NCBI GenBank assembly: GCA_913056365.1
Contig: CAJXLT010000005.1
Location: forward strand, 62,001 to 126,000
Reading direction: 5' to 3'
Length of the DNA stretch: 64,000 nucleotides
Source: an uncultured Paenibacillaceae bacterium
Lineage (GTDB): Bacteria > Bacillota > Bacilli > Paenibacillales > K13
Below the pieces are notes generated by a model. It was not told the origin of the DNA. It worked only from the letters and a program-made list of their open reading frames with translations, and searched no databases. Shown here in pieces: positions 1 through 64,000 of this stretch. The translations under genes and the position numbers were made by a program. Numbering within the stretch: the stretch's first letter is position 1; the number at the start of each line of letters is the position of its first letter.

Positions 1-490
1 GGTCGTTCTTCTTCAAGCCGACCATAATATATGACGTTATGCTGAGCAGCTCGAGACCGACGAACAACGTAATCAGGTCGCCTGAGGAGACCATCACCAT
101 CGCCCCGAGCGCAGCTGGCAGAAACAAGTAATAATATTCCCCTTGATGCGGAATATCCTCGTCCTTGACCGTCCCGAAGCTCATCAGCACCGTCAGGAAT
201 GTTCCTGTAAGAATGAACAGCTTCAGCAGATTGCCGAAATCATCAACCCGGTAGCTTTGCGCTAGCAGCTGTATTGCCTCCGCATCCGCCCCGTTGTACA
301 TCCGCATGGCGATAACTACGAATACTGCGGATACAGCCAAGCTGAGCAGTGTCAATCCGCCAAGCCACGACCGATTGAACCGGCGTGGCACAACAAGATC
401 GAGCAAAGACAGAAGTATAGCCGCGATCACAAGCGTCAACTCAGGTCCAAGATATCGCAAGTCCGCGAATGCCAGTTGCATCATTTGCAT
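1..490 (-). CDS. nuoN: NADH-quinone oxidoreductase subunit N (partial, N-terminal part)
   Basis: Membrane proton-pumping subunit of respiratory complex I. The reading frame starts with ATG at 490 and runs off the left edge, giving 163 residues. Upstream AGGAGGTT at 497-504 sits 6 nt from the start and overlaps the end of nuoM, whose TAG stop is only 4 nt away, so the two genes are translationally linked. The translation shows several hydrophobic segments and the antiporter-like stretch ending GLELLSITSYIMVG, which carries the conserved Glu of the NuoN/M/L family. It is the last gene of the nuo operon, in the usual place after nuoM. Identity is firm; the C-terminal two thirds lie outside the window. 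Confidence 0.93.
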   Translation of the reverse strand, partial: MQMMQLAFADLRYLGPELTLVIAAILLSLLDLVVPRRFNRSWLGGLTLLSLAVSAVFVVIAMRMYNGADAEAIQLLAQSYRVDDFGNLLKLFILTGTFLTVLMSFGTVKDEDIPHQGEYYYLFLPAALGAMVMVSSGDLITLFVGLELLSITSYIMVGLKKND

Positions 491-494
491 CGCT

Positions 495-2129
495 CTAACC
501 TCCTATCCTTGCAAGCATACTGCTTAATGCGTGGTGCAGCGGTTCACTTAGCACAGACGGGTAAATGCCGAGCAGCACGATGAAGGCTGTCAGTACGATC
601 ATCGGGATCGCCTCCGTCAACCTCGCATCCCGCAATACCGTACCGTCTTCCTGGAATTTCTCCGGAAGTTGTCCGTACGTAATGGCAAGCACCCCGCGCA
701 GCACGTACACAGCTGTAATAATGATACCTAAAGCGCCGACGATCGCCAGCACCGGCATCGTCTCGAACAAGCCGAGGAACGCGAGGAATTCGCTGACGAA
801 TCCACTCATGCCCGGCAAACCTAAGGATGCCAAGCCGCCTACGAGCAGCATGCCGCTCATGAATGGCATCGCCTTCGCCAAGCCGCCGAGGCGATTCAGC
901 TCGGTCGTATTCGTACGCTCAATGATGCTGCCGACAATAAGGAACAGCAGCGCAGAGATCAAGCCGTGCGAGACGAGCTGGAAGGCCGCCCCTTGCAAGC
1001 CGGTCACATTGAGCGCAGCAATCCCGAGCAGCACGATACCCATATGACTGATGCTGGAATAAGCCAGAATCAATCTAAATTCCTTCTGCACTAGTGCAAG
1101 CACTGCGCCGTACAGAATGTTCACAACCCCGACGATGCCGATCAACAACGCGAAGGTCTGCGCCTGTTCAGGCAGCAGTTCGACACCGAAGCGCAGCAGA
1201 CCGTATGCGCCCATCTTCAGCAAGATGCCGGAGTGAATCATAACGACTGATGGCGGCGCTTCGATATGCACCTTCAGCATCCACGTATGGAACGGGAAGA
1301 TCGGCAGCTTAATGCCGAACGCAATGAGCAGCATGAGGAAGATCCATTCCTTCATCGCCAATCCCATATAGAACGGATTCGCCGTACCGACACGGTCATG
1401 ATGTACATTCGCGTATGAGCCCGGATCTTGCAAGTTCTGATAGATCGTGCCGACATCCCCGCTGTATATAAGCTGTAGCGGTTGTGTCGGGTCTTCCTGC
1501 GGTGTTGAGAATCCCGCTGTGTTGATCAGCATCAGGAAGGCGATCAGCATAATCGCCGAGCCAATCCCGTTATAGATAAGGAACTTGTTCGCCGCTTTCT
1601 CTCTGTCCGAGAAGCCCCATATACCGATTAAGAAGAACATCGGGATGAGTGTAGCCTCGAAGAACAAGAAGAACAAGAACAAGTCACGGGACAGGAACAC
1701 CCCGAACATGCCGATCTGCAAGATCAGAAACCAGAGATAGAAGGTTTTCCAGCGCTTCTTGATATGCACAGATGCGAAGGCAGCCATGCTGCTAATCAGA
1801 GCGGTTAAGAACGCCAGCGCCCCGCTCAATCCATCTGCACCAAGCGAGTAGTTGAACTGATATATCAGTTTCTCCGCAGCGTTCAAGTTAGGCGCCTCTT
1901 GATTCAACGCAATCTCGATCCAAGTCGCCTTCTCTTCATACTGCATGCCTTCCAGGTCATGATCCAGACCAATGAACATCCAGCCAGCCAGCACTAGCGA
2001 CACCAATGTGCTCACAATCGCCGCTGTCTTCAGCCAATGCCCCATTTCCTTCGGAATGAGCAGCACGGCAATAATGCCTAATAGCGGGGAAAAGGTAAGG
2101 AGCGTCAATATCGGGATATTATCCAACAT
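495..2129 (-). CDS. nuoM: NADH-quinone oxidoreductase subunit M
   Basis: Antiporter-like proton-translocating membrane subunit of complex I. The 544-residue product has about 14 hydrophobic segments. The family's conserved charged residues are visible: Glu158 in FFEATLIP and Lys274 in FGIKLPIFPFHTW. The His-Thr-Trp motif lies near 281. The ATG start at 2129 has a strong GGAGG ribosome site that lies inside the end of nuoL, and the two genes overlap by 11 nt. The position between nuoL and nuoN is canonical. Length is slightly above the usual 490-510 because of a hydrophilic loop at about 205-250. Confidence 0.96.
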   Translation of the reverse strand: MLDNIPILTLLTFSPLLGIIAVLLIPKEMGHWLKTAAIVSTLVSLVLAGWMFIGLDHDLEGMQYEEKATWIEIALNQEAPNLNAAEKLIYQFNYSLGADGLSGALAFLTALISSMAAFASVHIKKRWKTFYLWFLILQIGMFGVFLSRDLFLFFLFFEATLIPMFFLIGIWGFSDREKAANKFLIYNGIGSAIMLIAFLMLINTAGFSTPQEDPTQPLQLIYSGDVGTIYQNLQDPGSYANVHHDRVGTANPFYMGLAMKEWIFLMLLIAFGIKLPIFPFHTWMLKVHIEAPPSVVMIHSGILLKMGAYGLLRFGVELLPEQAQTFALLIGIVGVVNILYGAVLALVQKEFRLILAYSSISHMGIVLLGIAALNVTGLQGAAFQLVSHGLISALLFLIVGSIIERTNTTELNRLGGLAKAMPFMSGMLLVGGLASLGLPGMSGFVSEFLAFLGLFETMPVLAIVGALGIIITAVYVLRGVLAITYGQLPEKFQEDGTVLRDARLTEAIPMIVLTAFIVLLGIYPSVLSEPLHHALSSMLARIGG

Positions 2130-3996
2130 GGAAGTACCTCCTTCCTACAACGGCCACTATTAGAATGAGCAGCCCTACTACACCGATTAAGCCGTACGCT
2201 TGAAGCTGGCCGTTCTGCATGCGCAGACCGATGCGACCTGTACCTGTCATCACACCGCTCAGCACCTTCACAGCGCCGTCCACAATATAGCGGTCGAACC
2301 AATCAAGCAAGTATCCGATCCCGCGCAGCGGCTTGACGACACCATTGTCATACAGTTCATCGATATAATATTTGCGATTCAGCAGTTGATAAGCTGGCAA
2401 CGCTCTCGCTTCCACCCAATCTTCGGTGAAGGTACGGCGTCCATAGAGCAGCCATCCGATCAGCAAGCCGCCTACTCCTGCTACAGTCGACAAAATCATC
2501 ACCGTCATATCTGCATGCTCTCCCGGCGACTCCCCTAAGAGCCACTCGCCGAACCAAGCATTGCCTGGGAAATACACGAATCCCGCGATGATAGCAAGTA
2601 CCGCGAGCACTAGCAATGGCAGTGTCATAACCGCTGGCGACTCATGCGGATGCATGTCGGAACGCGGCTTCCCAGTGAAGACGAGGAAGAACAGACGAGC
2701 CATGTACAAGGCAGTGAAGAACGCAGCAACTAGCGCAACCCAGAATAATACGGGCACATTATGATAAGCTTCGGTCAAGATAGCATCCTTCGACCAAAAT
2801 CCGGCGAACGGCACAATACCGGACAACGCGAGCGTGCCGATCGCGAATGTGATCATCGTTATCTTCATCTTACTGCCGAGTCCGCCCATCTTGCGGATGT
2901 CTTGCTCATTCACAGCGTGGATGACACTGCCCGCACCTAAGAACAGCAACGCCTTGAAGAAGGCATGCGTATACAGGTGAAACATCCCCGCCGTATAAGA
3001 GGACATAGTGCCAATCCCCATCGCCAGCATCATATAGCCAAGCTGACTAACGGTGGAATAGGCAAGTATTCGCTTAATGTCATTCTGCGCGAGTGCGATC
3101 GTAGCGGCGAATATCGCTGTGAATCCGCCGACGATCGCCACCGTCGTCAACGCAGCTTGCGACTCCTCGAACAGTGGGAACGTGCGCGCTACTAGATACA
3201 CACCGGCCGCAACCATCGTAGCCGCGTGGATCAACGCACTAATCGGCGTCGGGCCTTCCATCGCATCAGGCAGCCAAGTATGCAACGGGAATTGACCGGA
3301 CTTGCCCACTGCCCCGATGAATACAAGAATTGCCGCTGCCGTAATGACATTAGCAGACAATGCTCCTGTGTGGGCTGCGTTATGTATAGCGCTGAATTCG
3401 AGCGAGTTGCCCGGCATGTTCCAGAACAGCAGCAGCATGCCGATGAACAAGCCGACGTCGCCGATTCGCGTAACGATGAAGGCCTTCTTCGCAGCCGCTC
3501 TCGCCGCTGGCTTCGTGTACCAGAAGCCGACTAGCAGGAACGAGCATACCCCTACCAGCTCCCAGAAGATGAAGAACTGTACGAGGTTAATCGACAGCAC
3601 TAGGCCAAGCATCGAGAAGGTGAAGAGAGACACATACGCGAAGAACGTATTGATCCGTTCGTCATCCTTCATGTACCCAAGTGAGTATACATTGACAAGC
3701 AGACTGACCAGGGTGACGATAACTAGCATTAAGGTGTTCAAATTGTTGACTTCATAGCCCATCTGAATCGCGAAGTCGCCAATCCCAATCCATTTGAATC
3801 CATCCCATGTATAATCCACTACGTTCTCGCCAAGGCGCTCTGTAAAGACTAGAACGGCCATAATAAATGCAGCCGCTGCGGCAAGAATGCTGAATCCTGT
3901 GGCAATTCCCTTCATTTGTCTGCCAAGAGCGGTCAAGACGAGAAAGGCAAGCAGTGGAAAGACCGGAATGAGCCATGCGTAATGGGTAAACTCCAT
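2119..3996 (-). CDS. nuoL: NADH-quinone oxidoreductase subunit L
   Basis: Largest antiporter-like subunit of complex I, 625 residues, with the lateral helix expected in the C-terminal third. Conserved pump residues are visible: Glu146 in FWELVG, Lys232 in GAVGKSGQFPLHTW and His257 in SALIHAATM. The ATG start at 3996 follows AAGGAAAGGATCTC. It lies 33 nt after nuoK and overlaps nuoM by 11 nt, so it is part of one polycistronic unit. The family assignment is secure. Confidence 0.96.
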   Translation of the reverse strand: MEFTHYAWLIPVFPLLAFLVLTALGRQMKGIATGFSILAAAAAFIMAVLVFTERLGENVVDYTWDGFKWIGIGDFAIQMGYEVNNLNTLMLVIVTLVSLLVNVYSLGYMKDDERINTFFAYVSLFTFSMLGLVLSINLVQFFIFWELVGVCSFLLVGFWYTKPAARAAAKKAFIVTRIGDVGLFIGMLLLFWNMPGNSLEFSAIHNAAHTGALSANVITAAAILVFIGAVGKSGQFPLHTWLPDAMEGPTPISALIHAATMVAAGVYLVARTFPLFEESQAALTTVAIVGGFTAIFAATIALAQNDIKRILAYSTVSQLGYMMLAMGIGTMSSYTAGMFHLYTHAFFKALLFLGAGSVIHAVNEQDIRKMGGLGSKMKITMITFAIGTLALSGIVPFAGFWSKDAILTEAYHNVPVLFWVALVAAFFTALYMARLFFLVFTGKPRSDMHPHESPAVMTLPLLVLAVLAIIAGFVYFPGNAWFGEWLLGESPGEHADMTVMILSTVAGVGGLLIGWLLYGRRTFTEDWVEARALPAYQLLNRKYYIDELYDNGVVKPLRGIGYLLDWFDRYIVDGAVKVLSGVMTGTGRIGLRMQNGQLQAYGLIGVVGLLILIVAVVGRRYFHVG

Positions 3997-4029
3997 GAGA
4001 TCCTTTCCTTTCTTCGAGCTTCTCGCTCA

Positions 4030-4341
4030 CTATTTTTTCATCGCGTTCATCTCTAGTACATCCGTTGTCCCTTTATTGCGGTACAAGGCGATCAGGATGG
4101 CGATACCGATTGCAGCCTCCGCTGCTGCCACCGTTATGGTGAACAAGGAGAAGATCTGCCCGGTGATCGACGGGACAGGCCCATACTTGGCGAACGCAAT
4201 CAGGTTCAAGTTCACCGCATTGAGCATCAGCTCAACAGAGAGAAGCACGATGACCGCATTTCTCTTAGACAGCGCACCGTACAGACCTACACAGAATAAT
4301 ATTGCGGCAAGCAGAAAGTAAGAATTGGCGATATTGTCCAT
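4030..4341 (-). CDS. nuoK: NADH-quinone oxidoreductase subunit K
   Basis: Small membrane subunit of complex I (MrpC-like), 103 residues with three transmembrane helices. The two intramembrane glutamates used in proton transfer are visible: Glu37 in LSVELML and Glu75 in VAAAEAAIG. The start at 4341 is preceded by GGGAGGAGG, and the gene begins one base after the nuoJ stop. Length and position match the family. Confidence 0.96.
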
Positions 4342-4342
4342 G

Positions 4343-4867
4343 CTAATCCTCCTCCCTCTTGGCCAAGATGATCGCGCCGATGAACGTCACAGTTAACAGC
4401 ACACTCATCAGCTCGAACGGAATGACATGACGTGTGAACAGCTGTTCACCGATCGCCTTCGTATTGTCCACTCCAGCGTCCAGCGTTCCGCTCTCGAAGT
4501 TCGCACTCTGAATAGCGAAGAACAATATACCGAACAGCGCGACCGATCCGCCGAGCAGCAGTCCGTTGTGCCAAGGGCGGCGCGGCTCTTCCTCCTGCTT
4601 ATCATGCCGGGTCATCATAATGCCGAAGATCATCAGAATCGATACCGCTCCGGCATAGATAAGTACTTGAACGAAAGCGACAAATTCCGCATCCAACATG
4701 ACATACAAGGCTGCTAGACCGAGGAAGGTGAATGCCAGCGCAACGACCATGTGCACAACCTTCGTATAGCTGAGCATCAGAATCGCGCCGGAGATGACTA
4801 CCATAGCGAATACAAGGAACAGCAGGCTTTCCGCGCTGGTCAGGAAATCGAGGATATTGTCCAGCAT
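4343..4867 (-). CDS. nuoJ: NADH-quinone oxidoreductase subunit J
   Basis: Membrane subunit of complex I (MrpC/D-associated fold), 174 residues with five predicted membrane helices and a polar loop near 90-100. The conserved glycine-rich third helix is seen as [17 protein letters not shown]. It is separated by 3 nt from nuoI upstream and by 1 nt from nuoK downstream, so co-translation is likely. It is assigned from the helix-3 motif and its operon position. Confidence 0.95.
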
Positions 4868-4870
4868 CGG

Positions 4871-5317
4871 TTACTTCGCCCCTTTCTTCGCTTGCGGATT
4901 CGTCGAATTCTCCAATCGCACATTCGTATTGTTATCATCCAGCCATTCCATGTTCTTAAACAAATCATCTCTGCTGTATGTCGCGAGCTCGAAGTTGTTC
5001 GTCATGACAATCGCTTCGGTCGGACATACTTCTGTACACAAATCACAGAGGATGCAAATTTCGAAATTGATATCGTACGTATCGATAACCTTGCCCTTCT
5101 TCTCCGGGTCCGGATTCGGCTTACCGGTCAGCGTAATGCATTCAGTCGGGCATATCCGGACGCACTGATTGCAGACGATGCATTTGTCCGGTTCGAAGTG
5201 CTGCACGCCGCGGAATCGGTTAGGCATTTCCAATGGAACGTCCGGGTATTTATACGTCACTTTCTTCTGGGTCATCGTCTTCAGGGTGACCCCGAGACCC
5301 TTGGCGATCCCTTTCAT
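4871..5317 (-). CDS. nuoI: NADH-quinone oxidoreductase subunit I (two 4Fe-4S clusters)
   Basis: Peripheral-arm subunit that carries clusters N6a and N6b between the electron input site and NuoB. The 148-residue protein has two ferredoxin motifs: Cys46-x2-Cys49-x2-Cys52-x3-Cys56 and Cys88-x2-Cys91-x2-Cys94-x3-Cys98. The start at 5317 follows AGGGTGAATGCGTAA. It lies between nuoH and nuoJ, as in the canonical order. All eight cluster ligands are intact. Confidence 0.97.
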   Translation of the reverse strand: MKGIAKGLGVTLKTMTQKKVTYKYPDVPLEMPNRFRGVQHFEPDKCIVCNQCVRICPTECITLTGKPNPDPEKKGKVIDTYDINFEICILCDLCTEVCPTEAIVMTNNFELATYSRDDLFKNMEWLDDNNTNVRLENSTNPQAKKGAK

Positions 5318-5336
5318 TTACGCATTCACCCTTTCT

Positions 5337-6341
5337 CTATTTCATGAATTCCATGACGACTGCCGTAATGAACACATTCACGAGCGACAGCGGCAGGAGC
5401 ACCTTCCAGCCAAGGCTCATCAGTTGATCAATTCGAATCCTCGGCATCGTGGCGCGCAGCCAGTACAAGGTGAAGATGACGAGGCAGAACTTCAGGACGA
5501 ACCAGATAATTCCCGGAATGAAGTCCAGGAACGGGAACGGCGCATGCCAGCCGCCGAGGAACAGCACAGTCGTCAGACCGGCTATGGCGTACATATATAC
5601 ATATTCCGACAGCATGAAGAAGGCGAAGCGGAAGCCGCTATATTCCACATGATAGCCGGCAACCAACTCCGACTCCGCTTCTGGCAAGTCGAACGGTGTA
5701 CGGTTCAGCTCCGATACCGCCGCGATGACGAAGATGCCGAAGCCCAGAATCTGCGGCAGGAAGTTCCAATTCCAGAAGTATCCAGCCTGTCCTTCTACGA
5801 TCGTGCTCAAGTTCAAGCTTCCGCTCATAAGCACAACGCCGACGACCGAGATGACGAGCGGCACTTCATAGCTGATCATCTGTGCAGTAGAGCGCATGCC
5901 GCCCAGTAGCGCGTACTTATTGTTCGATGCCCAGCCGCCAAGCAGAATACCCATAGTCGAAATACTGGACAGCGCTACATAATAGAGCAGACCAACGTTC
6001 AAGTCAGCCGGAATCCACTTGCTCGTGTACGGGATTGTAGCCAGAACGGTAAAGGCCGGCACGAACGTCAACGCCGGTGCCAGAATGAACAACGGCCGGT
6101 CTGCCTTCTTGGGGATCGTATCCTCCTTGATAAGCAGCTTCAGCACGTCCGCTACTGTCTGCAGCAGACCGAACGGGCCGACGCGGTTCGGACCTGGACG
6201 CCCCTGCATCCAGCCGATTACCTTGCGCTCGAAGTATATCGCATAGGTGACAAATCCGAGTACAATGAGAAGCGTCAAGACGCCCAATATGGCTTCAATG
6301 ACTACGCTGCCGAACGTTACTCCTTGCGTTGCCGGTTCCAT
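5337..6341 (-). CDS. nuoH: NADH-quinone oxidoreductase subunit H
   Basis: Membrane subunit at the junction of the two arms of complex I; it forms much of the quinone chamber. The 334-residue protein has eight or nine hydrophobic segments. The signatures GRPGPNRVGP (47-56) and NRTPFDLPEAESELVAGYH (213-231) are intact, including the acidic residues of the E-channel. Its ATG overlaps the nuoD stop (TGATG), and a GGGAGGTGG ribosome site lies within the end of nuoD. Confidence 0.97.
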   Translation of the reverse strand: MEPATQGVTFGSVVIEAILGVLTLLIVLGFVTYAIYFERKVIGWMQGRPGPNRVGPFGLLQTVADVLKLLIKEDTIPKKADRPLFILAPALTFVPAFTVLATIPYTSKWIPADLNVGLLYYVALSSISTMGILLGGWASNNKYALLGGMRSTAQMISYEVPLVISVVGVVLMSGSLNLSTIVEGQAGYFWNWNFLPQILGFGIFVIAAVSELNRTPFDLPEAESELVAGYHVEYSGFRFAFFMLSEYVYMYAIAGLTTVLFLGGWHAPFPFLDFIPGIIWFVLKFCLVIFTLYWLRATMPRIRIDQLMSLGWKVLLPLSLVNVFITAVVMEFMK

Positions 6342-7441
6342 CAGGCGTCCACCTCCCCTACTACAATATCGATACCGCCGAGTATAGTAATCAGGTTCGT
6401 CATCGACTCACCGACCAGCAGCTTCGGCAATATTTGCAAATTAACGAACGAAGGACGTCGGAACTTCAAGCGATAAGGTTCCGCCTTGCCTTCTGACACG
6501 AGATGGCAGCCGATCTCGCCGCGCGGTGATTCGATCGCCACATAGGCTTCACCCTTCGGCGGACGAATGACGCGAGGCACCTTGCCCATAATTTCCCCTT
6601 CTTCTGGGAATTGCTCCAACGCTTGATCCAGAATGCGCAAGCTCTGGCGAATTTCCTCCAAGCGAATTTCGTAACGCGCCAGGCAATCACCTTCTGTCCG
6701 GGTGATCACATCGAAGTCGAAGCGGTCGTACAGGCTATACGGCTGTGACTTGCGAAGATCCCAATCTACGCCGGTACAACGCAAGTTCGCTCCGCTCAAT
6801 CCATAATCAATCGCTGTCTGCGCGTCATATCGGCCAACACCCTTAATGCGGGCGAGGAAAATTTCATTGCCGCTCACGAGATTGTGATATTCGCCTAGCT
6901 TCTCCTTCATATGCGCCACGAATGCTTTGACCTTGTCGATCCAGCCTTCCGGCGCATCCCACTTCACTCCGCCTACACGCATGTAGAAGTAAGTTAAGCG
7001 CGCGCCGCACAGCTCATTGAACAGGTCGATAATCATCTCCCGTTCACGGAACGCATACAAGAACGGACTCATCGCGCCAATATCGAGCAAGTAGGTGCCC
7101 CACCAGACGAGATGACTCGCGACTCGCTGCAACTCCATAACAATAAGGCGCAAGTATTCCGCGCGCTCTGGAATTTCAAGCTCAAGCAACGTCTCTACCG
7201 CATGAACGAGCACATAATTGTTCGTCATGGCCGACACATAATCCATTCGGTCCGTATACGGGATGATCTGCGTATAGTTCAAGTTCTCCGCAAGCTTCTC
7301 TGTGCCTCTATGTAAGTAGCCCATCACCGGGTCTGCATGAATAATCTGCTCGCCGTCCAGCTTCACGACGACGCGGAATACTCCATGCGTGCTCGGATGC
7401 TGGGGACCTACATTCAGCAGCATTTCTTCAGTTCTTATCAT
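6341..7441 (-). CDS. nuoD: NADH-quinone oxidoreductase subunit D
   Basis: 49-kDa-type subunit related to the large subunit of NiFe hydrogenases; with NuoB it forms the quinone reduction site. The hallmark NVGPQHPSTHGVFR lies near the N-terminus, and the C-terminus ends in the usual ILGGIDIVVGEVD. I chose ATG 7441 because GGAGGTG precedes it at the right distance and it directly follows the nuoC stop. A longer frame to 7504 would run back into nuoC. The product is 366 residues. The C and D subunits are separate here, not fused. Confidence 0.95.
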   Translation of the reverse strand: MIRTEEMLLNVGPQHPSTHGVFRVVVKLDGEQIIHADPVMGYLHRGTEKLAENLNYTQIIPYTDRMDYVSAMTNNYVLVHAVETLLELEIPERAEYLRLIVMELQRVASHLVWWGTYLLDIGAMSPFLYAFREREMIIDLFNELCGARLTYFYMRVGGVKWDAPEGWIDKVKAFVAHMKEKLGEYHNLVSGNEIFLARIKGVGRYDAQTAIDYGLSGANLRCTGVDWDLRKSQPYSLYDRFDFDVITRTEGDCLARYEIRLEEIRQSLRILDQALEQFPEEGEIMGKVPRVIRPPKGEAYVAIESPRGEIGCHLVSEGKAEPYRLKFRRPSFVNLQILPKLLVGESMTNLITILGGIDIVVGEVDA

Positions 7442-7445
7442 CGGG

Positions 7446-8351
7446 TTACACCTCCGGATCCGCAGGACTGTAGTCTTTGCGCAGCGGATAGCCTTCCCAG
7501 TCATCCGCCATCATAATGCGACGCAGGTCTGGATGTCCCGGAAAGTCAACGCCGAGCAGGTCATAAATTTCGCGTTCCGGCCAATTCGCTGTACTCCACA
7601 CGGGTGTAGCAGACGGCACAGCAGGCTGATCACGATCTGTCTTGACCTTAACAGCATAATCCTGCTTCGTCTCCAGATTGATCAGCTGATAGATCACTTC
7701 CATGTGCGTCTCGCGATCGACTCCCGTCACATTGCGCAAGTAGTGCAGCTTCAGCTCAGCATGGTCGCGAAGGATCGTTGCCACCTCTGTCCAGAAGTCT
7801 GCCTTCACGATGACAGTCGGCAGATGACGACTCGCTTCGTTCACATAAGCTTCTTCGATCGCATCAGCACCCGCGTGCTCCTTCAGGATGTCAACAAGCC
7901 GGTCGAGCACAGGCTGCTTCGGCGACGGCTCCTTCGGCTTCTCTTCTTCCTCTGCCTTCTTCTTAGCTCGTTCTGCAGCTCTTGCTGCACGCGCTTCAGC
8001 AGCGGCTTTCTTCTTCGCAGCCGCCTCGTCATCGCCGTCAGCCGCTTGCTCAGAAGCCTTCTTCTCTGGTTTCTCTGCGTTATCCGGCTTCTCAGCCTTA
8101 GCAGCCTTATCCGCTTCCTCATGCTTCTCAGCCTTTGCTTCAGCAGCCGGATTCTGGTTCTCCAGCGCACGCTCAGCTGCGTCCTTATTCGGTGTTGCTT
8201 TGCCAGATGGTTCGACATGCACTTCACCGTCTGTCTGCGCAGACGAATCTTCCTTCGGCTCCTCCTGTTGCTTATCTTGCTCGTTGGCTTCGCGTTCGGC
8301 TTCACGATTGGACGCTTGTTCAGACTCGCGCTTCTTGTTCTCTTCGCTCAC
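7446..8351 (-). CDS. nuoC: NADH-quinone oxidoreductase subunit C with long charged N-terminal extension
   Basis: 30-kDa-type peripheral subunit of complex I. Only about residues 145-301 resemble NuoC, with the typical ending containing [20 protein letters not shown] and the terminal YPLRKDYS. Residues 1-145 form a low-complexity region dominated by Glu, Lys, Ala and Gln, with no Cys or Trp and no clear domain. It is probably a disordered or helical extension. The stop lies 4 nt before nuoD, and the start overlaps the end of nuoB by 4 nt. The function of the extension is unknown. Confidence 0.93.
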
Positions 8352-8866
8352 CGTTCGGTCACCCGCTTCCCTGTTTTCGCTTCATAGCGAATTTTCTCTT
8401 GCAGCTTATTGATACCGTAGATCAACGCAGCCGGATTAGGCGGGCAGCCCGGGATGTACACATCGACCGGAACTACCTGGTCCACCCCTTTCACCACAGC
8501 ATAGGACTTCACATAAGGACCGCCTGCTGTAGCGCAGGAGCCCATCGCAATCACCCACTTCGGCTCAGGCATTTGATCATACAGGCGGCGCAGCAAAGGA
8601 GCCATTTTCTTCGTGACGGTACCCGCAACAATCATACAGTCTGATTGACGCGGCGACGTACGGAAGATGACTCCGAATCTGTCCAGGTCATAGTGGGAAG
8701 CACCCGTGCCCATCATTTCGATCGCGCAGCACGCCAAGCCGAATGTCATTGGCCATAGGGAATTGCTACGTGCCCATCCCTTCAATTGCTCCAGTGTTCC
8801 AAAAAAAACGTTGCGCTCAAGCTCCTGGCGCTCGGCCAGTGAGATTTTCTCTAGATCGAGTTCCAT
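8348..8866 (-). CDS. nuoB: NADH-quinone oxidoreductase subunit B (cluster N2)
   Basis: Carries the terminal 4Fe-4S cluster N2, which reduces quinone. Counted from the start chosen here, the four ligands are Cys46, Cys47, Cys111 and Cys141, in the motifs [16 protein letters not shown] and PGCPPNP. I prefer ATG 8866 (AAGAAGGTG upstream, family-typical start) over ATG 8887. The gene overlaps the end of nuoA by 16 nt. The length of 172 residues is normal. Confidence 0.96.
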
Positions 8867-9216
8867 TTGAACACCTTCTTCTTCCAAGCGTAGATTAAGC
8901 CCACTGCGAGCAGGCTAACGAAAATCAACATCTCCACCAGTGCGAACAATCCGAGCTTGTCATAAGCGACTGCCCATGGATAGAGAAACACCGTCTCCAC
9001 ATCGAACACAACGAACATCAGCGCATACAGATAATAGCGGATATTAAACCTTACCTGGCCTTCGCCTACCGGTTCATTCCCGCTCTCGTACGTGGTCTGC
9101 TTCTGCTCTGTCGGTTTGGTAGGACGCAGGAATCTGCCGAGTGTCAAAGCCGCAATCGGCAATATGATTCCCAATGATAAGAAAACTAGCACTACTACAT
9201 ACTCTCCAGCATGCAT
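8851..9216 (-). CDS. nuoA: NADH-quinone oxidoreductase subunit A
   Basis: First gene of the nuo operon, a 121-residue membrane protein with three helices. The conserved segment [20 protein letters not shown], followed by [14 protein letters not shown], identifies it. An AGGAGGG ribosome site lies upstream of ATG 9216. A possible promoter is about 145 nt upstream. No nuoE, nuoF or nuoG genes occur between or before these genes. Confidence 0.96.
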
Positions 9217-9358
9217 CGGTACAGTGTCCCTCCTTCGACTTTCGGATCTTCTTCATCCCCCGAGCGGTTGCGGGTAGCAGCATAGCTGCCGCATCACTCT
9301 TCACTTGTTCTTCATTCATGTATACGCATTCTATACCTACATAATAAATACCGTCACA

Positions 9359-9388
9359 ATTATAACAAACGTGCCCTGAATTCGTCTA
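9359..9388 (-). promoter_or_regulatory. Candidate sigma-A promoter of the nuo operon
   Basis: On the minus strand TAGACG (9388-9383) is followed after 18 nt by a perfect TATAAT (9364-9359), about 145 nt before nuoA. The -35 box is weak. The 9217-9559 gap otherwise holds only this element and the atp terminator. Confidence 0.5.
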
Positions 9389-9502
9389 TCGTCGATTGTA
9401 AGCGATTTAATAGGAAAATTTATGGTCTTCCTATAGTTTGTCCTTTTTTCACACTATGTATCAGGTGATCTGCTTCGGCCTGCCGCCAATCCTAGATGAA
9501 CA

Positions 9503-9544
9503 AAGCCCCTGCACCTTGGATCATCTCCTTGGTAGCAGGGGCTT
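9503..9544 (-). terminator. Probable terminator of the atp operon
   Basis: Perfect 10-bp inverted repeat (AAGCCCCTGC / GCAGGGGCTT) starting about 16 nt after the atpC stop, followed on the minus strand by a short T-rich stretch (TTTGTT). It separates atp from nuo transcription. Confidence 0.75.
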
Positions 9545-9559
9545 GTAAATCAGATGACA

Positions 9560-9961
9560 CTAACTGCGTTGGGAAACGTCAAGACGTGTCAGGGCCTTCT
9601 GCAAAGCGATCTCAGCACGGCGGAAATCTACTTCCTGCTGACGGCTTTGCAAGCGCTTCTCCGCTCGTTCCTTGGCAGCGCGCGCACGATCTACATCAAT
9701 CTCAGTTGGCTTCTCGGCCGACTCTGCAAGAATCGTTATCTTATCCTTGCGCACTTCGAGGAATCCGCCGCCAACGGCGATATATACCTCTTGGCCTTCA
9801 CTCTTAATGCGCACCGGAGCAACACGCAGCGGTGTGACTAACGGAATGTGATTCGGCAGAATGCCTAGCTCACCTTCAGCGCCGCGCACGCTTACCATAT
9901 TGACCGGTTCACTATATACGATCCGTTCTGGGGTAACTATCTCCAGCAATACAGTACTCAT
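9560..9961 (-). CDS. atpC: F1 ATP synthase epsilon subunit
   Basis: Central-stalk regulatory subunit of ATP synthase, 133 residues. The N-terminal beta-sandwich contains [19 protein letters not shown], and the C-terminal two-helix part is charged. It is last in the atp operon, 35 nt after atpD, and ends just before a terminator hairpin. Confidence 0.96.
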
Positions 9962-9996
9962 CGTTCCACCCTCCTCTTAGCTTAGGCGTTGCAGCA

Positions 9997-11421
<1,425 letters not shown>

Positions 11422-11494
11422 TTAAACAATTATGCCGATACCGCCTCCGCTGCACGCGTGCATGCGGCAGCCGGAAGCAGTCTACATGTATCCT

Positions 11495-12358
11495 CTACAG
11501 TGCGTTCGCACCTGCAACAATCTCGGAAATCTCCTGCGTAATCGCTGCCTGACGCGCACGGTTGTGCTGCAGCTTCAAGGAGTTGATCATCTCGTTCGCA
11601 TTGCGTGTCGCATTGCCCATCGCAGTCATACGGGCACCGAACTCACTCGCTTTGCCTTCGAGCAGCGCACTGTATATGAGTGTTTCGGCATAGCGAGGAA
11701 GCAATACGTCCAAGACGCCTTCAGCCGACGGCTCATATTCATATTGCGCTGACGGACCGTCTCCTTGCTCTTCGACCTGATCTAGCGGCAGCAGCTGCTT
11801 GATCACAGGCACTTGCGAGATGACGCTCTGGAACTGGTTATAAACCAAGTACAGTTCGTCATAAGCGCCATTCTCAAAGTTGCTGACGCTCGCTCTCGCA
11901 ATACTCTTAATGTCCTGGAAGGTCGGAGCATCCGGCAAGCCGGTCACTTCCTCTACGATCGGCATCTCACGCTTGCGGAAGAAGTCCCGTCCCTTGCGGC
12001 CGATAACGAACAGAGAATATTCATCCTTCGATGAGTGATTCGCTTGAATCGTCTGCATCAGCATGCGCAGCAAGTTATTATTGTAGCCGCCAGCGAGTCC
12101 GCGATCGGAAGTAATGACCAAATAGCCGGTCTTGCGGATTTCCCGTTTTTGCAGCATAGGGTGCGTTACGCCTTGCGTGCCAGCAGCAATGTTCGCAATC
12201 ACTTCTTTGATCTTGTCTGCGTAAGGGCGTGCCGCTTCCGCGCTCTGCTGAGAACGTCTCAGCTTGGATGCGGCAACCATCTCCATCGCTTTCGTGATCT
12301 GTCTCGTGTTTTGCTTGCTCTTGATCTGGCGTTTGATTTCGCGTATTCCTTTAGCCAT
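11495..12358 (-). CDS. atpG: F1 ATP synthase gamma subunit
   Basis: Rotor shaft of F1, 287 residues. The N-terminal helix KGIREIKRQIKSKQNTRQIT and the C-terminal helix with MGNATRNANEMI are the conserved coiled-coil parts. It lies between atpA and atpD as usual. The middle domain contains a short acidic segment near 200-215 (QVEEQGDGPS), a tolerated variable loop. Confidence 0.97.
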   Translation of the reverse strand: MAKGIREIKRQIKSKQNTRQITKAMEMVAASKLRRSQQSAEAARPYADKIKEVIANIAAGTQGVTHPMLQKREIRKTGYLVITSDRGLAGGYNNNLLRMLMQTIQANHSSKDEYSLFVIGRKGRDFFRKREMPIVEEVTGLPDAPTFQDIKSIARASVSNFENGAYDELYLVYNQFQSVISQVPVIKQLLPLDQVEEQGDGPSAQYEYEPSAEGVLDVLLPRYAETLIYSALLEGKASEFGARMTAMGNATRNANEMINSLKLQHNRARQAAITQEISEIVAGANAL

Positions 12359-12377
12359 TTAGCTCACCACGTTTCCG

Positions 12378-13901
<1,524 letters not shown>

Positions 13902-13911
13902 TCACCCCTAT

Positions 13912-14448
13912 CTACAAGGCTAATTGTTTTTTCATTTCGGACAGCTTGCCTGCGAGGCTGCCATCATATAATCTGTCGCCGATCCGCACACGGATTCCGC
14001 CGAGCAAAGCGGGATCAACGATATTTTCAATCACAATGCTTTTGCCGGTTAGCGTGGAGAATGTATCCGCTACTTGCTGCTTGCTTTCTTCCGAAAGCGG
14101 CTGCGGCGAAGATACCTGTGCACTCACTTTGCCCAATACTTCATCTACAATTTTCGCATAGTAGCGAAGCAATTCCCCAATCAACTCGCCGCGGCCGCGC
14201 TCCACCATGATGTAGACCGTAGCCAATACCGGCTCAGCGACTTTCCCTTCAAACAGGTTGCCTAGCAACGTCAACTTGTCGTTCAGCTCAAGATTCGGAT
14301 GCTCAAGCAACTTGCGAAATTCAGCATTATCCTCAAGTGCGCCGACAATGCCCTTCAGGTCTTCATGCGCTTGTTCAGCCAGATTCTGTTCACGCGCTGC
14401 ATCGAACAGCGCCTTCGCATAACGTCTGGCTACAATCGTGTCCTTCAT
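13912..14448 (-). CDS. atpH: F1 ATP synthase delta subunit
   Basis: Peripheral-stalk subunit linking b to the F1 head, 178 residues. The helical N-terminal domain begins VARRYAKALFDAAREQN, and the C-terminal half contains DPALLGGIRVRIGDRLYDGS, a family hallmark. It overlaps atpF by 4 nt (ATGA), which suggests coupled translation. Confidence 0.96.
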   Translation of the reverse strand: MKDTIVARRYAKALFDAAREQNLAEQAHEDLKGIVGALEDNAEFRKLLEHPNLELNDKLTLLGNLFEGKVAEPVLATVYIMVERGRGELIGELLRYYAKIVDEVLGKVSAQVSSPQPLSEESKQQVADTFSTLTGKSIVIENIVDPALLGGIRVRIGDRLYDGSLAGKLSEMKKQLAL

Positions 14449-14933
14449 TTCAGGTTGCCCCCTACCTCTTTCAGGTATTGGTTCACCAATTCTTCTTGCG
14501 ACTTCTCATCTACTTGCTTCTCAATAATCTTGGAAGCGATCATGACGGACAGCGCACTCACTTGACTACGCAGAGCCGCAACCGCTTTGTTCTTCTCATT
14601 CTCAATATCGCGCAATGCATCTTCCTTGATGCGAGTTGCTTCCGAACGGGCTTGCTCGAGCATATCATCTGTTTGCTTCGTGCTAGTCTTCTTCGCTTGC
14701 TCGATAATTTCGTAAGCTTCGTTCCTAGCTTGCTCAATCGCAGCTTTTTGCTCGGCGATCATGCTCTCCGCCTCTGCCCGGTTACGTTCCGCACTCTGAA
14801 TTTCATCCTGCACATGCTTGCGGCGCTGTTCCATAATATTGAACAACGGTCCGAACGCATACCTATTCAGAAGCCAGTACAATATCCCGAAGGAGATGAT
14901 CGCGAATACCGTCGATTCCCAATGCCATGACAT
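14445..14933 (-). CDS. atpF: F0 ATP synthase b subunit
   Basis: Peripheral stalk of ATP synthase: one N-terminal membrane helix (about 8-28) followed by a long charged helical coiled-coil rich in Glu, Lys, Ala and Gln. I chose ATG 14933 because AGGAGA lies 9 nt upstream; the GTG at 14942 would abut that site. The product is 162 residues. Only the a, b and c subunits of F0 are encoded, as in other Bacilli. Confidence 0.95.
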   Translation of the reverse strand: MSWHWESTVFAIISFGILYWLLNRYAFGPLFNIMEQRRKHVQDEIQSAERNRAEAESMIAEQKAAIEQARNEAYEIIEQAKKTSTKQTDDMLEQARSEATRIKEDALRDIENEKNKAVAALRSQVSALSVMIASKIIEKQVDEKSQEELVNQYLKEVGGNLK

Positions 14934-14979
14934 GGCCTGCACTCTCCTTTCCGTTCAACGTTGTGTCATAATGGCCGCG

Positions 14980-15041
14980 GCGGCTTAGGCCGCGTAGCTG
15001 TAATCAAAATGAAGGCGTGGACGGCTTAGGCCTTCCCCGCC
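14980..15041 (-). promoter_or_regulatory. Pair of hairpins between atpE and atpF
   Basis: Two GC-rich inverted repeats lie in the 126-nt gap: GCGGC/GCCGC with a TTAG loop (14980-14993) and a 12-bp arm pair with two mismatches (15014-15041). Both share CGGCTTAGGCC (14981-14991 and 15022-15032). Neither is followed by a T-run, so RNA processing or stability is more likely than termination. Confidence 0.5.
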
Positions 15042-15059
15042 AAAGCTAGTGTATATCGA

Positions 15060-16147
<1,088 letters not shown>

Positions 16148-16155
16148 TGCCTTTT

Positions 16156-16536
16156 TCACCCCTTTCGTGTAGTTTCACCTTTACTTGGAATAAGAATGGA
16201 AATCCATAGGAAAACCTGTACCAAGAAACAACCAATTAACGTGGCAATCAGACTCAGTTTATCCGGAAAGCGATACGCCAACATGATAGCAAACAGCACT
16301 ACAGCCAATCGGCTTGCATAGCCGCTGCCCAGCCTGCGGGATTGCCCCTTCGCAGAGAACTCTCCAATCATCGCAATGCGTCGGCGCAATAAAAGCGCAT
16401 TCAGAGCGCTCGCCGTGCCCCCCACAATAAGGCCTGCAGCCTCGGTTCGCCAATCGGGCAATACCGCCCATACAAGAAGCGCAGCTGACATAAAAAAAAG
16501 AACCGTACGCATCGCCCATCTCAGCTTCTCATCCAT
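16156..16536 (-). CDS. atpI: ATP synthase subunit I
   Basis: Small membrane protein at the head of atp operons, about 126 residues with four hydrophobic helices. AtpI is thought to help assemble the c-ring. ATG 16536 has GGAGG 6 nt upstream, located inside the end of atpZ; ATG 16542 lies two codons further out. It is assigned from position and helix pattern, since the family has little sequence conservation. Confidence 0.85.
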   Translation of the reverse strand: MDEKLRWAMRTVLFFMSAALLVWAVLPDWRTEAAGLIVGGTASALNALLLRRRIAMIGEFSAKGQSRRLGSGYASRLAVVLFAIMLAYRFPDKLSLIATLIGCFLVQVFLWISILIPSKGETTRKG

Positions 16537-16762
16537 CGGCATCCTCCAACAGCTTCTTCACCATAAGGACAGCTGATAGAATTCCGACAGCCAAGCCGAT
16601 AAGCAATCCGACGACGGCCCATACCTGCGAACCGCCCCATTGTCGGGCAAAGAAGCTTCCCGTTATATAGCCGCCAACAAGCAGTACGGCAAACTCTAGT
16701 CCAAGTGCCCCGACAAGTCCGGCAGCACGCCACGGATTGTCCCGTCTTTCCTTATTTGACAC
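16529..16762 (-). CDS. atpZ: AtpZ/AtpI-family protein, first gene of the atp operon
   Basis: A 77-residue protein with two membrane helices (about 12-35 and 46-67), separated by GGSQ, and a charged C-terminus. This matches the AtpZ family, which in Bacilli precedes or replaces AtpI and has been linked to c-ring assembly and magnesium transport. It starts with GTG at 16762 behind a weak GGGG site and overlaps atpI by 8 nt. A good promoter lies directly upstream. Confidence 0.82.
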   Translation of the reverse strand: MSNKERRDNPWRAAGLVGALGLEFAVLLVGGYITGSFFARQWGGSQVWAVVGLLIGLAVGILSAVLMVKKLLEDADG

Positions 16763-16787
16763 AGCTTATACCCCATAATCCTTATAT

Positions 16788-16817
16788 ATTTTATCTAATG
16801 GATGATTCCTTTGTCAA
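16788..16817 (-). promoter_or_regulatory. Sigma-A promoter of the atp operon
   Basis: Minus-strand TTGACA (16817-16812, perfect -35) and TAAAAT (16793-16788), with an 18-nt spacer, placed about 25 nt before atpZ and within the 183-bp gap after wecB. One of the best promoter matches in the window. Confidence 0.8.
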
Positions 16818-16945
16818 TGCAGGCTGGAAATAAGAAAATACTTGAAAAAGCGCTGTATTCCTTCGTCTCACTTGCTTTTCGCCGTTCAGATGCTCCTGCG
16901 ATGAACACCTTAGCGAAGTTAATTCACAGTTTGTTCATAAATTCG

Positions 16946-18088
16946 CTAGGGTTGATAGGGGATTGGTCTGCTCGATCCTCGAAAATGATGCAACAGCGCC
17001 TGCACGATCCGTTCGGAAGCATGTCCATCTCCGTACGGATTCGCCGCTTCGCTCATCCGCTGATATTGCGCCTGATCGGTCAGCAATGCCGCGCACCTGT
17101 CGTACACATGCTGCTCATTCGTGCCGACAAGTTCGAGCGTTCCTGCATCGACCCCCTCTGGTCTCTCTGTCGTATCCCTGAGTACGAGCACCGGCACACC
17201 GTAAGACGGTGCCTCCTCCTGCAACCCACCAGAATCCGTCACAATAAGATGAGTATGCGGGTAGAAGTTGTGCAAATCCGTCACATCCAGCGGGTCGGTC
17301 AAATGAATACGCGGGTGGTCGCCCAGCATCTCATAAGCCGGCTCCTTCACAGCAGGACTCGGATGAACGGCATAGACGAACGCAACATCATCGAATGCGT
17401 CAGCGATGCGCCGTACAGCTCGGAAAATTTGGCGGTGCGGCTCGCCTTGCGATTCTCTGCGGTGCGCAGTCATCAGAATGAGCCGCTTGCCCTTCACCTT
17501 CTCCAGAATCGGATGCGTATAGTCATCGCGAACGGTATAGCGGAACACATCGGTCACCGTGTTGCCGGTTATATAGATCGCATCCTCCTGCTTATTCTCC
17601 TTGCGCAAATTGCCCGCAGACCAATCGGTCGGCGCAAAGTGCAGGTCTGCCAGCACGCCGGTCAGCTGACGATTCATCTCCTCCGGGTACGGCGACAGCT
17701 TGTTCCAGGTGCGAAGACCGGCTTCCACATGGCCGACCTGAATTTGCTGCATGAAGGCGGCGAAGCTTGCGAGGAACGTCGTAATCGTATCGCCGTGCAC
17801 AAGCACAACATCCGGACGCGCCTCCTGCAGAATCGGCTCCAGCCCTGTCAGCACGCGCGAGCTAATTGTAGTGAGCGACTGCTGCGCCTGCATCACATTA
17901 AGATCATAATCAGGCTGTATGTCGAATACACGCAAGACCGCATCCAGCATATCCCGATGCTGCGCCGTCACGCATACGCTTGATTCGATTGCGGCGGAAT
18001 GCTTCTTCAGCTCCAGAACAAGCGGCGCCATCTTAATCGCCTCCGGCCGCGTACCGAACACCGTCATCACTTTCAACTTCCCAGACAT
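16946..18088 (-). CDS. wecB: UDP-N-acetylglucosamine 2-epimerase (non-hydrolysing)
   Basis: Interconverts UDP-GlcNAc and UDP-ManNAc, the entry step to teichoic-acid linkage units and other ManNAc polymers (also called mnaA). The 380-residue protein begins with the family start MTVFGTRPEAIKMAPLVLEL. It contains HGDTITTFLASFAAF, the VGHVEAGLRTWNK segment and the C-terminal TDSGGLQEEAPSYGVPVLVLR. It lies between upp and the atp operon, a common arrangement in this family. The spacing of 45 nt to upp suggests one transcript. Confidence 0.95.
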   Translation of the reverse strand: MSGKLKVMTVFGTRPEAIKMAPLVLELKKHSAAIESSVCVTAQHRDMLDAVLRVFDIQPDYDLNVMQAQQSLTTISSRVLTGLEPILQEARPDVVLVHGDTITTFLASFAAFMQQIQVGHVEAGLRTWNKLSPYPEEMNRQLTGVLADLHFAPTDWSAGNLRKENKQEDAIYITGNTVTDVFRYTVRDDYTHPILEKVKGKRLILMTAHRRESQGEPHRQIFRAVRRIADAFDDVAFVYAVHPSPAVKEPAYEMLGDHPRIHLTDPLDVTDLHNFYPHTHLIVTDSGGLQEEAPSYGVPVLVLRDTTERPEGVDAGTLELVGTNEQHVYDRCAALLTDQAQYQRMSEAANPYGDGHASERIVQALLHHFRGSSRPIPYQP

Positions 18089-18133
18089 TGGCTCATTCCT
18101 TTCCGAATATAGCTTCGTATAGTTGTCTTGCTA

Positions 18134-18763
18134 TTACTTCGTGCCAAAGAGCCTGTCTCCCGCATCGCCCAAGCCCGGAATAATATAGCCGTGATCATTA
18201 AGATAGTCATCGACAGCAGCCACATACAGATCGACATCCGGATGCGCCTCCTGCACAGCTTGAACACCTTCCGGCGCCGCGATCAGACACATCAGCTTAA
18301 TGGGAGTACAGCCCCGATCCTTCAACAGCTTGATCGCCGCATTAGCCGAACCGCCAGTCGCCAGCATCGGATCGATCACGATCAGCTCGCGCTGCTGCAC
18401 ATCTGTCGGCAGCTTCACATAATACTCGACCGGCTGCAACGTATCCGGATCGCGATACAGCCCGACATGACCGATCTTGGCCGTCGGATGCAGCTTCAGT
18501 ATACCGTCCACCATGCCAAGACCTGCACGCAATATCGGGATCAGCCCGAGCATACGGCCAGAGATCACCTTGCCGTCGGCAACCGCAACCGGCGTCTTGA
18601 CTTCGACATGCTCCAGCGGCAACCCGCGCGTAATCTCATACGCCATCAGCATCGCAACCTCGTCCACGAGCTGTCGGAAATCCTTCGTTTTCGTATTTTC
18701 ATCACGTATGTATGTCAGCTTATGTTGAATTAACGGATGATCGCACACCACAACTTTTCCCAT
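18134..18763 (-). CDS. upp: Uracil phosphoribosyltransferase
   Basis: Salvages uracil with PRPP to make UMP. The 209-residue protein carries the PRPP-binding loop [19 protein letters not shown] and the family C-terminus [16 protein letters not shown] 18763 follows GGGAGGATATT. It is followed by wecB. The upstream region has an extended -10 promoter but no clear attenuator. Confidence 0.97.
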
Positions 18764-18801
18764 AATATCCTCCCATTCACGACCGTACTTGAACCGAAAC
18801 C

Positions 18802-18810
18802 ATTATAACA
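18802..18810 (-). promoter_or_regulatory. Extended -10 promoter of upp
   Basis: Minus-strand TGTTATAAT lies about 40 nt before the upp start. The TG plus perfect TATAAT can act with little -35 sequence; no good -35 is visible. Confidence 0.5.
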
Positions 18811-19017
18811 TTGACCCTAGTCGGATGAAAGGATGCAAGTATAGGTATTCCCGAAAATAGCAAATGCTACGCTTACGCTATGCTTGATAGTCGCAAATGT
18901 GTATCGATTCGAGCGGCTAGCAGGAGGGTTACAGAGTGGGAAGCAGCGATCGAGAATGTGGATCTAGTTCACCTCTCATGCCAGGACTAGGGGCGGCACC
19001 GAGGGGTTCGTTTCACC

Positions 19018-19412
19018 ACTTCCTGAGTGTGATGCATATATCATTACGTGCAATACTGTGATATACATCGTGTCCATCCATTCGAATATGTGTATCATGC
19101 TCAGGATTTCAAAATACTAATGTGACTTACCCCTTTACAATTAACCATAATTACCGATACTTTCTATGCACGCCTGACATATGTTGATTGCTCCCACTGC
19201 TATCATTGTCACATTTCGACCATTGCGACCACTTCGATCACTGCGCTCACTTCATATGTGCATCACACTCAGGAAGTGTCAAATCAATACCTCTTACCCT
19301 TGCAAAGCCAGAATCTTACTCACCGCCTGTACCTGTTCTATTCACCTTCCACATCGAAGATCTCCACCACTATGCTCCCTTCATATATGCATCACACTCA
19401 GGAAGCGTCAAT
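19018..19412 (+). repeat. Intergenic repeat cluster A (TTCCTGAGTGTGATGC family)
   Basis: The 907-bp gap between upp and glyA holds no supported gene. It contains one forward copy (19018-19045, ACTTCCTGAGTGTGATGCAT), a degenerate inverted copy (19091-19109) and two good inverted copies (19257-19282 and 19383-19412). The last two share longer flanks on both sides, about 60-70 bp in all, ending in AATACCTCTTA. Forward and inverted copies could pair into a long stem. The same core occurs near 30.9, 36.1 and 59.1 kb. Confidence 0.8.
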
Positions 19413-19555
19413 ACTAATACCTCTTATCTCCGCACAACCGATCTGCTACGCCTCTATTCCTGCATCCTGCCTCTCTTGCCTTGATCCCTTTCATCCGTAC
19501 CTTCCCCATAGCAATCCATGCTGAGCGAGAGCACTGATCGAACACCACAATAAAC

Positions 19556-19600
19556 AAGGACTGCTCCGTACGATCTTCTGTGACCGCAGGAACAGCCCTT
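19556..19600 (-). terminator. Probable terminator of the rpiB-ywlG-glyA operon
   Basis: On the minus strand AAGGGCTGTTCC pairs with GGAGCAGTCCTT over 12 bp, with two G-T wobbles, followed by a T-rich tail (TTGTTTATTG). It lies about 70 nt after the glyA stop. Confidence 0.7.
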
Positions 19601-19670
19601 GTCTTGAGCTGAAACTTATCTTACCAACAATTTGCTTCCATTCAACGTGTAATGTGCACTGCTGGCAAGC

Positions 19671-20918
19671 TTAATATGTCAGACCATCATATAGCGGGAA
19701 TTTGCTCGTTAACTCCTTCACTAGACCGCGCGCCTTCTCGTGTACGGCTTCATCTTCCGGATTTTTCAGCACCATGGCGATAGCCTGTGCGATTGTCTTC
19801 ATCGCGTCCTGATCCATACCGCGCGTCGTCACAGCCGGTGTTCCGATTCGAATGCCGCTAGTCACGAATGGACTAGTCGGGTCGAACGGAATCGCATTCT
19901 TGTTGACTGTAATGTGCACGGAATCGAGCAGTTTTTCCGCTACTTTGCCGGTAATGTCGAGGTTGCGCAGATCGACTAGCATCAGATGGTTGTCCGTGCC
20001 GCCGGAAATGATCTGCACTCCTTCTGCTGTGAGCGATTCTGCTAACGCTTGGGCATTGGCTATTACATTGCGTCCATACTCCTTGAAGGATGGCTGCAGC
20101 GCTTCGCCGAACGCCACCGCCTTCGACGCGATCACGTGCATGAGCGGACCGCCTTGGGAGCCAGGGAAGACGGCCTTGTCAATCGCTTGCGCCCAAGCTT
20201 GACGGCACAATATCATGCCGCCGCGCGGACCGCGCAATGTCTTGTGCGTCGTCGTCGTGACGAAATGCGCATGCGGAACCGGATTCGGATGCAATCCAGC
20301 GGCAACGAGACCGGCAATGTGCGCCATATCGACCATGAACAACGCGCCTACGTCATTGGCAATCTGGCCAAGCGCTGCGAAATCAATCTCACGCGGATAG
20401 GCGCTGGCGCCTGCGACAATCATACGCGGCTTGTGCTTGAAGGCAAGCTTGCGCACTTCATCGTAATCCAATCGGAACGTATCCGGATTCACGCCGTAGC
20501 CAACAAAGTTGTATAGGATGCCGGATGCATTCACTGGGCTGCCGTGCGTCAGGTGACCGCCATGCGCCAGATCCATGCCTAGCACTGTATCTCCCGGCTT
20601 CAAGGCTGCCAAATAGACAGCCATGTTCGCTTGTGCTCCGGAGTGAGGCTGCACGTTCGCATGCTCAGCGCCGAACAGCTCCTTGGCGCGGTCGCGCGCG
20701 ATATTTTCCACAATATCTACATGCTCACAGCCGCCATAATACCGCTTGCCCGGATATCCTTCTGCATACTTATTCGTGAGTACAGTTCCTAGCGCTTCCA
20801 TAACAGCTTCACTAACAATATTCTCCGAAGCAATCAGTTCAATGTTGTCACGCTGGCGTCCCAGCTCCAATCCCATCGCTTCGACCACTTCACGGTCGGC
20901 TTTGCGTAAATGTTCCAT
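19671..20918 (-). CDS. glyA: Serine hydroxymethyltransferase
   Basis: PLP enzyme that converts serine and tetrahydrofolate to glycine and 5,10-methylene-THF. The 415-residue protein has the PLP lysine at 226 in [14 protein letters not shown] and the substrate segment [16 protein letters not shown] 20918 has AGGAGG upstream. It is third in the rpiB-ywlG-glyA operon. A ZTP-type riboswitch at the operon start fits its role in one-carbon metabolism. Confidence 0.98.
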
Positions 20919-20960
20919 CTCTATTCCTCCTGTCGATTCATTGTATTGCCTTGTTTGGGT

Positions 20961-21506
20961 TCATCTTGTATAACACGCCCGCTCGCCGCCAATTAGCTTC
21001 GGTCTCGTCCATGCGGCATTCACATGTGCTTGTCCAAGCTGTCGCATACTAGGACGAAACGGAACAGCTACTGGGCGCAGATGCATGCCGATCAGTGTGT
21101 CACCAATATCAATGCCTGCATGCGCTTGAACGCGCTCGACCAGACAAGCGTCTTCCATCTGTCTGAACGCATGAGCAGCCATCGCGCCGCCAGCCTTCAG
21201 AATCGGTACAGCAATCACTTCCTCATGCGCATATCGTTCGGCCGTCCACCTCTCCATCACGAGCGCCCGGTTCAAATGCTCACAGCATTGGAACGCTATG
21301 GCAAAGCCGCGTTCACACTGCGCTTCATGCAAGCCGTTCCACACTGCTGTTGCGATATCCTCGGCGCCTGATGTGCCGATTCGCGCACCGGCGATTTCAC
21401 TGGTACTAACCCCCAACACCATCAGGTGTGACGGGCCCAGATTGGCATGAATGGCTAATTCCCGCACGATATTAGCTGTATCCGCGGTAAGCTGCTGCAG
21501 ATTCAT
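20961..21506 (-). CDS. ywlG: TIGR01440/UPF0340 family protein (YwlG-like)
   Basis: Conserved protein of unknown function, 181 residues. The family features are visible: MVLGVSTSEIAGARIGT near the N-terminus, FQCCEHLNRALVME in the middle and a C-terminal GGERACYTR. It sits between rpiB and glyA exactly as in Bacillus subtilis. The conserved Cys-Cys-Glu-His suggests a catalytic or metal site, but no activity is known to me. Confidence 0.9.
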   Translation of the reverse strand: MNLQQLTADTANIVRELAIHANLGPSHLMVLGVSTSEIAGARIGTSGAEDIATAVWNGLHEAQCERGFAIAFQCCEHLNRALVMERWTAERYAHEEVIAVPILKAGGAMAAHAFRQMEDACLVERVQAHAGIDIGDTLIGMHLRPVAVPFRPSMRQLGQAHVNAAWTRPKLIGGERACYTR

Positions 21507-21525
21507 CAGCGAGTGCGCCTCCTTC

Positions 21526-21984
21526 TTATGGATGCAGTGTATTCTTCTCCTCTAACGAGCGAATCTTACCGATCCGGTTGGCGTGTCGTTCCGCACCAGA
21601 GAACGCCGTTTCCAACCATACATGGACGATATCCTGCGCTAGTCCCGGACCTACAACGCGCTCACCCATAGCCAATACATTCGAGTCATTGTGTTCACGC
21701 GTCGCCTTCGCCGAGAATGTATCGTGTGCAAGTGCGCAGCGGATGCCCGGCATCTTGTTCGCGGCAATGGACATGCCGATTCCTGTGCCACAGATCAGAA
21801 TGGCACGGTCTGCCTCGCCAGCAATCACACGATCACATGCCGGTACAGCGAAGTCAGGGTAATCAACGGAATCCTCGCAGGAGCAGCCGACGTCCTCTAC
21901 GGTATGGCCCAGCTTTTCGATAAAGCTCTTCAATTCTTCCTTCAGTCGATAACCGCCATGATCTGCTCCGATAACCACTTTCAT
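21526..21984 (-). CDS. rpiB: Ribose-5-phosphate isomerase B
   Basis: Interconverts ribose-5-phosphate and ribulose-5-phosphate. The 152-residue protein begins VVIGADHGGYRLKEEL (catalytic-site Asp8-His9). It has the cysteine-containing ICGTGIGMSIAANK loop and HNDSNVLAMGERV. It is first in the operon with ywlG and glyA, and its leader carries the riboswitch at 22027-22146. Linking pentose phosphates with one-carbon metabolism under ZTP control makes metabolic sense, since both feed purine synthesis. Confidence 0.95.
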   Translation of the reverse strand: MKVVIGADHGGYRLKEELKSFIEKLGHTVEDVGCSCEDSVDYPDFAVPACDRVIAGEADRAILICGTGIGMSIAANKMPGIRCALAHDTFSAKATREHNDSNVLAMGERVVGPGLAQDIVHVWLETAFSGAERHANRIGKIRSLEEKNTLHP

Positions 21985-22026
21985 TGTTCATTCGCCTCCT
22001 CATGTCAGTATTGGGGCTCCAACAAT

Positions 22027-22146
22027 AAAAAAGAGCACGGCACGCACGACGAACATGCGCTGTCCTTGCTCTTGCCCAGGCGACCGGCCGATACCTCCCG
22101 ATGCTCCACCGTGGTTGATTCCACACGTCGCCAGTTACATCGGGAG
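22027..22146 (-). ncRNA. ZTP (pfl) riboswitch with terminator, upstream of rpiB-ywlG-glyA
   Basis: Read on the minus strand. Helix P1 is a perfect 8-bp pair, CTCCCGAT (22146-22139) with ATCGGGAG (22102-22095). P1 is followed by GTAACTGGCG, a GTGG/CCAC hairpin and GGTGGAGC. The 3' domain holds CGCCTGGGCA (22082-22073). These match the conserved blocks of the ZTP/ZMP riboswitch as I recall it. The 3' motif runs straight into a terminator stem (AAGAGCA / TGCTCTT plus six Ts, 22074-22027). Family knowledge suggests that ligand binding prevents termination. Confidence is high for class; ligand response is inferred. Confidence 0.9.
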
Positions 22147-22163
22147 TCGATTCAATTGCTATT

Positions 22164-22192
22164 ATCATACTCCAAACCGGATAGCCTGTAAA
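22164..22192 (-). promoter_or_regulatory. Promoter of the ZTP-riboswitch operon
   Basis: Minus-strand TTTACA (22192-22187), 17-nt spacer, TATGAT (22169-22164), about 18 nt before the first riboswitch helix. It is consistent with transcription starting right at the aptamer. Confidence 0.65.
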
Positions 22193-22265
22193 GTCTGAGT
22201 GCCCTTGTTAGGTGCGGTTTCCTATTGCTTGCACAGAGCTTGCTATTCCTTATTCTGCTCCATCA

Positions 22266-22862
22266 CTAGTCTTCGGTTCCATGAGTGCCGCGGTCAAGCC
22301 TGCGGACCAGCTTGTCCACCGCCTGCTTGATCTCTTCAGCTACGAGCCGATAGTGCTCTGCCGTTCCGCCGAACGGATCAGCGATATCATCATCACGCAA
22401 GCTGTCGGTAAGCTGCTGCATGCGATCCTGCTCCTCTGGAGAGATCGCTTGACCCAGCGCTTGCTTCGTCTGGAGTTCCGCCATCAGTGCCTCCCATTCC
22501 GTTCGGGAACGCAAGTGGTCTGGCTCGTTCCAAGCATATTCTTGGAGCGTGTATACTTTGTCTACTGTGTGTGGGAACATTTGCAGCACTACGCGCTTAT
22601 GTTCCTGTGTCATCGTCAGGATTAAGTCCGCCCAATCTACATCAGCCTTGTCCAAAAACCTGGACCTGTGTTCTGTGGAACAGTTGGCCTCCCGCATCAC
22701 TGCCGCTGCATGCTTGGACATCGGTATGCCAACAGCAGCGGCGATACCTGCTGACCGAACTTCCGCCTGCAGCTTGTGTTCGCGAGACAGCTGCTGGAAC
22801 AACTTCTCGGCCATCGGACTGCGGCAAGTATTGCCGGTACAGACGAACAATACACTGATCAA
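22266..22862 (-). CDS. ywlE: Low-molecular-weight phosphatase, protein-arginine phosphatase (YwlE-like)
   Basis: The P-loop CTGNTCRSP lies at the N-terminus and the catalytic aspartate in ADPFGG near the C-terminus. The Thr between Asn and Cys is, from family knowledge, the residue that favours phospho-arginine over phospho-tyrosine. I chose TTG 22862, with GGAGG 8 nt upstream; GTG 22871 would abut the site. At about 198 residues it is longer than the usual 150, with an inserted charged segment around 120-150 (QTKQALGQAISPEEQD). It lies between mntP and rpiB. Confidence 0.88.
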   Translation of the reverse strand: MISVLFVCTGNTCRSPMAEKLFQQLSREHKLQAEVRSAGIAAAVGIPMSKHAAAVMREANCSTEHRSRFLDKADVDWADLILTMTQEHKRVVLQMFPHTVDKVYTLQEYAWNEPDHLRSRTEWEALMAELQTKQALGQAISPEEQDRMQQLTDSLRDDDIADPFGGTAEHYRLVAEEIKQAVDKLVRRLDRGTHGTED

Positions 22863-22922
22863 ATTCCGCACCTCCGTTTCTCTCGCGTTGCCTCAATTCA
22901 GGCACGGCCATCTATTCTCATC

Positions 22923-23483
22923 TTATAGTATAAACTTTAACCCAAAAGCTAACAAAATGACACCGCCCAATGCTTCTCCATATTCGCCGAATAGTCCGGA
23001 GACTCGTCTGCCCAGCATTAAACCAGCGATCGACATTAGGCTTCCAAACAATCCAAAGACGAAGACGGTTACGATAATATCAGCAGCGAACAAGCCGAAG
23101 GAAATACCGACAGAGAACGAATCAATACTGACGCTAAGCGCAAAGAGCATCAATCCCCACAGCGTACCTTGATCGAAAGATTGCGCAGTGTCTCCTCGCA
23201 AGGAACTATATATCATATGCAGCCCTAGTAACGCAAGCAATCCACCGCCTGCGGCAACGGCCACATCTCCGAGCAATGACCCAACATAGTGCCCTGTAAA
23301 CATGCCCGTCAAAGGCATCAGAATGTGAAATAGCCCTACGACAGCACTTATCTTCAAAACATCCAGGAGACGAATCCCCCTCAATCCGATTCCGATTCCT
23401 AGCGAGAAAGCATCCAAGCCGAGCGCGAATGCCATCAGAACAATGGTCAGCCATTGTCCGAATGCGATATCGATTGGTGACAA
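22923..23483 (-). CDS. mntP: Manganese efflux pump MntP
   Basis: Six-helix membrane exporter of Mn(II). The duplicated motifs ALGLDAFSLGIGIG and VSIDSFSVGISFG carry the acidic residues expected for ion transport. I assign the start to TTG 23483, because AAGGAGG lies 7 nt upstream; ATG 23522 has no ribosome site. This gives 186 residues, close to the family length. The ribosome site itself lies in the 3' arm of a 13-bp stem (23491-23537), which suggests translational control. Gene order matches Bacillus ywlD. Confidence 0.9.
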   Translation of the reverse strand: MSPIDIAFGQWLTIVLMAFALGLDAFSLGIGIGLRGIRLLDVLKISAVVGLFHILMPLTGMFTGHYVGSLLGDVAVAAGGGLLALLGLHMIYSSLRGDTAQSFDQGTLWGLMLFALSVSIDSFSVGISFGLFAADIIVTVFVFGLFGSLMSIAGLMLGRRVSGLFGEYGEALGGVILLAFGLKFIL

Positions 23484-23490
23484 GCTACCC

Positions 23491-23537
23491 CCTCCTTCTT
23501 GTCCGCTGTTCATTTCATCCATATGCGGACAAGGAGG
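23491..23537 (-). promoter_or_regulatory. Stem that would sequester the mntP ribosome binding site
   Basis: Minus strand: CCTCCTTGTCCGC (23537-23525), 18-nt loop, GCGGACAAGAAGGAGG (23506-23491). Thirteen base pairs form with one 3-nt bulge. The 3' arm contains AAGGAGG placed 7 nt before TTG 23483. No T-run follows, so it is not a normal terminator. It is not the classical Mn riboswitch (yybP-ykoY), as far as I can see. Confidence 0.7.
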
Positions 23538-23546
23538 GAATCATGT

Positions 23547-24632
23547 CTAGCCAATCGTGTGGATGCGGCCTGCGGCTGCTTTACGCAGGCGGTTCATGAT
23601 CGCAGCGCCGATCCCGTGCTCGGGATAGGCTTCTGCGTAGATGAGCTCCGCCGCATGCTCGTCGAAGGCGCGGAGCGAATCGTACAGACCCCGCGCTGTT
23701 GAAGCGGGGTCTGCCAAGCTGCCGCACACTTGCACGGTCCCGGGGAAGGCGGCATAGCGCTCGGCGTTCTCCGCATAGGTGAGCACGCCGACCCGCCGTC
23801 CCCGGGCTGCCTCCTTCGCGGCAGCTTCAACGATGTAGGACGCCGTACGTTCAGGCGGCCCTGCAACTAGCGCAAGCGCGCCACGCGGCGCGTAATGCGC
23901 ATACTTCATCCCCGGCGAGCGGGGCGCCGCCGTGGGATCGGTTGCTGCATCCGGCGCGACAGTCTCGACGCGCGGGTGCAGCTCGTGCAGCTGCTCGGCA
24001 CTAATGCCGCCGGGGCGCAGTACGTAGATGCAGTCGTCGTTCACTTCGACGACTGTCGATTCGAGCCCGACGCCCGTCGGGCCCCCGTCTACGACGCCGG
24101 CAATAGCGCCGGCGAGATCGTGGACGACGTGCTCCGCACGCGTCGGGCTTGGCCGCCCCGAGCGATTGGCGCTGGGCCCGGCCAAGGGGCAACCGGCGGC
24201 AGCAATGAGCCGCCGGGCAATCGGGTGGTCGGGCATACGCACCGCCACCGTAGCCAAGCCCGCTGTCACCAGTGGCGACAGCGCAGACAGCTTAGCCGGG
24301 AGCACAATCGTCAACGGGCCCGGCCAATAACGAGCCATTAGCCGCGCAGACACATCGTCCGGCGGCTCAGCAATTTCATCAAGCTGCACAAGCTCAGCTA
24401 TATGTACGATCAGCGGATTGTCAGCAGGCCTTCCCTTAGCTGCATATACCTTCTCCACCGCATCACTCGAACGGGCATCTGCTCCCAAGCCGTATACCGT
24501 CTCAGTCGGAAAGGCGACCACTTCGCCTGCACGAAGCAACCTGCCTGCTTCACGAAGCCCGACCTCTACCCGATTGTCTGCCCCCTCATCCTCATCCTGC
24601 TGCACGTTCCATATTCGGGTTTCGTTCACCAT
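23547..24632 (-). CDS. tsaC: L-threonylcarbamoyladenylate synthase (Sua5 type)
   Basis: Makes threonylcarbamoyl-AMP for the t6A modification of tRNA. The 361-residue protein has the YrdC core (about 25-215), with VVAFPTETVYGLGADA and KGRPADNPLIVHI, and a C-terminal Sua5 domain after the PGMKYAHYAP linker. ATG 24632 follows AAGGAGTAGCGT. It lies 11 nt after spoIIR, so it is likely cotranscribed. This stretch is more GC-rich than its neighbours, especially 23.9-24.3 kb. Order matches Bacillus ywlC. Confidence 0.94.
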   Translation of the reverse strand: MVNETRIWNVQQDEDEGADNRVEVGLREAGRLLRAGEVVAFPTETVYGLGADARSSDAVEKVYAAKGRPADNPLIVHIAELVQLDEIAEPPDDVSARLMARYWPGPLTIVLPAKLSALSPLVTAGLATVAVRMPDHPIARRLIAAAGCPLAGPSANRSGRPSPTRAEHVVHDLAGAIAGVVDGGPTGVGLESTVVEVNDDCIYVLRPGGISAEQLHELHPRVETVAPDAATDPTAAPRSPGMKYAHYAPRGALALVAGPPERTASYIVEAAAKEAARGRRVGVLTYAENAERYAAFPGTVQVCGSLADPASTARGLYDSLRAFDEHAAELIYAEAYPEHGIGAAIMNRLRKAAAGRIHTIG

Positions 24633-24643
24633 ACGCTACTCCT

Positions 24644-25312
24644 TTACTTCAATAGTCCTTTGATCCAATCGATCAGCTTATCGAGCCAATCTAGCAGAAA
24701 GAACCGCATCTCTATCTCATCGGTTGCCGCCAAATCTGCGGCAGTACGATTATCCATCTGTTCGTCAGCAGCCCCCGTTTTCCCTGCTTCCTCTTGTTCT
24801 GCTTCCGCTGCAGACGTCTTATCGGTAACCGTATCTACGAAGCAAAGCGGCGGAAACAAGACGCACCACCAATTTGCGCCTCTCCCTTGTCCAATGGTGA
24901 TGACAAGCGCTTCGTACAACCCGTCCGGATACACGCGATTCCCATACAGCTTGGCGGGAAAATCTACTTCCCCTAGCTTCACTTCATACGTATATGCAGC
25001 GCCGTTCTCGCGAATCGTATTGCCTACCAACCGTTCCATAGCACCTAAGTTACGCTTTATATGCATTCTAGCTTCTTCCAACGTCATAGGCTCGGTCACC
25101 CATGTGTTCATCTGTTCTACCACTCGATCTCGCACCTGCCGCTTCAACCATTGATCGTGCGCACCGTCGGAATTGGCCAGAATGCGAACACGAATCGACT
25201 GTTCCGGTATTGCCGCTTCCGCCAATGGCGCCTCATTGCGCTGTGCCTCCCAAGACATAAGCAATAGAACAAGAATAAAGAGCATATATCCATAACGTGC
25301 TTGCATCCGCAT
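24644..25312 (-). CDS. spoIIR: Stage II sporulation protein R
   Basis: Forespore protein, exported to the intermembrane space, that triggers SpoIIGA to process pro-sigma-E. The N-terminus has a hydrophobic signal/anchor (about 6-22). The family segments IRVRILANSDGAHDQWLKRQ and ANWWCVLFPPLCF follow. ATG 25312 has AAAGGATG upstream. The region 150-200 before the C-terminal amphipathic tail is a charged, alanine-rich linker. The gene has its own candidate sigma-F promoter and a conserved place between prmC and tsaC. Confidence 0.95.
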   Translation of the reverse strand: MRMQARYGYMLFILVLLLMSWEAQRNEAPLAEAAIPEQSIRVRILANSDGAHDQWLKRQVRDRVVEQMNTWVTEPMTLEEARMHIKRNLGAMERLVGNTIRENGAAYTYEVKLGEVDFPAKLYGNRVYPDGLYEALVITIGQGRGANWWCVLFPPLCFVDTVTDKTSAAEAEQEEAGKTGAADEQMDNRTAADLAATDEIEMRFFLLDWLDKLIDWIKGLLK

Positions 25313-25354
25313 CGTCGAACATCCTTTCTGCAATCCAATCTGATTCTAGTAACC

Positions 25355-25383
25355 AGTATGGACAACAGAAACCAATGCTATAC
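25355..25383 (-). promoter_or_regulatory. Candidate sigma-F promoter of spoIIR
   Basis: Minus-strand GTATA (25383-25379), exactly 15 nt, then GTCCATACT (25363-25355). Compared with the forespore consensus GYATA-N15-GGnnAnAnT, only one fixed position differs. It lies about 43 nt upstream of the spoIIR start, as expected for a sigma-F gene. Confidence 0.65.
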
Positions 25384-25450
25384 TAGCAATCTATCAAAAC
25401 TTCAACCTTCGCTCGTAATCCAAACTACTCACATTAAGGCTGCTACTTCT

Positions 25451-26350
25451 CTATTCACATTTCAGCACGACATGACGACTGATACCCGCCAAGTCTTGAA
25501 TGACTTGGATTGTCCGAGGCGGTTCGTCCCCCTGTACACCAGATTCCGAATCAGCCAACGCAGACAGCATGCCGGCTACCTGTTCGGCCTGTCCTTCGCC
25601 CACCTCTAAGCCGATCCACGCCGGCAATCTCTTCATCTGTGTCAACTGTTCCGCCAAGCGACGGTACAAATCCAATCCATCCTTGCCGCCATACAACGCC
25701 GATGAAGGTTCATACTCCGCCACTTCTGGCGTCATATTCGCCTCATCTGCCAACGGCACATAAGGGGGATTCGAAATCAGCATATCCGGCGCAAGACCGC
25801 GATGCAGCCACGGCTCAAGCAGATCACCCTCATAAAAAGAAATCCGCTCAAATACACCGTGCTGCCGGGCATTATCCATCGCCACCTCTAGCGCACTGCC
25901 TGACAAATCAGATGCAGAGAGACGCCACTCCGGTTGTTCAGCAGCAAGTGTAATCGGAATGATACCGCTTCCTGTGCCGATATCCGCTACTAGCTTCGGT
26001 TGACGCGCACGACCCCAAGCAAGCGCCGCTTCTACTAACAGCTCTGTTTCCGGGCGAGGAATCAGCACTTGCGGATTCACGCGGAACGATCGACCATAGA
26101 ACTCCTGCTCACCAATAATATATTGTACCGGCTCACCAGCAGCCTTGCGCTGCAGCCAGCCTTCCCACTGCGAGACCTTCTCGCCCGGAAATGTCTCTTG
26201 CCAATCGAGAAACAGCTTGCTCCGATTCCAACCAAGCAAGCTGCAGAGCATCCACTCTGTCACCCGTTCCGGATGTTGCGTATTACGGCTATCCCCCGAT
26301 GCCAAAAAAGAAGAAGCCTGCAAGTAGGCTTCTCGTATCGTCATCCTCAT
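25451..26350 (-). CDS. prmC: Release-factor glutamine methyltransferase
   Basis: Methylates the GGQ glutamine of release factors. The 299-residue protein has an N-terminal helical domain (1-80). A Rossmann methyltransferase domain follows, with VADIGTGSGIIPITLA (SAM binding) and the catalytic NPPY in MLISNPPYVPL. It directly follows prfA, its substrate gene, with an 18-nt gap. The C-terminal part contains a short acidic insertion (ALADSESGVQGDEPP). Confidence 0.95.
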   Translation of the reverse strand: MRMTIREAYLQASSFLASGDSRNTQHPERVTEWMLCSLLGWNRSKLFLDWQETFPGEKVSQWEGWLQRKAAGEPVQYIIGEQEFYGRSFRVNPQVLIPRPETELLVEAALAWGRARQPKLVADIGTGSGIIPITLAAEQPEWRLSASDLSGSALEVAMDNARQHGVFERISFYEGDLLEPWLHRGLAPDMLISNPPYVPLADEANMTPEVAEYEPSSALYGGKDGLDLYRRLAEQLTQMKRLPAWIGLEVGEGQAEQVAGMLSALADSESGVQGDEPPRTIQVIQDLAGISRHVVLKCE

Positions 26351-26368
26351 ACTATGACGCGCTCCTTC

Positions 26369-27439
26369 TTACAACGCTTCCTGTTCCATAAGCTCTGCTT
26401 GCTCAGCAACGGACAGGGCGTTAATAATTTCTTCCATCTGACCTTGAAGCACCGTATCCAGCTTGTGCAGCGTCAAGCCGATGCGATGATCTGTCACACG
26501 GCTTTGCGGGAAATTGTAGGTGCGAATACGTTCGCTTCGATCACCAGTTCCCACCTTGCTCTTCCGCTCACTCGCATATTTCGCCTCTTCCTCCTGGCGA
26601 AACTTATCGTAAATACGGGCACGCAGCACTCGCATCGCCATTTCCTTATTCGAGTTCTGTGATTTGCCGTCCTGGCAGCTTACGACAATACCCGTCGGGA
26701 CATGTGTCAATCGCACAGCAGATTTCGTTGTATTAACCGACTGACCGCCAGGTCCACTGGAACAGAACGTATCTACGCGAATGTCATTCTCATGGATGTC
26801 AATTTCCACTTCTTCCGCTTCCGGCAGGACAGCAACTGTCGCAGTAGAGGTGTGAATTCTACCACCGGACTCCGTTTCCGGAACCCGCTGCACACGATGT
26901 GCGCCACTCTCAAATTTCAACTTGCTGTATGCGCCCTTACCTCGAATCATAAAGACAATTTCCTTGAAGCCGCCAAGGTCATTCACATTCGATTCCATCA
27001 CTTCGACTTTCCAGCCCTGTACATCCGCGAATCTTGTGTACATGCGGTACAAATCTCCTGCGAACAACGCGGCTTCATCCCCGCCAGCAGCACCGCGAAT
27101 TTCGACGATAACATTCTTATCGTCGTTCGGGTCCTTCGGCAGCAGCAATACATGCAGTCGCTCCTCCAATTCCTCTCGACGATCCTGCAGTTCCTCCAGC
27201 TCCATCTTGACCATCTCTCGCATCTCATCATCAAGCTTCTCGCCCAGCATTTGCTTGGCATCTTGATGCTGCTGCAGAACTTGCTCATATTCCTTATACG
27301 CTTCATACGTCTCTTGCAAATCCGATTGTTCTTTCGACAACTCCCTTAGCTTGCTGGGATCGTTCGCCACATCCGGATCGCACAACAGCTCACTCAACTT
27401 GTCATAGCGGTCTGCCAGTGCCTTAAGTTTATCCAGCAC
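26369..27439 (-). CDS. prfA: Peptide chain release factor 1
   Basis: Recognises UAA and UAG stop codons and triggers peptide release. The 356-residue protein shows the GGQ motif in [20 protein letters not shown] and the anticodon-like loop region around [19 protein letters not shown]. The start is GTG 27439, with GGAG 10 nt upstream. It lies between ychF and prmC. Confidence 0.97.
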
Positions 27440-27471
27440 GATGCTTGCACTCCTTGCTCATAAAGTAGACC

Positions 27472-28572
27472 TTACACATTAAATCGGAAGTGCATAACGT
27501 CTCCGTCCTGCACAACATACTCCTTGCCCTCCAAGCGAAGCAAGCCCTTCTCCTTAGCTCCTGCCATCGAACCGTTCGTAACCAAATCATCGTAGCTGAC
27601 AACCTCAGCGCGGATAAAGCCGCGCTCGAAATCCGTATGGATGACAGCAGCTGCCTGAGGCGCCTTCGTTCCCCGGCGAATCGTCCACGCACGCACTTCC
27701 TGCACACCCGCGGTGAAATAAGTATCCAATCCAAGCAGCACATACGCAGCGCGAATCAACCGATTCAAGCCGGATTCTTGAAGCCCAAGCTCTTCAAGGA
27801 ACATCTCCTTATCCTCGCCCTCAAGCTCTGCAATTTCTGCCTCGACCCTTGCACTGATCACAACCACTTCATTGTTCTCAGCTGCAGCGTATTCCTTCAC
27901 CTTCGCTACATGAGGATTGCCCTCTGCATTGGCAGCTTCTGCTTCACTTACGTTCGCCGCATACAGTACCGGCTTCATCGTCAACAGATGAAGATCACGC
28001 AGCACAAGCTTCTCCTCCACTGTAAGATCAATGCTGCGCGCAGGTTTGTCATCGTATAAGACATCCTTCACCTTCTCGAGACATTCCACTTCCGCTGCAT
28101 ATTGCTTGTTGCCGCCCTTCATATTTTTACGCGAGCGTTCAATCTTTTTTTCCACGGATTCAATGTCCGCTAAGATTAACTCCAGATTGATTGTCTCGAT
28201 ATCACGAATCGGATCAACAGAGCCGGATACATGTGTGATGTCGCCATCTTCAAAGCACCGCACGACATGTACAATGGCATCAACTTCACGGATATGGGCC
28301 AAGAACTTGTTGCCCAGCCCTTCACCTTTACTTGCCCCTTTCACTAACCCCGCAATATCCACAAATTCAAATGCCGTAGGCACAATTTTATTCGGATTCA
28401 CAATGCCAGCCAGTTTAACCAACCTCTCGTCTGGCACTTCCACGACACCGACATTCGGGTCGATCGTGCAGAACGGATAGTTCGCTGACTCTGCCCCTGC
28501 TTGAGTAATTGCATTAAACAAAGTGGATTTACCTACATTCGGCAAACCGACGATCCCTGCCTTCAAAGCCAT
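27472..28572 (-). CDS. ychF: Redox-regulated ribosome-binding ATPase YchF
   Basis: Obg-related P-loop protein that prefers ATP. The 366-residue protein has Walker [10 protein letters not shown] (9-17), [19 protein letters not shown] with the switch region, a helical insertion and a C-terminal TGS-like domain ending in [16 protein letters not shown]. It is the first gene of the minus-strand block ychF-prfA-prmC. It has a good promoter and a cluster of DnaA-box-like sites upstream. Confidence 0.97.
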
Positions 28573-28609
28573 TGCAGTTACACACTCCTTCTAAGTCCCA
28601 ATCTATACT

Positions 28610-28638
28610 ATTATATAGCAGGAACCCGTTTGGCACAA
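28610..28638 (-). promoter_or_regulatory. Promoter of ychF
   Basis: Minus-strand TTGTGC (28638-28633), 17-nt spacer, perfect TATAAT (28615-28610), about 38 nt before the ychF start. Confidence 0.65.
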
Positions 28639-28694
28639 TGCACCGTGCATTGTTGCGCATTCGTCCGCTCTTTCTTACACTGTATATGAACAAG

Positions 28695-28780
28695 TTATCA
28701 CCAAATCAGCCGGCAGTTATCACCAGTTTGTTCACAGAAAAACGGATATATCCACAATGTTATCCACAGCCTGTGTACAA
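28695..28780 (+). promoter_or_regulatory. Cluster of six DnaA-box-like nonamers between ychF and tadA
   Basis: Plus-strand nonamers: TTATCACCA (28695), TTATCACCA (28717), TTGTTCACA (28728), ATATCCACA (28748) and TTATCCACA (28760, perfect consensus). A minus-strand TTGTACACA covers 28780-28772. Start-to-start spacings are 22, 11, 20, 12 and 12 bp, close to whole helical turns. No dnaA or dnaN gene is in view, so this is not annotated as the origin. Confidence 0.65.
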
Positions 28781-28828
28781 ATCGAATGCCTGTTCGGCGA
28801 ACATATGTAGTGATGGAGGAATGCCAAC

Positions 28829-29278
28829 ATGGATGACGAGAAGTGGATGCAGGCTGCTATCGATGAAGCCAAGCTTGCTGAACAAAAAGGAGAAGTGCCT
28901 ATTGGTGCGGTAATTGTCAAGAATGGCACCATCATCGGTCGCGGGCACAATTTGCGTGAGAGCTCCATGGACCCAACTACACACGCGGAGATGCTCGCCA
29001 TACGTGATGCAAGCAAGCACCTTGCCGCATGGAGGCTATTGGACAGTACACTATATGTCACCTTAGAACCTTGTCCAATGTGCGCCGGCGCCATATTGCT
29101 GTCGCGAATCCATCGTGTCGTATTCGGCGCATTCGATCCAAAGGCAGGATGTGCAGGGACTCTCATGAATCTACTGCAGGACGAGCGCTTCAACCATACC
29201 TGTGAGCTTACAGCAGGTGTATTGGGTGAGAGTTGCGGTTCCATGCTTTCTACATTCTTCCGCCGTCTTCGGCAATAA
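28829..29278 (+). CDS. tadA: tRNA-specific adenosine deaminase
   Basis: Converts A34 of the arginine tRNA (ACG anticodon) to inosine. The 149-residue protein has the zinc/catalytic site His52-Ala-Glu54 and PCPMC (Cys82, Cys85), and the tRNA-recognition segment AFDPKAGCAGTLMNLLQ. ATG 28829 follows GGAGG at 8 nt. It is divergent from ychF, with the DnaA-box-like cluster between them. Confidence 0.95.
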   Translation: MDDEKWMQAAIDEAKLAEQKGEVPIGAVIVKNGTIIGRGHNLRESSMDPTTHAEMLAIRDASKHLAAWRLLDSTLYVTLEPCPMCAGAILLSRIHRVVFGAFDPKAGCAGTLMNLLQDERFNHTCELTAGVLGESCGSMLSTFFRRLRQ

Positions 29279-29311
29279 TGCTGTATCCATTCATAGAAAA
29301 GAGGACCGCCC

Positions 29312-29767
29312 ATGGCAAACTACGAAACAGATGATCAATCATTATCTCTCAAGCTCTTCGTCGTACTGTCCAAAGCACACAAAGTCATGATGGAGATAAG
29401 TGCCAAGGATGTTCGCAAGCATGGATTATCCTTAACAGAATTCGCTGTCCTAGAGCTTCTCCACCACAAGGGTGAAGTGCCGTTACAGCAGATTGCAAGT
29501 AAAATACTCCTCACAAGCGGCAGCATCACCTATGTTGCTGACAAACTGGAGAACAAAGGGTTCTTACAACGCAAGCCATGCAAGAATGATCGTCGCGTCA
29601 CCTATGCTGCTCTTACGGACAAAGGTCAAGAGCTGTTCCATAATATTTTCCCAGATCACGCCAAGTTCATTCAATCGGCAATGAGCACGTTATCTGCAGA
29701 AGAGAAGCAGGTCGCCATCACACTCATCAAGCGACTTGGTCAGGATGTGCAGCGTCGCTACTCTTAA
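29312..29767 (+). CDS. MarR-family regulator, MhqR-like
   Basis: Winged-helix transcription factor of 151 residues. The DNA-binding region contains LTEFAVLELLHHKGEVPLQQ and SGSITYVADKLENKGFLQRK, then the wing KPCKNDRRVTYAALT. The sequence reminds me strongly of MhqR-type repressors that respond to quinones. It has only two cysteines, and the usual redox Cys of OhrR-type sensors is not obvious. It follows tadA after 33 nt. Its last 41 nt overlap the convergent gene at 29727. The target genes are unknown. Confidence 0.85.
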   Translation: MANYETDDQSLSLKLFVVLSKAHKVMMEISAKDVRKHGLSLTEFAVLELLHHKGEVPLQQIASKILLTSGSITYVADKLENKGFLQRKPCKNDRRVTYAALTDKGQELFHNIFPDHAKFIQSAMSTLSAEEKQVAITLIKRLGQDVQRRYS

Positions 29768-30683
29768 TAGGAGTAAGCTGGCGCGGAAAGACTGGTCGTA
29801 TCAGCATCTCGATATCCTCCCTGTATACGAGCGTTCCGCAAGCTTGCAACAAACCTTTGCCCAGATCGATCGGGTTCATATTGAATCGCCTTAGCCATTG
29901 ATACATAAATTCATCCACATACCGCTGCCGATGGCGCTCGCTGACCCGTCGGTAAGCGGCACGAATATATGCCTTTGCCTTGCTCACAAGCAAGCTCCGG
30001 CATCTCTGCAATAACACGTCTCGTTGTTCCTTCTCTCCTTCTTGCTCGCTAGAGGAATGGTTATGGCGGCCTTCTTCTTCTTCCACAATGGAAGACAGCA
30101 TATGCCTGCCATTAGACATCCGCATCGCAGCTCGAATGACGTGTAGCATCCTTAATGCAGTACGATATTGAACTTGTAATACAGCAGCTAGTCGATTGGC
30201 AGTGCAGTGTCGGTCAACAGCAACCCAATATATAGTGAAGAACCAATATGCAAGCGGCAGTTTCGTACCGTGGAAAAACGTATGTGCTGTTACGGACACT
30301 TGGTTACTGCAATTTGTACATTCGTATAACTTCCTAGTCTGGATGTAGTAATAATCATGTTCTGCACAGCACGGACAGACGAAACCGCCGGGCCATCTTA
30401 AGTAGAACAGAGCCTGCCGGCAAGCTTCTTCTTCGCGGAAGCGTTCCATAAACTCCTTCATACTGCATAATATTTCATCTGATAGCAGCTTCTTGCCCGC
30501 AGCAGCATCAGCCGGTGTATGCCACTTCATGTTATGCATAGCTAATTTGTTAAGCCACGATTCAACTTGGAATACGGCTGATTTAGGTACGTGCGTATCA
30601 TCTGATGATGCTTCAATGCGGTGTGATTCCGCAATTATTCCGTTATGTGAAGATTGTATTGTATCAGACCTCGAATTCAGCAT
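29727..30683 (-). CDS. IS1595-type zinc-ribbon protein lacking the transposase catalytic core
   Basis: About 318 residues. Counted from GTG 30692, a zinc ribbon lies at 96-130 (Cys106, Cys109, Cys125, Cys128), followed by the helix-turn-helix-like segment FHGTKLPLAYWFFTIYWVAV and a region up to RAAMRMSNGRHMLSSIVEEE. In IS1595 transposases this last part is followed by the first catalytic Asp and the DDE domain. Here it passes into a short Ser/Glu/His-rich linker and then to AAYRRVSERHRQRYVDEFMY, which resembles the very C-terminus of those transposases. The frame is open, without stops. No terminal inverted repeats were found. ATG 30683 was chosen over GTG 30692; spacing is imperfect for both. 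Confidence 0.72.
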   Translation of the reverse strand: MLNSRSDTIQSSHNGIIAESHRIEASSDDTHVPKSAVFQVESWLNKLAMHNMKWHTPADAAAGKKLLSDEILCSMKEFMERFREEEACRQALFYLRWPGGFVCPCCAEHDYYYIQTRKLYECTNCSNQVSVTAHTFFHGTKLPLAYWFFTIYWVAVDRHCTANRLAAVLQVQYRTALRMLHVIRAAMRMSNGRHMLSSIVEEEEGRHNHSSSEQEGEKEQRDVLLQRCRSLLVSKAKAYIRAAYRRVSERHRQRYVDEFMYQWLRRFNMNPIDLGKGLLQACGTLVYREDIEMLIRPVFPRQLTPIKSSDAAHPDQVA

Positions 30684-30842
30684 ATGAATCACACTCTCCT
30701 TCTCTGCGTGCCAAGAAGATTGCAGTCATCGCCAAGTTGTAGCACATATGTACTTCCTCGTTGCTCACGCTTTATTCTTAAACTCATTATATCGAACATA
30801 CGTTCTTATTTCAACTGTTTTTTTATTTATTTTGGTGCAGGT

Positions 30843-31216
30843 AGAAGTGGTGCATACATGGCATTACTCATTACTTTGGGGCTTCCTGAGTGTGATGCAT
30901 ACATGGCATTACTCACTACTTGGAGGTTCCTGACTGTGGTGCATACAAGCCATGCTCGCTACCCGGGCCCTTCCTGACTGTGGTGCAGACTTACCATGCT
31001 TGCTCTCAGGACTTCCCTGACTGTGATGCATACTAGCCATCAGTGAGTGCGAGTCACAGTGTACACAAGTATGTGCACTTCACTCAGGAAGTGAAATTTC
31101 TACTACCTTATCCATACAGGCTGCTGATTTCCGTGTGTTCTGACGAAAAGCTCACCACTCAATCCGATTCGAAGCACGATTCCCACACAGCTATGCACCA
31201 CACTCTAGGAAGAGGG
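30843..31216 (+). repeat. Intergenic repeat cluster B: 44-bp tandem array plus inverted copies
   Basis: The 30693-31305 gap holds no supported gene. Forward units start TTCCTGA at 30883, 30927, 30971 and 31013 (periods 44, 44, 42), preceded by a partial unit at about 30843. Each has core TTCCTGACTGTGGTGCATAC and a variable second half. One inverted copy lies at 31070-31095 (CACTCAGGAAGTG) and a degenerate one at 31192-31216. The array ends shortly before the deoC terminator. Same family as the clusters near 19, 36 and 59 kb. Confidence 0.82.
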
Positions 31217-31248
31217 AATCACCACGTTACCCAAGACCCGATTCCAGC

Positions 31249-31274
31249 AAAAAAAGCCCGCACTATGCGGACCC
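31249..31274 (-). terminator. Terminator of deoC
   Basis: Minus strand: a 7-bp stem (GTCCGCA / TGCGGGC) with a TAG loop followed by seven Ts. It starts about 30 nt after the deoC stop. Strong intrinsic terminator. Confidence 0.88.
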
Positions 31275-31305
31275 TTGTTCGAAATTTATCGCGTTCTCCG
31301 TTCTA

Positions 31306-31992
31306 TTAGTAACTTGACTTACCCTGCCCGCCAGTTACGATGGCGATGCCAGCGCTGGCGCCGATGCGCGTTGCTCCGGCGTCTACCATCTGCCGTGCGG
31401 TGTCTGCGTCACGCACACCTCCAGAGGCTTTGACACCGATATCGGGTCCAACCGTCTCACGCATGAGCCGGATGTCCGCTGCCGTCGCGCCGCCAGGGCC
31501 GAATCCGGTAGAGGTTTTGACGAATGCAGCACCAGCTTCCTTCGCCATTTTACACGCTGCCACTTTTTCATTATCCGAAAGTAATCCTGTCTCCAAAATC
31601 ACTTTCACCGGCACATCGCCAGTTGCTTCAACGACAGTCTGAATGTCCAAGCGAACTTCTTCTTCACGACCCGATTTAAGCGCGCCAACGTTCATGACCA
31701 TATCGATTTCAGTCGCCCCATGCTGTATGGCTTCGCGTGATTCCGTCGCTTTCGCGCCACTCGTTGTGGCACCAAGCGGGAATCCGACTACCGTCGTTAC
31801 GCCTACTTCTGACCCTTCTAAGTGCTTGGCTGCGAGAGCCACCCAATAAGGGTTGATACACACTGTCGCAAATCGGTATTGCTTAGCTTCTTCACATAGT
31901 TGAATGACTTGATCGGCTGTCGCATCCGGCTTGAGCAAGGTGTGGTCGATCATCCCTGCTAGTTGTTCATCCCATTTTTGCACATTCGTCAT
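31306..31992 (-). CDS. deoC: Deoxyribose-phosphate aldolase
   Basis: Cleaves 2-deoxyribose-5-phosphate to acetaldehyde and glyceraldehyde-3-phosphate. The 228-residue TIM barrel has [14 protein letters not shown] at the N-terminus, the Schiff-base lysine in [14 protein letters not shown] and the second lysine in [10 protein letters not shown]. It stands alone with its own promoter and terminator. It is divergent from the sugar-acid-like cassette starting at 32243, but no direct pathway link is evident. Confidence 0.96.
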
Positions 31993-32030
31993 TACGAACC
32001 CACTCCGTTCTTCGATTCACTGTTTCTTTC

Positions 32031-32059
32031 ATTGTACATGGTTCATCAATTAAGAACAA
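32031..32059 (-). promoter_or_regulatory. Promoter of deoC
   Basis: Minus-strand TTGTTC (32059-32054), 17-nt spacer, TACAAT (32036-32031), about 40 nt before the deoC start. Confidence 0.6.
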
Positions 32060-32242
32060 CGAGCGCAAAATAATACCACTCGAATCGTTCATATCAGCAT
32101 AGAAATCACACCCGCATTCGCTTACAATGAAGGTATATGTCTGAACTGGAGCAACTGAAATTACGCTGTATAACGAACTAGCTGTTCGGTTCACCGTCAG
32201 GACTCTGACGGATTGCAGGTGCAACGGCTGAAGGAGGGGACC

Positions 32243-33316
32243 ATGCAAAAAACGGACGGCATGTTTTACGCGCCGAAAGGATTGAAGAGAGCTGTTGTGA
32301 ATCGCGGGGAATTCGCCATCGCAGCGGTTGCATTGGATCATGGTCATATCTACGGTATGTGCAACGGACTGTTGGAAGCAGGAGCAACGTTGAAATGGGT
32401 ATATGATCCAGACCCGCACAAGGTAGCGGCATTTCTTCAGCGCTTTCCAGAGGCGAAGCCCGCAGAGAATGAACAAATCATTCTGCAGGACGACGAGGTA
32501 CAACTTGTTGCCGGAGCAGCCATTCCTTCTGAGCGCTGTGCACTCGGTCTTCGCGCTATCGCACATGGCAAAGACTATTTCACTGACAAGGCCCCTGTTA
32601 CAACCTTAGAGCAACTCGAGCTAGCTCGCCGCGCCACCGCCAACACCGGACGCAAATACATGGTGTATTACAGCGAACGATTGCATGTGGAAAGCGCGAT
32701 CTATGCAGAGCAGCTAATTCGCGATGATGCGATTGGTCGAGTCATTCAAGTAATCGGACTTGGACCGCACCGATTGAACGCTGCATCGCGACCGGAGTGG
32801 TTTTATAGCCGCCAGCATACAGGCGGCATTCTGTGTGATCTGGGCAGCCATCAGATCGAGCAGTTCCTTACATACGCTGGATGCCAAGATGCCCAAGTGC
32901 TGCACAGCAAGGTGGCGAACTATCATCACAAGGAACATCCGGGGCTGGAGGATTTCGGCGATGCAACATTACTGGGTGACAATGGCGCCAACCATTATTT
33001 CCGCGTGGACTGGTTTACGCCCGACGGATTAAGTACTTGGGGGGATGGACGCACGGTCATCCTCGGCACCAAAGGCTACATCGAGCTGCGCAAGTATACA
33101 GATATCGCACGAGCGCAGGAAGGCGATCATCTATATCTGGTTGATCATTCTGGCGAGCATCTGCTTAAGCTGTCTGGCCAAGTAGGGTATCCATTCTTCG
33201 GTCAATTGATACTCGATTGCTTGAATAGAACAGAGAACGCTATGACGCAAGCTCATGCCTTCAAAGCAGCCGAACTAAGCCTGCTTGCCCAGCAACATGC
33301 CATCCGAATAGAATAA
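32243..33316 (+). CDS. Gfo/Idh/MocA-family oxidoreductase
   Basis: NAD(P)-dependent sugar or cyclitol dehydrogenase family, 357 residues. The N-terminal Rossmann part includes AAVALDHGHIYGMCNGLLEAG and the TDKAPVTT segment, which corresponds to the family EKP motif with Asp for Glu. The C-terminal domain has TGGILCDLGSHQIEQFL, including the conserved Asp and His. ATG 32243 was chosen for the AAGGAGGGG site; an upstream extension to 32213 is unlikely. It is first in a same-strand group with the LarA-like and uronate-isomerase-like genes. Substrate unknown. Confidence 0.85.
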   Translation: MQKTDGMFYAPKGLKRAVVNRGEFAIAAVALDHGHIYGMCNGLLEAGATLKWVYDPDPHKVAAFLQRFPEAKPAENEQIILQDDEVQLVAGAAIPSERCALGLRAIAHGKDYFTDKAPVTTLEQLELARRATANTGRKYMVYYSERLHVESAIYAEQLIRDDAIGRVIQVIGLGPHRLNAASRPEWFYSRQHTGGILCDLGSHQIEQFLTYAGCQDAQVLHSKVANYHHKEHPGLEDFGDATLLGDNGANHYFRVDWFTPDGLSTWGDGRTVILGTKGYIELRKYTDIARAQEGDHLYLVDHSGEHLLKLSGQVGYPFFGQLILDCLNRTENAMTQAHAFKAAELSLLAQQHAIRIE

Positions 33317-33410
33317 GCAACTCAGCCGACTTGAACCTAATTTAGAAGGAATACATACAATCTATACCTGTGTTACGTACGTGAGCACTATAACAGAAGG
33401 AGATATGGAC

Positions 33411-34679
33411 ATGAATCTTACTCAAATGTTAGCCCCGATCCCGCTGCCGCCGATGGTGAAGATCCGCCAGAAATTTGATGACACTCGACTGGACAATCCA
33501 GCTGGAGAATTGAAGCAGAAGCTTGCGCATTCTCCTGAACTTACACGCATACTGCCCGGTCAGCAGATCGCTGTCGTAGCTGGCAGCCGCGGTATTGCCA
33601 ACTTGGCAGCTATGACCAAGGAACTCATTGATGCGATTCGCTCACGCGGCGCCGAGCCTTTCATCGTACCCGGCATGGGCAGCCATGGCGGCGCAACCGC
33701 AGACGGACAGCGCCGTGTTCTGGAGCACCTCGGCATTAGTGAAGCGAGCATGGGCGCGCCTATTCGATCCTCTATGGACGTAGTCGAGGTGGACCGACTG
33801 GACAACGGCTTACCCGTCTATGCCGATGCAATAGCTACCGATGCAGACGGTATAGTATTCATTAACCGGATCAAGCCTCACACCGCTTTTCGAGGCCGTA
33901 TTGAAAGCGGCTTGATGAAGATGATTGCCATCGGTCTCGGTAAGCAAAAAGGCGCAGAAGCTTGCCACCAACTAGGCTTCAAATATATGGCGGAAAATGT
34001 GCCGACGATGGCCAACATTCTTATTCAGAAGCTGCCTATCTTATTTGGCGTAGGTATTGTAGAGAATGCCTATGACCAAACCTGCCGTATTGAGGTCATA
34101 GCAGCGGAAGAGATAGAAGCCCGAGAGCCCGAGCTTCTAGAGGAAGCCAAATCACGCATGCCGCGTCTTCCCTTCGAGCAGCTAGACGTGCTCGTTATCG
34201 ATTATATCGGTAAGAATATTAGCGGAGACGGAATGGACCCTAATGTTACCGGACGCTATCCGACACCTTATGCACATGGAGGTCCAGACGTAGCGAAGAT
34301 GGTCGTGCTGGACTTGACTGAACAATCTCAAGGCAATGCCAACGGTGTGGGTACGGCTGACTTCACAACCCGCAGATTCGTTGACAAGGCAGATTGGCCG
34401 GCTACTTATGCCAATGGATTAACCTCCACTGTGTGCGCGCCAACGAAGATGGCAACTGTGTTGGAAAGCGATCGCGATGCAATCAAAGCAGCGGTCAAAA
34501 CTTGCAACATCCTCGACTACACAACATGCAGATTAGTTCGAATCCAAGACACTTTGCATGTAGGACAATTGGAGATCTCCGTCCCGCTGCTGGCGGAAGC
34601 ACAACGAATCCCCGGCATTGAAATAATAGGAGATTCCTATGAGTGGACCTTCGACAGCAACGGATATTTGACGAAGTAA
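33411..34679 (+). CDS. LarA-like nickel-pincer racemase/epimerase homologue (DUF2088)
   Basis: 423 residues. Motifs typical of the lactate-racemase family are visible: PGMGSHGGATADGQRRVLEH in the N-terminal domain, then RIKPHTAFRGRIESGLMKM and KQKGAEACHQLG. Several His and Lys positions correspond to likely cofactor and substrate ligands. Family members interconvert 2-hydroxy acids using the nickel-pincer nucleotide cofactor made by LarBCE; no larB, larC or larE is in this window. ATG 33411 is placed 8 nt after AAGGAGAT. It is followed at 17 nt by the uronate-isomerase-like gene. The substrate is probably a sugar acid, by context. Confidence 0.72.
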   Translation: MNLTQMLAPIPLPPMVKIRQKFDDTRLDNPAGELKQKLAHSPELTRILPGQQIAVVAGSRGIANLAAMTKELIDAIRSRGAEPFIVPGMGSHGGATADGQRRVLEHLGISEASMGAPIRSSMDVVEVDRLDNGLPVYADAIATDADGIVFINRIKPHTAFRGRIESGLMKMIAIGLGKQKGAEACHQLGFKYMAENVPTMANILIQKLPILFGVGIVENAYDQTCRIEVIAAEEIEAREPELLEEAKSRMPRLPFEQLDVLVIDYIGKNISGDGMDPNVTGRYPTPYAHGGPDVAKMVVLDLTEQSQGNANGVGTADFTTRRFVDKADWPATYANGLTSTVCAPTKMATVLESDRDAIKAAVKTCNILDYTTCRLVRIQDTLHVGQLEISVPLLAEAQRIPGIEIIGDSYEWTFDSNGYLTK

Positions 34680-34696
34680 AGGAGCGGTCTTACACT

Positions 34697-35962
34697 ATGA
34701 CAACTGCGATTACCTCTGCTGGAGAACTAGCAGCTTACATCAGACAGACCGTACAAGAAGCCCCGATTACGGATATGCACACACATTTGTATGCGCCAGA
34801 ATTCGGCAACCACCTTCTCTGGGGTATCGATGAGCTGCTTACGTATCATTATCTAGTTGCAGAAGCCTTCCGCTGGACGGATACAGATGAGCCGTACGAG
34901 CAATTTTGGACGCTTTCGAAATCTGAGCAGGCTGATTTCATCTGGAAGAAGTTGTTTCTGGCACATACGCCTTTAAGCGAAGCAGCAAGCGGTGTGCTTC
35001 AAGTATTGCACACGATGGGACTCGATGTTGGCAGCAGAGATTTGAACGCGTACCGCCGGCAGTGGGCCGACCGATCCCCGCAGCAACAGATCGATGCCGT
35101 CTTCCGTCTCGCTGGAGTGCAAGAGGTCGTCATGACCAACGATCCGTTCGATCCGGCTGAACGCGCACTGTGGCTGAATGGGCATGGCAAGGAGGATACG
35201 CGCTTCCACGCTGCCTTGCGAGTTGATCCCTTACTTAACAATTGGGAAGAAGCGGTCCTCGCATTGCTTCAGATGGGCTATCAAGTAGAGACGGCATGGA
35301 CCGAACAGACGATTAAAGAAACACAACGTTTCCTCAGGGAGTGGGTCCTGCGTATGGATGCACTTTATTTGGCTGTTTCCATGCCCGGGGACTTTCGCTA
35401 TCCAGCAGCGGATCATCGTACTCGGATGATTGATGATGTGATGATTCCAATCTGTCAAGAGCTAGACATTCCGTTTGCCCTGATGATCGGCGTTCGCCGC
35501 CAGGTCAACCCCGAGCTGAAGCTAGCAGGCGACATGAGCATGCTATCCGATGTCTCATCAGTCGAATCACTCTGCCGCAAGTATCCACAGCAGAAATTCC
35601 TTGTAACGATGCTTGCAAGAGAAAATCAACATGAGCTTGCCGTTCTGGCACGCAAATTTCGTAACTTGATGGTATTCGGCTGCTGGTGGTTCCTGAACAT
35701 TGCGTCCATCATAGAGGAAATGACCGCCCTCCGAATCGAGCTACTAGGCACAAGCGTCATTCCACAGCATTCCGATGCAAGAATTTTGGAGCAACTTATA
35801 TACAAATGGGGGCATTCCCGTGAGATTATAGCCGAAATTCTTATTGAAAAATACAGCAAACTCCAACGTGTGGGGTGGACAGCGACCCGCGAGGAGATCA
35901 AACGAGATGTCGATGATCTGTTCAGTCGTAATTTTTGGCGATTCCTCGGAAAATCCCGATGA
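34697..35962 (+). CDS. Uronate-isomerase-like metal-dependent hydrolase
   Basis: 421 residues. The N-terminal metal motif ITDMHTHLYAPEFG is followed by WGIDELLTYHYLVAEAFRWT, as in glucuronate isomerase (UxaC) relatives. The later segments EVVMTNDPFDP and VFGCWWFLNIASI also fit this superfamily. ATG 34697 follows AAAGGAGCGG. It is somewhat shorter than true UxaC (about 470 residues), so it may act on a related aldonate or uronate. Third gene of the cassette. The end is followed by repeat cluster C. Confidence 0.78.
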   Translation: MTTAITSAGELAAYIRQTVQEAPITDMHTHLYAPEFGNHLLWGIDELLTYHYLVAEAFRWTDTDEPYEQFWTLSKSEQADFIWKKLFLAHTPLSEAASGVLQVLHTMGLDVGSRDLNAYRRQWADRSPQQQIDAVFRLAGVQEVVMTNDPFDPAERALWLNGHGKEDTRFHAALRVDPLLNNWEEAVLALLQMGYQVETAWTEQTIKETQRFLREWVLRMDALYLAVSMPGDFRYPAADHRTRMIDDVMIPICQELDIPFALMIGVRRQVNPELKLAGDMSMLSDVSSVESLCRKYPQQKFLVTMLARENQHELAVLARKFRNLMVFGCWWFLNIASIIEEMTALRIELLGTSVIPQHSDARILEQLIYKWGHSREIIAEILIEKYSKLQRVGWTATREEIKRDVDDLFSRNFWRFLGKSR

Positions 35963-36018
35963 ACGCTCGATCGGCAGAACTGTTCTCACCGACTTGCGGA
36001 TATAGTGGTATTTTTACA

Positions 36019-36314
36019 TTCCTGAGTGTGATGCCTATATAGCTTTCGTTGCTGCTTTCTGAGCCGTGGTGCCTATGTGGCTCTATCGTAGTATCCTGAG
36101 CGTGGTGCCTATATGGCTCTGTTCCTGCTTCCTGAGTGTGATGCCTATATCGTTGTCTGCTCACTTCCTGAGCGTGATGCCTATATGGCTCTGTCGTTGG
36201 TTCCTGAGTGTGGTGCCTATTAGTCACACTATGGTCAGGTTCGGTCTGCAGATAGATATGTTACCTGTTACTTCAAAGGTGCTGACACCGTTATGTGCAT
36301 CACACTCAGGAAGT
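36019..36314 (+). repeat. Intergenic repeat cluster C: six 36-bp tandem units plus an inverted copy
   Basis: Units with core TTCCTGAGTGTGATGCCTAT start at about 36019, 36057, 36093, 36129, 36165 and 36201 (periods 38, 36, 36, 36, 36). An inverted copy, GTGCATCACACTCAGGAAG, lies at 36295-36313. The array fills the 421-bp gap between two convergent genes. Because 36 is divisible by 3, both strands give open frames with 12-residue periodicity (for example YRHHTQE on the minus strand). I regard these as by-products, not genes. Confidence 0.88.
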
Positions 36315-36383
36315 CGTAAAACGTGCCCCCTATTCCGGATGGCACGCTTCGATTGTTCCGCCAACGACAGCTCGGGTAGGTGC

Positions 36384-39300
36384 TCAGAATGAGCTTGGCC
36401 AAAAGACAAGTGCTGTCCGGTCGCGCTCGGCTCCTTGCTGTTGCAGGGCTTCTCCGGCTTCGCATTCAGCGGCAGGATCGCCGTTCCAGGTTTCGATTCG
36501 AATTTTCTTCAATCCGCGCGTGCGCAATATTTGTTGCAGCGCCTGCTTGATCGCATGTACTTCATCTTCATCTCCCCCACGAGTGTGGGGATTGAGGCAT
36601 GTGATTTTTTTGCCGTTCTGCTCAATCCAGGTTGCCCAGCTTCCGTGCCGAAACAGCAAGTAGTGGCCGTGCTTTCGGCTGAAGGTGAGCCTGTCAATAT
36701 GCGGCCAGGCGACCCAAATGCCGTAGGGATTGACCGGATCTACTGCGGATATCAAGCAAGAAGGTTGCTTAGATGATCGATGTTCGTCGGTCTGGTGGAT
36801 GATGGTTGCTTGATGATCGTCGGTCCGCTGTATGGTTGCTCGATGACCGTCGGTCTGCTGAATGGTTGCTTGGTCGTCGCCGGTCAGTTGGATGGCTGCT
36901 TGGTAATCACCGATTTGCTGAATGCTCACTTGTGGACGGTGTCGACCAAGCTGTTCTGCTGTTTCCTTAGACATCCACTGCAAGGTTTCGGCTCCTTCGA
37001 TGAAGAAGCCGCGCACTGCGTGCCCCCATTCTTCCAGCTGCCGATACACTGCCTGCAGCGTATCCCAGGAATACGGCGCAGAAGCGGCGACTTCGCGGGA
37101 GACGATACCAAATTGGCGCAGCAGATGCGCCGCCCATTCTGAAGCGCTTGCTGAATCGTCGAATACTTCAGGGGCGTCAGAGGTGCGCAGCACGAACCAA
37201 CGACCTTGTCCAGAGCCAGAACGAGTGAAGTCTCCCCCACGCCGCGTCCCTTGCAGGCGTAACGGCGCAAATTGATCGTTGGAGACGTGTCCTTCCCAGA
37301 CGAGCTCCATGAGTGCCGACAACGTATCGGACGGAGCCATGCCGCGAACACGAGCAAGCTCGGTTAGAAAGCTGGCGCCGCGCGCTTGCAGCTGCTCGAG
37401 CAGCTCGGGGTGCTTCGTTTCGCGCTCCTGCTTAAGGAAGGGGCGGTATAGCGCTTCGGCTTCGCGCAGGAAGAAGGCAACTGTCCCTTCCCGAGCCTGC
37501 GGCTCCTTGCGCCCGATCCAGATAATCGCACCCGCTGCGCACAGCTCATCCAGATCACGCTTCCGATAGTCCTTCAAGCGAGCGGGGAAGATCAAGCTTT
37601 CCCAATGGGAGAGCGGGAAGAACAACCCTTGCAAGCGCCGAATAATCTGCAGCAGTCCAGCACTGCCTGCAGCTTGACTGTCCGGCAGCAACCCGTGCTC
37701 GCGCATGAGATGTGCGCACCACACCTCTGGCGTGACGGGCTCTGCACTACTCCGGACTACATGCAACGATGCGCGCAGTAGCCGGTTGGCTATCTTCGTG
37801 CTCATCCACTGATCCGGCTCGCCCGTTGTCTCCGCCAATGCAGCGAACGGCGCTGCCTCAACCCTGCCTTGCTCCACTTGCGCAAGCACCCAACGGTCCA
37901 CGACGGCCGAATCCAAACCATATCGTTCTATTAATTCTTGCTTCGTAAAGGACATCTGCTGCTCGATATATCGGGTGAGAACAAGCGCTTGAGCTTGAGG
38001 CGATGCTGCCAGTTCAGCATAGACCTGCTCCTCATCCATGCATATCCAGCGCTGCGCCTGATCGAATGCCCGCAGCTTGATTCGCTGCTGGTCTAGCTGC
38101 TTCACCCAATCTTGAATATGAGCTGGCTGCTCCGATCCGGAACGAACGACCCGCTGCAGCTCCGCTTCTGACAGGTCACCGCGCTTCTTGAGCAGTGCAT
38201 ATACGGCTTCCGCGCTATTGACTTCTCTTGCTTCGTGCTCCAAGTGTTGACGCACTTCTTCCCACGCTTGCTCGGGCACGGCATTCCGCCAAGTATCAGC
38301 ACCAAGCAAGCGCGCGGCCGATTCCCGTTGCACATGAAGTAGCTGTGCTTGCAGCTCCGGGCCGAATGTGTCGGCTTCGTATATACGGGTATTCACGTAA
38401 TCCGCCAGAAATTGCGAGGCGAATGGCGAAGGCATATCCGTATGTACGACCTTCACCTGCAAGCTCCCCGTTTCCATATCGCGCAACGCTTCCAGCAGCC
38501 GCGGCAAGTCGGACCATTCCTGCAAGCAATGCTGCAGTGCTGCATCCAATAACGGAAATTCGCTTGCATAAGGGAGCGCATCCTTCAGTAATTCCTCACT
38601 TCGCAATCGCTGCTGCCACATGGGAACACGGCTGTATCCTTTGGATAGGAGCAGCGAGGTTTCGGCCATGCGTCGGAACGTTACGGCGAACATCGCGCTG
38701 CCAGCAAGCGCTTCGCGCAGCAATGCCTCCGCATTACCAGCGTTCACCTCCCAGAACAAGGGCAACCAGGAGTCATTCCATTCCGGGAAGACGAATTCTA
38801 CTCCGTTATTCTTCGCATTCGTGTATATGCGGTACGACAACGATTGCTGGAGCTTCTGTTCGACGGCCATCATCCAGGCGCGATTCACTTGAAGTCCCCA
38901 TACGGTATGCAAGACGACGTGCATCTTGTTGTCTACATCGCGGAAGCACTCTAAGACAACTTGCCCGTTCGTAGCAATCGGGCACACGTGCAGCTGTCGT
39001 ACGAATAGAGCTGCCAGCTGCTCCGCAGCCTGCGGCTCCATGGCGTAGCGCTCTGTTAGCCAGCCTTCTGCCGCTTGCACATTGTGCGCTACCTTCTCGC
39101 TTAGCTGCTCGTGGAAGTGCCCGAGTCTCTTGCCGAGCGCATAGGAACGTCCTGCGGCCTCGGATCGCCAGAACGGGATTTCGCTGTACGGGTTGCGCAC
39201 TTCTGTTACCCAGATTCGATCTGGGTCCATTCTGCGGATCATCCAAGCCTGCGCACCCAGCTGGAATACATCGCCCGGGCGGCTCTCCTGCACATATTCT

Positions 39301-40835
39301 TCATCCAAATCGCCAATGCGCTGTCTCGACTCGCTATGTACAACGGCATAATTAGCCGAACGCGGAATCGTGCCCGCTCCCATGATGGCAGCAGGTCCGG
39401 ATTGGGCTGCGGACTCTAACAGGTCGGATTCCTTATGCCAGTGCAATAACGGCTTGACGAACGGATAGAAGCCCGACAGCAAGCGCAGCCAGCTCTCCAG
39501 CTCGGCGCGCGGCAATCCGGCATAGCTGTCGCTGCATGCAATCCGGCGAGCCAATTCATCGATGTGCATCGTCTCAGAAGCGACCATGGCGACGATTTGC
39601 TGGCACAGCACATCCGGCAGTTGACGAGGCACTTGGATATCCTCGATCTCCCGCTTGCGAATCTGCTTGCAGAGCACAGCAGCTTCGGCAAGTTGACCCG
39701 GCATGCGCACGAGGATGACGCCGCGGCTCTCTCCGTCTATCGCATGTCCTGCCCGTCCGACACGTTGAATGCCTGCCGCTGCCTCGCCTGGCGAATCAAC
39801 TTGAATCACTTTGTCAATATAGCCAATATCGATACCAAGCTCTAAGGAAGAGGTCGCCACAATGCAGCGCAAGCTCCCTTCTCTGAGTAATTGCTCGGCT
39901 TCCAGCCGCTTCTCACGGGAGACACTACCGTGATGGGAACGGGCAATCTCACCGCCGAAGTAATCGTTCAACCGCAATGTCAGCCGCTCAGCCAAGCGGC
40001 GGCTGTTCACGAACAAGATGACTGACCGGGTCTCCTCCATATGCGCTGCTATTACTTGCAGCAGAGGCAGCCATGCGGCATCGCGTCCGCCGCTACCGAG
40101 AGGCACTGTGCGATCAGGCACCGTCACTTGTACATGCAGCGGCTTCTCTTGCATGCTCTGCACAATGTCGACCGGTCGGGGATGCCCCGGCTGCGCCCAT
40201 CCGCCGAGAAACCGGGCGACTCGCTCCACCGGCTTCTGTGTTGCAGATACGCCGATTCGCTGCACGGGCTGCTCGGCCAAGGCCTCCAGCCGCTCCAATG
40301 ACAAGGACAGATGCGCGCCGCGCGGCGATGCAGCGAGCGCATGGATTTCATCGACGATGACGGCGTGCACCGTGCGCAGCACATCTCTCGCTTTGGGCGA
40401 AGTTAGCATCAGGTAGAGCGATTCCGGTGTAGTCACGAGCACATCCGGCGGCTGCCGCAATATAGAAGCGCGCGTGCTCTGCGGCGTATCGCCGGTGCGT
40501 ACAGCAGCCGTTACCGCATATTGTTCTGCATCAGCGAAGTCCAGCCGGCTGCGCCAATCAGCGGCAAAGCCGACAATGTGCTCGTACACATCGTTATTGA
40601 GCGCTTTCAACGGCGTCACATAGAGAACACGGACGCCTCGCCTGCCGTCTGGTTCGGCCTTGCCGGCTACAATCCGCTGCAAGCAAGGAAAGTATGCCGC
40701 CAGCGTCTTGCCTGAACCGGTCGGCGCTGCAATCAACGTATGACTTCCGCGCTCAATGGCGCGCCACGCTTCCCTCTGCATGGCGGTCGGCTCGCCAAAC
40801 CGCTCGCCAAACCATTGGGCTAATGACTTCTGCAT
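36384..40835 (-). CDS. lhr: Full-length Lhr-type ATP-dependent helicase
   Basis: Superfamily 2 helicase of about 1483 residues, the length of long Lhr proteins that include the C-terminal Lhr-CTD. Walker A APTGSGKT is near 37-44, the DEIH box is in VIVDEIHALA, motif III is SATQKP, and motif VI lies in GIQRVGRAGHAIDGES. Lhr proteins act in DNA repair. ATG 40835 has AGGAGGG 6 nt upstream. Near the C-terminus a run of 10-residue repeats (36775-36930) interrupts the domain. It is divergent from the methyltransferase gene at 40973. Full-length Lhr is less common in Bacillota than in Actinobacteria. Confidence 0.9.
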   Translation of the reverse strand: MQKSLAQWFGERFGEPTAMQREAWRAIERGSHTLIAAPTGSGKTLAAYFPCLQRIVAGKAEPDGRRGVRVLYVTPLKALNNDVYEHIVGFAADWRSRLDFADAEQYAVTAAVRTGDTPQSTRASILRQPPDVLVTTPESLYLMLTSPKARDVLRTVHAVIVDEIHALAASPRGAHLSLSLERLEALAEQPVQRIGVSATQKPVERVARFLGGWAQPGHPRPVDIVQSMQEKPLHVQVTVPDRTVPLGSGGRDAAWLPLLQVIAAHMEETRSVILFVNSRRLAERLTLRLNDYFGGEIARSHHGSVSREKRLEAEQLLREGSLRCIVATSSLELGIDIGYIDKVIQVDSPGEAAAGIQRVGRAGHAIDGESRGVILVRMPGQLAEAAVLCKQIRKREIEDIQVPRQLPDVLCQQIVAMVASETMHIDELARRIACSDSYAGLPRAELESWLRLLSGFYPFVKPLLHWHKESDLLESAAQSGPAAIMGAGTIPRSANYAVVHSESRQRIGDLDEEYVQESRPGDVFQLGAQAWMIRRMDPDRIWVTEVRNPYSEIPFWRSEAAGRSYALGKRLGHFHEQLSEKVAHNVQAAEGWLTERYAMEPQAAEQLAALFVRQLHVCPIATNGQVVLECFRDVDNKMHVVLHTVWGLQVNRAWMMAVEQKLQQSLSYRIYTNAKNNGVEFVFPEWNDSWLPLFWEVNAGNAEALLREALAGSAMFAVTFRRMAETSLLLSKGYSRVPMWQQRLRSEELLKDALPYASEFPLLDAALQHCLQEWSDLPRLLEALRDMETGSLQVKVVHTDMPSPFASQFLADYVNTRIYEADTFGPELQAQLLHVQRESAARLLGADTWRNAVPEQAWEEVRQHLEHEAREVNSAEAVYALLKKRGDLSEAELQRVVRSGSEQPAHIQDWVKQLDQQRIKLRAFDQAQRWICMDEEQVYAELAASPQAQALVLTRYIEQQMSFTKQELIERYGLDSAVVDRWVLAQVEQGRVEAAPFAALAETTGEPDQWMSTKIANRLLRASLHVVRSSAEPVTPEVWCAHLMREHGLLPDSQAAGSAGLLQIIRRLQGLFFPLSHWESLIFPARLKDYRKRDLDELCAAGAIIWIGRKEPQAREGTVAFFLREAEALYRPFLKQERETKHPELLEQLQARGASFLTELARVRGMAPSDTLSALMELVWEGHVSNDQFAPLRLQGTRRGGDFTRSGSGQGRWFVLRTSDAPEVFDDSASASEWAAHLLRQFGIVSREVAASAPYSWDTLQAVYRQLEEWGHAVRGFFIEGAETLQWMSKETAEQLGRHRPQVSIQQIGDYQAAIQLTGDDQATIQQTDGHRATIQRTDDHQATIIHQTDEHRSSKQPSCLISAVDPVNPYGIWVAWPHIDRLTFSRKHGHYLLFRHGSWATWIEQNGKKITCLNPHTRGGDEDEVHAIKQALQQILRTRGLKKIRIETWNGDPAAECEAGEALQQQGAERDRTALVFWPSSF
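36775..36930 (-). repeat. In-frame 30-bp minisatellite inside lhr
   Basis: The segment ATGGTTGCT or a variant recurs at 36802, 36832, 36862, 36892 and 36922, exactly 30 bp apart, within longer 30-bp units. On the coding strand each unit gives a 10-residue repeat such as QATIQQTDGH. About five imperfect copies are present, all in frame. Confidence 0.88.
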
Positions 40836-40861
40836 GGGGCACCCTCCTCTCTTCATCTTCC

Positions 40862-40890
40862 ATTATACGGATTCGCTTTACAGGTGAAAA
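40862..40890 (-). promoter_or_regulatory. Promoter of lhr
   Basis: Minus-strand TTTTCA (40890-40885), 17-nt spacer, perfect TATAAT (40867-40862), about 27 nt before the lhr start. Confidence 0.6.
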
Positions 40891-40927
40891 CCAATAGGCA
40901 AACATAAATTCTGGCAGGCAGCAAATG

Positions 40928-40936
40928 TGCTATACT
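40928..40936 (+). promoter_or_regulatory. Extended -10 promoter of the methyltransferase gene
   Basis: TGCTATACT, an extended -10, lies about 37 nt before TTG 40973. A start site near 40943 would exclude any ATG before that point. Confidence 0.5.
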
Positions 40937-40972
40937 ACGTGTAACATTGATGTTGCTATGGAGGAACTAATA

Positions 40973-42049
40973 TTGCCACAGCCGCCGCATGACAAACAAC
41001 GCGCCAGCCGCAACCGAACGATTACTCTGCAGCCGGAGGAAGCTGATCATTATGCAAGCCGTCTCGTACGTCTTCACGAACCGGTGACTGCGGATACGAT
41101 TCTCGACACGACAATCCAGCAGGATTTGTTCGAAACTCTGGATTACTTGCCAGAGCAATTCGTCGATCTGCTGTTCATCGATCCGCCGTACAATCTCAGC
41201 AAATCATTCAACGGCAAAACGTTCGCTAAGATGGATGCCGATCAATATACAGCCTGGCTGGATTCTTGGTTCGCCCGCCTAATGCCGACGCTTAAGCCAC
41301 ATGCATCGGTGTACATATGTGGGGATTGGCGCTCCAGCCACTCGATCTTCGAGGTAGCGTCGAAATATCTACACATCCAAAACCGCGTTACGTGGGAACG
41401 AGAAAAAGGTCGCGGCGCACAGACGAACTGGAAGAATGCGTCCGAGGACATCTGGTTCTGCACGAAAAGCAACGACTATACGTTCCATGTTGATCGGGTC
41501 AAGATGAAACGCAAGGTCATTGCCCCTTACCGGAATGCGGACGGCAAGCCGAAGGATTGGGAGGAACAAGGGAACGGCAACTATCGACTCACGCATCCAT
41601 CCAACCTATGGACAGACTTGACCGTGCCATTCTGGTCGATGCCCGAGAACACCGATCACCCGACACAGAAGCCCGAGAAGCTGGTGGCGAAGATTATTCT
41701 CGCCAGCTCCAATGAAGGCGATGTCGTACTCGACCCCTTCCTCGGATCAGGAACGACTTCCGTCGCGGCCAAGAAGCTTGGGCGACGCTATGTAGGCATT
41801 GAAATAGACGAAACCTATGCTTGTCTGGCAGAGAAGCGGCTCGATAAAGCTATGGAGGATCACACCATTCAAGGCTATCAAGACGGTGTCTTCTGGGAGC
41901 GCAACTCGCTGTACGAGCAGGGCAAGGAGCGGAAGGGCAAGCAGAACAATACGGGCGCGAATAACATGCGCAAGTCTAGCGACTCAGCTCGTATGCAGGA
42001 CAATCATGCAAGCTCGGGCATGGAAATGAAAGATTCAGATTTACGATAA
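40973..42049 (+). CDS. Beta-class DNA methyltransferase, apparently orphan
   Basis: About 358 residues. The catalytic DPPY motif (70-73, in LLFIDPPYNLSKSFNGK) precedes the SAM-binding motif (VVLDPFLGSGTTSVAAKKLG), the beta-class order used by N6-adenine and N4-cytosine enzymes. HPTQKPEKLVAKII is also typical. I favour TTG 40973 because GGAGGA lies 7 nt upstream; ATG 40958 overlaps that site. The C-terminal tail after 300 is polar and low-complexity (Lys, Asn, Ser, Gln). No restriction endonuclease or specificity gene is adjacent. The target sequence cannot be read from the gene. Confidence 0.88.
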   Translation: MPQPPHDKQRASRNRTITLQPEEADHYASRLVRLHEPVTADTILDTTIQQDLFETLDYLPEQFVDLLFIDPPYNLSKSFNGKTFAKMDADQYTAWLDSWFARLMPTLKPHASVYICGDWRSSHSIFEVASKYLHIQNRVTWEREKGRGAQTNWKNASEDIWFCTKSNDYTFHVDRVKMKRKVIAPYRNADGKPKDWEEQGNGNYRLTHPSNLWTDLTVPFWSMPENTDHPTQKPEKLVAKIILASSNEGDVVLDPFLGSGTTSVAAKKLGRRYVGIEIDETYACLAEKRLDKAMEDHTIQGYQDGVFWERNSLYEQGKERKGKQNNTGANNMRKSSDSARMQDNHASSGMEMKDSDLR

Positions 42050-42052
42050 TAA

Positions 42053-42081
42053 TTGCAAATCAAGGTGCAACAAGGTATTGT
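42053..42081 (+). promoter_or_regulatory. Promoter of the LacI-family gene
   Basis: TTGCAA (42053-42058), 17-nt spacer, TATTGT (42076-42081), about 30 nt before ATG 42112. The -10 is weak. Confidence 0.45.
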
Positions 42082-42111
42082 AAAGCTATCAAATTGACTA
42101 GGATGAGGGCC

Positions 42112-43119
42112 ATGGGTAAGAATATTCGAGAGATTGCGGAGTTAGCCGGTGTTTCGATCGCGACTGTCTCTAAAGTAATGAACGGGTATACCTCCGTCAG
42201 TGCCAAAACAAAGGAAAAGGTTATGCAGATTGTCAACGATACAGGCTTCATGCCAAATTCCGCCGCGCGGGAGCTGGTCAAGAAGCGTTCGATGACATTA
42301 GGGATCTTTCTGACTAACGGCTTGACGCATCCTTTCTTCCAAAAGCTGCTTGGCGGTATTGAAGTCGCCTTGAAGGAGAAGGGCTACGATCTGATCTATC
42401 TGGCTCAGGTCGGCTGGACATCGGAATACAGCTTCGTCCGCCATCTTCGCAGCCGAAATGTAGAAGGGGTGCTTGTATTCGGCTTCCAACGGAAGGACCT
42501 GAATTTCGACGAGCTCATTCAAGCGGAGATCCCGACCATCTTCATTGATTTGGATCTGTCCGGACCTCGCTCCGGCTATATTACTTCAGAGAACAGACAG
42601 TCGATCAAGCGCGCTGTAGACTACTTATACAGCTTGAACCACCGGAAGATCGCCTTCATAACCGGTACGCTTGAATCGTTCGCTGGCCGGTTGCGGTTCG
42701 AGGCTTACCGGCAGGCGCTGGAGGATCTGGGGCTGCCATACGTATCCGAATACGTAGCGGCAGGCAACTGGGAGAAGCCGAGCGGCTATGCGGGAACGAA
42801 GCGCTTCCTTGCACTCGATGATCGGCCTACTGCCATTCTGTGCAGCTCGGACATGAGTGCGATTGGGGCGATGGAAGCAGTGTTGGATGCGGGTCTGTCT
42901 GTTCCCGATGACTTGTCCGTAATCGGATTTGACGATATCGAATTGTCACAGCACTTGCGACCGCCGTTAACGACGATCCGGCAAAATACATTCCAAATCG
43001 GCAAACAAGCGGTGGAGCTGCTCGTAGAGCTAATTAACAACCCGAACTCCCCTCCGCCTGCGGAGTCGATCCCAACCGAATTAATTATTCGTGATTCTTG
43101 CACGATCTGCCGGGAGTAA
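42112..43119 (+). CDS. LacI-family transcriptional regulator
   Basis: Sugar-responsive repressor type, 335 residues. The N-terminal helix-turn-helix is IREIAELAGVSIATVSKVMN. The periplasmic-binding-like effector domain includes FIDLDLSGPRSGYI, AILCSSDMSAIGAMEAVLDA and VIGFDDIELSQHLRPPLTTI. ATG 42112 follows AGGATGAGG. The neighbouring genes are not a sugar operon, so its target is unknown. Its C-terminal ending (ELIIRDSCTICRE) resembles the end of the sensor domain of the diguanylate cyclase at 43588. The stop codon lies in the loop of a perfect hairpin. Confidence 0.92.
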   Translation: MGKNIREIAELAGVSIATVSKVMNGYTSVSAKTKEKVMQIVNDTGFMPNSAARELVKKRSMTLGIFLTNGLTHPFFQKLLGGIEVALKEKGYDLIYLAQVGWTSEYSFVRHLRSRNVEGVLVFGFQRKDLNFDELIQAEIPTIFIDLDLSGPRSGYITSENRQSIKRAVDYLYSLNHRKIAFITGTLESFAGRLRFEAYRQALEDLGLPYVSEYVAAGNWEKPSGYAGTKRFLALDDRPTAILCSSDMSAIGAMEAVLDAGLSVPDDLSVIGFDDIELSQHLRPPLTTIRQNTFQIGKQAVELLVELINNPNSPPPAESIPTELIIRDSCTICRE

Positions 43120-43128
43120 TCTCCCGGC
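43109..43128. terminator. Hairpin between convergent LacI and TM2 genes
   Basis: Perfect 8-bp palindrome, GCCGGGAG / CTCCCGGC, with the loop TAAT, which contains the LacI stop codon. The TM2 stop is 2 nt away on the other strand. The T-runs are poor on both sides, so termination is uncertain, but it could serve both genes. Confidence 0.5.
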
Positions 43129-43129
43129 T

Positions 43130-43462
43130 TCACTTCCCCCGACTCGCTAATAGTTCGTCCACGACATCATTCTCAATGTCCCTATTCTTATCCTGCACGT
43201 ACCGTTGCAGCAAGAACGCATCTGCAATCCACCACAAAGAAGTAATCATTAGACCATAGATCGTTAAACTTAACAGCAGCTGAGTACCCGCGGTAATCGG
43301 GCGGTTCATATACCATCTATGTCCGCCTATTAACCCAAGCACAAGCCAAAGTACATAGGCCACGATCATATTTTTGCCGCGACGGCGCATTTCTTGATCC
43401 ACTAGCATGAGCTCGCGTTCGTTGAGCTCGCCTTTCTTAATCAAGCCGCTGTAATTGGGCAT
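43130..43462 (-). CDS. TM2-domain membrane protein
   Basis: Small protein of about 110 residues. Two membrane helices (about 33-50 and 62-85) are joined by GGHRWYMNRP, the signature of the TM2 domain. The N-terminal 30 residues are polar (KKGELNERELMLVDQEMRRR) and the C-terminus is acidic. The role of TM2 proteins is unknown. The start is unclear: ATG 43462 is 14 nt from AAGGAG and GTG 43474 is only 2 nt from it. It is convergent with the LacI gene. Confidence 0.82.
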   Translation of the reverse strand: MPNYSGLIKKGELNERELMLVDQEMRRRGKNMIVAYVLWLVLGLIGGHRWYMNRPITAGTQLLLSLTIYGLMITSLWWIADAFLLQRYVQDKNRDIENDVVDELLASRGK

Positions 43463-43587
43463 AGAATAACACACAACTCCTTCGGTCTATATTGAGACGA
43501 TCACTTAACTAAGCATGATTTAGTGTAGCAAACAGCCGCACACCCGGCAACACCCCGATATCCAATTGCGCTCCACCATCCTAGACG

Positions 43588-45768
43588 TCATTTGGCAGCA
43601 TGCTTCTCCATGTACATCGCACGATCCGCCTGCTTAATTAACGCCTCCACATCTCGCGCATCGTCAGGGTACAGGCTCATGCCTATACTGGCACGAATCG
43701 GAATTGCCTCACCATGATGCACGTAGGGAGTCTGCATGCTGGCGAGCATATGCTTCAGCTTGCTGCTTATCTGATCCAGCTGTGTAATCCCGGGCATGAC
43801 GATAATAAATTCGTCCCCGCCAAGACGTGCCGCAAGCTCATTCGCTGTGGTGCAAGATGCCAGCACACCGGCGACATGGCGCAAGTAGAGGTCCCCTGTA
43901 TCATGTCCGTACGTATCGTTCACCACCTTGAACCGATCCAAATCTATGAAGAGTACCGCGACAACTTCATTCACCGCCGCTCTGCCGATCGCCTCGTTCA
44001 GAAACTCATAGAGGCGATGCCGATTAGCCAGTCCTGTTAAGGGATCGGAATATGCCAATTGCCGCATCGCTTCCTCATGTGCCTTGCGTTCGGTAATGTC
44101 GCGAATCGTAATGTACATCGTCGCGCTATGAGGCATCACATTGGCGTTCACAAGGCCAAGCAGTGCGGAGCCGTCCTTGCGGATCAGCTTGACTTCTGCA
44201 TTTTCCACCATTTGTCCGCCAGCCCACGCCTTCGCCACATTGTTCTGCAGCTGCGCATAAGACTCCAGGCTCAGTATCGTGCGCAGGCTCGCGCCTATTA
44301 GCTCCTCTCCCTTGTAATGCAGCTGACGCAGCGCATAGGGGTTCACGTCCTTCAGCACCATATGCTGGTCGGCCATAAAGATCATAACTGGCGTCCGATT
44401 GAATATATCGCGGTATTTGGCCTCGGATTCTTCCATCTGCTCCCGCAATATAGCACGGCCTATCGAGATCGCCATTACATTAATGTTAATGCGCATAAAA
44501 TTAAAGGTCGGCGATGACAGCTGCTGATTGAATGGTCCGACTAGAGCCAGACAACCGATAAAACCGGACGGGGTTTGCAATGGATACATGGATACGAAGC
44601 CACGCTCCTCGAGCCGGTCGCAGTGCAGCAGCTCCTGCATCGGGAACTGCTCCTCCGCAAGCCGACAGCCGACCCACTGCTTCGACAGACGTGTGCCGTA
44701 CACTTCATGCACGACGACCTCGCTGCCGCCGTCCTCACTCCGGCTCAACAAGGCGAGGCAGCCGGTATGATAAGGAGTCTGATCGAGCCACGAGAGGAAG
44801 CTTTCTTGGCTCGTGGACAGCTCTAGCACGCTATTATTCAAGGTCATTCCGATATTGTAGAGGTCACTCGTGTACTCGCGCAGACTCTCATGGAATCCCC
44901 CACTGTCCACAAGGTGGCGCTCTTCCTGCATGCAGCCACAGGAATCGCGCAGTACAAGCTCTGCCGGAATCCTGTGTATGCCGCTCAGCGGTGTCCCGTC
45001 ATGCAATCTTGCGGCGAGCAGTGCAACGGCTTTGCGGCCCATCTCTGCGTACTTTTGCCGCACGGTCGTGAGCGGCGGGCTCGCAATCGGCGCAATCTCG
45101 CTGTCATCATACCCAGATACGGCAACACGCTCAGGGACAGCGATCCCGGTCTTTGTCAGCGCTTCCATAATTCCTGTCGCCAGCAGATCATTGCCCGCCA
45201 CGATAGCGGTCATCGGCACCTGAGCTGCAGCGATTTGTTCTCCTGCCTTATGCCCTTCGCCCTTCATCACACTTTGCTGCCAATAGACGAGCTCTTCGCG
45301 ATAAGGGTATCCCAGTTCACGCAATGCTTGCTGGTAGCCCTGAAACCGTTCGAATACGTCAGAATTATGCATGCCTCCGACGAAAGCGATACGCTTATGC
45401 CCATGATGCGCCATGTGCAGCACCATCTCCTTGGCAGACTGTTCGTTGTAAGTCAACACGGCAGCGCAATCCGTAGCTGCTTGCAGCCAGGATGTCCCTA
45501 TGCATACGATCGGCTTGCCCTTCTGTTGCATACGCTCCATGAACCAATCCGGCACCGCTTCCCCAATGAACACAAGCGCGTCGGAGGCATCTGTCGCGAC
45601 CGTCAAATCATACGCTTCCCGTGAGCAAAATTCCGGCCACGATTGCAGTGTAATCATACGCATATCATGCTTGCGCGCAGCTTCATAAATGCCCTCCAGC
45701 ATACTGCTGAAGTAAAAGCCATCCATTACCGGTGTGTAGACTCCGATTGTGCAGCGCTTCATCATCAT
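43588..45768 (-). CDS. Cytoplasmic diguanylate cyclase with LacI-type sensor, GAF-like and PAS domains
   Basis: 726 residues. Residues 5-285 match a LacI/periplasmic-binding-like sugar sensor (AFVGGMHNSDVFERFQGY, VSGYDDSEIAPIASPPLTTV) without a helix-turn-helix, signal peptide or membrane helix. Residues about 295-430 look GAF-like. A PAS domain (about 435-550) begins KYRDIFNRTPVMIFMADQ. The GGDEF domain has an intact RLGGDEF site (GGDEF at 650-654) and VLFIDLDRFKVVNDTYGHDTG. It should make cyclic di-GMP in response to a cytoplasmic ligand. There is no EAL domain. ATG 45768 has an AAAAGGA site upstream. Confidence 0.88.
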   Translation of the reverse strand: MMMKRCTIGVYTPVMDGFYFSSMLEGIYEAARKHDMRMITLQSWPEFCSREAYDLTVATDASDALVFIGEAVPDWFMERMQQKGKPIVCIGTSWLQAATDCAAVLTYNEQSAKEMVLHMAHHGHKRIAFVGGMHNSDVFERFQGYQQALRELGYPYREELVYWQQSVMKGEGHKAGEQIAAAQVPMTAIVAGNDLLATGIMEALTKTGIAVPERVAVSGYDDSEIAPIASPPLTTVRQKYAEMGRKAVALLAARLHDGTPLSGIHRIPAELVLRDSCGCMQEERHLVDSGGFHESLREYTSDLYNIGMTLNNSVLELSTSQESFLSWLDQTPYHTGCLALLSRSEDGGSEVVVHEVYGTRLSKQWVGCRLAEEQFPMQELLHCDRLEERGFVSMYPLQTPSGFIGCLALVGPFNQQLSSPTFNFMRININVMAISIGRAILREQMEESEAKYRDIFNRTPVMIFMADQHMVLKDVNPYALRQLHYKGEELIGASLRTILSLESYAQLQNNVAKAWAGGQMVENAEVKLIRKDGSALLGLVNANVMPHSATMYITIRDITERKAHEEAMRQLAYSDPLTGLANRHRLYEFLNEAIGRAAVNEVVAVLFIDLDRFKVVNDTYGHDTGDLYLRHVAGVLASCTTANELAARLGGDEFIIVMPGITQLDQISSKLKHMLASMQTPYVHHGEAIPIRASIGMSLYPDDARDVEALIKQADRAMYMEKHAAK

Positions 45769-45880
45769 CGCCGTCCTTTTCCCGTGACACTGGTTGTACT
45801 AAGGATTTATTCCCGATACAGCACGCAATTCCTTCTTTTTCCTTGATTCCGGTGTAAAAGTTCGCCTATTGTCAAATCAT

Positions 45881-45910
45881 TTGCAAAATTGCGCGAAGGC
45901 TAACTATAAT
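45881..45910 (+). promoter_or_regulatory. Promoter and possible operator of the MFS exporter gene
   Basis: TTGCAA (45881-45886), 18-nt spacer, perfect TATAAT (45905-45910). A perfect 11-bp palindrome CAAATCATTTG (45873-45883) overlaps the -35 box and may be a repressor site. Confidence 0.65.
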
Positions 45911-45945
45911 AATATAGATTGGTTATTCGAAAAACGAGGTGTCCT

Positions 45946-47478
45946 ATGGATCAGCACAAATCTAAAATCAAATGGACGGTATTCGGCTTGCTCCTCGGTC
46001 TGTTGATGGCGGCATTGGATCAAACAATCGTCGCTACTGCTATGCCGACTGTTGTGGGCGAGATGGGCGGCTATGAGCAATTCGTCTGGGTATTCTCCGC
46101 TTACATGATCGCATCTGTCGTCGCCACGCCTATATTCGGCAAGCTGTCCGACATCTATGGTCGCAAGATCTTCTTCCTGATCGGCATTGTCGTCTTCCTA
46201 ATCGGCTCTATCCTGTGCGGAGCTGCTTCGAGCATGACACAGCTCATTGTCTTCCGTGCTGTGCAAGGCATTGGCGGCGGTGCATTGATGCCGATTGCAT
46301 TCGCTGTTATCTTCGATATCTTCCCGCCGGAGAAGCGCGGCAAGATGAACGGGTTGTTCGGCGCCGTATTCGGCTTATCCAGTGTGTTCGGACCGGCGAT
46401 TGGCGCGTTCTTCACCGATTATGTGAATTGGCGTTGGGTGTTCTACATCAATGTTCCGCTTGGCGCCATCGCGCTGGCTGCTATTGGGTTCGGCTACCAC
46501 GAATCGGCGAACCGTCGGAAGCAACGGATCGATTGGATTGGCGCGGCTGCGCTGATCGCCGCTATTCTCTGTCTTATGTTCGCTGTTGAGCTTGGCGGCT
46601 CGAGCGTATATGCGTGGGGATCTCCGCAAATTATCGGGCTTCTCATCGGCTTCGCCGTTATGCTCACGGCCTTCCTTCTCATTGAGCGGGTTGCACCTGA
46701 TCCGATTGTCGAGCTGAAGCTATTTCGCAACCGGATCTTCGCTGCGAGCCAGTTCATCGCCTTTATCTACGGGGCTATTATGATCGCAGGGGCTACCTAT
46801 ATTCCCTTGTTCATTCAGGGGGTCTATGGGGAATCCGCCAGTGCCGCCGGCCAGACGCTTACTCCGATGATGCTCGCTGTCGTATGCAGCAGCATGGTTG
46901 GCGGACGCTTCGTCAATCATGTAAGCTATCGCACGCTTATGCTTATATCCGTCTCCGTCCTTGCCATCGCACTGATCCTGCTTAGTACGATGACATTGGA
47001 TACACCTAGATGGGTCGTCACCTTGTATATGATCTTCGTCGGACTCGGCATCGGCGTTAACTTCGTCGTGCTGAACATTTCGGTGCTGCACGGCATCGAC
47101 AATACATACAAGGGCGCGGCAATCTCGCTGATCACCTTCTTCCGTACGATCGGCTCAGCGATTGGTGTAACGGTTATGGGCGCTATCCAGAAGATGACCT
47201 TCAAGGATGACATGGCAGCTGTATTCCCGAACCCTGCCGATGCGGCACAGTTCGCCGATCCGCAGAACCTGCTGCGTCCTGAATTGCGTCAAGGCTTGTC
47301 GGAGCAAGTACTCACACAAGCAACAAGCTCCCTTGCTGATTCAATCGCCTTCTTGTTCCTAATGGCATTGCTGATGATCGCAGTAGCTTTCATACTGATT
47401 CTGATGCTCGGACGCGCAAGGGTCAAGCTGCCGGACAGATCAGCTGAATCACAGCAAGAACCCGCAAGTGCGCATTGA
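45946..47478 (+). CDS. MFS drug exporter, DHA2 (14-helix, EmrB/QacA) family
   Basis: About 510 residues with roughly 14 hydrophobic helices. The family signatures are LLMAALDQTIVATAMPTVVG in helix 1, GKLSDIYGRK in the first loop and GIGGGALMPIAF in the helix-5 region. ATG 45946 follows GAGGTG. It is expected to export drugs or metabolites by proton antiport in the plasma membrane. It is divergent from the diguanylate cyclase gene, and its stop is only 3 nt from that of the convergent DUF389 gene. Confidence 0.92.
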   Translation: MDQHKSKIKWTVFGLLLGLLMAALDQTIVATAMPTVVGEMGGYEQFVWVFSAYMIASVVATPIFGKLSDIYGRKIFFLIGIVVFLIGSILCGAASSMTQLIVFRAVQGIGGGALMPIAFAVIFDIFPPEKRGKMNGLFGAVFGLSSVFGPAIGAFFTDYVNWRWVFYINVPLGAIALAAIGFGYHESANRRKQRIDWIGAAALIAAILCLMFAVELGGSSVYAWGSPQIIGLLIGFAVMLTAFLLIERVAPDPIVELKLFRNRIFAASQFIAFIYGAIMIAGATYIPLFIQGVYGESASAAGQTLTPMMLAVVCSSMVGGRFVNHVSYRTLMLISVSVLAIALILLSTMTLDTPRWVVTLYMIFVGLGIGVNFVVLNISVLHGIDNTYKGAAISLITFFRTIGSAIGVTVMGAIQKMTFKDDMAAVFPNPADAAQFADPQNLLRPELRQGLSEQVLTQATSSLADSIAFLFLMALLMIAVAFILILMLGRARVKLPDRSAESQQEPASAH

Positions 47479-47481
47479 CGA

Positions 47482-48501
47482 TTACGACCAGAATGGTGAT
47501 TGCACGTGGTTGCTGTACAGGACGGCGAATAGAAGCAGAAGGACGATGACCGTGATGAACAGGAGCGCGAATTTACGGGAATTTCGCGCTCTCTGTACTT
47601 CTTCATACTTCACCGGTCGTATGCCCGCCAATCGAAACACAATGACTGCCGATAGCAGGATCGAGCTAATATTCACGAGCAGCAGCAAGGAAGCACCGCC
47701 AGCGTCTGCTAAGCGAAGCGTGCCAAGCGACATCCCGGCTACGACTGTAGGAGGAAGCAAGGCGACAGCTACCATCACACCGACCAATGAGCCCGGCACC
47801 CGCCGCATCACAGACAAGGCCCCTGCAGCGCCCGAAGCTAGGGCCACGCCCATATCCGCTAGGTCAACCTGCGTACGCAATTCGAATTCATCGGTATTCA
47901 TCTGTGCTTGCTGGAGCAAGCCGAATAATATGGAGATCAGCAAGGACAAGCCGATTCCGCATGCTACCGTACCGATCGCCCGTCTAACAAGTGAATAGTC
48001 ACCTAGAATCGAACCGAAGGCTAGACCGATGACAGGTCCGAGCAGAGGCGCAATCACCATCCCCCCGATGATCACTGCTGGATTATTTTTCGCAAGTCCA
48101 ATCGTCACCACTATTGCGGACAACAGCACGAACAACACGTAGGTCATATCCGTCTTGGAAGTCCCTTCAATGTGCATGAACAGCTCCTGACGGCTGGCGC
48201 GCTCCAGCATTCGCTTATCCTCATCTTGCTTATCCGACTCGTCCTTCTCTACGACTTCACGTTGGATATAGGACTGCACAGGCAGTAATATCACTTCAAA
48301 ACCGTCCGTCACGTGCGCCACGCTTTCCAGATAGTTCAGTACTTCTTCTGTATCCTCCGTCTTGGCCAGCATGCGAACGAGCGCGCGATCTGCTGACTCA
48401 TTGGACATCCAATGTGAAGTCAACGGAAACGACCGCAACTTCTCATCTACCTGCTTCAGATGCTTCCTTGGAATATACGCTTCGATTAACTGCAGGGCCA
48501 T
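47482..48501 (-). CDS. DUF389 / TIGR00341 family membrane protein
   Basis: 339 residues. The N-terminal soluble part (1-110) begins ALQLIEAYIPRKHLKQVDEK. The hydrophobic DUF389 part contains NNPAVIIGGMVIAPLLGPVI and ASGAAGALSVMRRVPGSLVG. About six or seven membrane helices follow the soluble region. Function is unknown to me. ATG 48501 has GGAAGGGAAG upstream; ATG 48555 would lack a site. The C-terminal end is basic then hydrophobic. Confidence 0.85.
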   Translation of the reverse strand: MALQLIEAYIPRKHLKQVDEKLRSFPLTSHWMSNESADRALVRMLAKTEDTEEVLNYLESVAHVTDGFEVILLPVQSYIQREVVEKDESDKQDEDKRMLERASRQELFMHIEGTSKTDMTYVLFVLLSAIVVTIGLAKNNPAVIIGGMVIAPLLGPVIGLAFGSILGDYSLVRRAIGTVACGIGLSLLISILFGLLQQAQMNTDEFELRTQVDLADMGVALASGAAGALSVMRRVPGSLVGVMVAVALLPPTVVAGMSLGTLRLADAGGASLLLLVNISSILLSAVIVFRLAGIRPVKYEEVQRARNSRKFALLFITVIVLLLLFAVLYSNHVQSPFWS

Positions 48502-48661
48502 ATGTCCACTTCCCTTCCTTGCTTGCAGCGACCCGCTGTTCTCTTTTCCTATCATTCCCTATTCCAGCCGAAAATTTGCCGCATCTCACCGCATGCCAAC
48601 TTGAAAGCGCTCACACCTGATTCAGCTTGTATATAAGAGGGAATATCGTAAATCATTCGCA

Positions 48662-48690
48662 TTGTATAGGAGCCTAAAAGGCGTTATAGT
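48662..48690 (+). promoter_or_regulatory. Promoter of the EamA transporter gene
   Basis: TTGTAT (48662-48667), 17-nt spacer, TATAGT (48685-48690). The spacer holds GCCTAAAAGGC, an inverted repeat that could bind a regulator. Confidence 0.6.
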
Positions 48691-48733
48691 ACAGAAAGAC
48701 TTCTTATGTATATAGAGAAATGGAGAGAGACAC

Positions 48734-49669
48734 ATGAAGCAATCGAATGCCATTTATTATGTCGGCTTGGCACTCGTATCCATCATATGGGGTATGAACT
48801 TCGGGATTTCCAGATGGGCCATGGAGGACTTCCCGCCAGAGGTGTTCACCTTCTTGCGATTCGGGCTGTCTGTGCCGATATTATTTATCGTTCTGAAATT
48901 GATGGAAGGCAGTGTCGGTGTGGAGCGCAAAGACTTGCTGAAATTTCTCATCATTGGCGCTGTCGGGGTAACGGCGTTGGAAATTATGGTCATGTATTCG
49001 ATCAAGTTCACGACGCTGGCGAATTCTTCGCTCTTGAACGTAGCACCTTGGCCAATCTTCGCGGCACTGTTCGCTCCGTTGTTCATTGCGCGTGAGAAGA
49101 TGTCCTTGCGGCTTATTACTGGCGGTGCTGTCGCGATGATTGGTGTGGTGCTCGTCATTCTGGGCGGCGGTCAAGGCTTCGACATGTCCAGTGAATACAT
49201 GATCGGCAATATGATGGCACTGTTCGTCAGCTTGATTGGTGCATTGTACAATCTGGCCTGTATGCCGCTTATGAAGAAGTATTCACCGTTGCGTGTCAGC
49301 GCATGGTGTCTGTTGTTCGGCAGCCTGTTCATGATTCCGTTCACGCTGAACGGCTGGACAGCTGTCGCATGGAGCGGGCTCGGCGCCATGTCTTACTTGG
49401 CCATTGCCTTCAATGTGCTGCTGTGTACGGTTGCCGCCTTCCTCATATGGAACATCAGCATGAAGCGGGTCGGCGCCACGAAGGCCAATTTCTACCGCTA
49501 TCTCGTACCGGCCACCGCGGCGATAGCCGGCTTCCTGTTCTTCGATGAAGCGATGTTCCTGATGCAGCTCGTTGGCGGCTTGATTATGGTCGCCGGACTT
49601 ATCTGGATCGGTTCGGAGAAGGCCAATGCTCCCGCAGTAGAAGCTAAGCAGGGAGATGCTCCAGCCTGA
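48734..49669 (+). CDS. EamA/DMT-family transporter
   Basis: 311 residues with ten predicted helices in two EamA repeats. The first begins with GLALVSIIWGMNFGISRWAM, and the second with NMMALFVSLIGALYNLACMP. The end of the second repeat has ATAAIAGFLFFDEAMFLMQL, the usual EamA ending. ATG 48734 follows GGAGAGAGACAC. Such proteins export amino acids or metabolites; the substrate cannot be inferred. Confidence 0.9.
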   Translation: MKQSNAIYYVGLALVSIIWGMNFGISRWAMEDFPPEVFTFLRFGLSVPILFIVLKLMEGSVGVERKDLLKFLIIGAVGVTALEIMVMYSIKFTTLANSSLLNVAPWPIFAALFAPLFIAREKMSLRLITGGAVAMIGVVLVILGGGQGFDMSSEYMIGNMMALFVSLIGALYNLACMPLMKKYSPLRVSAWCLLFGSLFMIPFTLNGWTAVAWSGLGAMSYLAIAFNVLLCTVAAFLIWNISMKRVGATKANFYRYLVPATAAIAGFLFFDEAMFLMQLVGGLIMVAGLIWIGSEKANAPAVEAKQGDAPA

Positions 49670-49780
49670 TACTGGGTTGGATCGAATGCGCGATGCTGTC
49701 TCACCTTAGTCTGAGCCCGTTGCGCGATGCGGATGCGGCACTGACTGTCTGGTGCGGATACGATTGACAGGACGTGACGG

Positions 49781-50020
49781 TTGAAGCTGTGGCGGACACA
49801 CGTGACCGATAGTGCGAAAATTGAAGCTGCGGCGGACGCTCGTGACCGTTAGAGCGAAAAAATCGGATTTTCGATTTCTTTCGGTCGCCCATGTCCATAA
49901 GACGCATGAAAATACTGATTTGATCGCATTATTCTGCTCTAATGGTCAGCCGCGTCCGTTACAGTTTTAATAATCACCTCAAGTAGCCTGTAACGGTCAG
50001 CCATGTCCGATACAACTGTA
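49781..50020. repeat. Intergenic GGTCA-GTGTCCG repeat family with inverted arms
   Basis: The 492-bp gap between EamA and the M23 gene holds no supported gene. Two direct units of exactly 40 bp (49781-49820 and 49821-49860) share TTGAAGCTG, GGCGGAC, CGTGACCG and GCGAAAA. Three opposite-strand relatives follow at about 49881, 49943 and 49994, with GGTCAGCC and GTCCG. The two orientations could pair. Confidence 0.75.
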
Positions 50021-50102
50021 AGGTTCTACGGCTTCGGCGGCCGTGCTGTCATCTAGCAAGTATGCCAGGCGGCTGATCGCAGCCAGCCTACAAGCACAAA
50101 CA

Positions 50103-50150
50103 AGGAGCTGACCCTACACCGCAACATGCGGCTCCAGGGATCAGCTCCTT
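50103..50150 (-). terminator. Terminator of the M23 peptidase gene
   Basis: Long stem: AAGGAGCTGA with CCT pairs with AGG and TCAGCTCCTT, with one internal mismatch, about 12 nt after the M23 stop. The minus-strand tail is TTGTTTGTG. Confidence 0.78.
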
Positions 50151-50161
50151 CGTCGTTGCTA

Positions 50162-51343
50162 TTAGTCGTCGCTCGCTGTGGCAGGGTCTGGTTCAGCGGC
50201 TGTCACGTCGCCCGCTTCCAACCAGTGGAACGGCAGCCGGTCAAGGAATAAGTTCGGATTGACCGGTACGTTATGCGCCCAGAAGGTGAAGTGCAGGTGC
50301 GGTCCTGTAGAGAAGCCTGTCGAACCGATAAGGCCTATCCCCTCACCCACTTCTACCTCATCGCCTGTCTCGACCTGCAGCTCGGACAAGTGGGCATACT
50401 GTGAGAAGAGGCCCATGCCGTGATCGATATAGATCGTATTGCCGGTCAAGTAGAAATTCGCGGCAAGAGCGACGATCCCAGATTGCGTCGCTACGACTGG
50501 CGTTCCTTCCGGTGCAGCGATATCGATCGCTGTATGACTGCCTGCGTACGCGCCGTTCACATAGCGGGTGAAGCCGAACGGTGTCGTCAATCTGCCTTCG
50601 GCCGGCAGCATGAAGGGGGAATCCGCGCTGAACAGAAAGGTCGGCTCTGATGAGGCTCGTGCCGCATCAATCAGCTTCTGATCTTCGGCAATCCGTTCGG
50701 TATTCTGCCGTATGCTGTTCTGTTCCTCGCTAACCTCAAGCCGCTGTGAGTCAAACGTCTTGTCCAATACCGTTAAGCTTGCGTCTCCAAGCGCATAGCT
50801 GCCCGGCTCGCTCTGAATCGGAATCGGAATATACGTATAATAGCCTGTCTCGAATGACTGCAGCGAGTATGACTTGCCCTGCCACTCCAGCTCCCCCTCC
50901 TGCTGCGACCGAACGAGCACGACATCGCCGGGATATGCTGCCTGCGGCATGATGATGAACGGCTGCCCCATCACCGCATCCGCCGATTCCGGTGTTGCAT
51001 AGTAGGCGGCTTCCGCAGCGACCGCTGCCAACCGCGCCTGCTCGGCCTCCAGCGCTGCCTGCTCAGCCTCGCTAAGCGGCGGCGCAGCAGGCTCCTCTTC
51101 AGCCGACGGCGGCGAATCCGGAGCATCGTCTGTTCGCCCGCTAGACATGTCTGCTTCCGTCATGTCAGCGTTCGCTTCACTGGAAGCGACAGGCTTCTCC
51201 TCAGCCGAATCACCTCGCAGCCACACCCAGCCTGCGATGCTGGCGGCTGTGACGACTGCGATGAGGACGAGCAGCAAGCTAACGATCGGCTTCGCCGATG
51301 GCTTCTTGCTTGTATGCGTATGACGTGCAGAACGCGGCTCCAT
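50162..51343 (-). CDS. Membrane-anchored M23 (LytM-type) metallopeptidase
   Basis: 393 residues. An N-terminal cytoplasmic basic stretch precedes one membrane helix (about 18-45). A Glu/Ala/Pro-rich stalk (45-115) and a middle domain follow. The C-terminal M23 domain has the zinc motifs GSHTAIDIAAPEGTPV and GPHLHF, and YIDHGMGLFSQYAHLSEL. All zinc ligands appear present, so it should cleave peptidoglycan peptides or be a cell-wall regulator outside the membrane. It stands alone between EamA (convergent) and the ABC genes. Confidence 0.9.
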   Translation of the reverse strand: MEPRSARHTHTSKKPSAKPIVSLLLVLIAVVTAASIAGWVWLRGDSAEEKPVASSEANADMTEADMSSGRTDDAPDSPPSAEEEPAAPPLSEAEQAALEAEQARLAAVAAEAAYYATPESADAVMGQPFIIMPQAAYPGDVVLVRSQQEGELEWQGKSYSLQSFETGYYTYIPIPIQSEPGSYALGDASLTVLDKTFDSQRLEVSEEQNSIRQNTERIAEDQKLIDAARASSEPTFLFSADSPFMLPAEGRLTTPFGFTRYVNGAYAGSHTAIDIAAPEGTPVVATQSGIVALAANFYLTGNTIYIDHGMGLFSQYAHLSELQVETGDEVEVGEGIGLIGSTGFSTGPHLHFTFWAHNVPVNPNLFLDRLPFHWLEAGDVTAAEPDPATASDD

Positions 51344-51437
51344 TAGGCAGTCCTCCCATCATAAGTCATATTGTGAGCGGTTTTCCAAGTGAATAGCAGT
51401 GCGTACAAGACTCCGTCATATAGCTCCATCAGACCCC

Positions 51438-53204
51438 TTACGCATGCTGCGGCTTCTCTGTGAATTGGCTGGCGACCATGTCCGCATAAGCACCTTCTAT
51501 GGCGAGCAGCTCTTGATGGGAGCCTTGCTCGACGATTGCGCCGTCCTGCAGAACAACAATTTGGTCGGCACGGCGTATCGTATTCAGACGATGCGCGATT
51601 ACAATACTCGTGCGACCCTTCATCAAGCGGATGAGCGCTTCTTGAATCTTGATCTCTGTGATCGTGTCAATGCTGCTTGTCGCTTCATCGAGAATGAGAA
51701 TCGAAGGATCGGCTAGCAGTGCTCGCGCGATCGACAATAGCTGCTTCTGCCCTTGACTGATCCCGCTGCCGTCCTGTGTCAGCAACGTATCGTAGCCTTG
51801 CGGCAGCTTCTGGATAAATCCATGCGCATTCGCTTCTTGCGCGGCGCGTTCTACCTGTTCATCTGTTGCATCCAGCTTGCCGTAACGAATATTGTCACGG
51901 ATGCTGCCTTCGAACAGGAACGTATCCTGCAGCACATATCCGATGTGCTGCCGCAGACTGGTGCGCTGAATGGAACGGCTGTCCCGCCCGTCGATGACAA
52001 TGCTTCCCTCATCTGGGTCGTAGAATCTAGCGAGCAGTTGGGTCACCGTCGTCTTGCCAGCTCCTGTCGGACCGACTAGCGCAATCGTCTGTCCCGGACG
52101 GGCGTGGAAGCTGACATCGCGAAGCGTATGCTCGTCCTCGCCGTAGCCGAAGGAGACATGCTCGAATCGCAGTTCACCGTGAATGCTGACAATCTGTGTA
52201 GCATCCTGCTCGTCCTTCGCTTCTTCATCCTCCTCCAGTACTTCAAATACACGCTCTGCACCGGCAATCGCAGACAGGAACGTGTTGAACTGGTTCGCCA
52301 AGTCGTTCAAGGGCCGCGTGAACTGCCGCGCATATTCGGCGAAGGTAATGATCACGCCTATCGTAATCCCGCCCTTGAGAGCCATCAAGCCGCCGGCAGT
52401 AGCGATAACAGCGAAGCTCATATTGTTCAGCACGTTCATTAACTTCGGAATGAAGCCGGAATATACTTGCGCCCAATAGGCTGCGTGCTTCAGCTGCTCA
52501 TTCCGCTCCTTGAACGCTAGCTGCACCTTCGGCTCCTGCGAGAACGTCTTGACGATCCGCTGCCCAGACAGCGTCTCTTCCACATAGCCGTTCAATTCGC
52601 CGAGATGGCGCTGCTGCTGCTTGAAGTAGCGGCCGGTTCGCGCCGTAATCCACTTCATCCCGAAATACAGCAACGGTATGATCGTCAGCGTAATCGCCGT
52701 CAGCAGCGGACTGATCCACAGCATCAAGCCGAGCATGCCGATGAAGGTCAGGATGCTGGAGAACACTTGGATGAATGAGCTGTTCAGCGTCTGACTGACG
52801 TTCTCCATGTCATTGGACAACCGACTCATCAGCTCGCCGTGCTGCCGCTTCGTGAAGTACGAGATCGGCAGCATGTGCAGATGTCGGAACAAGTCTGTTC
52901 TCATCTGATATACGGTGCGTTGAGCGACACCGATCATCCAATAGTTGTGCAGCCACATTGCGACCGAATGAATCACATACGTGCCAGCAAGCAATACCAG
53001 CAGCAGCGTCAACGTGCTCGCATCACTGTCCAGCCGATCAATCGTGAAGCCGAGCAGATACGGACCGAGCAGCCCGGTTGCCGAGCTGAGCAGAACCATC
53101 AGGAAGATGACGATGAGCAGCCTCTTCTGTCTGGACAAGTACTGCCAAATCTTCTTCAGCGTACCTGTCCAATTTTTCACTCGCGGTGTTTGCAGCTTAG
53201 CCAT
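51438..53204 (-). CDS. ABC exporter half-transporter with canonical catalytic glutamate
   Basis: 588 residues: six transmembrane helices (about 35-325) and a nucleotide-binding domain. Walker A is GPTGAGKTT, the signature GISQGQKQL, Walker B ILILDEATS with the catalytic Glu, and the H-loop His is in IVIAHRLNTIRRAD. The ABC signature has Gln instead of Gly. The ATG overlaps the stop of the partner gene by 8 nt (ATGGCTAA). The pair should form a heterodimeric drug or peptide exporter of the BmrCD type. Confidence 0.92.
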   Translation of the reverse strand: MAKLQTPRVKNWTGTLKKIWQYLSRQKRLLIVIFLMVLLSSATGLLGPYLLGFTIDRLDSDASTLTLLLVLLAGTYVIHSVAMWLHNYWMIGVAQRTVYQMRTDLFRHLHMLPISYFTKRQHGELMSRLSNDMENVSQTLNSSFIQVFSSILTFIGMLGLMLWISPLLTAITLTIIPLLYFGMKWITARTGRYFKQQQRHLGELNGYVEETLSGQRIVKTFSQEPKVQLAFKERNEQLKHAAYWAQVYSGFIPKLMNVLNNMSFAVIATAGGLMALKGGITIGVIITFAEYARQFTRPLNDLANQFNTFLSAIAGAERVFEVLEEDEEAKDEQDATQIVSIHGELRFEHVSFGYGEDEHTLRDVSFHARPGQTIALVGPTGAGKTTVTQLLARFYDPDEGSIVIDGRDSRSIQRTSLRQHIGYVLQDTFLFEGSIRDNIRYGKLDATDEQVERAAQEANAHGFIQKLPQGYDTLLTQDGSGISQGQKQLLSIARALLADPSILILDEATSSIDTITEIKIQEALIRLMKGRTSIVIAHRLNTIRRADQIVVLQDGAIVEQGSHQELLAIEGAYADMVASQFTEKPQHA

Positions 53205-54909
53205 CGGTTCCCGTCGCCTCCTCCCCGTATTGCGACTGCACGATTTGCTTGTATAGCGGAGAGCGCTTCAGCAATTCATCATGCGTGCCCTGCGCCCGGA
53301 CATGCCCATCGTCCAGCAGCACGATCTGATCTGCTGCTTGCGCAGCACTTACCTTCTGCGTAATCATCAGGATCGTACAGTCAACCTGCTTCAGCGACTC
53401 CAACAGACGCTGCTCTGTACGAATATCGAGCGCGCTCGTACTGTCGTCGAGCAAGATCAGCTTCGGTGTTCTGACTAGTGCGCGCGCAATCGACAAGCGC
53501 TGCTTCTGTCCGCCGGACAGGTTAACGCCCTTCTGACCGACGATCGTGTCATACTGAAGCGGGAGCTTGCAGATCGTCTCATGAATCTGTGCTTGCTTGG
53601 CCGCCTCTATGATGTCCCCCATCGTTGCTTCTTCCTTGCCCCAACGAATGTTGTCCGCGACTGTACCGGTGAACAGGAGCGATTCCTGAGGCACGTACCC
53701 GATTTGCTTGCGAAGCGACTCGAGAGACAGCTCGGACAATAACTTGCCGTCCAGACGAATGCGCCCGGCACTCGGCTCATACAGCCGCGGAATAAGCTGG
53801 AACAGTGTAGACTTGCCAGCGCCTGTCGAACCCATCACTGCCACTGTCTGGCCCGCCTCAGCTGTGAAGTGCAGCTGTGACAATGCAGGGGAAGACTGCC
53901 CCGGGTATGTGAACGATACATCCTCGAACGCCAGCGTACCGCGCATTTCGAATGGCTGCGCACCAGGCTGCTGCTGCTCGGCAGGATCATCCGTCTCCAG
54001 CACTTCACGCACACGCGCGGCAGATGCTCGCGCTCGGGCCAAGGTGGACAAGATCATGGAAAATACCGAGAACGCCCCTGTCATACGTGTCGCATAGTTC
54101 ACAATCGCTACGACTTCACCGATATTCGCATCTGTATGAAAGCTGCCGCGCCACAGCACGAACAGTATACTTACATTCATAATGAGCAGCAGCACAGGAA
54201 TCGTCGTTTCGATAAGCCGTAATGCTGCCGCTGTACGCTCCATCAGTTGTACGTTCTCTGAGATGAAGCGCGTATTCTCATGGCGGCTGCGCACGAAAGC
54301 TTTGATCAACCGCATGCCCATCAGATTCTCACGCATGACACCGTTCGTCCGGTCCATCTGACCTTGCACGCGCCGAAACATCGAGAACCCTTTGTTCATC
54401 ATGAAGAGAAGAAAGCCAAGCAATAACGGGGTGACAACGACTAGAATGAGCGCCAGCTTCACATTGACTGTCAGCGCCATAATGAATCCGCCAATCATCA
54501 TCAGAGGCGCACGCATCATAATACGCAATCCCATGAAGATGATATTTTGCAATTGGATGACGTCATTGGTCACCCTCGTGATCAGGCTGGAGGTAGAGTA
54601 GCGGTCGAAAGCCGTCAGCGAGAAGGATTGCATGCGGTCATACAGCTTCTTCCGCACATCGTAACCGAAGCCTTGACTGACCTGTGCCGCGAAGAACGAA
54701 TTGATAATACCGGAAGCAAAGGCCAGCAGCGAAATCCCGATCATGATGCTGCCCCACTTCCATATAGCCCCCTCGTCCTCTGCCAAGATGCCTTCATTGA
54801 TTACATGTGCCAGCAACAACGGATGCCACAATTCGACTGCCAGCTCTACGAGCATTAACACTAGTGCGATAATTGCTGCTTTGCGGTACGGTTTCAAAAA
54901 TGATATCAT
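53197..54909 (-). CDS. ABC exporter half-transporter with degenerate catalytic residue
   Basis: 570 residues with six membrane helices and an NBD: Walker A GSTGAGKST, signature LSGGQKQRLSIARAL and Walker B LILLDDSTSALD. Asp replaces the catalytic Glu, and the H-loop has Gln in place of His (LMITQKVSAAQAAD). This is the degenerate half seen in heterodimeric exporters. ATG 54909 follows GGAGGATGCAGC. It is first of the two-gene unit. Confidence 0.92.
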   Translation of the reverse strand: MISFLKPYRKAAIIALVLMLVELAVELWHPLLLAHVINEGILAEDEGAIWKWGSIMIGISLLAFASGIINSFFAAQVSQGFGYDVRKKLYDRMQSFSLTAFDRYSTSSLITRVTNDVIQLQNIIFMGLRIMMRAPLMMIGGFIMALTVNVKLALILVVVTPLLLGFLLFMMNKGFSMFRRVQGQMDRTNGVMRENLMGMRLIKAFVRSRHENTRFISENVQLMERTAAALRLIETTIPVLLLIMNVSILFVLWRGSFHTDANIGEVVAIVNYATRMTGAFSVFSMILSTLARARASAARVREVLETDDPAEQQQPGAQPFEMRGTLAFEDVSFTYPGQSSPALSQLHFTAEAGQTVAVMGSTGAGKSTLFQLIPRLYEPSAGRIRLDGKLLSELSLESLRKQIGYVPQESLLFTGTVADNIRWGKEEATMGDIIEAAKQAQIHETICKLPLQYDTIVGQKGVNLSGGQKQRLSIARALVRTPKLILLDDSTSALDIRTEQRLLESLKQVDCTILMITQKVSAAQAADQIVLLDDGHVRAQGTHDELLKRSPLYKQIVQSQYGEEATGTDG

Positions 54910-54969
54910 GCTGCATCCTCCATGATGGTAAAAATGGTGTCCACCCATATCTACGAATCTTATCCTTCT

Positions 54970-54975
54970 ATTATA
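54970..54975 (-). promoter_or_regulatory. Possible -10 box of the ABC exporter pair
   Basis: A perfect minus-strand TATAAT lies 61 nt before ATG 54909, with no convincing -35. The 54910-55230 gap otherwise holds the terminator at 55091 and nothing else I can identify. Confidence 0.35.
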
Positions 54976-55090
54976 CCGCAAATAAGCAAGTCAGGTCCTT
55001 GTCTTGCAGATACGCCATTCCATCTGTCTTCCGTGTATAGCTCCAGAATGACTTTTAGCAATTGGTTCGCAGAAGGCGCACACAAATAGC

Positions 55091-55130
55091 AAAATGCCGA
55101 CCAACGCCTACTGTGGCGCTATCGGTCGGC
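55091..55130 (-). terminator. Terminator of the 55231 gene
   Basis: Minus strand: a perfect GCCGACC/GGTCGGC outer stem with an inner GCC/GGC pair, followed by ATTTTGC. It lies about 100 nt after the stop. Confidence 0.65.
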
Positions 55131-55230
55131 TTGATGTCAACTTGTCACGAGCTGATACTAATCGGTTCCCATTATGCTATTATCGACTTCTCCTGAATGG
55201 TGCTGCACCAGCTTGCATCGTCTATGCATA

Positions 55231-55563
55231 TTAGCTCGTAAACCCAAAGCTGTCCGGCACGTATTCGATCCGAGATTGAGCCGTTATACGCAGCAATCCC
55301 GCTCCTTCGTCATAGTCGACTGGGCCGTCCTTCACATAGAACCATATTTTCTTCGTCGGCTGGTCCGCACTAGTGTGGAACAGGAATACGTTCAGTTCTT
55401 CCTTCCACTTCAATATTTCCTCCACCGTCTCATTCTGCGGCAGCTCTATGGAGAAGACCCAGCTAGCCCCTGCTTGCTCATAGTGATAAGTTAGCTCCGT
55501 CTTATCCGAATCCAAGAACGTTCTGCCTCCTACCGCGTGCTTCACCAAAAACTGTTCCTTCAT
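55231..55563 (-). CDS. Hypothetical protein
   Basis: A 110-residue soluble protein that I do not recognise. It is rich in aromatic and charged residues (FLVKHAVGGRTFLDSDKTEL, WVFSIELPQNETVEEILKWK), with no signal peptide and no cysteines. Alternating hydrophobic pattern suggests a small alpha/beta fold. ATG 55563 has AGGAGGG 7 nt upstream, and codon use is like the neighbours. Its own terminator follows. It is flanked by pirin upstream. Probably a real gene, because of the ribosome site and the terminator. Confidence 0.65.
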   Translation of the reverse strand: MKEQFLVKHAVGGRTFLDSDKTELTYHYEQAGASWVFSIELPQNETVEEILKWKEELNVFLFHTSADQPTKKIWFYVKDGPVDYDEGAGLLRITAQSRIEYVPDSFGFTS

Positions 55564-55615
55564 ACGCATTCCCTCCTACGAGTCCGTTCCATCATGCGAA
55601 AGATGGCAACATATT

Positions 55616-56314
55616 CTATGGCAAGTCAATTAGCATCAAGTGTGTCGGCGCATTCGCAGCAAGCTCCAAACGCGGCGTGTCGGTAATCCTAGCAGTATCT
55701 CCGTTAGCCAGCGAACTGTTATTCACCTGAAGCTGTCCTTCGATCACGTACAAGTATGCGCTGCGGCCCGCTTTCTGCTCGAAGCTCAGCTGCTTACCCG
55801 CATCCAATCTGCTCATATATATCGTCATATCCTGGTGAATCTTCGCTGCTTGCTCCGAGCCTTCCGGCGCTACTACAGGAAGCCAGGCATTCGCTAGCTT
55901 GGACTCGTCGTAACGCTTCGCCTCGAAGGACGGCGCAAGCCCCCGTTCGCGCGGCATAAACCACAGCTGGAGAAGGTTAAGCGGCTCTGTTGCAGATGCG
56001 TTATATTCTGCATGCACGATACCTGTACCGGCCGTCATCCGCTGTACGCCGCCTGCTTCGGTTACGACTGCGTTGCCTAAGTTGTCCTCATGCTTAATCT
56101 GTCCGCTGAGCACGATCGTCACAACCTCCATATCGCTATGTGGGTGAGGGCCGAAGCCTCTGCCCCCGTCGATCTCATCGTGATTGCATACGCGCATCAC
56201 GCTGAAGGCGGTATTCGCGGGATCGAAATATTGCCCGAAGGAAAAGCTCGGTCTGCTGCGCAGCCATCCGAGATCAACTTGGTGCCGTTCTGCTGATGGA
56301 TACACCTTTATCAT
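55616..56314 (-). CDS. Pirin-family cupin protein (YhhW-like)
   Basis: 232 residues in a double cupin fold. The metal site is complete: His57 and His59 in FGPHPHSDME, His101 and Glu103 in GIVHAEYN. Relatives have quercetinase activity or act as redox-sensing nuclear cofactors in eukaryotes; the bacterial role is mostly unknown. A G-rich site is not obvious, but ATG 56314 is preceded by AAGGAGGCAGATCC. It stands between the hypothetical gene and the AAC(3)-family gene. Confidence 0.92.
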   Translation of the reverse strand: MIKVYPSAERHQVDLGWLRSRPSFSFGQYFDPANTAFSVMRVCNHDEIDGGRGFGPHPHSDMEVVTIVLSGQIKHEDNLGNAVVTEAGGVQRMTAGTGIVHAEYNASATEPLNLLQLWFMPRERGLAPSFEAKRYDESKLANAWLPVVAPEGSEQAAKIHQDMTIYMSRLDAGKQLSFEQKAGRSAYLYVIEGQLQVNNSSLANGDTARITDTPRLELAANAPTHLMLIDLP

Positions 56315-56396
56315 GGATCTGCCTCCTTATCGGTCTGCTTTTATCTTAATCTAAAGATATTTCCATACTTCTACTGTAACACGATATCACCCATTG

Positions 56397-57203
56397 TCAC
56401 AATTCATTATACCGGCTTGCATCCAGCGGTTCGTTATCTGAGAACAGGTCGGGATGGATACGAAGCATGCGGGTCAGTTCCACGTACAGCTTCTCCGCAT
56501 CACAGATAAGCACAGGGGCATCCCCCAGCTGTCCCGTCGTGACGGCTCCCTTAGCGATGAGATACTCCTCTACCTTCCAGAAGTGCAGCGACCAATCTAC
56601 ACCTTGGTGGCGTCTGGACGGAACAGAGATTTCGGTTCCGTCTGCAAGAACCGTAACGAGCGGCTCATGGCTGTCTGTCAGTCTGCCCGGAATATCCGCC
56701 CACTCTTCTACGCCATGTATGAACGTGTTGCGAGTCATGCCGACACCGACGAGCAATATTGTCGCCTTGCGATCCAACAGCTTGCCCCAGGCAGACCCGC
56801 GTGCACACGGCGTATCCCAGCGCTCACCGCCTTCTGTGAAAGCAGCCGCTTCTCGCCCTAACGCTGCCAGCGAATGTGTCGGGTGCCAGGAGCGAATGAC
56901 GCCGGGCCGTTGGCGGAACAGCTCCGTCAGGAGTCCGACACAGGATGGTGAGTCTGCTACGTAATATTTCGGATTGTCCGCATGAATGGTCGCCCAGGTG
57001 TGCGTAGGCAGCGCAAGCAGTCCGTCGCGCATATAGTCGCTCAGCGCATCCAATACTGTATCTGCTCCCCCTTGTGTTTCACCGATTTTTTTCATAGATG
57101 AATGCATCAGTACGGTCCCTTCGAGATCAATTCGCATCTCCTTCAGTTGCTGCATCAGGCTTGTCTTCGTATGCATCTTGTCTCGCTTCCTCTCTTGATT
57201 CAT
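56397..57203 (-). CDS. AAC(3)-family N-acetyltransferase (YokD-like)
   Basis: 268 residues of the antibiotic N-acetyltransferase family. Family segments LMHSSMKKIG, LALPTHTWATI, SWHPTHSLAALG and LLVGVGMTRNTFIH are present, with the catalytic-site His in HPTHS. Some relatives acetylate aminoglycosides; chromosomal Bacillus members such as YokD do not confer clear resistance, so I do not call this a resistance gene. ATG 57203 has GAGG 7 nt upstream. It is divergent from the alcohol dehydrogenase gene. Confidence 0.88.
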   Translation of the reverse strand: MNQERKRDKMHTKTSLMQQLKEMRIDLEGTVLMHSSMKKIGETQGGADTVLDALSDYMRDGLLALPTHTWATIHADNPKYYVADSPSCVGLLTELFRQRPGVIRSWHPTHSLAALGREAAAFTEGGERWDTPCARGSAWGKLLDRKATILLVGVGMTRNTFIHGVEEWADIPGRLTDSHEPLVTVLADGTEISVPSRRHQGVDWSLHFWKVEEYLIAKGAVTTGQLGDAPVLICDAEKLYVELTRMLRIHPDLFSDNEPLDASRYNEL

Positions 57204-57361
57204 GTAAGGTCCTCGTTGTTGGATAGCTCTGTTAGGTACGCGCTATTCACGTACTGTTCACGCCGTCTATTTCGTATCTAAGGTCATGTTGCTCTATAAT
57301 AGAAGATGCGTCATGTAACACATACCAATCTTCAATAAGTATGGAATAGGAGGATGTCCGT

Positions 57362-58525
57362 ATGAATCGATTTACATTTCACAATCCGACCCGGCTGCAT
57401 TTCGGCAAAGGCACGCTGAATCACTTGAGCGAGGAACTGCCTCAGTATGGCAACAAGGTACTGCTCGTATACGGCGGCGGCAGCATTAAGCGCAATAGCC
57501 TCTATGACCAAGTGATCGGCAAGCTGAATGAACTGGGCGTCCAAGTGTATGAACTAAGCGGTGTGGAGCCGAATCCGCGGCTGACAACCGTCCAGCAAGG
57601 CATCGATCTGTGCAAACAGGAAAACATCGACTTCATCCTCGCTGTCGGCGGCGGCAGTGTCATTGACTGTGTCAAAGCGATCTCCATCGGCGTGTATTAT
57701 GAAGGGGATGTGTGGGATATTATTACCCACAAGGCGACCGGTAAGAAGGCGCTGCCGTTCGGCACGGTGCTGACGCTCGCTGCAACCGGTTCCGAGATGA
57801 ACACCAATTCGGTCATTACGAACTGGGAGACGAAGGAGAAGTACGGCTGGGGAAGTCCGCTTGTGTATCCGAAGTTCTCCATCCTCGATCCGGTCAACAC
57901 GTTCACGGTGCCTAAGGATCAAACTATCTATGGCATTGTCGATATTATGTCGCATATTTTCGAACAGTACTTCAATCATACTGGCAACACGCCTGTGCAG
58001 GACGGATTCTGCGAGTCATTGCTGCGCACGGTGATCGCCGCCGCTCCGGCATTGGTGGACAATCTGGACAATTACGAGCTGCGCGAGACGGTTCTGTACA
58101 GCGGTACGATCGCTCTGAATGGCATGCTGTCCATGGGTATGGCTGGTGACTGGGCGACACATAACATTGAGCATGCAGTCAGCGCTGTGTATGACATCCC
58201 GCACGGCGGCGGACTGGCTATCCTGTTCCCGAACTGGATGGAGCATGTGCTCGATTCCGGCGTCGATCGCTTCAAGCAATTCGCCGTGAATGTATTCGGC
58301 ATCGATCCTGCTGGCAAGAGCGACCGGGACGTTGCCTTGGCGGGCATCCATGCGCTCCGCTCCTTCTGGAGTGGCATTGGTGCGCAGAGCCGCTTGGCCG
58401 ATTACGACATCAGCGACGATCAGTTGGATGTTATGACCGAGAAGGCGATGGTCTACGGACCGTTCGGCCACTTCCAGCGGCTGGAGCGTGACGACGTGCT
58501 CGCGATCTACCGCAAGTCGCTGTAA
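57362..58525 (+). CDS. Iron-containing alcohol dehydrogenase (butanol dehydrogenase-like, YugJ/YugK)
   Basis: NAD(P)-dependent alcohol/aldehyde oxidoreductase of 387 residues. The nucleotide-binding segment is [12 protein letters not shown] and the glycine loop is [13 protein letters not shown]. The metal ligands include Asp and His in [15 protein letters not shown] and His in [21 protein letters not shown] 57362 follows AGGAGG. A TATAAT -10 lies at about 57294. It is followed by a strong terminator. Confidence 0.93.
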
Positions 58526-58573
58526 GACGCCGTATTGCATCCGACGCGGAATATTCAGCTATTCGCCTTCAGC

Positions 58574-58626
58574 ACACCTTCCCTCATTGCGCACCATACG
58601 CTGCCGCATGGGAAGGTGTTTTTTTT
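58574..58626 (+). terminator. Strong terminator of the alcohol dehydrogenase gene
   Basis: 10-bp perfect stem ACACCTTCCC / GGGAAGGTGT followed by a run of eight Ts, starting about 50 nt after the stop. Confidence 0.92.
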
Positions 58627-58758
58627 CGGGCGGCATGCGGTCGCTGTAACGATGACAGCGACAGACAGCACCCCCAGATGGCGGAAACAGCCCTCCACTA
58701 CCGCGTTGCTCTGCCGCTTCCGCTGTCTAGGCGCTACCCGGCCCGGCTGCGGCGGGCA

Positions 58759-58947
58759 CTGCCTGCATAATGTGCAGGTAATTCTAGTGAAATACCGCCA
58801 TCTGCTCCTTCTACCTGCAAAATGTACATTTAGATTCACGATATTAGGCTGTATGTGCGTATTGGGTCGATTCTACCTGCACTTTTTGCAGTTAATTGCG
58901 CATGAAGCCAGTCATGATCGAATTTAACTGTATCAAATGCAGGTAGT
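58759..58947. repeat. Four imperfect palindromes of the CCTGCA-TGCAGG type
   Basis: Copies at 58759-58783 (CCTGCATAATGTGCAGG), 58810-58830 (CTACCTGCAAAATGTACATT), 58871-58895 (CTGCACTTTTTGCAG) and 58925-58947 (CTGTATCAAATGCAG, then GTAGT). They share a TACCTGCA start or its complement and a variable loop. They lie in the 787-bp gap before the DUF418 gene, which holds no supported gene. Confidence 0.7.
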
Positions 58948-59107
58948 ACCCCCTCCATCCTCGAGCAAGAAGAGACACGAATGCGGAACTTACCACCACG
59001 CACTCGTGCACGCTAAAAGTGCATAACCTCTTGACATGCATCTTGCACGTCCTGAGTCAGATACAGTAAATCGGATGGATCGCGAGTCATGCACACTGCT
59101 TGGGGGC

Positions 59108-59200
59108 TTCCTGACTGTGATGCATACGAGTCATTGCACACTACCCGAGGGCTTCCTGACTGTGGTACACAATGACTGTGATACACATGAGATATAGCTA
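59108..59200 (+). repeat. Intergenic repeat cluster D (TTCCTGACTGTGATGC family)
   Basis: Two forward units 45 bp apart (59108, TTCCTGACTGTGATGCATAC; 59153, TTCCTGACTGTGGTAC), then the fragment GACTGTGATACACATG. The second half of the unit (TCATTGCACACTACCCGAGG) resembles cluster B at 30.9 kb. A weak fragment (CCTGAGTCAGATACAG) lies at about 59051. Confidence 0.75.
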
Positions 59201-59312
59201 ACAACAAATTTTATCTCTAGATATAGGATAATGCGCTCGTATTTGAACAAATCTTGTGACGGTGTAGGTGCAAAGTTGCTATTATGAAATTGAATTTGCT
59301 GCGAACATACTA

Positions 59313-60584
59313 CTACGCTGACAGCTGCTTGTTCTCAGGTTTTCGACTTGAGGGAAGCCTGCCGTATGTGAGCAGACGCCACATTGTCTCCATCGGACCG
59401 AAGCGAAATTGGCGGAACCAGAAATGGCTGAATGCGAGCTGGAAGGCGAAAATTCCTAATGCCCACAATGGCAGCCAGCGCGGCGGAGCGCCGAACAGCC
59501 CGAATCCGTATCCGTAAAATATCGTCGTGGCGATCACGGTCTGCATCAGGTACAGCGTTAGCGGCATTCTCCCGGCATCAGCCAGCAGGCGGAAGATGCG
59601 CATCCCCATCCGCTTACGCAAGAGTATGAGAATCGAAGTTAGCAAGAAGAGGCAGACAGCCGGATCACCGATATACAGCCCTGCGAAATGGAAGATGTCA
59701 TATACGCTGACCTGCATCGGGTCGATGTTCCGTTGTCCGATGTGCTTCAATGCGGAGAACAAGACACCGATCACTAGACTCCACACACATACTTTGTTCA
59801 CTAGGCCGCTATGACTGGACAGCTGCTGGAAGTACCTCTTACGCCCTGCGTAGGCGCCTAGCAAGAACAGCCCGATAATAAAAGGCAACGCGGTCACGAT
59901 CGAATTGGAATACGCCAAACTCAGCTCGATCTTCCGCGCTTCGAGAACGTCCGAGTAGCTTCCATTCGAGTAAGCTTCCATCAGCTGCCGCTCCTCTGAC
60001 TGCCATTGCTGCAGCTGCGCCTCCATCAACGGATCATTGGCCGTGTCCGTGAGCGACAGTAAGCCGAACAAGACAGCCATCAGCAATACAGGGATGAGGA
60101 AGAACAACAGCGCACCTTGCAACAGTCCCCGCGGCTTCGCATGGCGGAACAGCAACAGCACGAACCCGGCAATCGCATAAAATACTAATATATCGCCAGA
60201 CCATAGGAGGAAGGCGTGCGCAAGTCCAAATACGAGCAAGGCCAGCAATCTACGCACAAACAGACCGGACGGCTTCCTCCCCTTGTCCTGCGCTTTCTCG
60301 AAGAACATAATAAAGCCAACCCCGAACAAGAAGGACAGCATCGAAATGAAATGTCCTTCCACGGCAATACGAATGAAGCCAGTTACGGCATGATCAATCC
60401 AAGCGTCCCAATGGTTCGTGCCAGTCAGCGAGATGTGCATGTACGGAAAGCTGAAAAACAACATATTCGCCAGCAAAATTCCGAACAACGCAAATCCTCG
60501 CAGTACATCCAGCTCCACTATACGATGATTCGGTTGGACTGGCATCAGCTCATCCCCAGCTGTCCCTTCCTGCTTCTGCTCCAT
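59313..60584 (-). CDS. DUF418-family membrane protein (YeiB-like)
   Basis: 423 residues with about ten membrane helices. The N-terminal HRIVELDVLRGFALFGILLAN resembles acyltransferase-3/YeiB proteins. The C-terminal DUF418 region includes ADAGRMPLTLYLMQTVIATT and the ending HFWFRQFRFGPMETMWRLLTYG. Function unknown; a membrane transport or acyl-transfer role is suspected for the family. ATG 60584 follows GGGAGGAAGCATAA. Confidence 0.9.
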   Translation of the reverse strand: MEQKQEGTAGDELMPVQPNHRIVELDVLRGFALFGILLANMLFFSFPYMHISLTGTNHWDAWIDHAVTGFIRIAVEGHFISMLSFLFGVGFIMFFEKAQDKGRKPSGLFVRRLLALLVFGLAHAFLLWSGDILVFYAIAGFVLLLFRHAKPRGLLQGALLFFLIPVLLMAVLFGLLSLTDTANDPLMEAQLQQWQSEERQLMEAYSNGSYSDVLEARKIELSLAYSNSIVTALPFIIGLFLLGAYAGRKRYFQQLSSHSGLVNKVCVWSLVIGVLFSALKHIGQRNIDPMQVSVYDIFHFAGLYIGDPAVCLFLLTSILILLRKRMGMRIFRLLADAGRMPLTLYLMQTVIATTIFYGYGFGLFGAPPRWLPLWALGIFAFQLAFSHFWFRQFRFGPMETMWRLLTYGRLPSSRKPENKQLSA

Positions 60585-60747
60585 TTATGCTTCCTCCCTC
60601 CTAGAATTCTGCTCCATCTATCCACGCTGCAAGATTATAGAAAACTATGCCCTGTACTCTGAGCCCCTGCCTATGTGTGAAGCTCGTATGAGCCAATGCG
60701 CGAACGGCTTGGACCGGTCGCTTCTGTGCCCCATATATGCGTGAAGA

Positions 60748-62007
60748 TTAGTCCCAGGGCGGCGTTTCGTCATCGTCAGCCTTGTCAACTGCAGCCTGTC
60801 CAGTCATCTGCTCACCTGAAGCAGCAGCTGCCACTTCATCGCCAGCATCGTATGTGCTCGCTGCTCCGTCTCCGTCATATTCGACCTCATGAGACGCATG
60901 GACTACCCCCGTCTGCTCTACTTTCGCAGATGCTTCGGCCGCATTCGCACGCATCCGCTCCAGCACGGCCTCCAGCTCATCCGGATGCAGCAGTTCAATC
61001 GGCGAAATCCCTTTGTCAAATTCAAAGGAATCCCCTTCGATCAGCACGACATAACGATCATGCAATCGACCGAGATGAATACGACTGCCGTAATCCGTTA
61101 GCTTCCCCCGCACTGATACACCGTCCAGCTTAAACTTCATGTCCAGCTCAGGCTTCACTTCGACCAGACGCGCAGCAGCTTCCATCACCTGTTCATGCTG
61201 CCACTTCTCCTGCAGCTCCCGCTTCTCGCCAGCCGCCCAATACTCTAGACTCTGCTCCTCCTGCTGACGTCCTTCGTGGTCGGGCTCGTGACCCTGCCAC
61301 TTGTCCTCCATATAGTGGTGAACCATGTCCATGACATGATCACTCACCACCTCGGGAATCGGCTTCTCATAGGTGACGAAGCGCAAGAAATCCTCGAAGT
61401 AACGGGCGTGCGACGCCTGGTGAATCTTCAGCTCGCCTTCCTCTAGCATCCCTTCCTCCGGCATATGCGGATATTGTATCCACTTCAGATTGCGGGCGCT
61501 AATGGCGCGGTCTACGTGGGAAATTAAGCTCGTTTCGTCAGAAATACGCGCAATATTCGGCTCGAAGTCACACTTCAAGACGAATACGAACGGCTCGTCG
61601 AAGTACGGCTGCAGCTTCACCGCCGCGACAATGAGCGCACCGCCGCGCACTGCTGCTGTGTCCATATACATCCGAACGAGTTCATCTGCAGCTTCGGCGA
61701 ACGCTTCACCGCTATATGCGATCCGCAGTCGTTGGAACAAATTATAGTTCGGATTGCTCGTCCATTCGTGCCCCGGCTCGACAATAAATCGTCCGATCTT
61801 AGTAGGCACATTGTCCGAGGACGGATGCAGCTCCGCCTTGCGCTTCATAATACGCACGAATTCCCCATCCAAGAATCCCTTCAACGCACTGCTCTCGTAT
61901 TGCTCGCCGTTCAACGTTTTATAATGCTTATATGTCTTGCTTGTATCCGAATCGAATCCTTCCGACTGAATGACGAAGAAGGATAAGGAATGTACAGATA
62001 AATCCAT
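60748..62007 (-). CDS. DUF3900-family protein
   Basis: About 419 residues, soluble. The segments SLSFFVIQSEGF, GRFIVEPGHEWTSNPNYNLF and LKIHQASHARYFEDFLRF match what I recall of DUF3900 in Bacillus; the arrangement also recalls nucleoid-associated NdpA proteins. The C-terminal 70 residues are Ala/Asp/Glu-rich, low-complexity and likely disordered. ATG 62007 was chosen, with AAGGGAG 10 nt upstream; an ATG at 62043 lacks a clear site. The function is not known to me. Confidence 0.7.
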   Translation of the reverse strand: MDLSVHSLSFFVIQSEGFDSDTSKTYKHYKTLNGEQYESSALKGFLDGEFVRIMKRKAELHPSSDNVPTKIGRFIVEPGHEWTSNPNYNLFQRLRIAYSGEAFAEAADELVRMYMDTAAVRGGALIVAAVKLQPYFDEPFVFVLKCDFEPNIARISDETSLISHVDRAISARNLKWIQYPHMPEEGMLEEGELKIHQASHARYFEDFLRFVTYEKPIPEVVSDHVMDMVHHYMEDKWQGHEPDHEGRQQEEQSLEYWAAGEKRELQEKWQHEQVMEAAARLVEVKPELDMKFKLDGVSVRGKLTDYGSRIHLGRLHDRYVVLIEGDSFEFDKGISPIELLHPDELEAVLERMRANAAEASAKVEQTGVVHASHEVEYDGDGAASTYDAGDEVAAAASGEQMTGQAAVDKADDDETPPWD

Positions 62008-62090
62008 CTGTTCGAAGCTCCCTTGTACTAGGATTTCGCTCATATTCCGTTTGCGAATGACCCCATTATACCACCGGATGCGGAGCTGCG

Positions 62091-62891
62091 TCAGGAGCTT
62101 GCTTGCGAATCGGTCTGCAATTGCTGGAAGTAATGCGCACTCTCCACCATAGGTGTGCAGTCCGTATGATCGGCGCCAAGATGAATTTCGAAGATGAAAT
62201 CCTTCCCGTCAACAAGCGGCTTCACCATGCGCCAATCGATCTTCCCTTGACCGAGCGGCAGCGAATCATGCTCCAGTCCCATACTGTCCACCAAGTGATA
62301 ATACACGGCATACGGCTGCGTCTGTTCCAGCACCTCCCGCAGCTTGGCGTTGTCACCGCGGAACCCGATAAAGGTGTGGCTGACATCGACGTTCAACGGG
62401 AGCTCCAGTGGAGCAATCAGTTGCTCAATTAAATACGGGTTGGCGTAGCAGAACAGCCCTTCAATCGAATCCTCCCACACGAACACATCGCGCGCGTACG
62501 AGAGCACCTGCCGAATTTCTTCGCGCAGCTGCTGCGTTCGTTCCTTCGTCACGCCCCGTCCGCTCTCTGTATCCGTATAATGCGCATGCACGACACACTT
62601 CGCTTGTTCCTCTCGGCATATGTCGGCAAGCAGCTCCGACGACTGATGATAATAAGCGCGCACGTCCGCATCTGAGCTCAGCATATCCTGATACCCGCCG
62701 CGAAACTTCGGAGGGTGGTGCAAGTATACGCGAATACCAAGCTCTCGCAGTTGACGGATGCGCTCGCGAATCAGTGACGGCTGCAACAGATCTTGTTCAC
62801 TTAAGTACAACTCTATAATTTCCGGATTGTATTGCAGACGATTGTCTAAGCTAGCTTGGTGCAAGTTGCTTTTTAACCGTATATAGTTCAT
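62091..62891 (-). CDS. Xylose-isomerase-like TIM-barrel protein
   Basis: 266 residues of the AP-endonuclease-2/sugar-isomerase superfamily. Expected metal ligands appear in VVHAHYTDTESG, VFVWEDSIEGLF, LNVDVSHTF and YYHLVDSMGLEHDSLPLGQG, at the ends of beta strands. Activity may be sugar isomerisation, epimerisation or lyase; substrate unknown. ATG 62891 follows AGGGAGGTGAGAGG. It lies between pdaA and the DUF3900 gene. Confidence 0.85.
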   Translation of the reverse strand: MNYIRLKSNLHQASLDNRLQYNPEIIELYLSEQDLLQPSLIRERIRQLRELGIRVYLHHPPKFRGGYQDMLSSDADVRAYYHQSSELLADICREEQAKCVVHAHYTDTESGRGVTKERTQQLREEIRQVLSYARDVFVWEDSIEGLFCYANPYLIEQLIAPLELPLNVDVSHTFIGFRGDNAKLREVLEQTQPYAVYYHLVDSMGLEHDSLPLGQGKIDWRMVKPLVDGKDFIFEIHLGADHTDCTPMVESAHYFQQLQTDSQASS

Positions 62892-63041
62892 CCTCTCACC
62901 TCCCTTTCATCTTAGCAGACGGCGAAGCGGGATCAAGCGTATTAAGGAAATCTTAACAGCCGCGTCACATGAAAGAAGATCTCCGGCAGAGCAGCTTCAC
63001 GCTCCGCACGGAGACCTCGTAATGAGCGAGCCGGTCAGCAG

Positions 63042-63833
63042 CTAGTACTGCTTCTTCGCCAGCTCGTCTAAACTCTTGAACGTGTACCCTTGCTTCACCG
63101 CTTCATCTATGATCGCAGCTAACGCATCGGCGTTGTCCTTGGACACGGTATGCAGCAAGATGACAGCACCGGGATGGAGCTGCGAGGTGACCTGTCTGAA
63201 CGCATAATCAGCCCCCTTGCGCTGATTGCGGTCCCAATCTGCCCATGCGATAGACCAGAACACGTTCGTGTAGCCAAGCTTCTTGCTGACAGCGAGCGTC
63301 CGTTCATTGAAGACACCGCGCGGTGTGCGCAAGTACTGCATGCCCATCTGCCCGGTTAGCGCGACGACAGCTTCCTCCACGCGCTCCAGCTCCTCCTTGA
63401 TTTGCTCGGCCGGAATCCGGCTCATATCCGGATGGCTCCACGAGTGATTGCCGACGATATGACCCTCCTTGACCATGCGCTTGACCAGCTCCGGCTGATC
63501 CTTCACGTAATGACCGGTTACGAAGAAGGCTGCTGGCACTTTCTTCTCCTGCAACACATCGAGGATCTGTCCGGTATAGCCGTTCTCGTATCCATTGTCG
63601 AAGGTCATGTACAGCTCCTTCGTCGAGGTGTCGCCGAGGAATATCGCGTCATGTTGCTTCAATATTGGCTTGAAACCCTCTTGGTCAATCGAAGGCAGCT
63701 CGCCGTTCCGACTCTTCTTGAAGCCGAAGCTGTACGACGGCGCACTGGCACCTGCCGTGTCTGCCGGTATGACCGCACCTGCTGAAACTGCTACGAGCAT
63801 GAAGATGACAAGACCCAAGTATCCCCCACGCAT
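63042..63833 (-). CDS. pdaA: Delta-lactam-biosynthetic de-N-acetylase (spore cortex)
   Basis: Deacetylates muramic acid residues in spore-cortex peptidoglycan, required for muramic delta-lactam. The 263-residue protein has a signal peptide (1-28). The NodB deacetylase domain has the hallmark TFDNGYENGYT and the metal/catalytic motifs GNHSWSHPDMS and RTPRGVFNER, then GAVILLHTVSKDNADAL. ATG 63833 follows AGGAGGGATTATT. No good sigma-G promoter could be seen upstream. The 167 bp to the window edge hold nothing recognised. Confidence 0.93.
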   Translation of the reverse strand: MRGGYLGLVIFMLVAVSAGAVIPADTAGASAPSYSFGFKKSRNGELPSIDQEGFKPILKQHDAIFLGDTSTKELYMTFDNGYENGYTGQILDVLQEKKVPAAFFVTGHYVKDQPELVKRMVKEGHIVGNHSWSHPDMSRIPAEQIKEELERVEEAVVALTGQMGMQYLRTPRGVFNERTLAVSKKLGYTNVFWSIAWADWDRNQRKGADYAFRQVTSQLHPGAVILLHTVSKDNADALAAIIDEAVKQGYTFKSLDELAKKQY

Positions 63834-64000
63834 AATAATCCCTCCTGTCTACGGATCGATGTTCTCTATTTACTATGTGACAGGAGTTGTTGGCTTATGT
63901 ATGGGGAAGCTGCTCGCAACTCCCGATATTCGCATTCGGATCGCCAAGCACATACAGATACGTCTGTAGCGAATGGTAGCAGAGCACAGAATGCTTGATC

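Follow-up and report, generated by a model that had tools for sequence, protein, structure and literature searches.

In a bacterium related to Paenibacillus, the leader of tadA carries a conserved row of predicted DnaA sites directly followed by an SOS site, which suggests that decoding capacity might be tied to the state of the chromosome. We analysed this arrangement in a window of 64,000 nucleotides from this uncultured member of the Paenibacillaceae. The tadA gene (28829..29278, plus strand) is an ORF matching Pfam MafB19-deam / dCMP_cyt_deam_1 and encodes the tRNA-specific adenosine deaminase, an enzyme essential in E. coli. Judging by the DNA itself, the element upstream of tadA is quite probably a control region of the tadA leader, with predicted binding of both DnaA and LexA.

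The cluster had been proposed by a sequence-only reading as six nonamers within 28695-28780. All six are present (starting at 28695, 28717, 28728, 28748, 28760 and 28772), and the spacings of 22, 11, 20, 12 and 12 bp are correct. The description of the sites as one perfect and five near-consensus boxes stands for four of them, which fit TTWTNCACA with at most one mismatch. These are TTGTTCACA (28728..28736, plus strand), which is kept in the sister genome, and three core boxes supported by both the consensus match and conservation: ATATCCACA (28748..28756, plus strand), the perfect TTATCCACA (28760..28768, plus strand) and an inverted box at 28772..28780, which reads TGTGTACAA on the plus strand and TTGTACACA on the minus strand. 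The core can be written as box-3bp-box-3bp-inverted box, that is, two direct boxes and an inverted one at 12-bp steps. The other two nonamers, copies of TTATCACCA on the plus strand (28695..28703 and, 22 bp further on, 28717..28725), are doubtful and were over-counted. Since their positions 6 and 7, which belong to the CACA half, do not match the consensus, calling them near-consensus is generous. Both copies are identical in the sister genome and were not seen in other families, and TTATCACCA may be either a weak DnaA box or a site for another protein. The direct repeat GTTATCACC within 28695-28725 (22 bp apart) is likewise found in the sister genome and not in other families; it is possibly the site of another protein. 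The pair GTTATCACC-N13-GTTATCACC did not recur in 1.21 Mb of the same genome.

The window contains 81 DnaA-box matches with at most one mismatch against a mean of 74 in shuffled sequences, so single boxes carry no meaning and it is their clustering that is unusual. With four boxes in 53 bp, the element scores 8 for density, far above any other place in the window (the next best scores 4), in agreement with the earlier claim that it is far denser than chance. When we ranked clusters across 1.28 of the 4.65 Mb of the bacterium's own genome, only the region upstream of sda scored higher (11), and the clusters around dnaA itself scored 7, 6 and 5. The sole other close copy of the core triplet in this scanned quarter of the genome is found in the dnaA promoter (TTGTTCACA-AAG-ATATCCACA-CGC-TGTGAATAA). 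In other words, the leader holds several boxes in ~100 bp beyond chance, as DnaA-box clusters outside oriC do, and the triplet in the dnaA promoter indicates that they are of the kind used at the bacterium's own oriC.

Directly after the last DnaA box we found a LexA-type SOS box, CGAATGCCTGTTCG (28783..28796, plus strand), which was absent from the sequence-only reading. It is the window's only exact match to CGAAYNNNNGTTCG and has the form of a recA box. In the same genome, recA has the box CGAATGTATGTTCG ~55 bp before the RecA match, and two such boxes lie upstream of lexA; the site in the tadA leader thus shares its form with those of two genes of its own SOS system. It is also kept in relatives, as would be expected of a member of the LexA regulon: 36 of the 45 loci with the core have a GAA[C/T]RnnYGTTC box beginning 0-4 bp behind it. 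Among ~85,000 named genomes, a strict motif combining the DnaA and LexA sites occurs in 61 stretches. By record title these belong to Paenibacillus or its close relatives, apart from a single MAG whose name says no more than Bacilli. In 60 of these the motif is located 37-137 bp upstream of tadA on the same strand, and in the remaining one it is too close to the end of the locus for tadA to be judged. Family f8 has tadA with the DnaA triplet and without the SOS box, and sda with the SOS box and without the DnaA cluster. Such separate loss of the two kinds of sites is as expected if they serve two proteins. Many relatives (L007, L008, L011, L015 and L016 among them) have an extra perfect TTATCCACA a few bases past the SOS box, which is absent in the window.

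Conservation in a sister species, on which the sequence-only reading had made its interpretation depend, is clear. In G001, the only other genome found in the same genus, all six sites are identical (54 of 54 bases), compared with 17 of the 32 bases in the spacers (Fisher p = 2.6e-8), and similarity drops outside the element. Within the order, 45 of 49 tadA loci taken without motif selection have the core triplet, called at no more than three mismatches in total, before the gene; the exceptions are G003, G004, G007 and G009. By family, the triplet occurs in at least one genome of nine of the twelve sampled, and it is missing from the single genome that represents each of the other three (f3, f4 and f9). 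None of 41 Bacilli outside the order has the triplet at tadA, the best triplets there having 8-12 mismatches. Taken together, these counts make the element an order-level feature of tadA. We also considered a broader presence in Bacillota and rejected it: a 398-genome sample of the phylum gave two exact matches, both in incomplete genomes of one genus, with tadA at neither locus and a LysM-type ORF at one of them (L044). Conservation of boxes at a single gene start is what is expected of a DnaA-regulated promoter. Since four genomes of the order are without the triplet and family f8 is without the SOS box, the control, if real, is not indispensable.

The cluster was originally placed between ychF and tadA. 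The position is right, but the two genes are not equal neighbours, tadA being the only constant partner. The divergent ychF (27472..28572, minus strand; Pfam YchF-GTPase_C) adjoins the element in many genomes but not in every one, and the element tracks tadA, so we rejected ychF as the target. We likewise rejected the idea that tadA heads a dnaX-recR operon under DnaA control, as the downstream genes vary (a MarR regulator here and others in L153).

The nearest counterpart within the same genome is sda. The strongest cluster in the scanned part (C8:77660-77974, equivalent to L279:17660-17974) precedes a 47-aa ORF identified as Sda by Pfam (4.3e-14), and the SOS box CGAACGCTTGTTCT comes directly after the cluster. 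Most relatives show the same order, DnaA cluster and then SOS box, at their best sda genes. The sda gene of B. subtilis has DnaA as its activator and LexA as its repressor (PMC11925247), and its upstream region also consists of a DnaA-box cluster and then a LexA box before one gene. Consequently, tadA has the layout of a gene whose control by both proteins is known. The two differ in that the target is a tRNA deaminase and not a sporulation checkpoint, in that the DnaA core of tadA is a triplet with 12-bp steps, and in that the tadA promoter is predicted upstream of the boxes and not after them.

The predicted sigma-A promoter of tadA (28653..28681, plus strand) consists of TTGCGC (28653-28658), a 17-bp spacer and TACACT (28676-28681). 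It is a weak match that was read from the sequence and not listed by a simple promoter scan; an almost identically placed TTGCCA-18-TACACT occurs in the sister genome. Relatives point to the same location: of 84 that were aligned, 34 have TTG-N19..21-TAYAAT upstream of the core (0.8 in shuffled sequences), and none has it within the core or between the core and tadA. Many of the 84 were motif-selected, which should not bias the upstream stretch. If this promoter is right, transcription starts just before the DnaA and LexA sites, and the simplest outcome would be repression. Repression of the next gene is known for several DnaA targets of B. subtilis (PMC4447404). Given binding, we therefore lean toward repression as the sign of control. 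DnaA would occupy the phased row of boxes, with its core of two direct boxes and an inverted one, LexA would occupy the SOS box directly after them, and the DnaA oligomer and LexA would block RNA polymerase, keeping tadA repressed. Expression of tadA would then rise when DnaA occupancy drops and also when LexA is cut during DNA damage.

Alternatively, DnaA might activate tadA as it does sda, the real promoter being located downstream of the boxes. The order of parts is indeed that of sda, and the bacterium's own sda has a promoter-like TTGTTC-17-TAAGAT that comes after the DnaA boxes and overlaps the SOS box, which fits activation there. However, the distribution of the promoter motif in relatives, upstream of the tadA core in 34 of 84 and after it in none, makes activation of tadA rather unlikely.

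A second alternative is that the cluster mainly holds DnaA off oriC, with tadA a mere neighbour, as in the case of the DnaA-box clusters of B. subtilis, which initiates early when its six extra clusters are missing (review PMC5295017). The distance between dnaA and tadA might be taken to favour this, as it is ~26-105 kb in 24 relatives, mostly complete genomes of the order in which one contig holds both dnaA and tadA (or its element). In the bacterium studied here, however, dnaA is on another contig (C13) with a GC-skew switch beside it, and the contig of the window, C5, has negative skew throughout, so oriC should lie beyond the right end of C5. At least 168 kb would thus separate its own tadA from oriC, and the gene would run against the fork. 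Titration would not need a fixed distance to one gene, yet the element keeps its place before the tadA start whatever the neighbours and includes an SOS box, and both features speak for gene control. We consider titration as the main role improbable, although nearness to oriC could add such a role to the tadA element. The initial proposal of a DnaA cluster outside the origin that either titrates DnaA or regulates genes is accordingly supported by conservation as to the cluster, and because the element stays with the tadA start, gene regulation is favoured and pure titration less so. A second origin at the cluster was rejected, as dnaA and the GC-skew switch, which mark oriC, are on C13 and not at the tadA cluster. 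Complete genomes of the order, such as L153, have tadA and dnaA on opposite strands, with tadA on the dnaN side and 26-105 kb away; in all genomes so placed, tadA is transcribed against the replication fork.

The conserved stretch might also work as RNA, in the form of a structured cis-regulatory leader of tadA, since with a correctly predicted upstream promoter it would probably be part of the transcript. This is very improbable: the leader folds no better than shuffles (z -0.64) and has no Rfam match, and what is conserved is a set of DnaA boxes, in both orientations, of a kind that occurs also at oriC. A chance cluster of DnaA-box-like nonamers, to which the ordinary frequency of single boxes in the window might point, has a negligible probability given the order-wide conservation at one gene start.

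With control by DnaA and LexA as the preferred reading, tadA may be set beside systems already described. A promoter under both proteins is of a known kind, sda being one example. The genes ywlC, gcp and trmE are tRNA-modification genes. In B. subtilis, DnaA-box clusters outside oriC are located at ywlC, gcp/ydiF, trmE, ywcI/vpr, yydA and sda (PMC4447404). They resemble the tadA element as dense DnaA boxes in intergenic DNA, but none is at tadA in the main text of that paper, in line with the restriction of the triplet to the order in our sample. In E. coli, uvrB and recN are co-regulated by DnaA and LexA (PMC8203912), which matches our proposal of two proteins on one promoter; these are, however, repair genes in another phylum with a different site layout. 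The E. coli datA locus is another DnaA-box cluster outside the origin, but it is ~1 kb long, needs IHF and promotes DnaA-ATP hydrolysis (PMC5295017), whereas the tadA element spans 86 bp in a gene leader. Our literature search, which had little coverage of subscription papers, found no earlier report of DnaA or LexA control of tadA and nothing relevant on Paenibacillus with DnaA boxes. As far as we can tell, what is new is tadA as the target and the near order-wide fixation.

The broader proposal, that DnaA and LexA make the supply of TadA in Paenibacillales follow replication initiation and DNA damage, is a tentative one, and we know of no reason for TadA to follow either, which counts against the control reading. 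If it were true, decoding of CGN arginine codons by wobble, or A-to-I editing of other nucleic acids, would track the state of the chromosome. Chromosome state would then feed directly into decoding, and TadA might be an adenosine deaminase inducible by the SOS response. The genes controlled by DnaA vary greatly among bacteria and few are known, and an order-wide element with both DnaA and LexA sites at a tRNA-editing gene offers a clean test case for a link from replication status to translation. The tadA and sda genes of family f8, each having lost one of the two site types, provide natural variants. Elsewhere in the window, a second LexA-like box, CGAACATACGTTCT (30793-30806), is situated ~100 bp before a minus-strand ORF that carries an IS1595-type transposase zinc ribbon, and a ZMP/ZTP riboswitch (Rfam RF01750) is found at 22067-22148 on the minus strand.

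Follow-up and report, generated by a model that had tools for sequence, protein, structure and literature searches.

A group-22 LarA homologue encoded beside a uronate isomerase gene: a proposed D-mannonate/D-gluconate 2-epimerase of hexuronate catabolism

What do an oxidoreductase, a LarA homologue and a uronate-isomerase-like enzyme do side by side in an uncultured Paenibacillaceae bacterium, and do they belong to one pathway? The genes lie in a stretch of 64,000 nucleotides, here called the window, in which the original prediction had seen a possible new sugar-acid pathway built of three adjacent genes. The features discussed below are the following.

32243..33316, plus strand: GFO, oxidoreductase of the Gfo/Idh/MocA family, 357 aa (ORF; Pfam and PDB sequence matches)
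33411..34679, plus strand: 422-aa LarA homologue of NCBIfam group 22, a proposed D-mannonate/D-gluconate 2-epimerase (family model, alignment, predicted fold)
34680..34696, plus strand: 17-base LarA-URO junction, the place of an SDR gene in the sister species
34697..35962, plus strand: URO, BH0493-type uronate isomerase, 421 aa, proposed to convert D-glucuronate to D-fructuronate (PDB sequence matches, alignment)

The three genes are intact and adjacent, as had been predicted: in the ORF listing they lie end to end on the plus strand with no stop codon inside, and a purine-rich stretch resembling a ribosome-binding site precedes each of the three ATGs. The listing opens LarA at GTG 33381 and URO at GTG 34643. 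For LarA a better ribosome site precedes the ATG at 33411, and for URO the ATG at 34697 is likewise preceded by one. A promoter and terminator scan of the locus gave no signal above that of shuffled sequences. Neither a transporter nor a kinase adjoins the trio in the gene listing of the window, in agreement with the original prediction; its further statement that no aldolase is adjacent does not stand, since the next gene upstream, on the opposite strand, is deoC of the DeoC/LacD aldolase family.

The family assignments that had been read from the raw sequence were all confirmed. GFO matched PF22725 (GFO_IDH_MocA_C3) with 59.9 bits (cut-off 27) and PF02894 with 38.6 (cut-off 22.9), although the Pfam model of the N-terminal Rossmann domain found no match at E 0.001, and its sequence matched the PDB entries 2p2s (E 2.1e-115) and 3u3x (E 3.7e-82). 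K116, D199 and H203, which we take to be the catalytic Lys and the Asp..His of Gfo/Idh/MocA oxidoreductases, are invariant in five of five aligned sequences. URO matched no Pfam family at E 0.001; it matched structures of the BH0493 uronate isomerase (2qee, 2pnk and 2q08, with 3hk5 and others) at E 5.5e-162 to 1.2e-161, one of the PDB molecule names being 'Uronate isomerase'. In phmmer the relation to BH0493 of Bacillus halodurans is nearly full-length (542.8 bits, residues 20-438 of the 439-aa ORF), and all 15 aligned relatives retain the HxH and HSD motifs. BH0493 presumably isomerises D-glucuronate and D-galacturonate, and enzymes of its type may, we assume, accept both alike; URO is accordingly proposed, from homology, to be a D-glucuronate to D-fructuronate isomerase. 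The URO copies of LarA loci (10 aligned with that of the window, at 63-82% identity) are set apart from four copies at 56-57%, one of which (locus L124) adjoins UxaE and GH88-family genes. A plasmid search with URO was empty.

The LarA homologue scored 564 bits against NF052515, 'nickel pincer cofactor-dependent isomerase, group 22' (cut-off 400). Its H92, H157, H186, K170, R60 and K268, equated by order and spacing rather than by superposed coordinates with H108, H174, H200, K184, R75 and K298 of LarA (the two catalytic His, the Ni-binding His, the cofactor Lys and Arg, and the catalytic Lys), do not vary among the 44 aligned relatives. A LarA deprived of its cofactor residues, which would have spoken against the prediction, is thereby rejected, as is membership of the single-histidine subfamily (LarA-Bw/LarA-Sp), in which Asn replaces the second catalytic His (PMC12611868). 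The column in register with Asp72 of LarA, a register that rests on the D72-R75 spacing and not on superposed coordinates, holds Ala or Val in 43 of the 44 sequences and Cys in one. A PDB sequence search with the single protein was empty and no PDB chain matched the 44-row profile at E 1, yet the predicted model (pLDDT 93.6, pTM 0.88) has the LarA two-domain fold: all 18 Foldseek matches at E < 0.001 belong to the LarA family, and VIA Z scores were 19.8-22.0 for LarA-family structures (best 22.0, to 9eid) as against 6.1 for the next, unrelated one. The accessory genes larB, larC and larE, for which a check had been suggested, are present elsewhere in the genome, on contig C8 (LarE 359.6, cut-off 150; LarB 299.9, cut-off 175; LarC in two pieces of 311.7 and 162.3 bits, cut-off 22.1).

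The trio itself is not a conserved unit, contrary to what had been expected. At the same chromosomal site the sister species carries AraC-LarA-SDR-URO, whereas in the window an SDR is missing and GFO is present, and GFO was not found in the sister species at E 1e-60. GFO is widespread across the order (169 of 198 genomes), and in 20 GFO regions of this order, picked mostly from near the top of the list of GFO-bearing genomes, URO occurred once and LarA never. In the same 20 GFO loci, which served as the control, an SDR was found in one and an FGGY kinase, 6-phosphogluconate dehydrogenase (6PGDH) or LarA in none; the usual neighbours were a second Gfo/Idh/MocA gene (10/20), a xylose-isomerase-like TIM barrel (7/20) and an AraC regulator (5/20). 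GFO adjoins URO in locus L048 and lies two genes from it in L250, and since both loci also carry an SDR, GFO is not needed there; the reading of GFO as simply the operon's fructuronate reductase was therefore not adopted. It is a possible stand-in for the missing reductase at the window locus. The core of LarA and uronate isomerase survives where the trio fails, and the window genes are best read as a rearranged piece or copy of a conserved hexuronate-degradation operon.

This operon becomes apparent in the LarA neighbourhoods of relatives. Of 398 genomes sampled across the phylum, 85 have a protein that matches NF052515 above cut-off, and regions were fetched by NF052515 score or by interest. 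Among the LarA loci of the best 80 of 219 relatives, a fructuronate-reductase-like SDR was present in 77, an FGGY (gluconokinase-type) kinase in 77, 6PGDH in 66, larE in 14, URO in 10 and UxaE (tagaturonate epimerase, confirmed by Pfam in L046 and L061) in 5; since most of these loci come from one genus, the counts are not independent. The 6PGDH of L005 scored 774 (cut-off 413), and in a subset of the clusters larEBC share the locus with LarA. The association recurs in separate lineages, among distant relatives in which canonical uxaC accompanies the SDR: L129 and L185 have the order uxaC-gnd-LarA-SDR-kinase (uxaC of L129 617, cut-off 387), P. cellulositrophicus has zwf-fsa-gndA plus uxaC-larA-SDR-larE-larB-larC, and Niallia has a UxaC-like ORF with LarA, SDR, larE, larB and larC. 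L250 carries URO-SDR followed by a mannonate dehydratase (uxuA, 388, cut-off 199.6) and no LarA, which suggests that the product of the SDR is most simply mannonate. In a tree of 60 hand-picked rows spanning the contexts (16 from the 80 named loci), the window LarA falls in a clade of 26 rows (SH-aLRT 98), and an SDR is a neighbour in 23 of 26 rows inside this clade and in 0 of 34 outside, fractions that are not those of a random sample. The 23 aligned clade members all share T158 and A159 directly after the second catalytic His, as well as Y283, T285, Y287, T315, F318, G336, P344, T345 and T349, among others, and because most of these residues vary in the 21 other aligned relatives, a single substrate for the clade is likely.

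Taken together, gene content, family, residues, predicted fold, cofactor genes, neighbourhoods and tree suggest, with a probability of roughly 0.68, that the LarA enzymes of the window clade serve hexuronate catabolism as D-mannonate/D-gluconate 2-epimerases, a reaction that we infer from the neighbours only. The uronate/aldonate class of substrates named in the original prediction fits these neighbourhoods, and the substrate that it had left open can be narrowed to this pair. URO would convert D-glucuronate to D-fructuronate, which a fructuronate reductase would reduce to D-mannonate; in relatives this would be the operon's own SDR, and in the genome of the window an UxuB-like SDR on contig C2 (45% identical to the operon SDR) or possibly GFO. 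The nickel-pincer cofactor made by LarB, LarC and LarE would be loaded onto LarA, which would invert D-mannonate at C2 through proton-coupled hydride transfer between its two histidines. The resulting D-gluconate would pass through a gluconokinase (candidate on contig C2) and 6PGDH to ribulose-5-phosphate, so that hexuronates, the uronic acids of plants, would be fed into the pentose-phosphate route.

Several observations count against the epimerase reading. The SDRs reached 260-271 against the 'D-mannonate oxidoreductase' model (cut-off 281) and thus do not formally earn this name, the tested gluconate epimerases have another loop than T-A, and the window operon lacks both SDR and kinase. The genome of the window also has uxuA adjoining the UxuB-like SDR, by which a mannonate dehydratase route exists and a LarA route would be redundant. 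Moreover, the kinases of L048 (566.9), L129 (448.8) and the window's own genome (575.8) stay under the 648.6 required by the gluconokinase model, so that a mannonate kinase is possible, which would first make 6-phosphomannonate for LarA to epimerise to 6-phosphogluconate. However, the kinase of L005 exceeds this threshold (677.6), and free mannonate is the substrate of the tested LarA-type epimerases (PMC7583248), and we regard this order of steps as improbable. Deviant contexts also occur: L033 has LarA with none of the pathway partners, in L127, L128 and L130 LarA-SDR adjoins ECF/oxaloacetate-decarboxylase-like genes, and L131, inside the clade, has UxaA-like dehydratase, IlvD/Edd, KDG kinase and KDPG aldolase genes as neighbours. 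Such dehydratase, KDG-kinase and KDPG-aldolase-type company is frequent in group 22 outside the clade, and the second group-22 copy of the window's own genome (529 bits, cut-off 400) lies with a threonate-kinase-like gene and PdxA. Together with the broad specificity assumed for BH0493-type isomerases, this would fit an enzyme inverting C2 of another hexonate (altronate/allonate or L-gulonate/L-idonate, for example) among neighbours that serve several acids; but the clusters contain gluconokinase, 6PGDH and zwf genes, which speaks for a gluconate product, and uxaC, URO and UxaE converge on fructuronate/mannonate, which makes another hexonate rather improbable.

The window locus might also be a decaying remnant in which the SDR was lost, GFO is a chance arrival and LarA has dropped out of any working route in this strain. 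The arrangement in the sister species would agree with such decay, as would the presence of uxuA and the UxuB-like SDR in the window's own genome. Against decay stand the three open and closely spaced ORFs, each with its ribosome site, the retained key residues of LarA and the persistence of larB, larC and larE, and we consider it quite unlikely. The epimerase proposal can be carried further, to an independently evolved nickel enzyme that by-passes mannonate dehydratase in many Paenibacillaceae and some other Bacillota and leads hexuronates to ribulose-5-phosphate without net redox cost, with a Gfo/Idh/MocA protein having replaced the SDR fructuronate reductase in the window species; as a whole, this extended version is unlikely.

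The original prediction had called the pathway possibly new, but the idea as such was published before (Rodionova 2012, as cited in PMC6978723; Desguin 2020, PMC7583248). In Thermotoga maritima, gntE lies between the genes for fructuronate reductase and gluconate kinase (Rodionova 2012 as described in PMC6978723). GntE2/LarAH20 of this species (4NAR) shares the LarA fold (Z 20.1 to 4nar) and the proposed reaction, but belongs to a different LarA group, and the cluster partners here are UxaC/URO, SDR, 6PGDH and larEBC. The tested D-gluconate 2-epimerases GntE (groups 19 and 20) have E followed by V or S after the second catalytic His, E-S/V in the GntE2 type (PMC11770544 and PMC7583248), and the window LarA with T158 and A159 departs from this signature. 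Likewise, the enzymes of Lactiplantibacillus plantarum (5HUQ/6C1W) and Isosphaera pallida (9EIA/9EID) have the fold in common with it (Z 19.8-22.0), and their two catalytic His, nickel His and cofactor Lys and Arg are matched by order and spacing, but identity is only about 13-14%, the Asp72 register holds Ala/Val and the substrate loop is different. In Lactobacillus suebicus, a galacturonate pathway similarly links the uronate-isomerase route to 6-phosphogluconate; in contrast to our proposal mannonate is phosphorylated first, and according to PMC6978723 the genes of the kinase and the epimerase are not known. A full-text literature search, which covered few subscription journals, returned no test of group 22 and no paper with 'nickel-pincer' together with 'glucuronate'.

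What is new here is the group, which is only distantly related to the tested gluconate epimerases and does not share their loop signature. The name of NF052515 carries no reaction; a context-defined clade is now split off within it, which locates a possible substrate boundary inside group 22, and a testable reaction is proposed for this curated family. If the proposal is true, the mannonate/gluconate reaction was arrived at twice, in distant branches of the LarA superfamily, and one hexuronate route in bacteria of the window type depends on nickel and larBCE. Around larC on contig C8, the inverted repeats amount to one 18-base pair of arms, which lies inside the N-part of the gene.

Our analysis confirmed three adjacent plus-strand genes, and the family of each, where the original prediction had proposed a sugar-acid pathway (window, C5:62001-126000; genome of 4.65 Mb in 34 contigs):

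32243-33316, plus strand, Gfo/Idh/MocA oxidoreductase (GFO; family match)
33411-34679, plus strand, LarA homologue, NCBIfam group 22 (564 bits against a cut-off of 400)
34697-35962, plus strand, uronate isomerase of the BH0493 type (URO; E 5.5e-162 by phmmer)

A ribosome-site-like stretch precedes each ATG, 17 bases separate LarA from URO, and the trio is flanked by deoC upstream and an Lhr-type helicase gene downstream, both on the opposite strand. Tandem repeats lie between the URO and helicase genes (about 36 bases, 36019-36220) and within the helicase ORF (about 30 bases, 36777-36902).

The idea of a conserved trio, however, failed when one genome per species (84,980 species) was scanned, yielding 219 LarA relatives: GFO occurred in only 1 of the loci of the best 80 relatives (67-74% identity). 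In 20 control GFO neighbourhoods from the same order LarA was found in 0, a fructuronate-reductase-like short-chain dehydrogenase (SDR) in 1, FGGY gluconokinase-type kinase in 0, 6-phosphogluconate dehydrogenase (6PGDH) in 0 and URO in 1. Among the best 80 of the 219 relatives, LarA was accompanied by SDR (77/80; called at 48% identity or more to the L048 SDR), FGGY kinase (77/80), 6PGDH (66/80), larE (14/80), larB (13/80), larC (13/80), URO (10/80) and tagaturonate epimerase, UxaE (5/80). Four loci missed the SDR/kinase pair, namely L033 (no partner at all), L058 and L065, both on short contigs, and L066 (kinase not called). In locus L005 the NCBIfam models for gluconokinase (677.6, cut-off 648.6) and 6PGDH (774.3, cut-off 413) were exceeded, and the SDR scored slightly below that for D-mannonate oxidoreductase (264.6, cut-off 281); UxaE was confirmed by Pfam in L046 and L061 (655 and 670 bits, cut-off 27.1).

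The original prediction left the substrate open within the uronates and aldonates; this class stands, and neighbourhoods, together with locus L250 (genome G501), narrow it to D-mannonate/D-gluconate. L250 reads Gfo, GFO, TIM-barrel, AraC, URO (61% identity), SDR (66%), mannonate dehydratase (TIGR00695, 388.4 against 199.6) and amidohydrolase; LarA is absent from the 15 kb examined, and in LarA loci LarA, gluconokinase and 6PGDH occupy the place of the dehydratase. A tblastn search with the own-genome UxuA against all loci fetched by then matched only L250 and own-genome loci. Most simply, the L250 SDR would make mannonate for the dehydratase, and it is mainly because of this swap that mannonate and gluconate are named as the LarA pair. 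Judged from such neighbourhoods, the window LarA would most likely serve hexuronate breakdown as a D-mannonate/D-gluconate 2-epimerase that depends on nickel.

Two genomes of a phylum sample (L129, L185) carry uxaC-gnd-LarA-SDR-kinase (L129: uxaC 617 > 387, gnd 783 > 413), the annotated record of Paenibacillus cellulositrophicus has zwf-fsa-gndA, other genes and then uxaC-larA-SDR-larE-larB-larC1-larC2, and Niallia taxi has a UxaC-like ORF, LarA, SDR, larE, larB and larC in two pieces; on inspection by eye a further Niallia ORF resembles a nickel permease, a reading unsupported by any Pfam model. The LarA-SDR pair thus occurs both with uxaC and with URO, which are distinct types of uronate isomerase.

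Mannonate to gluconate epimerisation was proposed in T. maritima (Rodionova et al., 2012, via PMC6978723) and shown for GntE1 and GntE2 (Desguin, 2020; PMC7583248) and for LarAH15 and, with low kcat, LarAH10 (Urdiain-Arraiza, 2024; PMC11770544). The GntE loop is given there as E-V/S (PMC7583248, PMC11770544), whereas that of the window LarA is T-A. A single-histidine LarA subfamily with possible carbohydrate roles is described in PMC12611868; the window LarA keeps H157 and falls outside it. Our full-text search did not find 'nickel-pincer' joined with 'glucuronate', and the proposed reading would give a reaction to group 22, for which none was found assigned in the literature searched.

A quick maximum-likelihood tree built from 60 hand-chosen rows places 26 of them in a single clade, that of the window LarA (SH-aLRT 98). 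By printed labels, SDR is near LarA in 23/26 clade rows (absent: window, L131, L033) versus 0/34 outside, and uronate isomerase in 9/26 versus 0/34. Several outside rows have IlvD/Edd, UxaA-like, KDG kinase and KDPG aldolase genes as company; in many, none of the markers sought was found. Residues shared by all 23 aligned clade members and variable in the 21 others include A159, which lies in the loop immediately following the second catalytic histidine, along with Y283, Y287, T315, F318, G336, P344, T345 and T349; T158 also occurs in 18/21 outside sequences. The common residues would fit one substrate within the clade, although L131, inside the clade yet with dehydratase-type company, counts against this. 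In L127, L128 and L130, clade LarA and SDR adjoin, by eye, ECF-transporter-like and oxaloacetate-decarboxylase-like genes, and neither kinase nor uronate isomerase was found in these loci; there the pair would be put to different use.

The original prediction had considered that LarA might lack cofactor-binding residues; judged from its sequence, it is intact. R60, H92, K155, H157, K170, H186 and K268 are invariant in 44/44 aligned group-22 proteins. Matched by order and spacing to the residues named in PMC7583248, all except K155, which has no named counterpart there, correspond to LarA R75, H108, H174, K184, H200 and K298. The Asp72-register column, placed by spacing, holds A or V in 43/44 and C in 1/44. 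The predicted structure (mean pLDDT 93.6, pTM 0.88) gave 18 Foldseek matches at E < 0.001, every one a LarA-family chain, and the VIA list had twelve LarA-family entries at Z 19.8-22.0, the next entry at Z 6.1. The search for larE, larB and larC elsewhere, as had been advised, located all three together on contig C8, where larC (L125, G000:C8:33000-50500) is split into two ORFs, tail to tail on opposite strands:

7809-8816 of L125, minus strand, larC N-part with His-rich tail
6961-7473 of L125, plus strand, larC C-part

In Niallia and P. cellulositrophicus, by contrast, the pieces run in the same direction.

In the sister species G398 the stretch from lhr/methylase to deoC contains AraC-LarA-SDR-URO, versus GFO-LarA-URO in the window (identity 87% for LarA, 82% for URO), and no GFO match was found in G398 at E 1e-60. 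The nearest SDR of the own genome (45% identical) adjoins uxuA on contig C2, and a kinase on C2 scores 575.8 bits, under the cut-off of 648.6; reductase and kinase for the window route may therefore be supplied from elsewhere in the genome or, alternatively, the reduction step may now fall to GFO. Near the rearranged site lies an ORF (29730-30692, minus strand) that carries the zinc-ribbon domain of an IS1595 transposase.

The own genome has one further group-22 LarA copy, on C2 (L123, G000:C2:522000-541500, 6560-13201) and outside the clade, accompanied by an amidohydrolase, PdxA, a DUF1537 gene resembling D-threonate kinase (268 bits, below the cut-off of 450) and, by eye, a LacI-type regulator and an aldo/keto reductase; this copy might possibly be a four-carbon sugar-acid epimerase. 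One further BH0493-type isomerase (56% identity), on C1 (L124, G000:C1:132500-152400, 7687-12352), is flanked on one side by UxaE (661.5 bits) and on the other by a gene of the GH88 family, likely a pectin/galacturonate locus. Genome G426 (L172, L173) holds two more such isomerases (57% identity), of which one adjoins a UxaE-like ORF (by eye) and the other does not, hinting at a further specificity split in this family.
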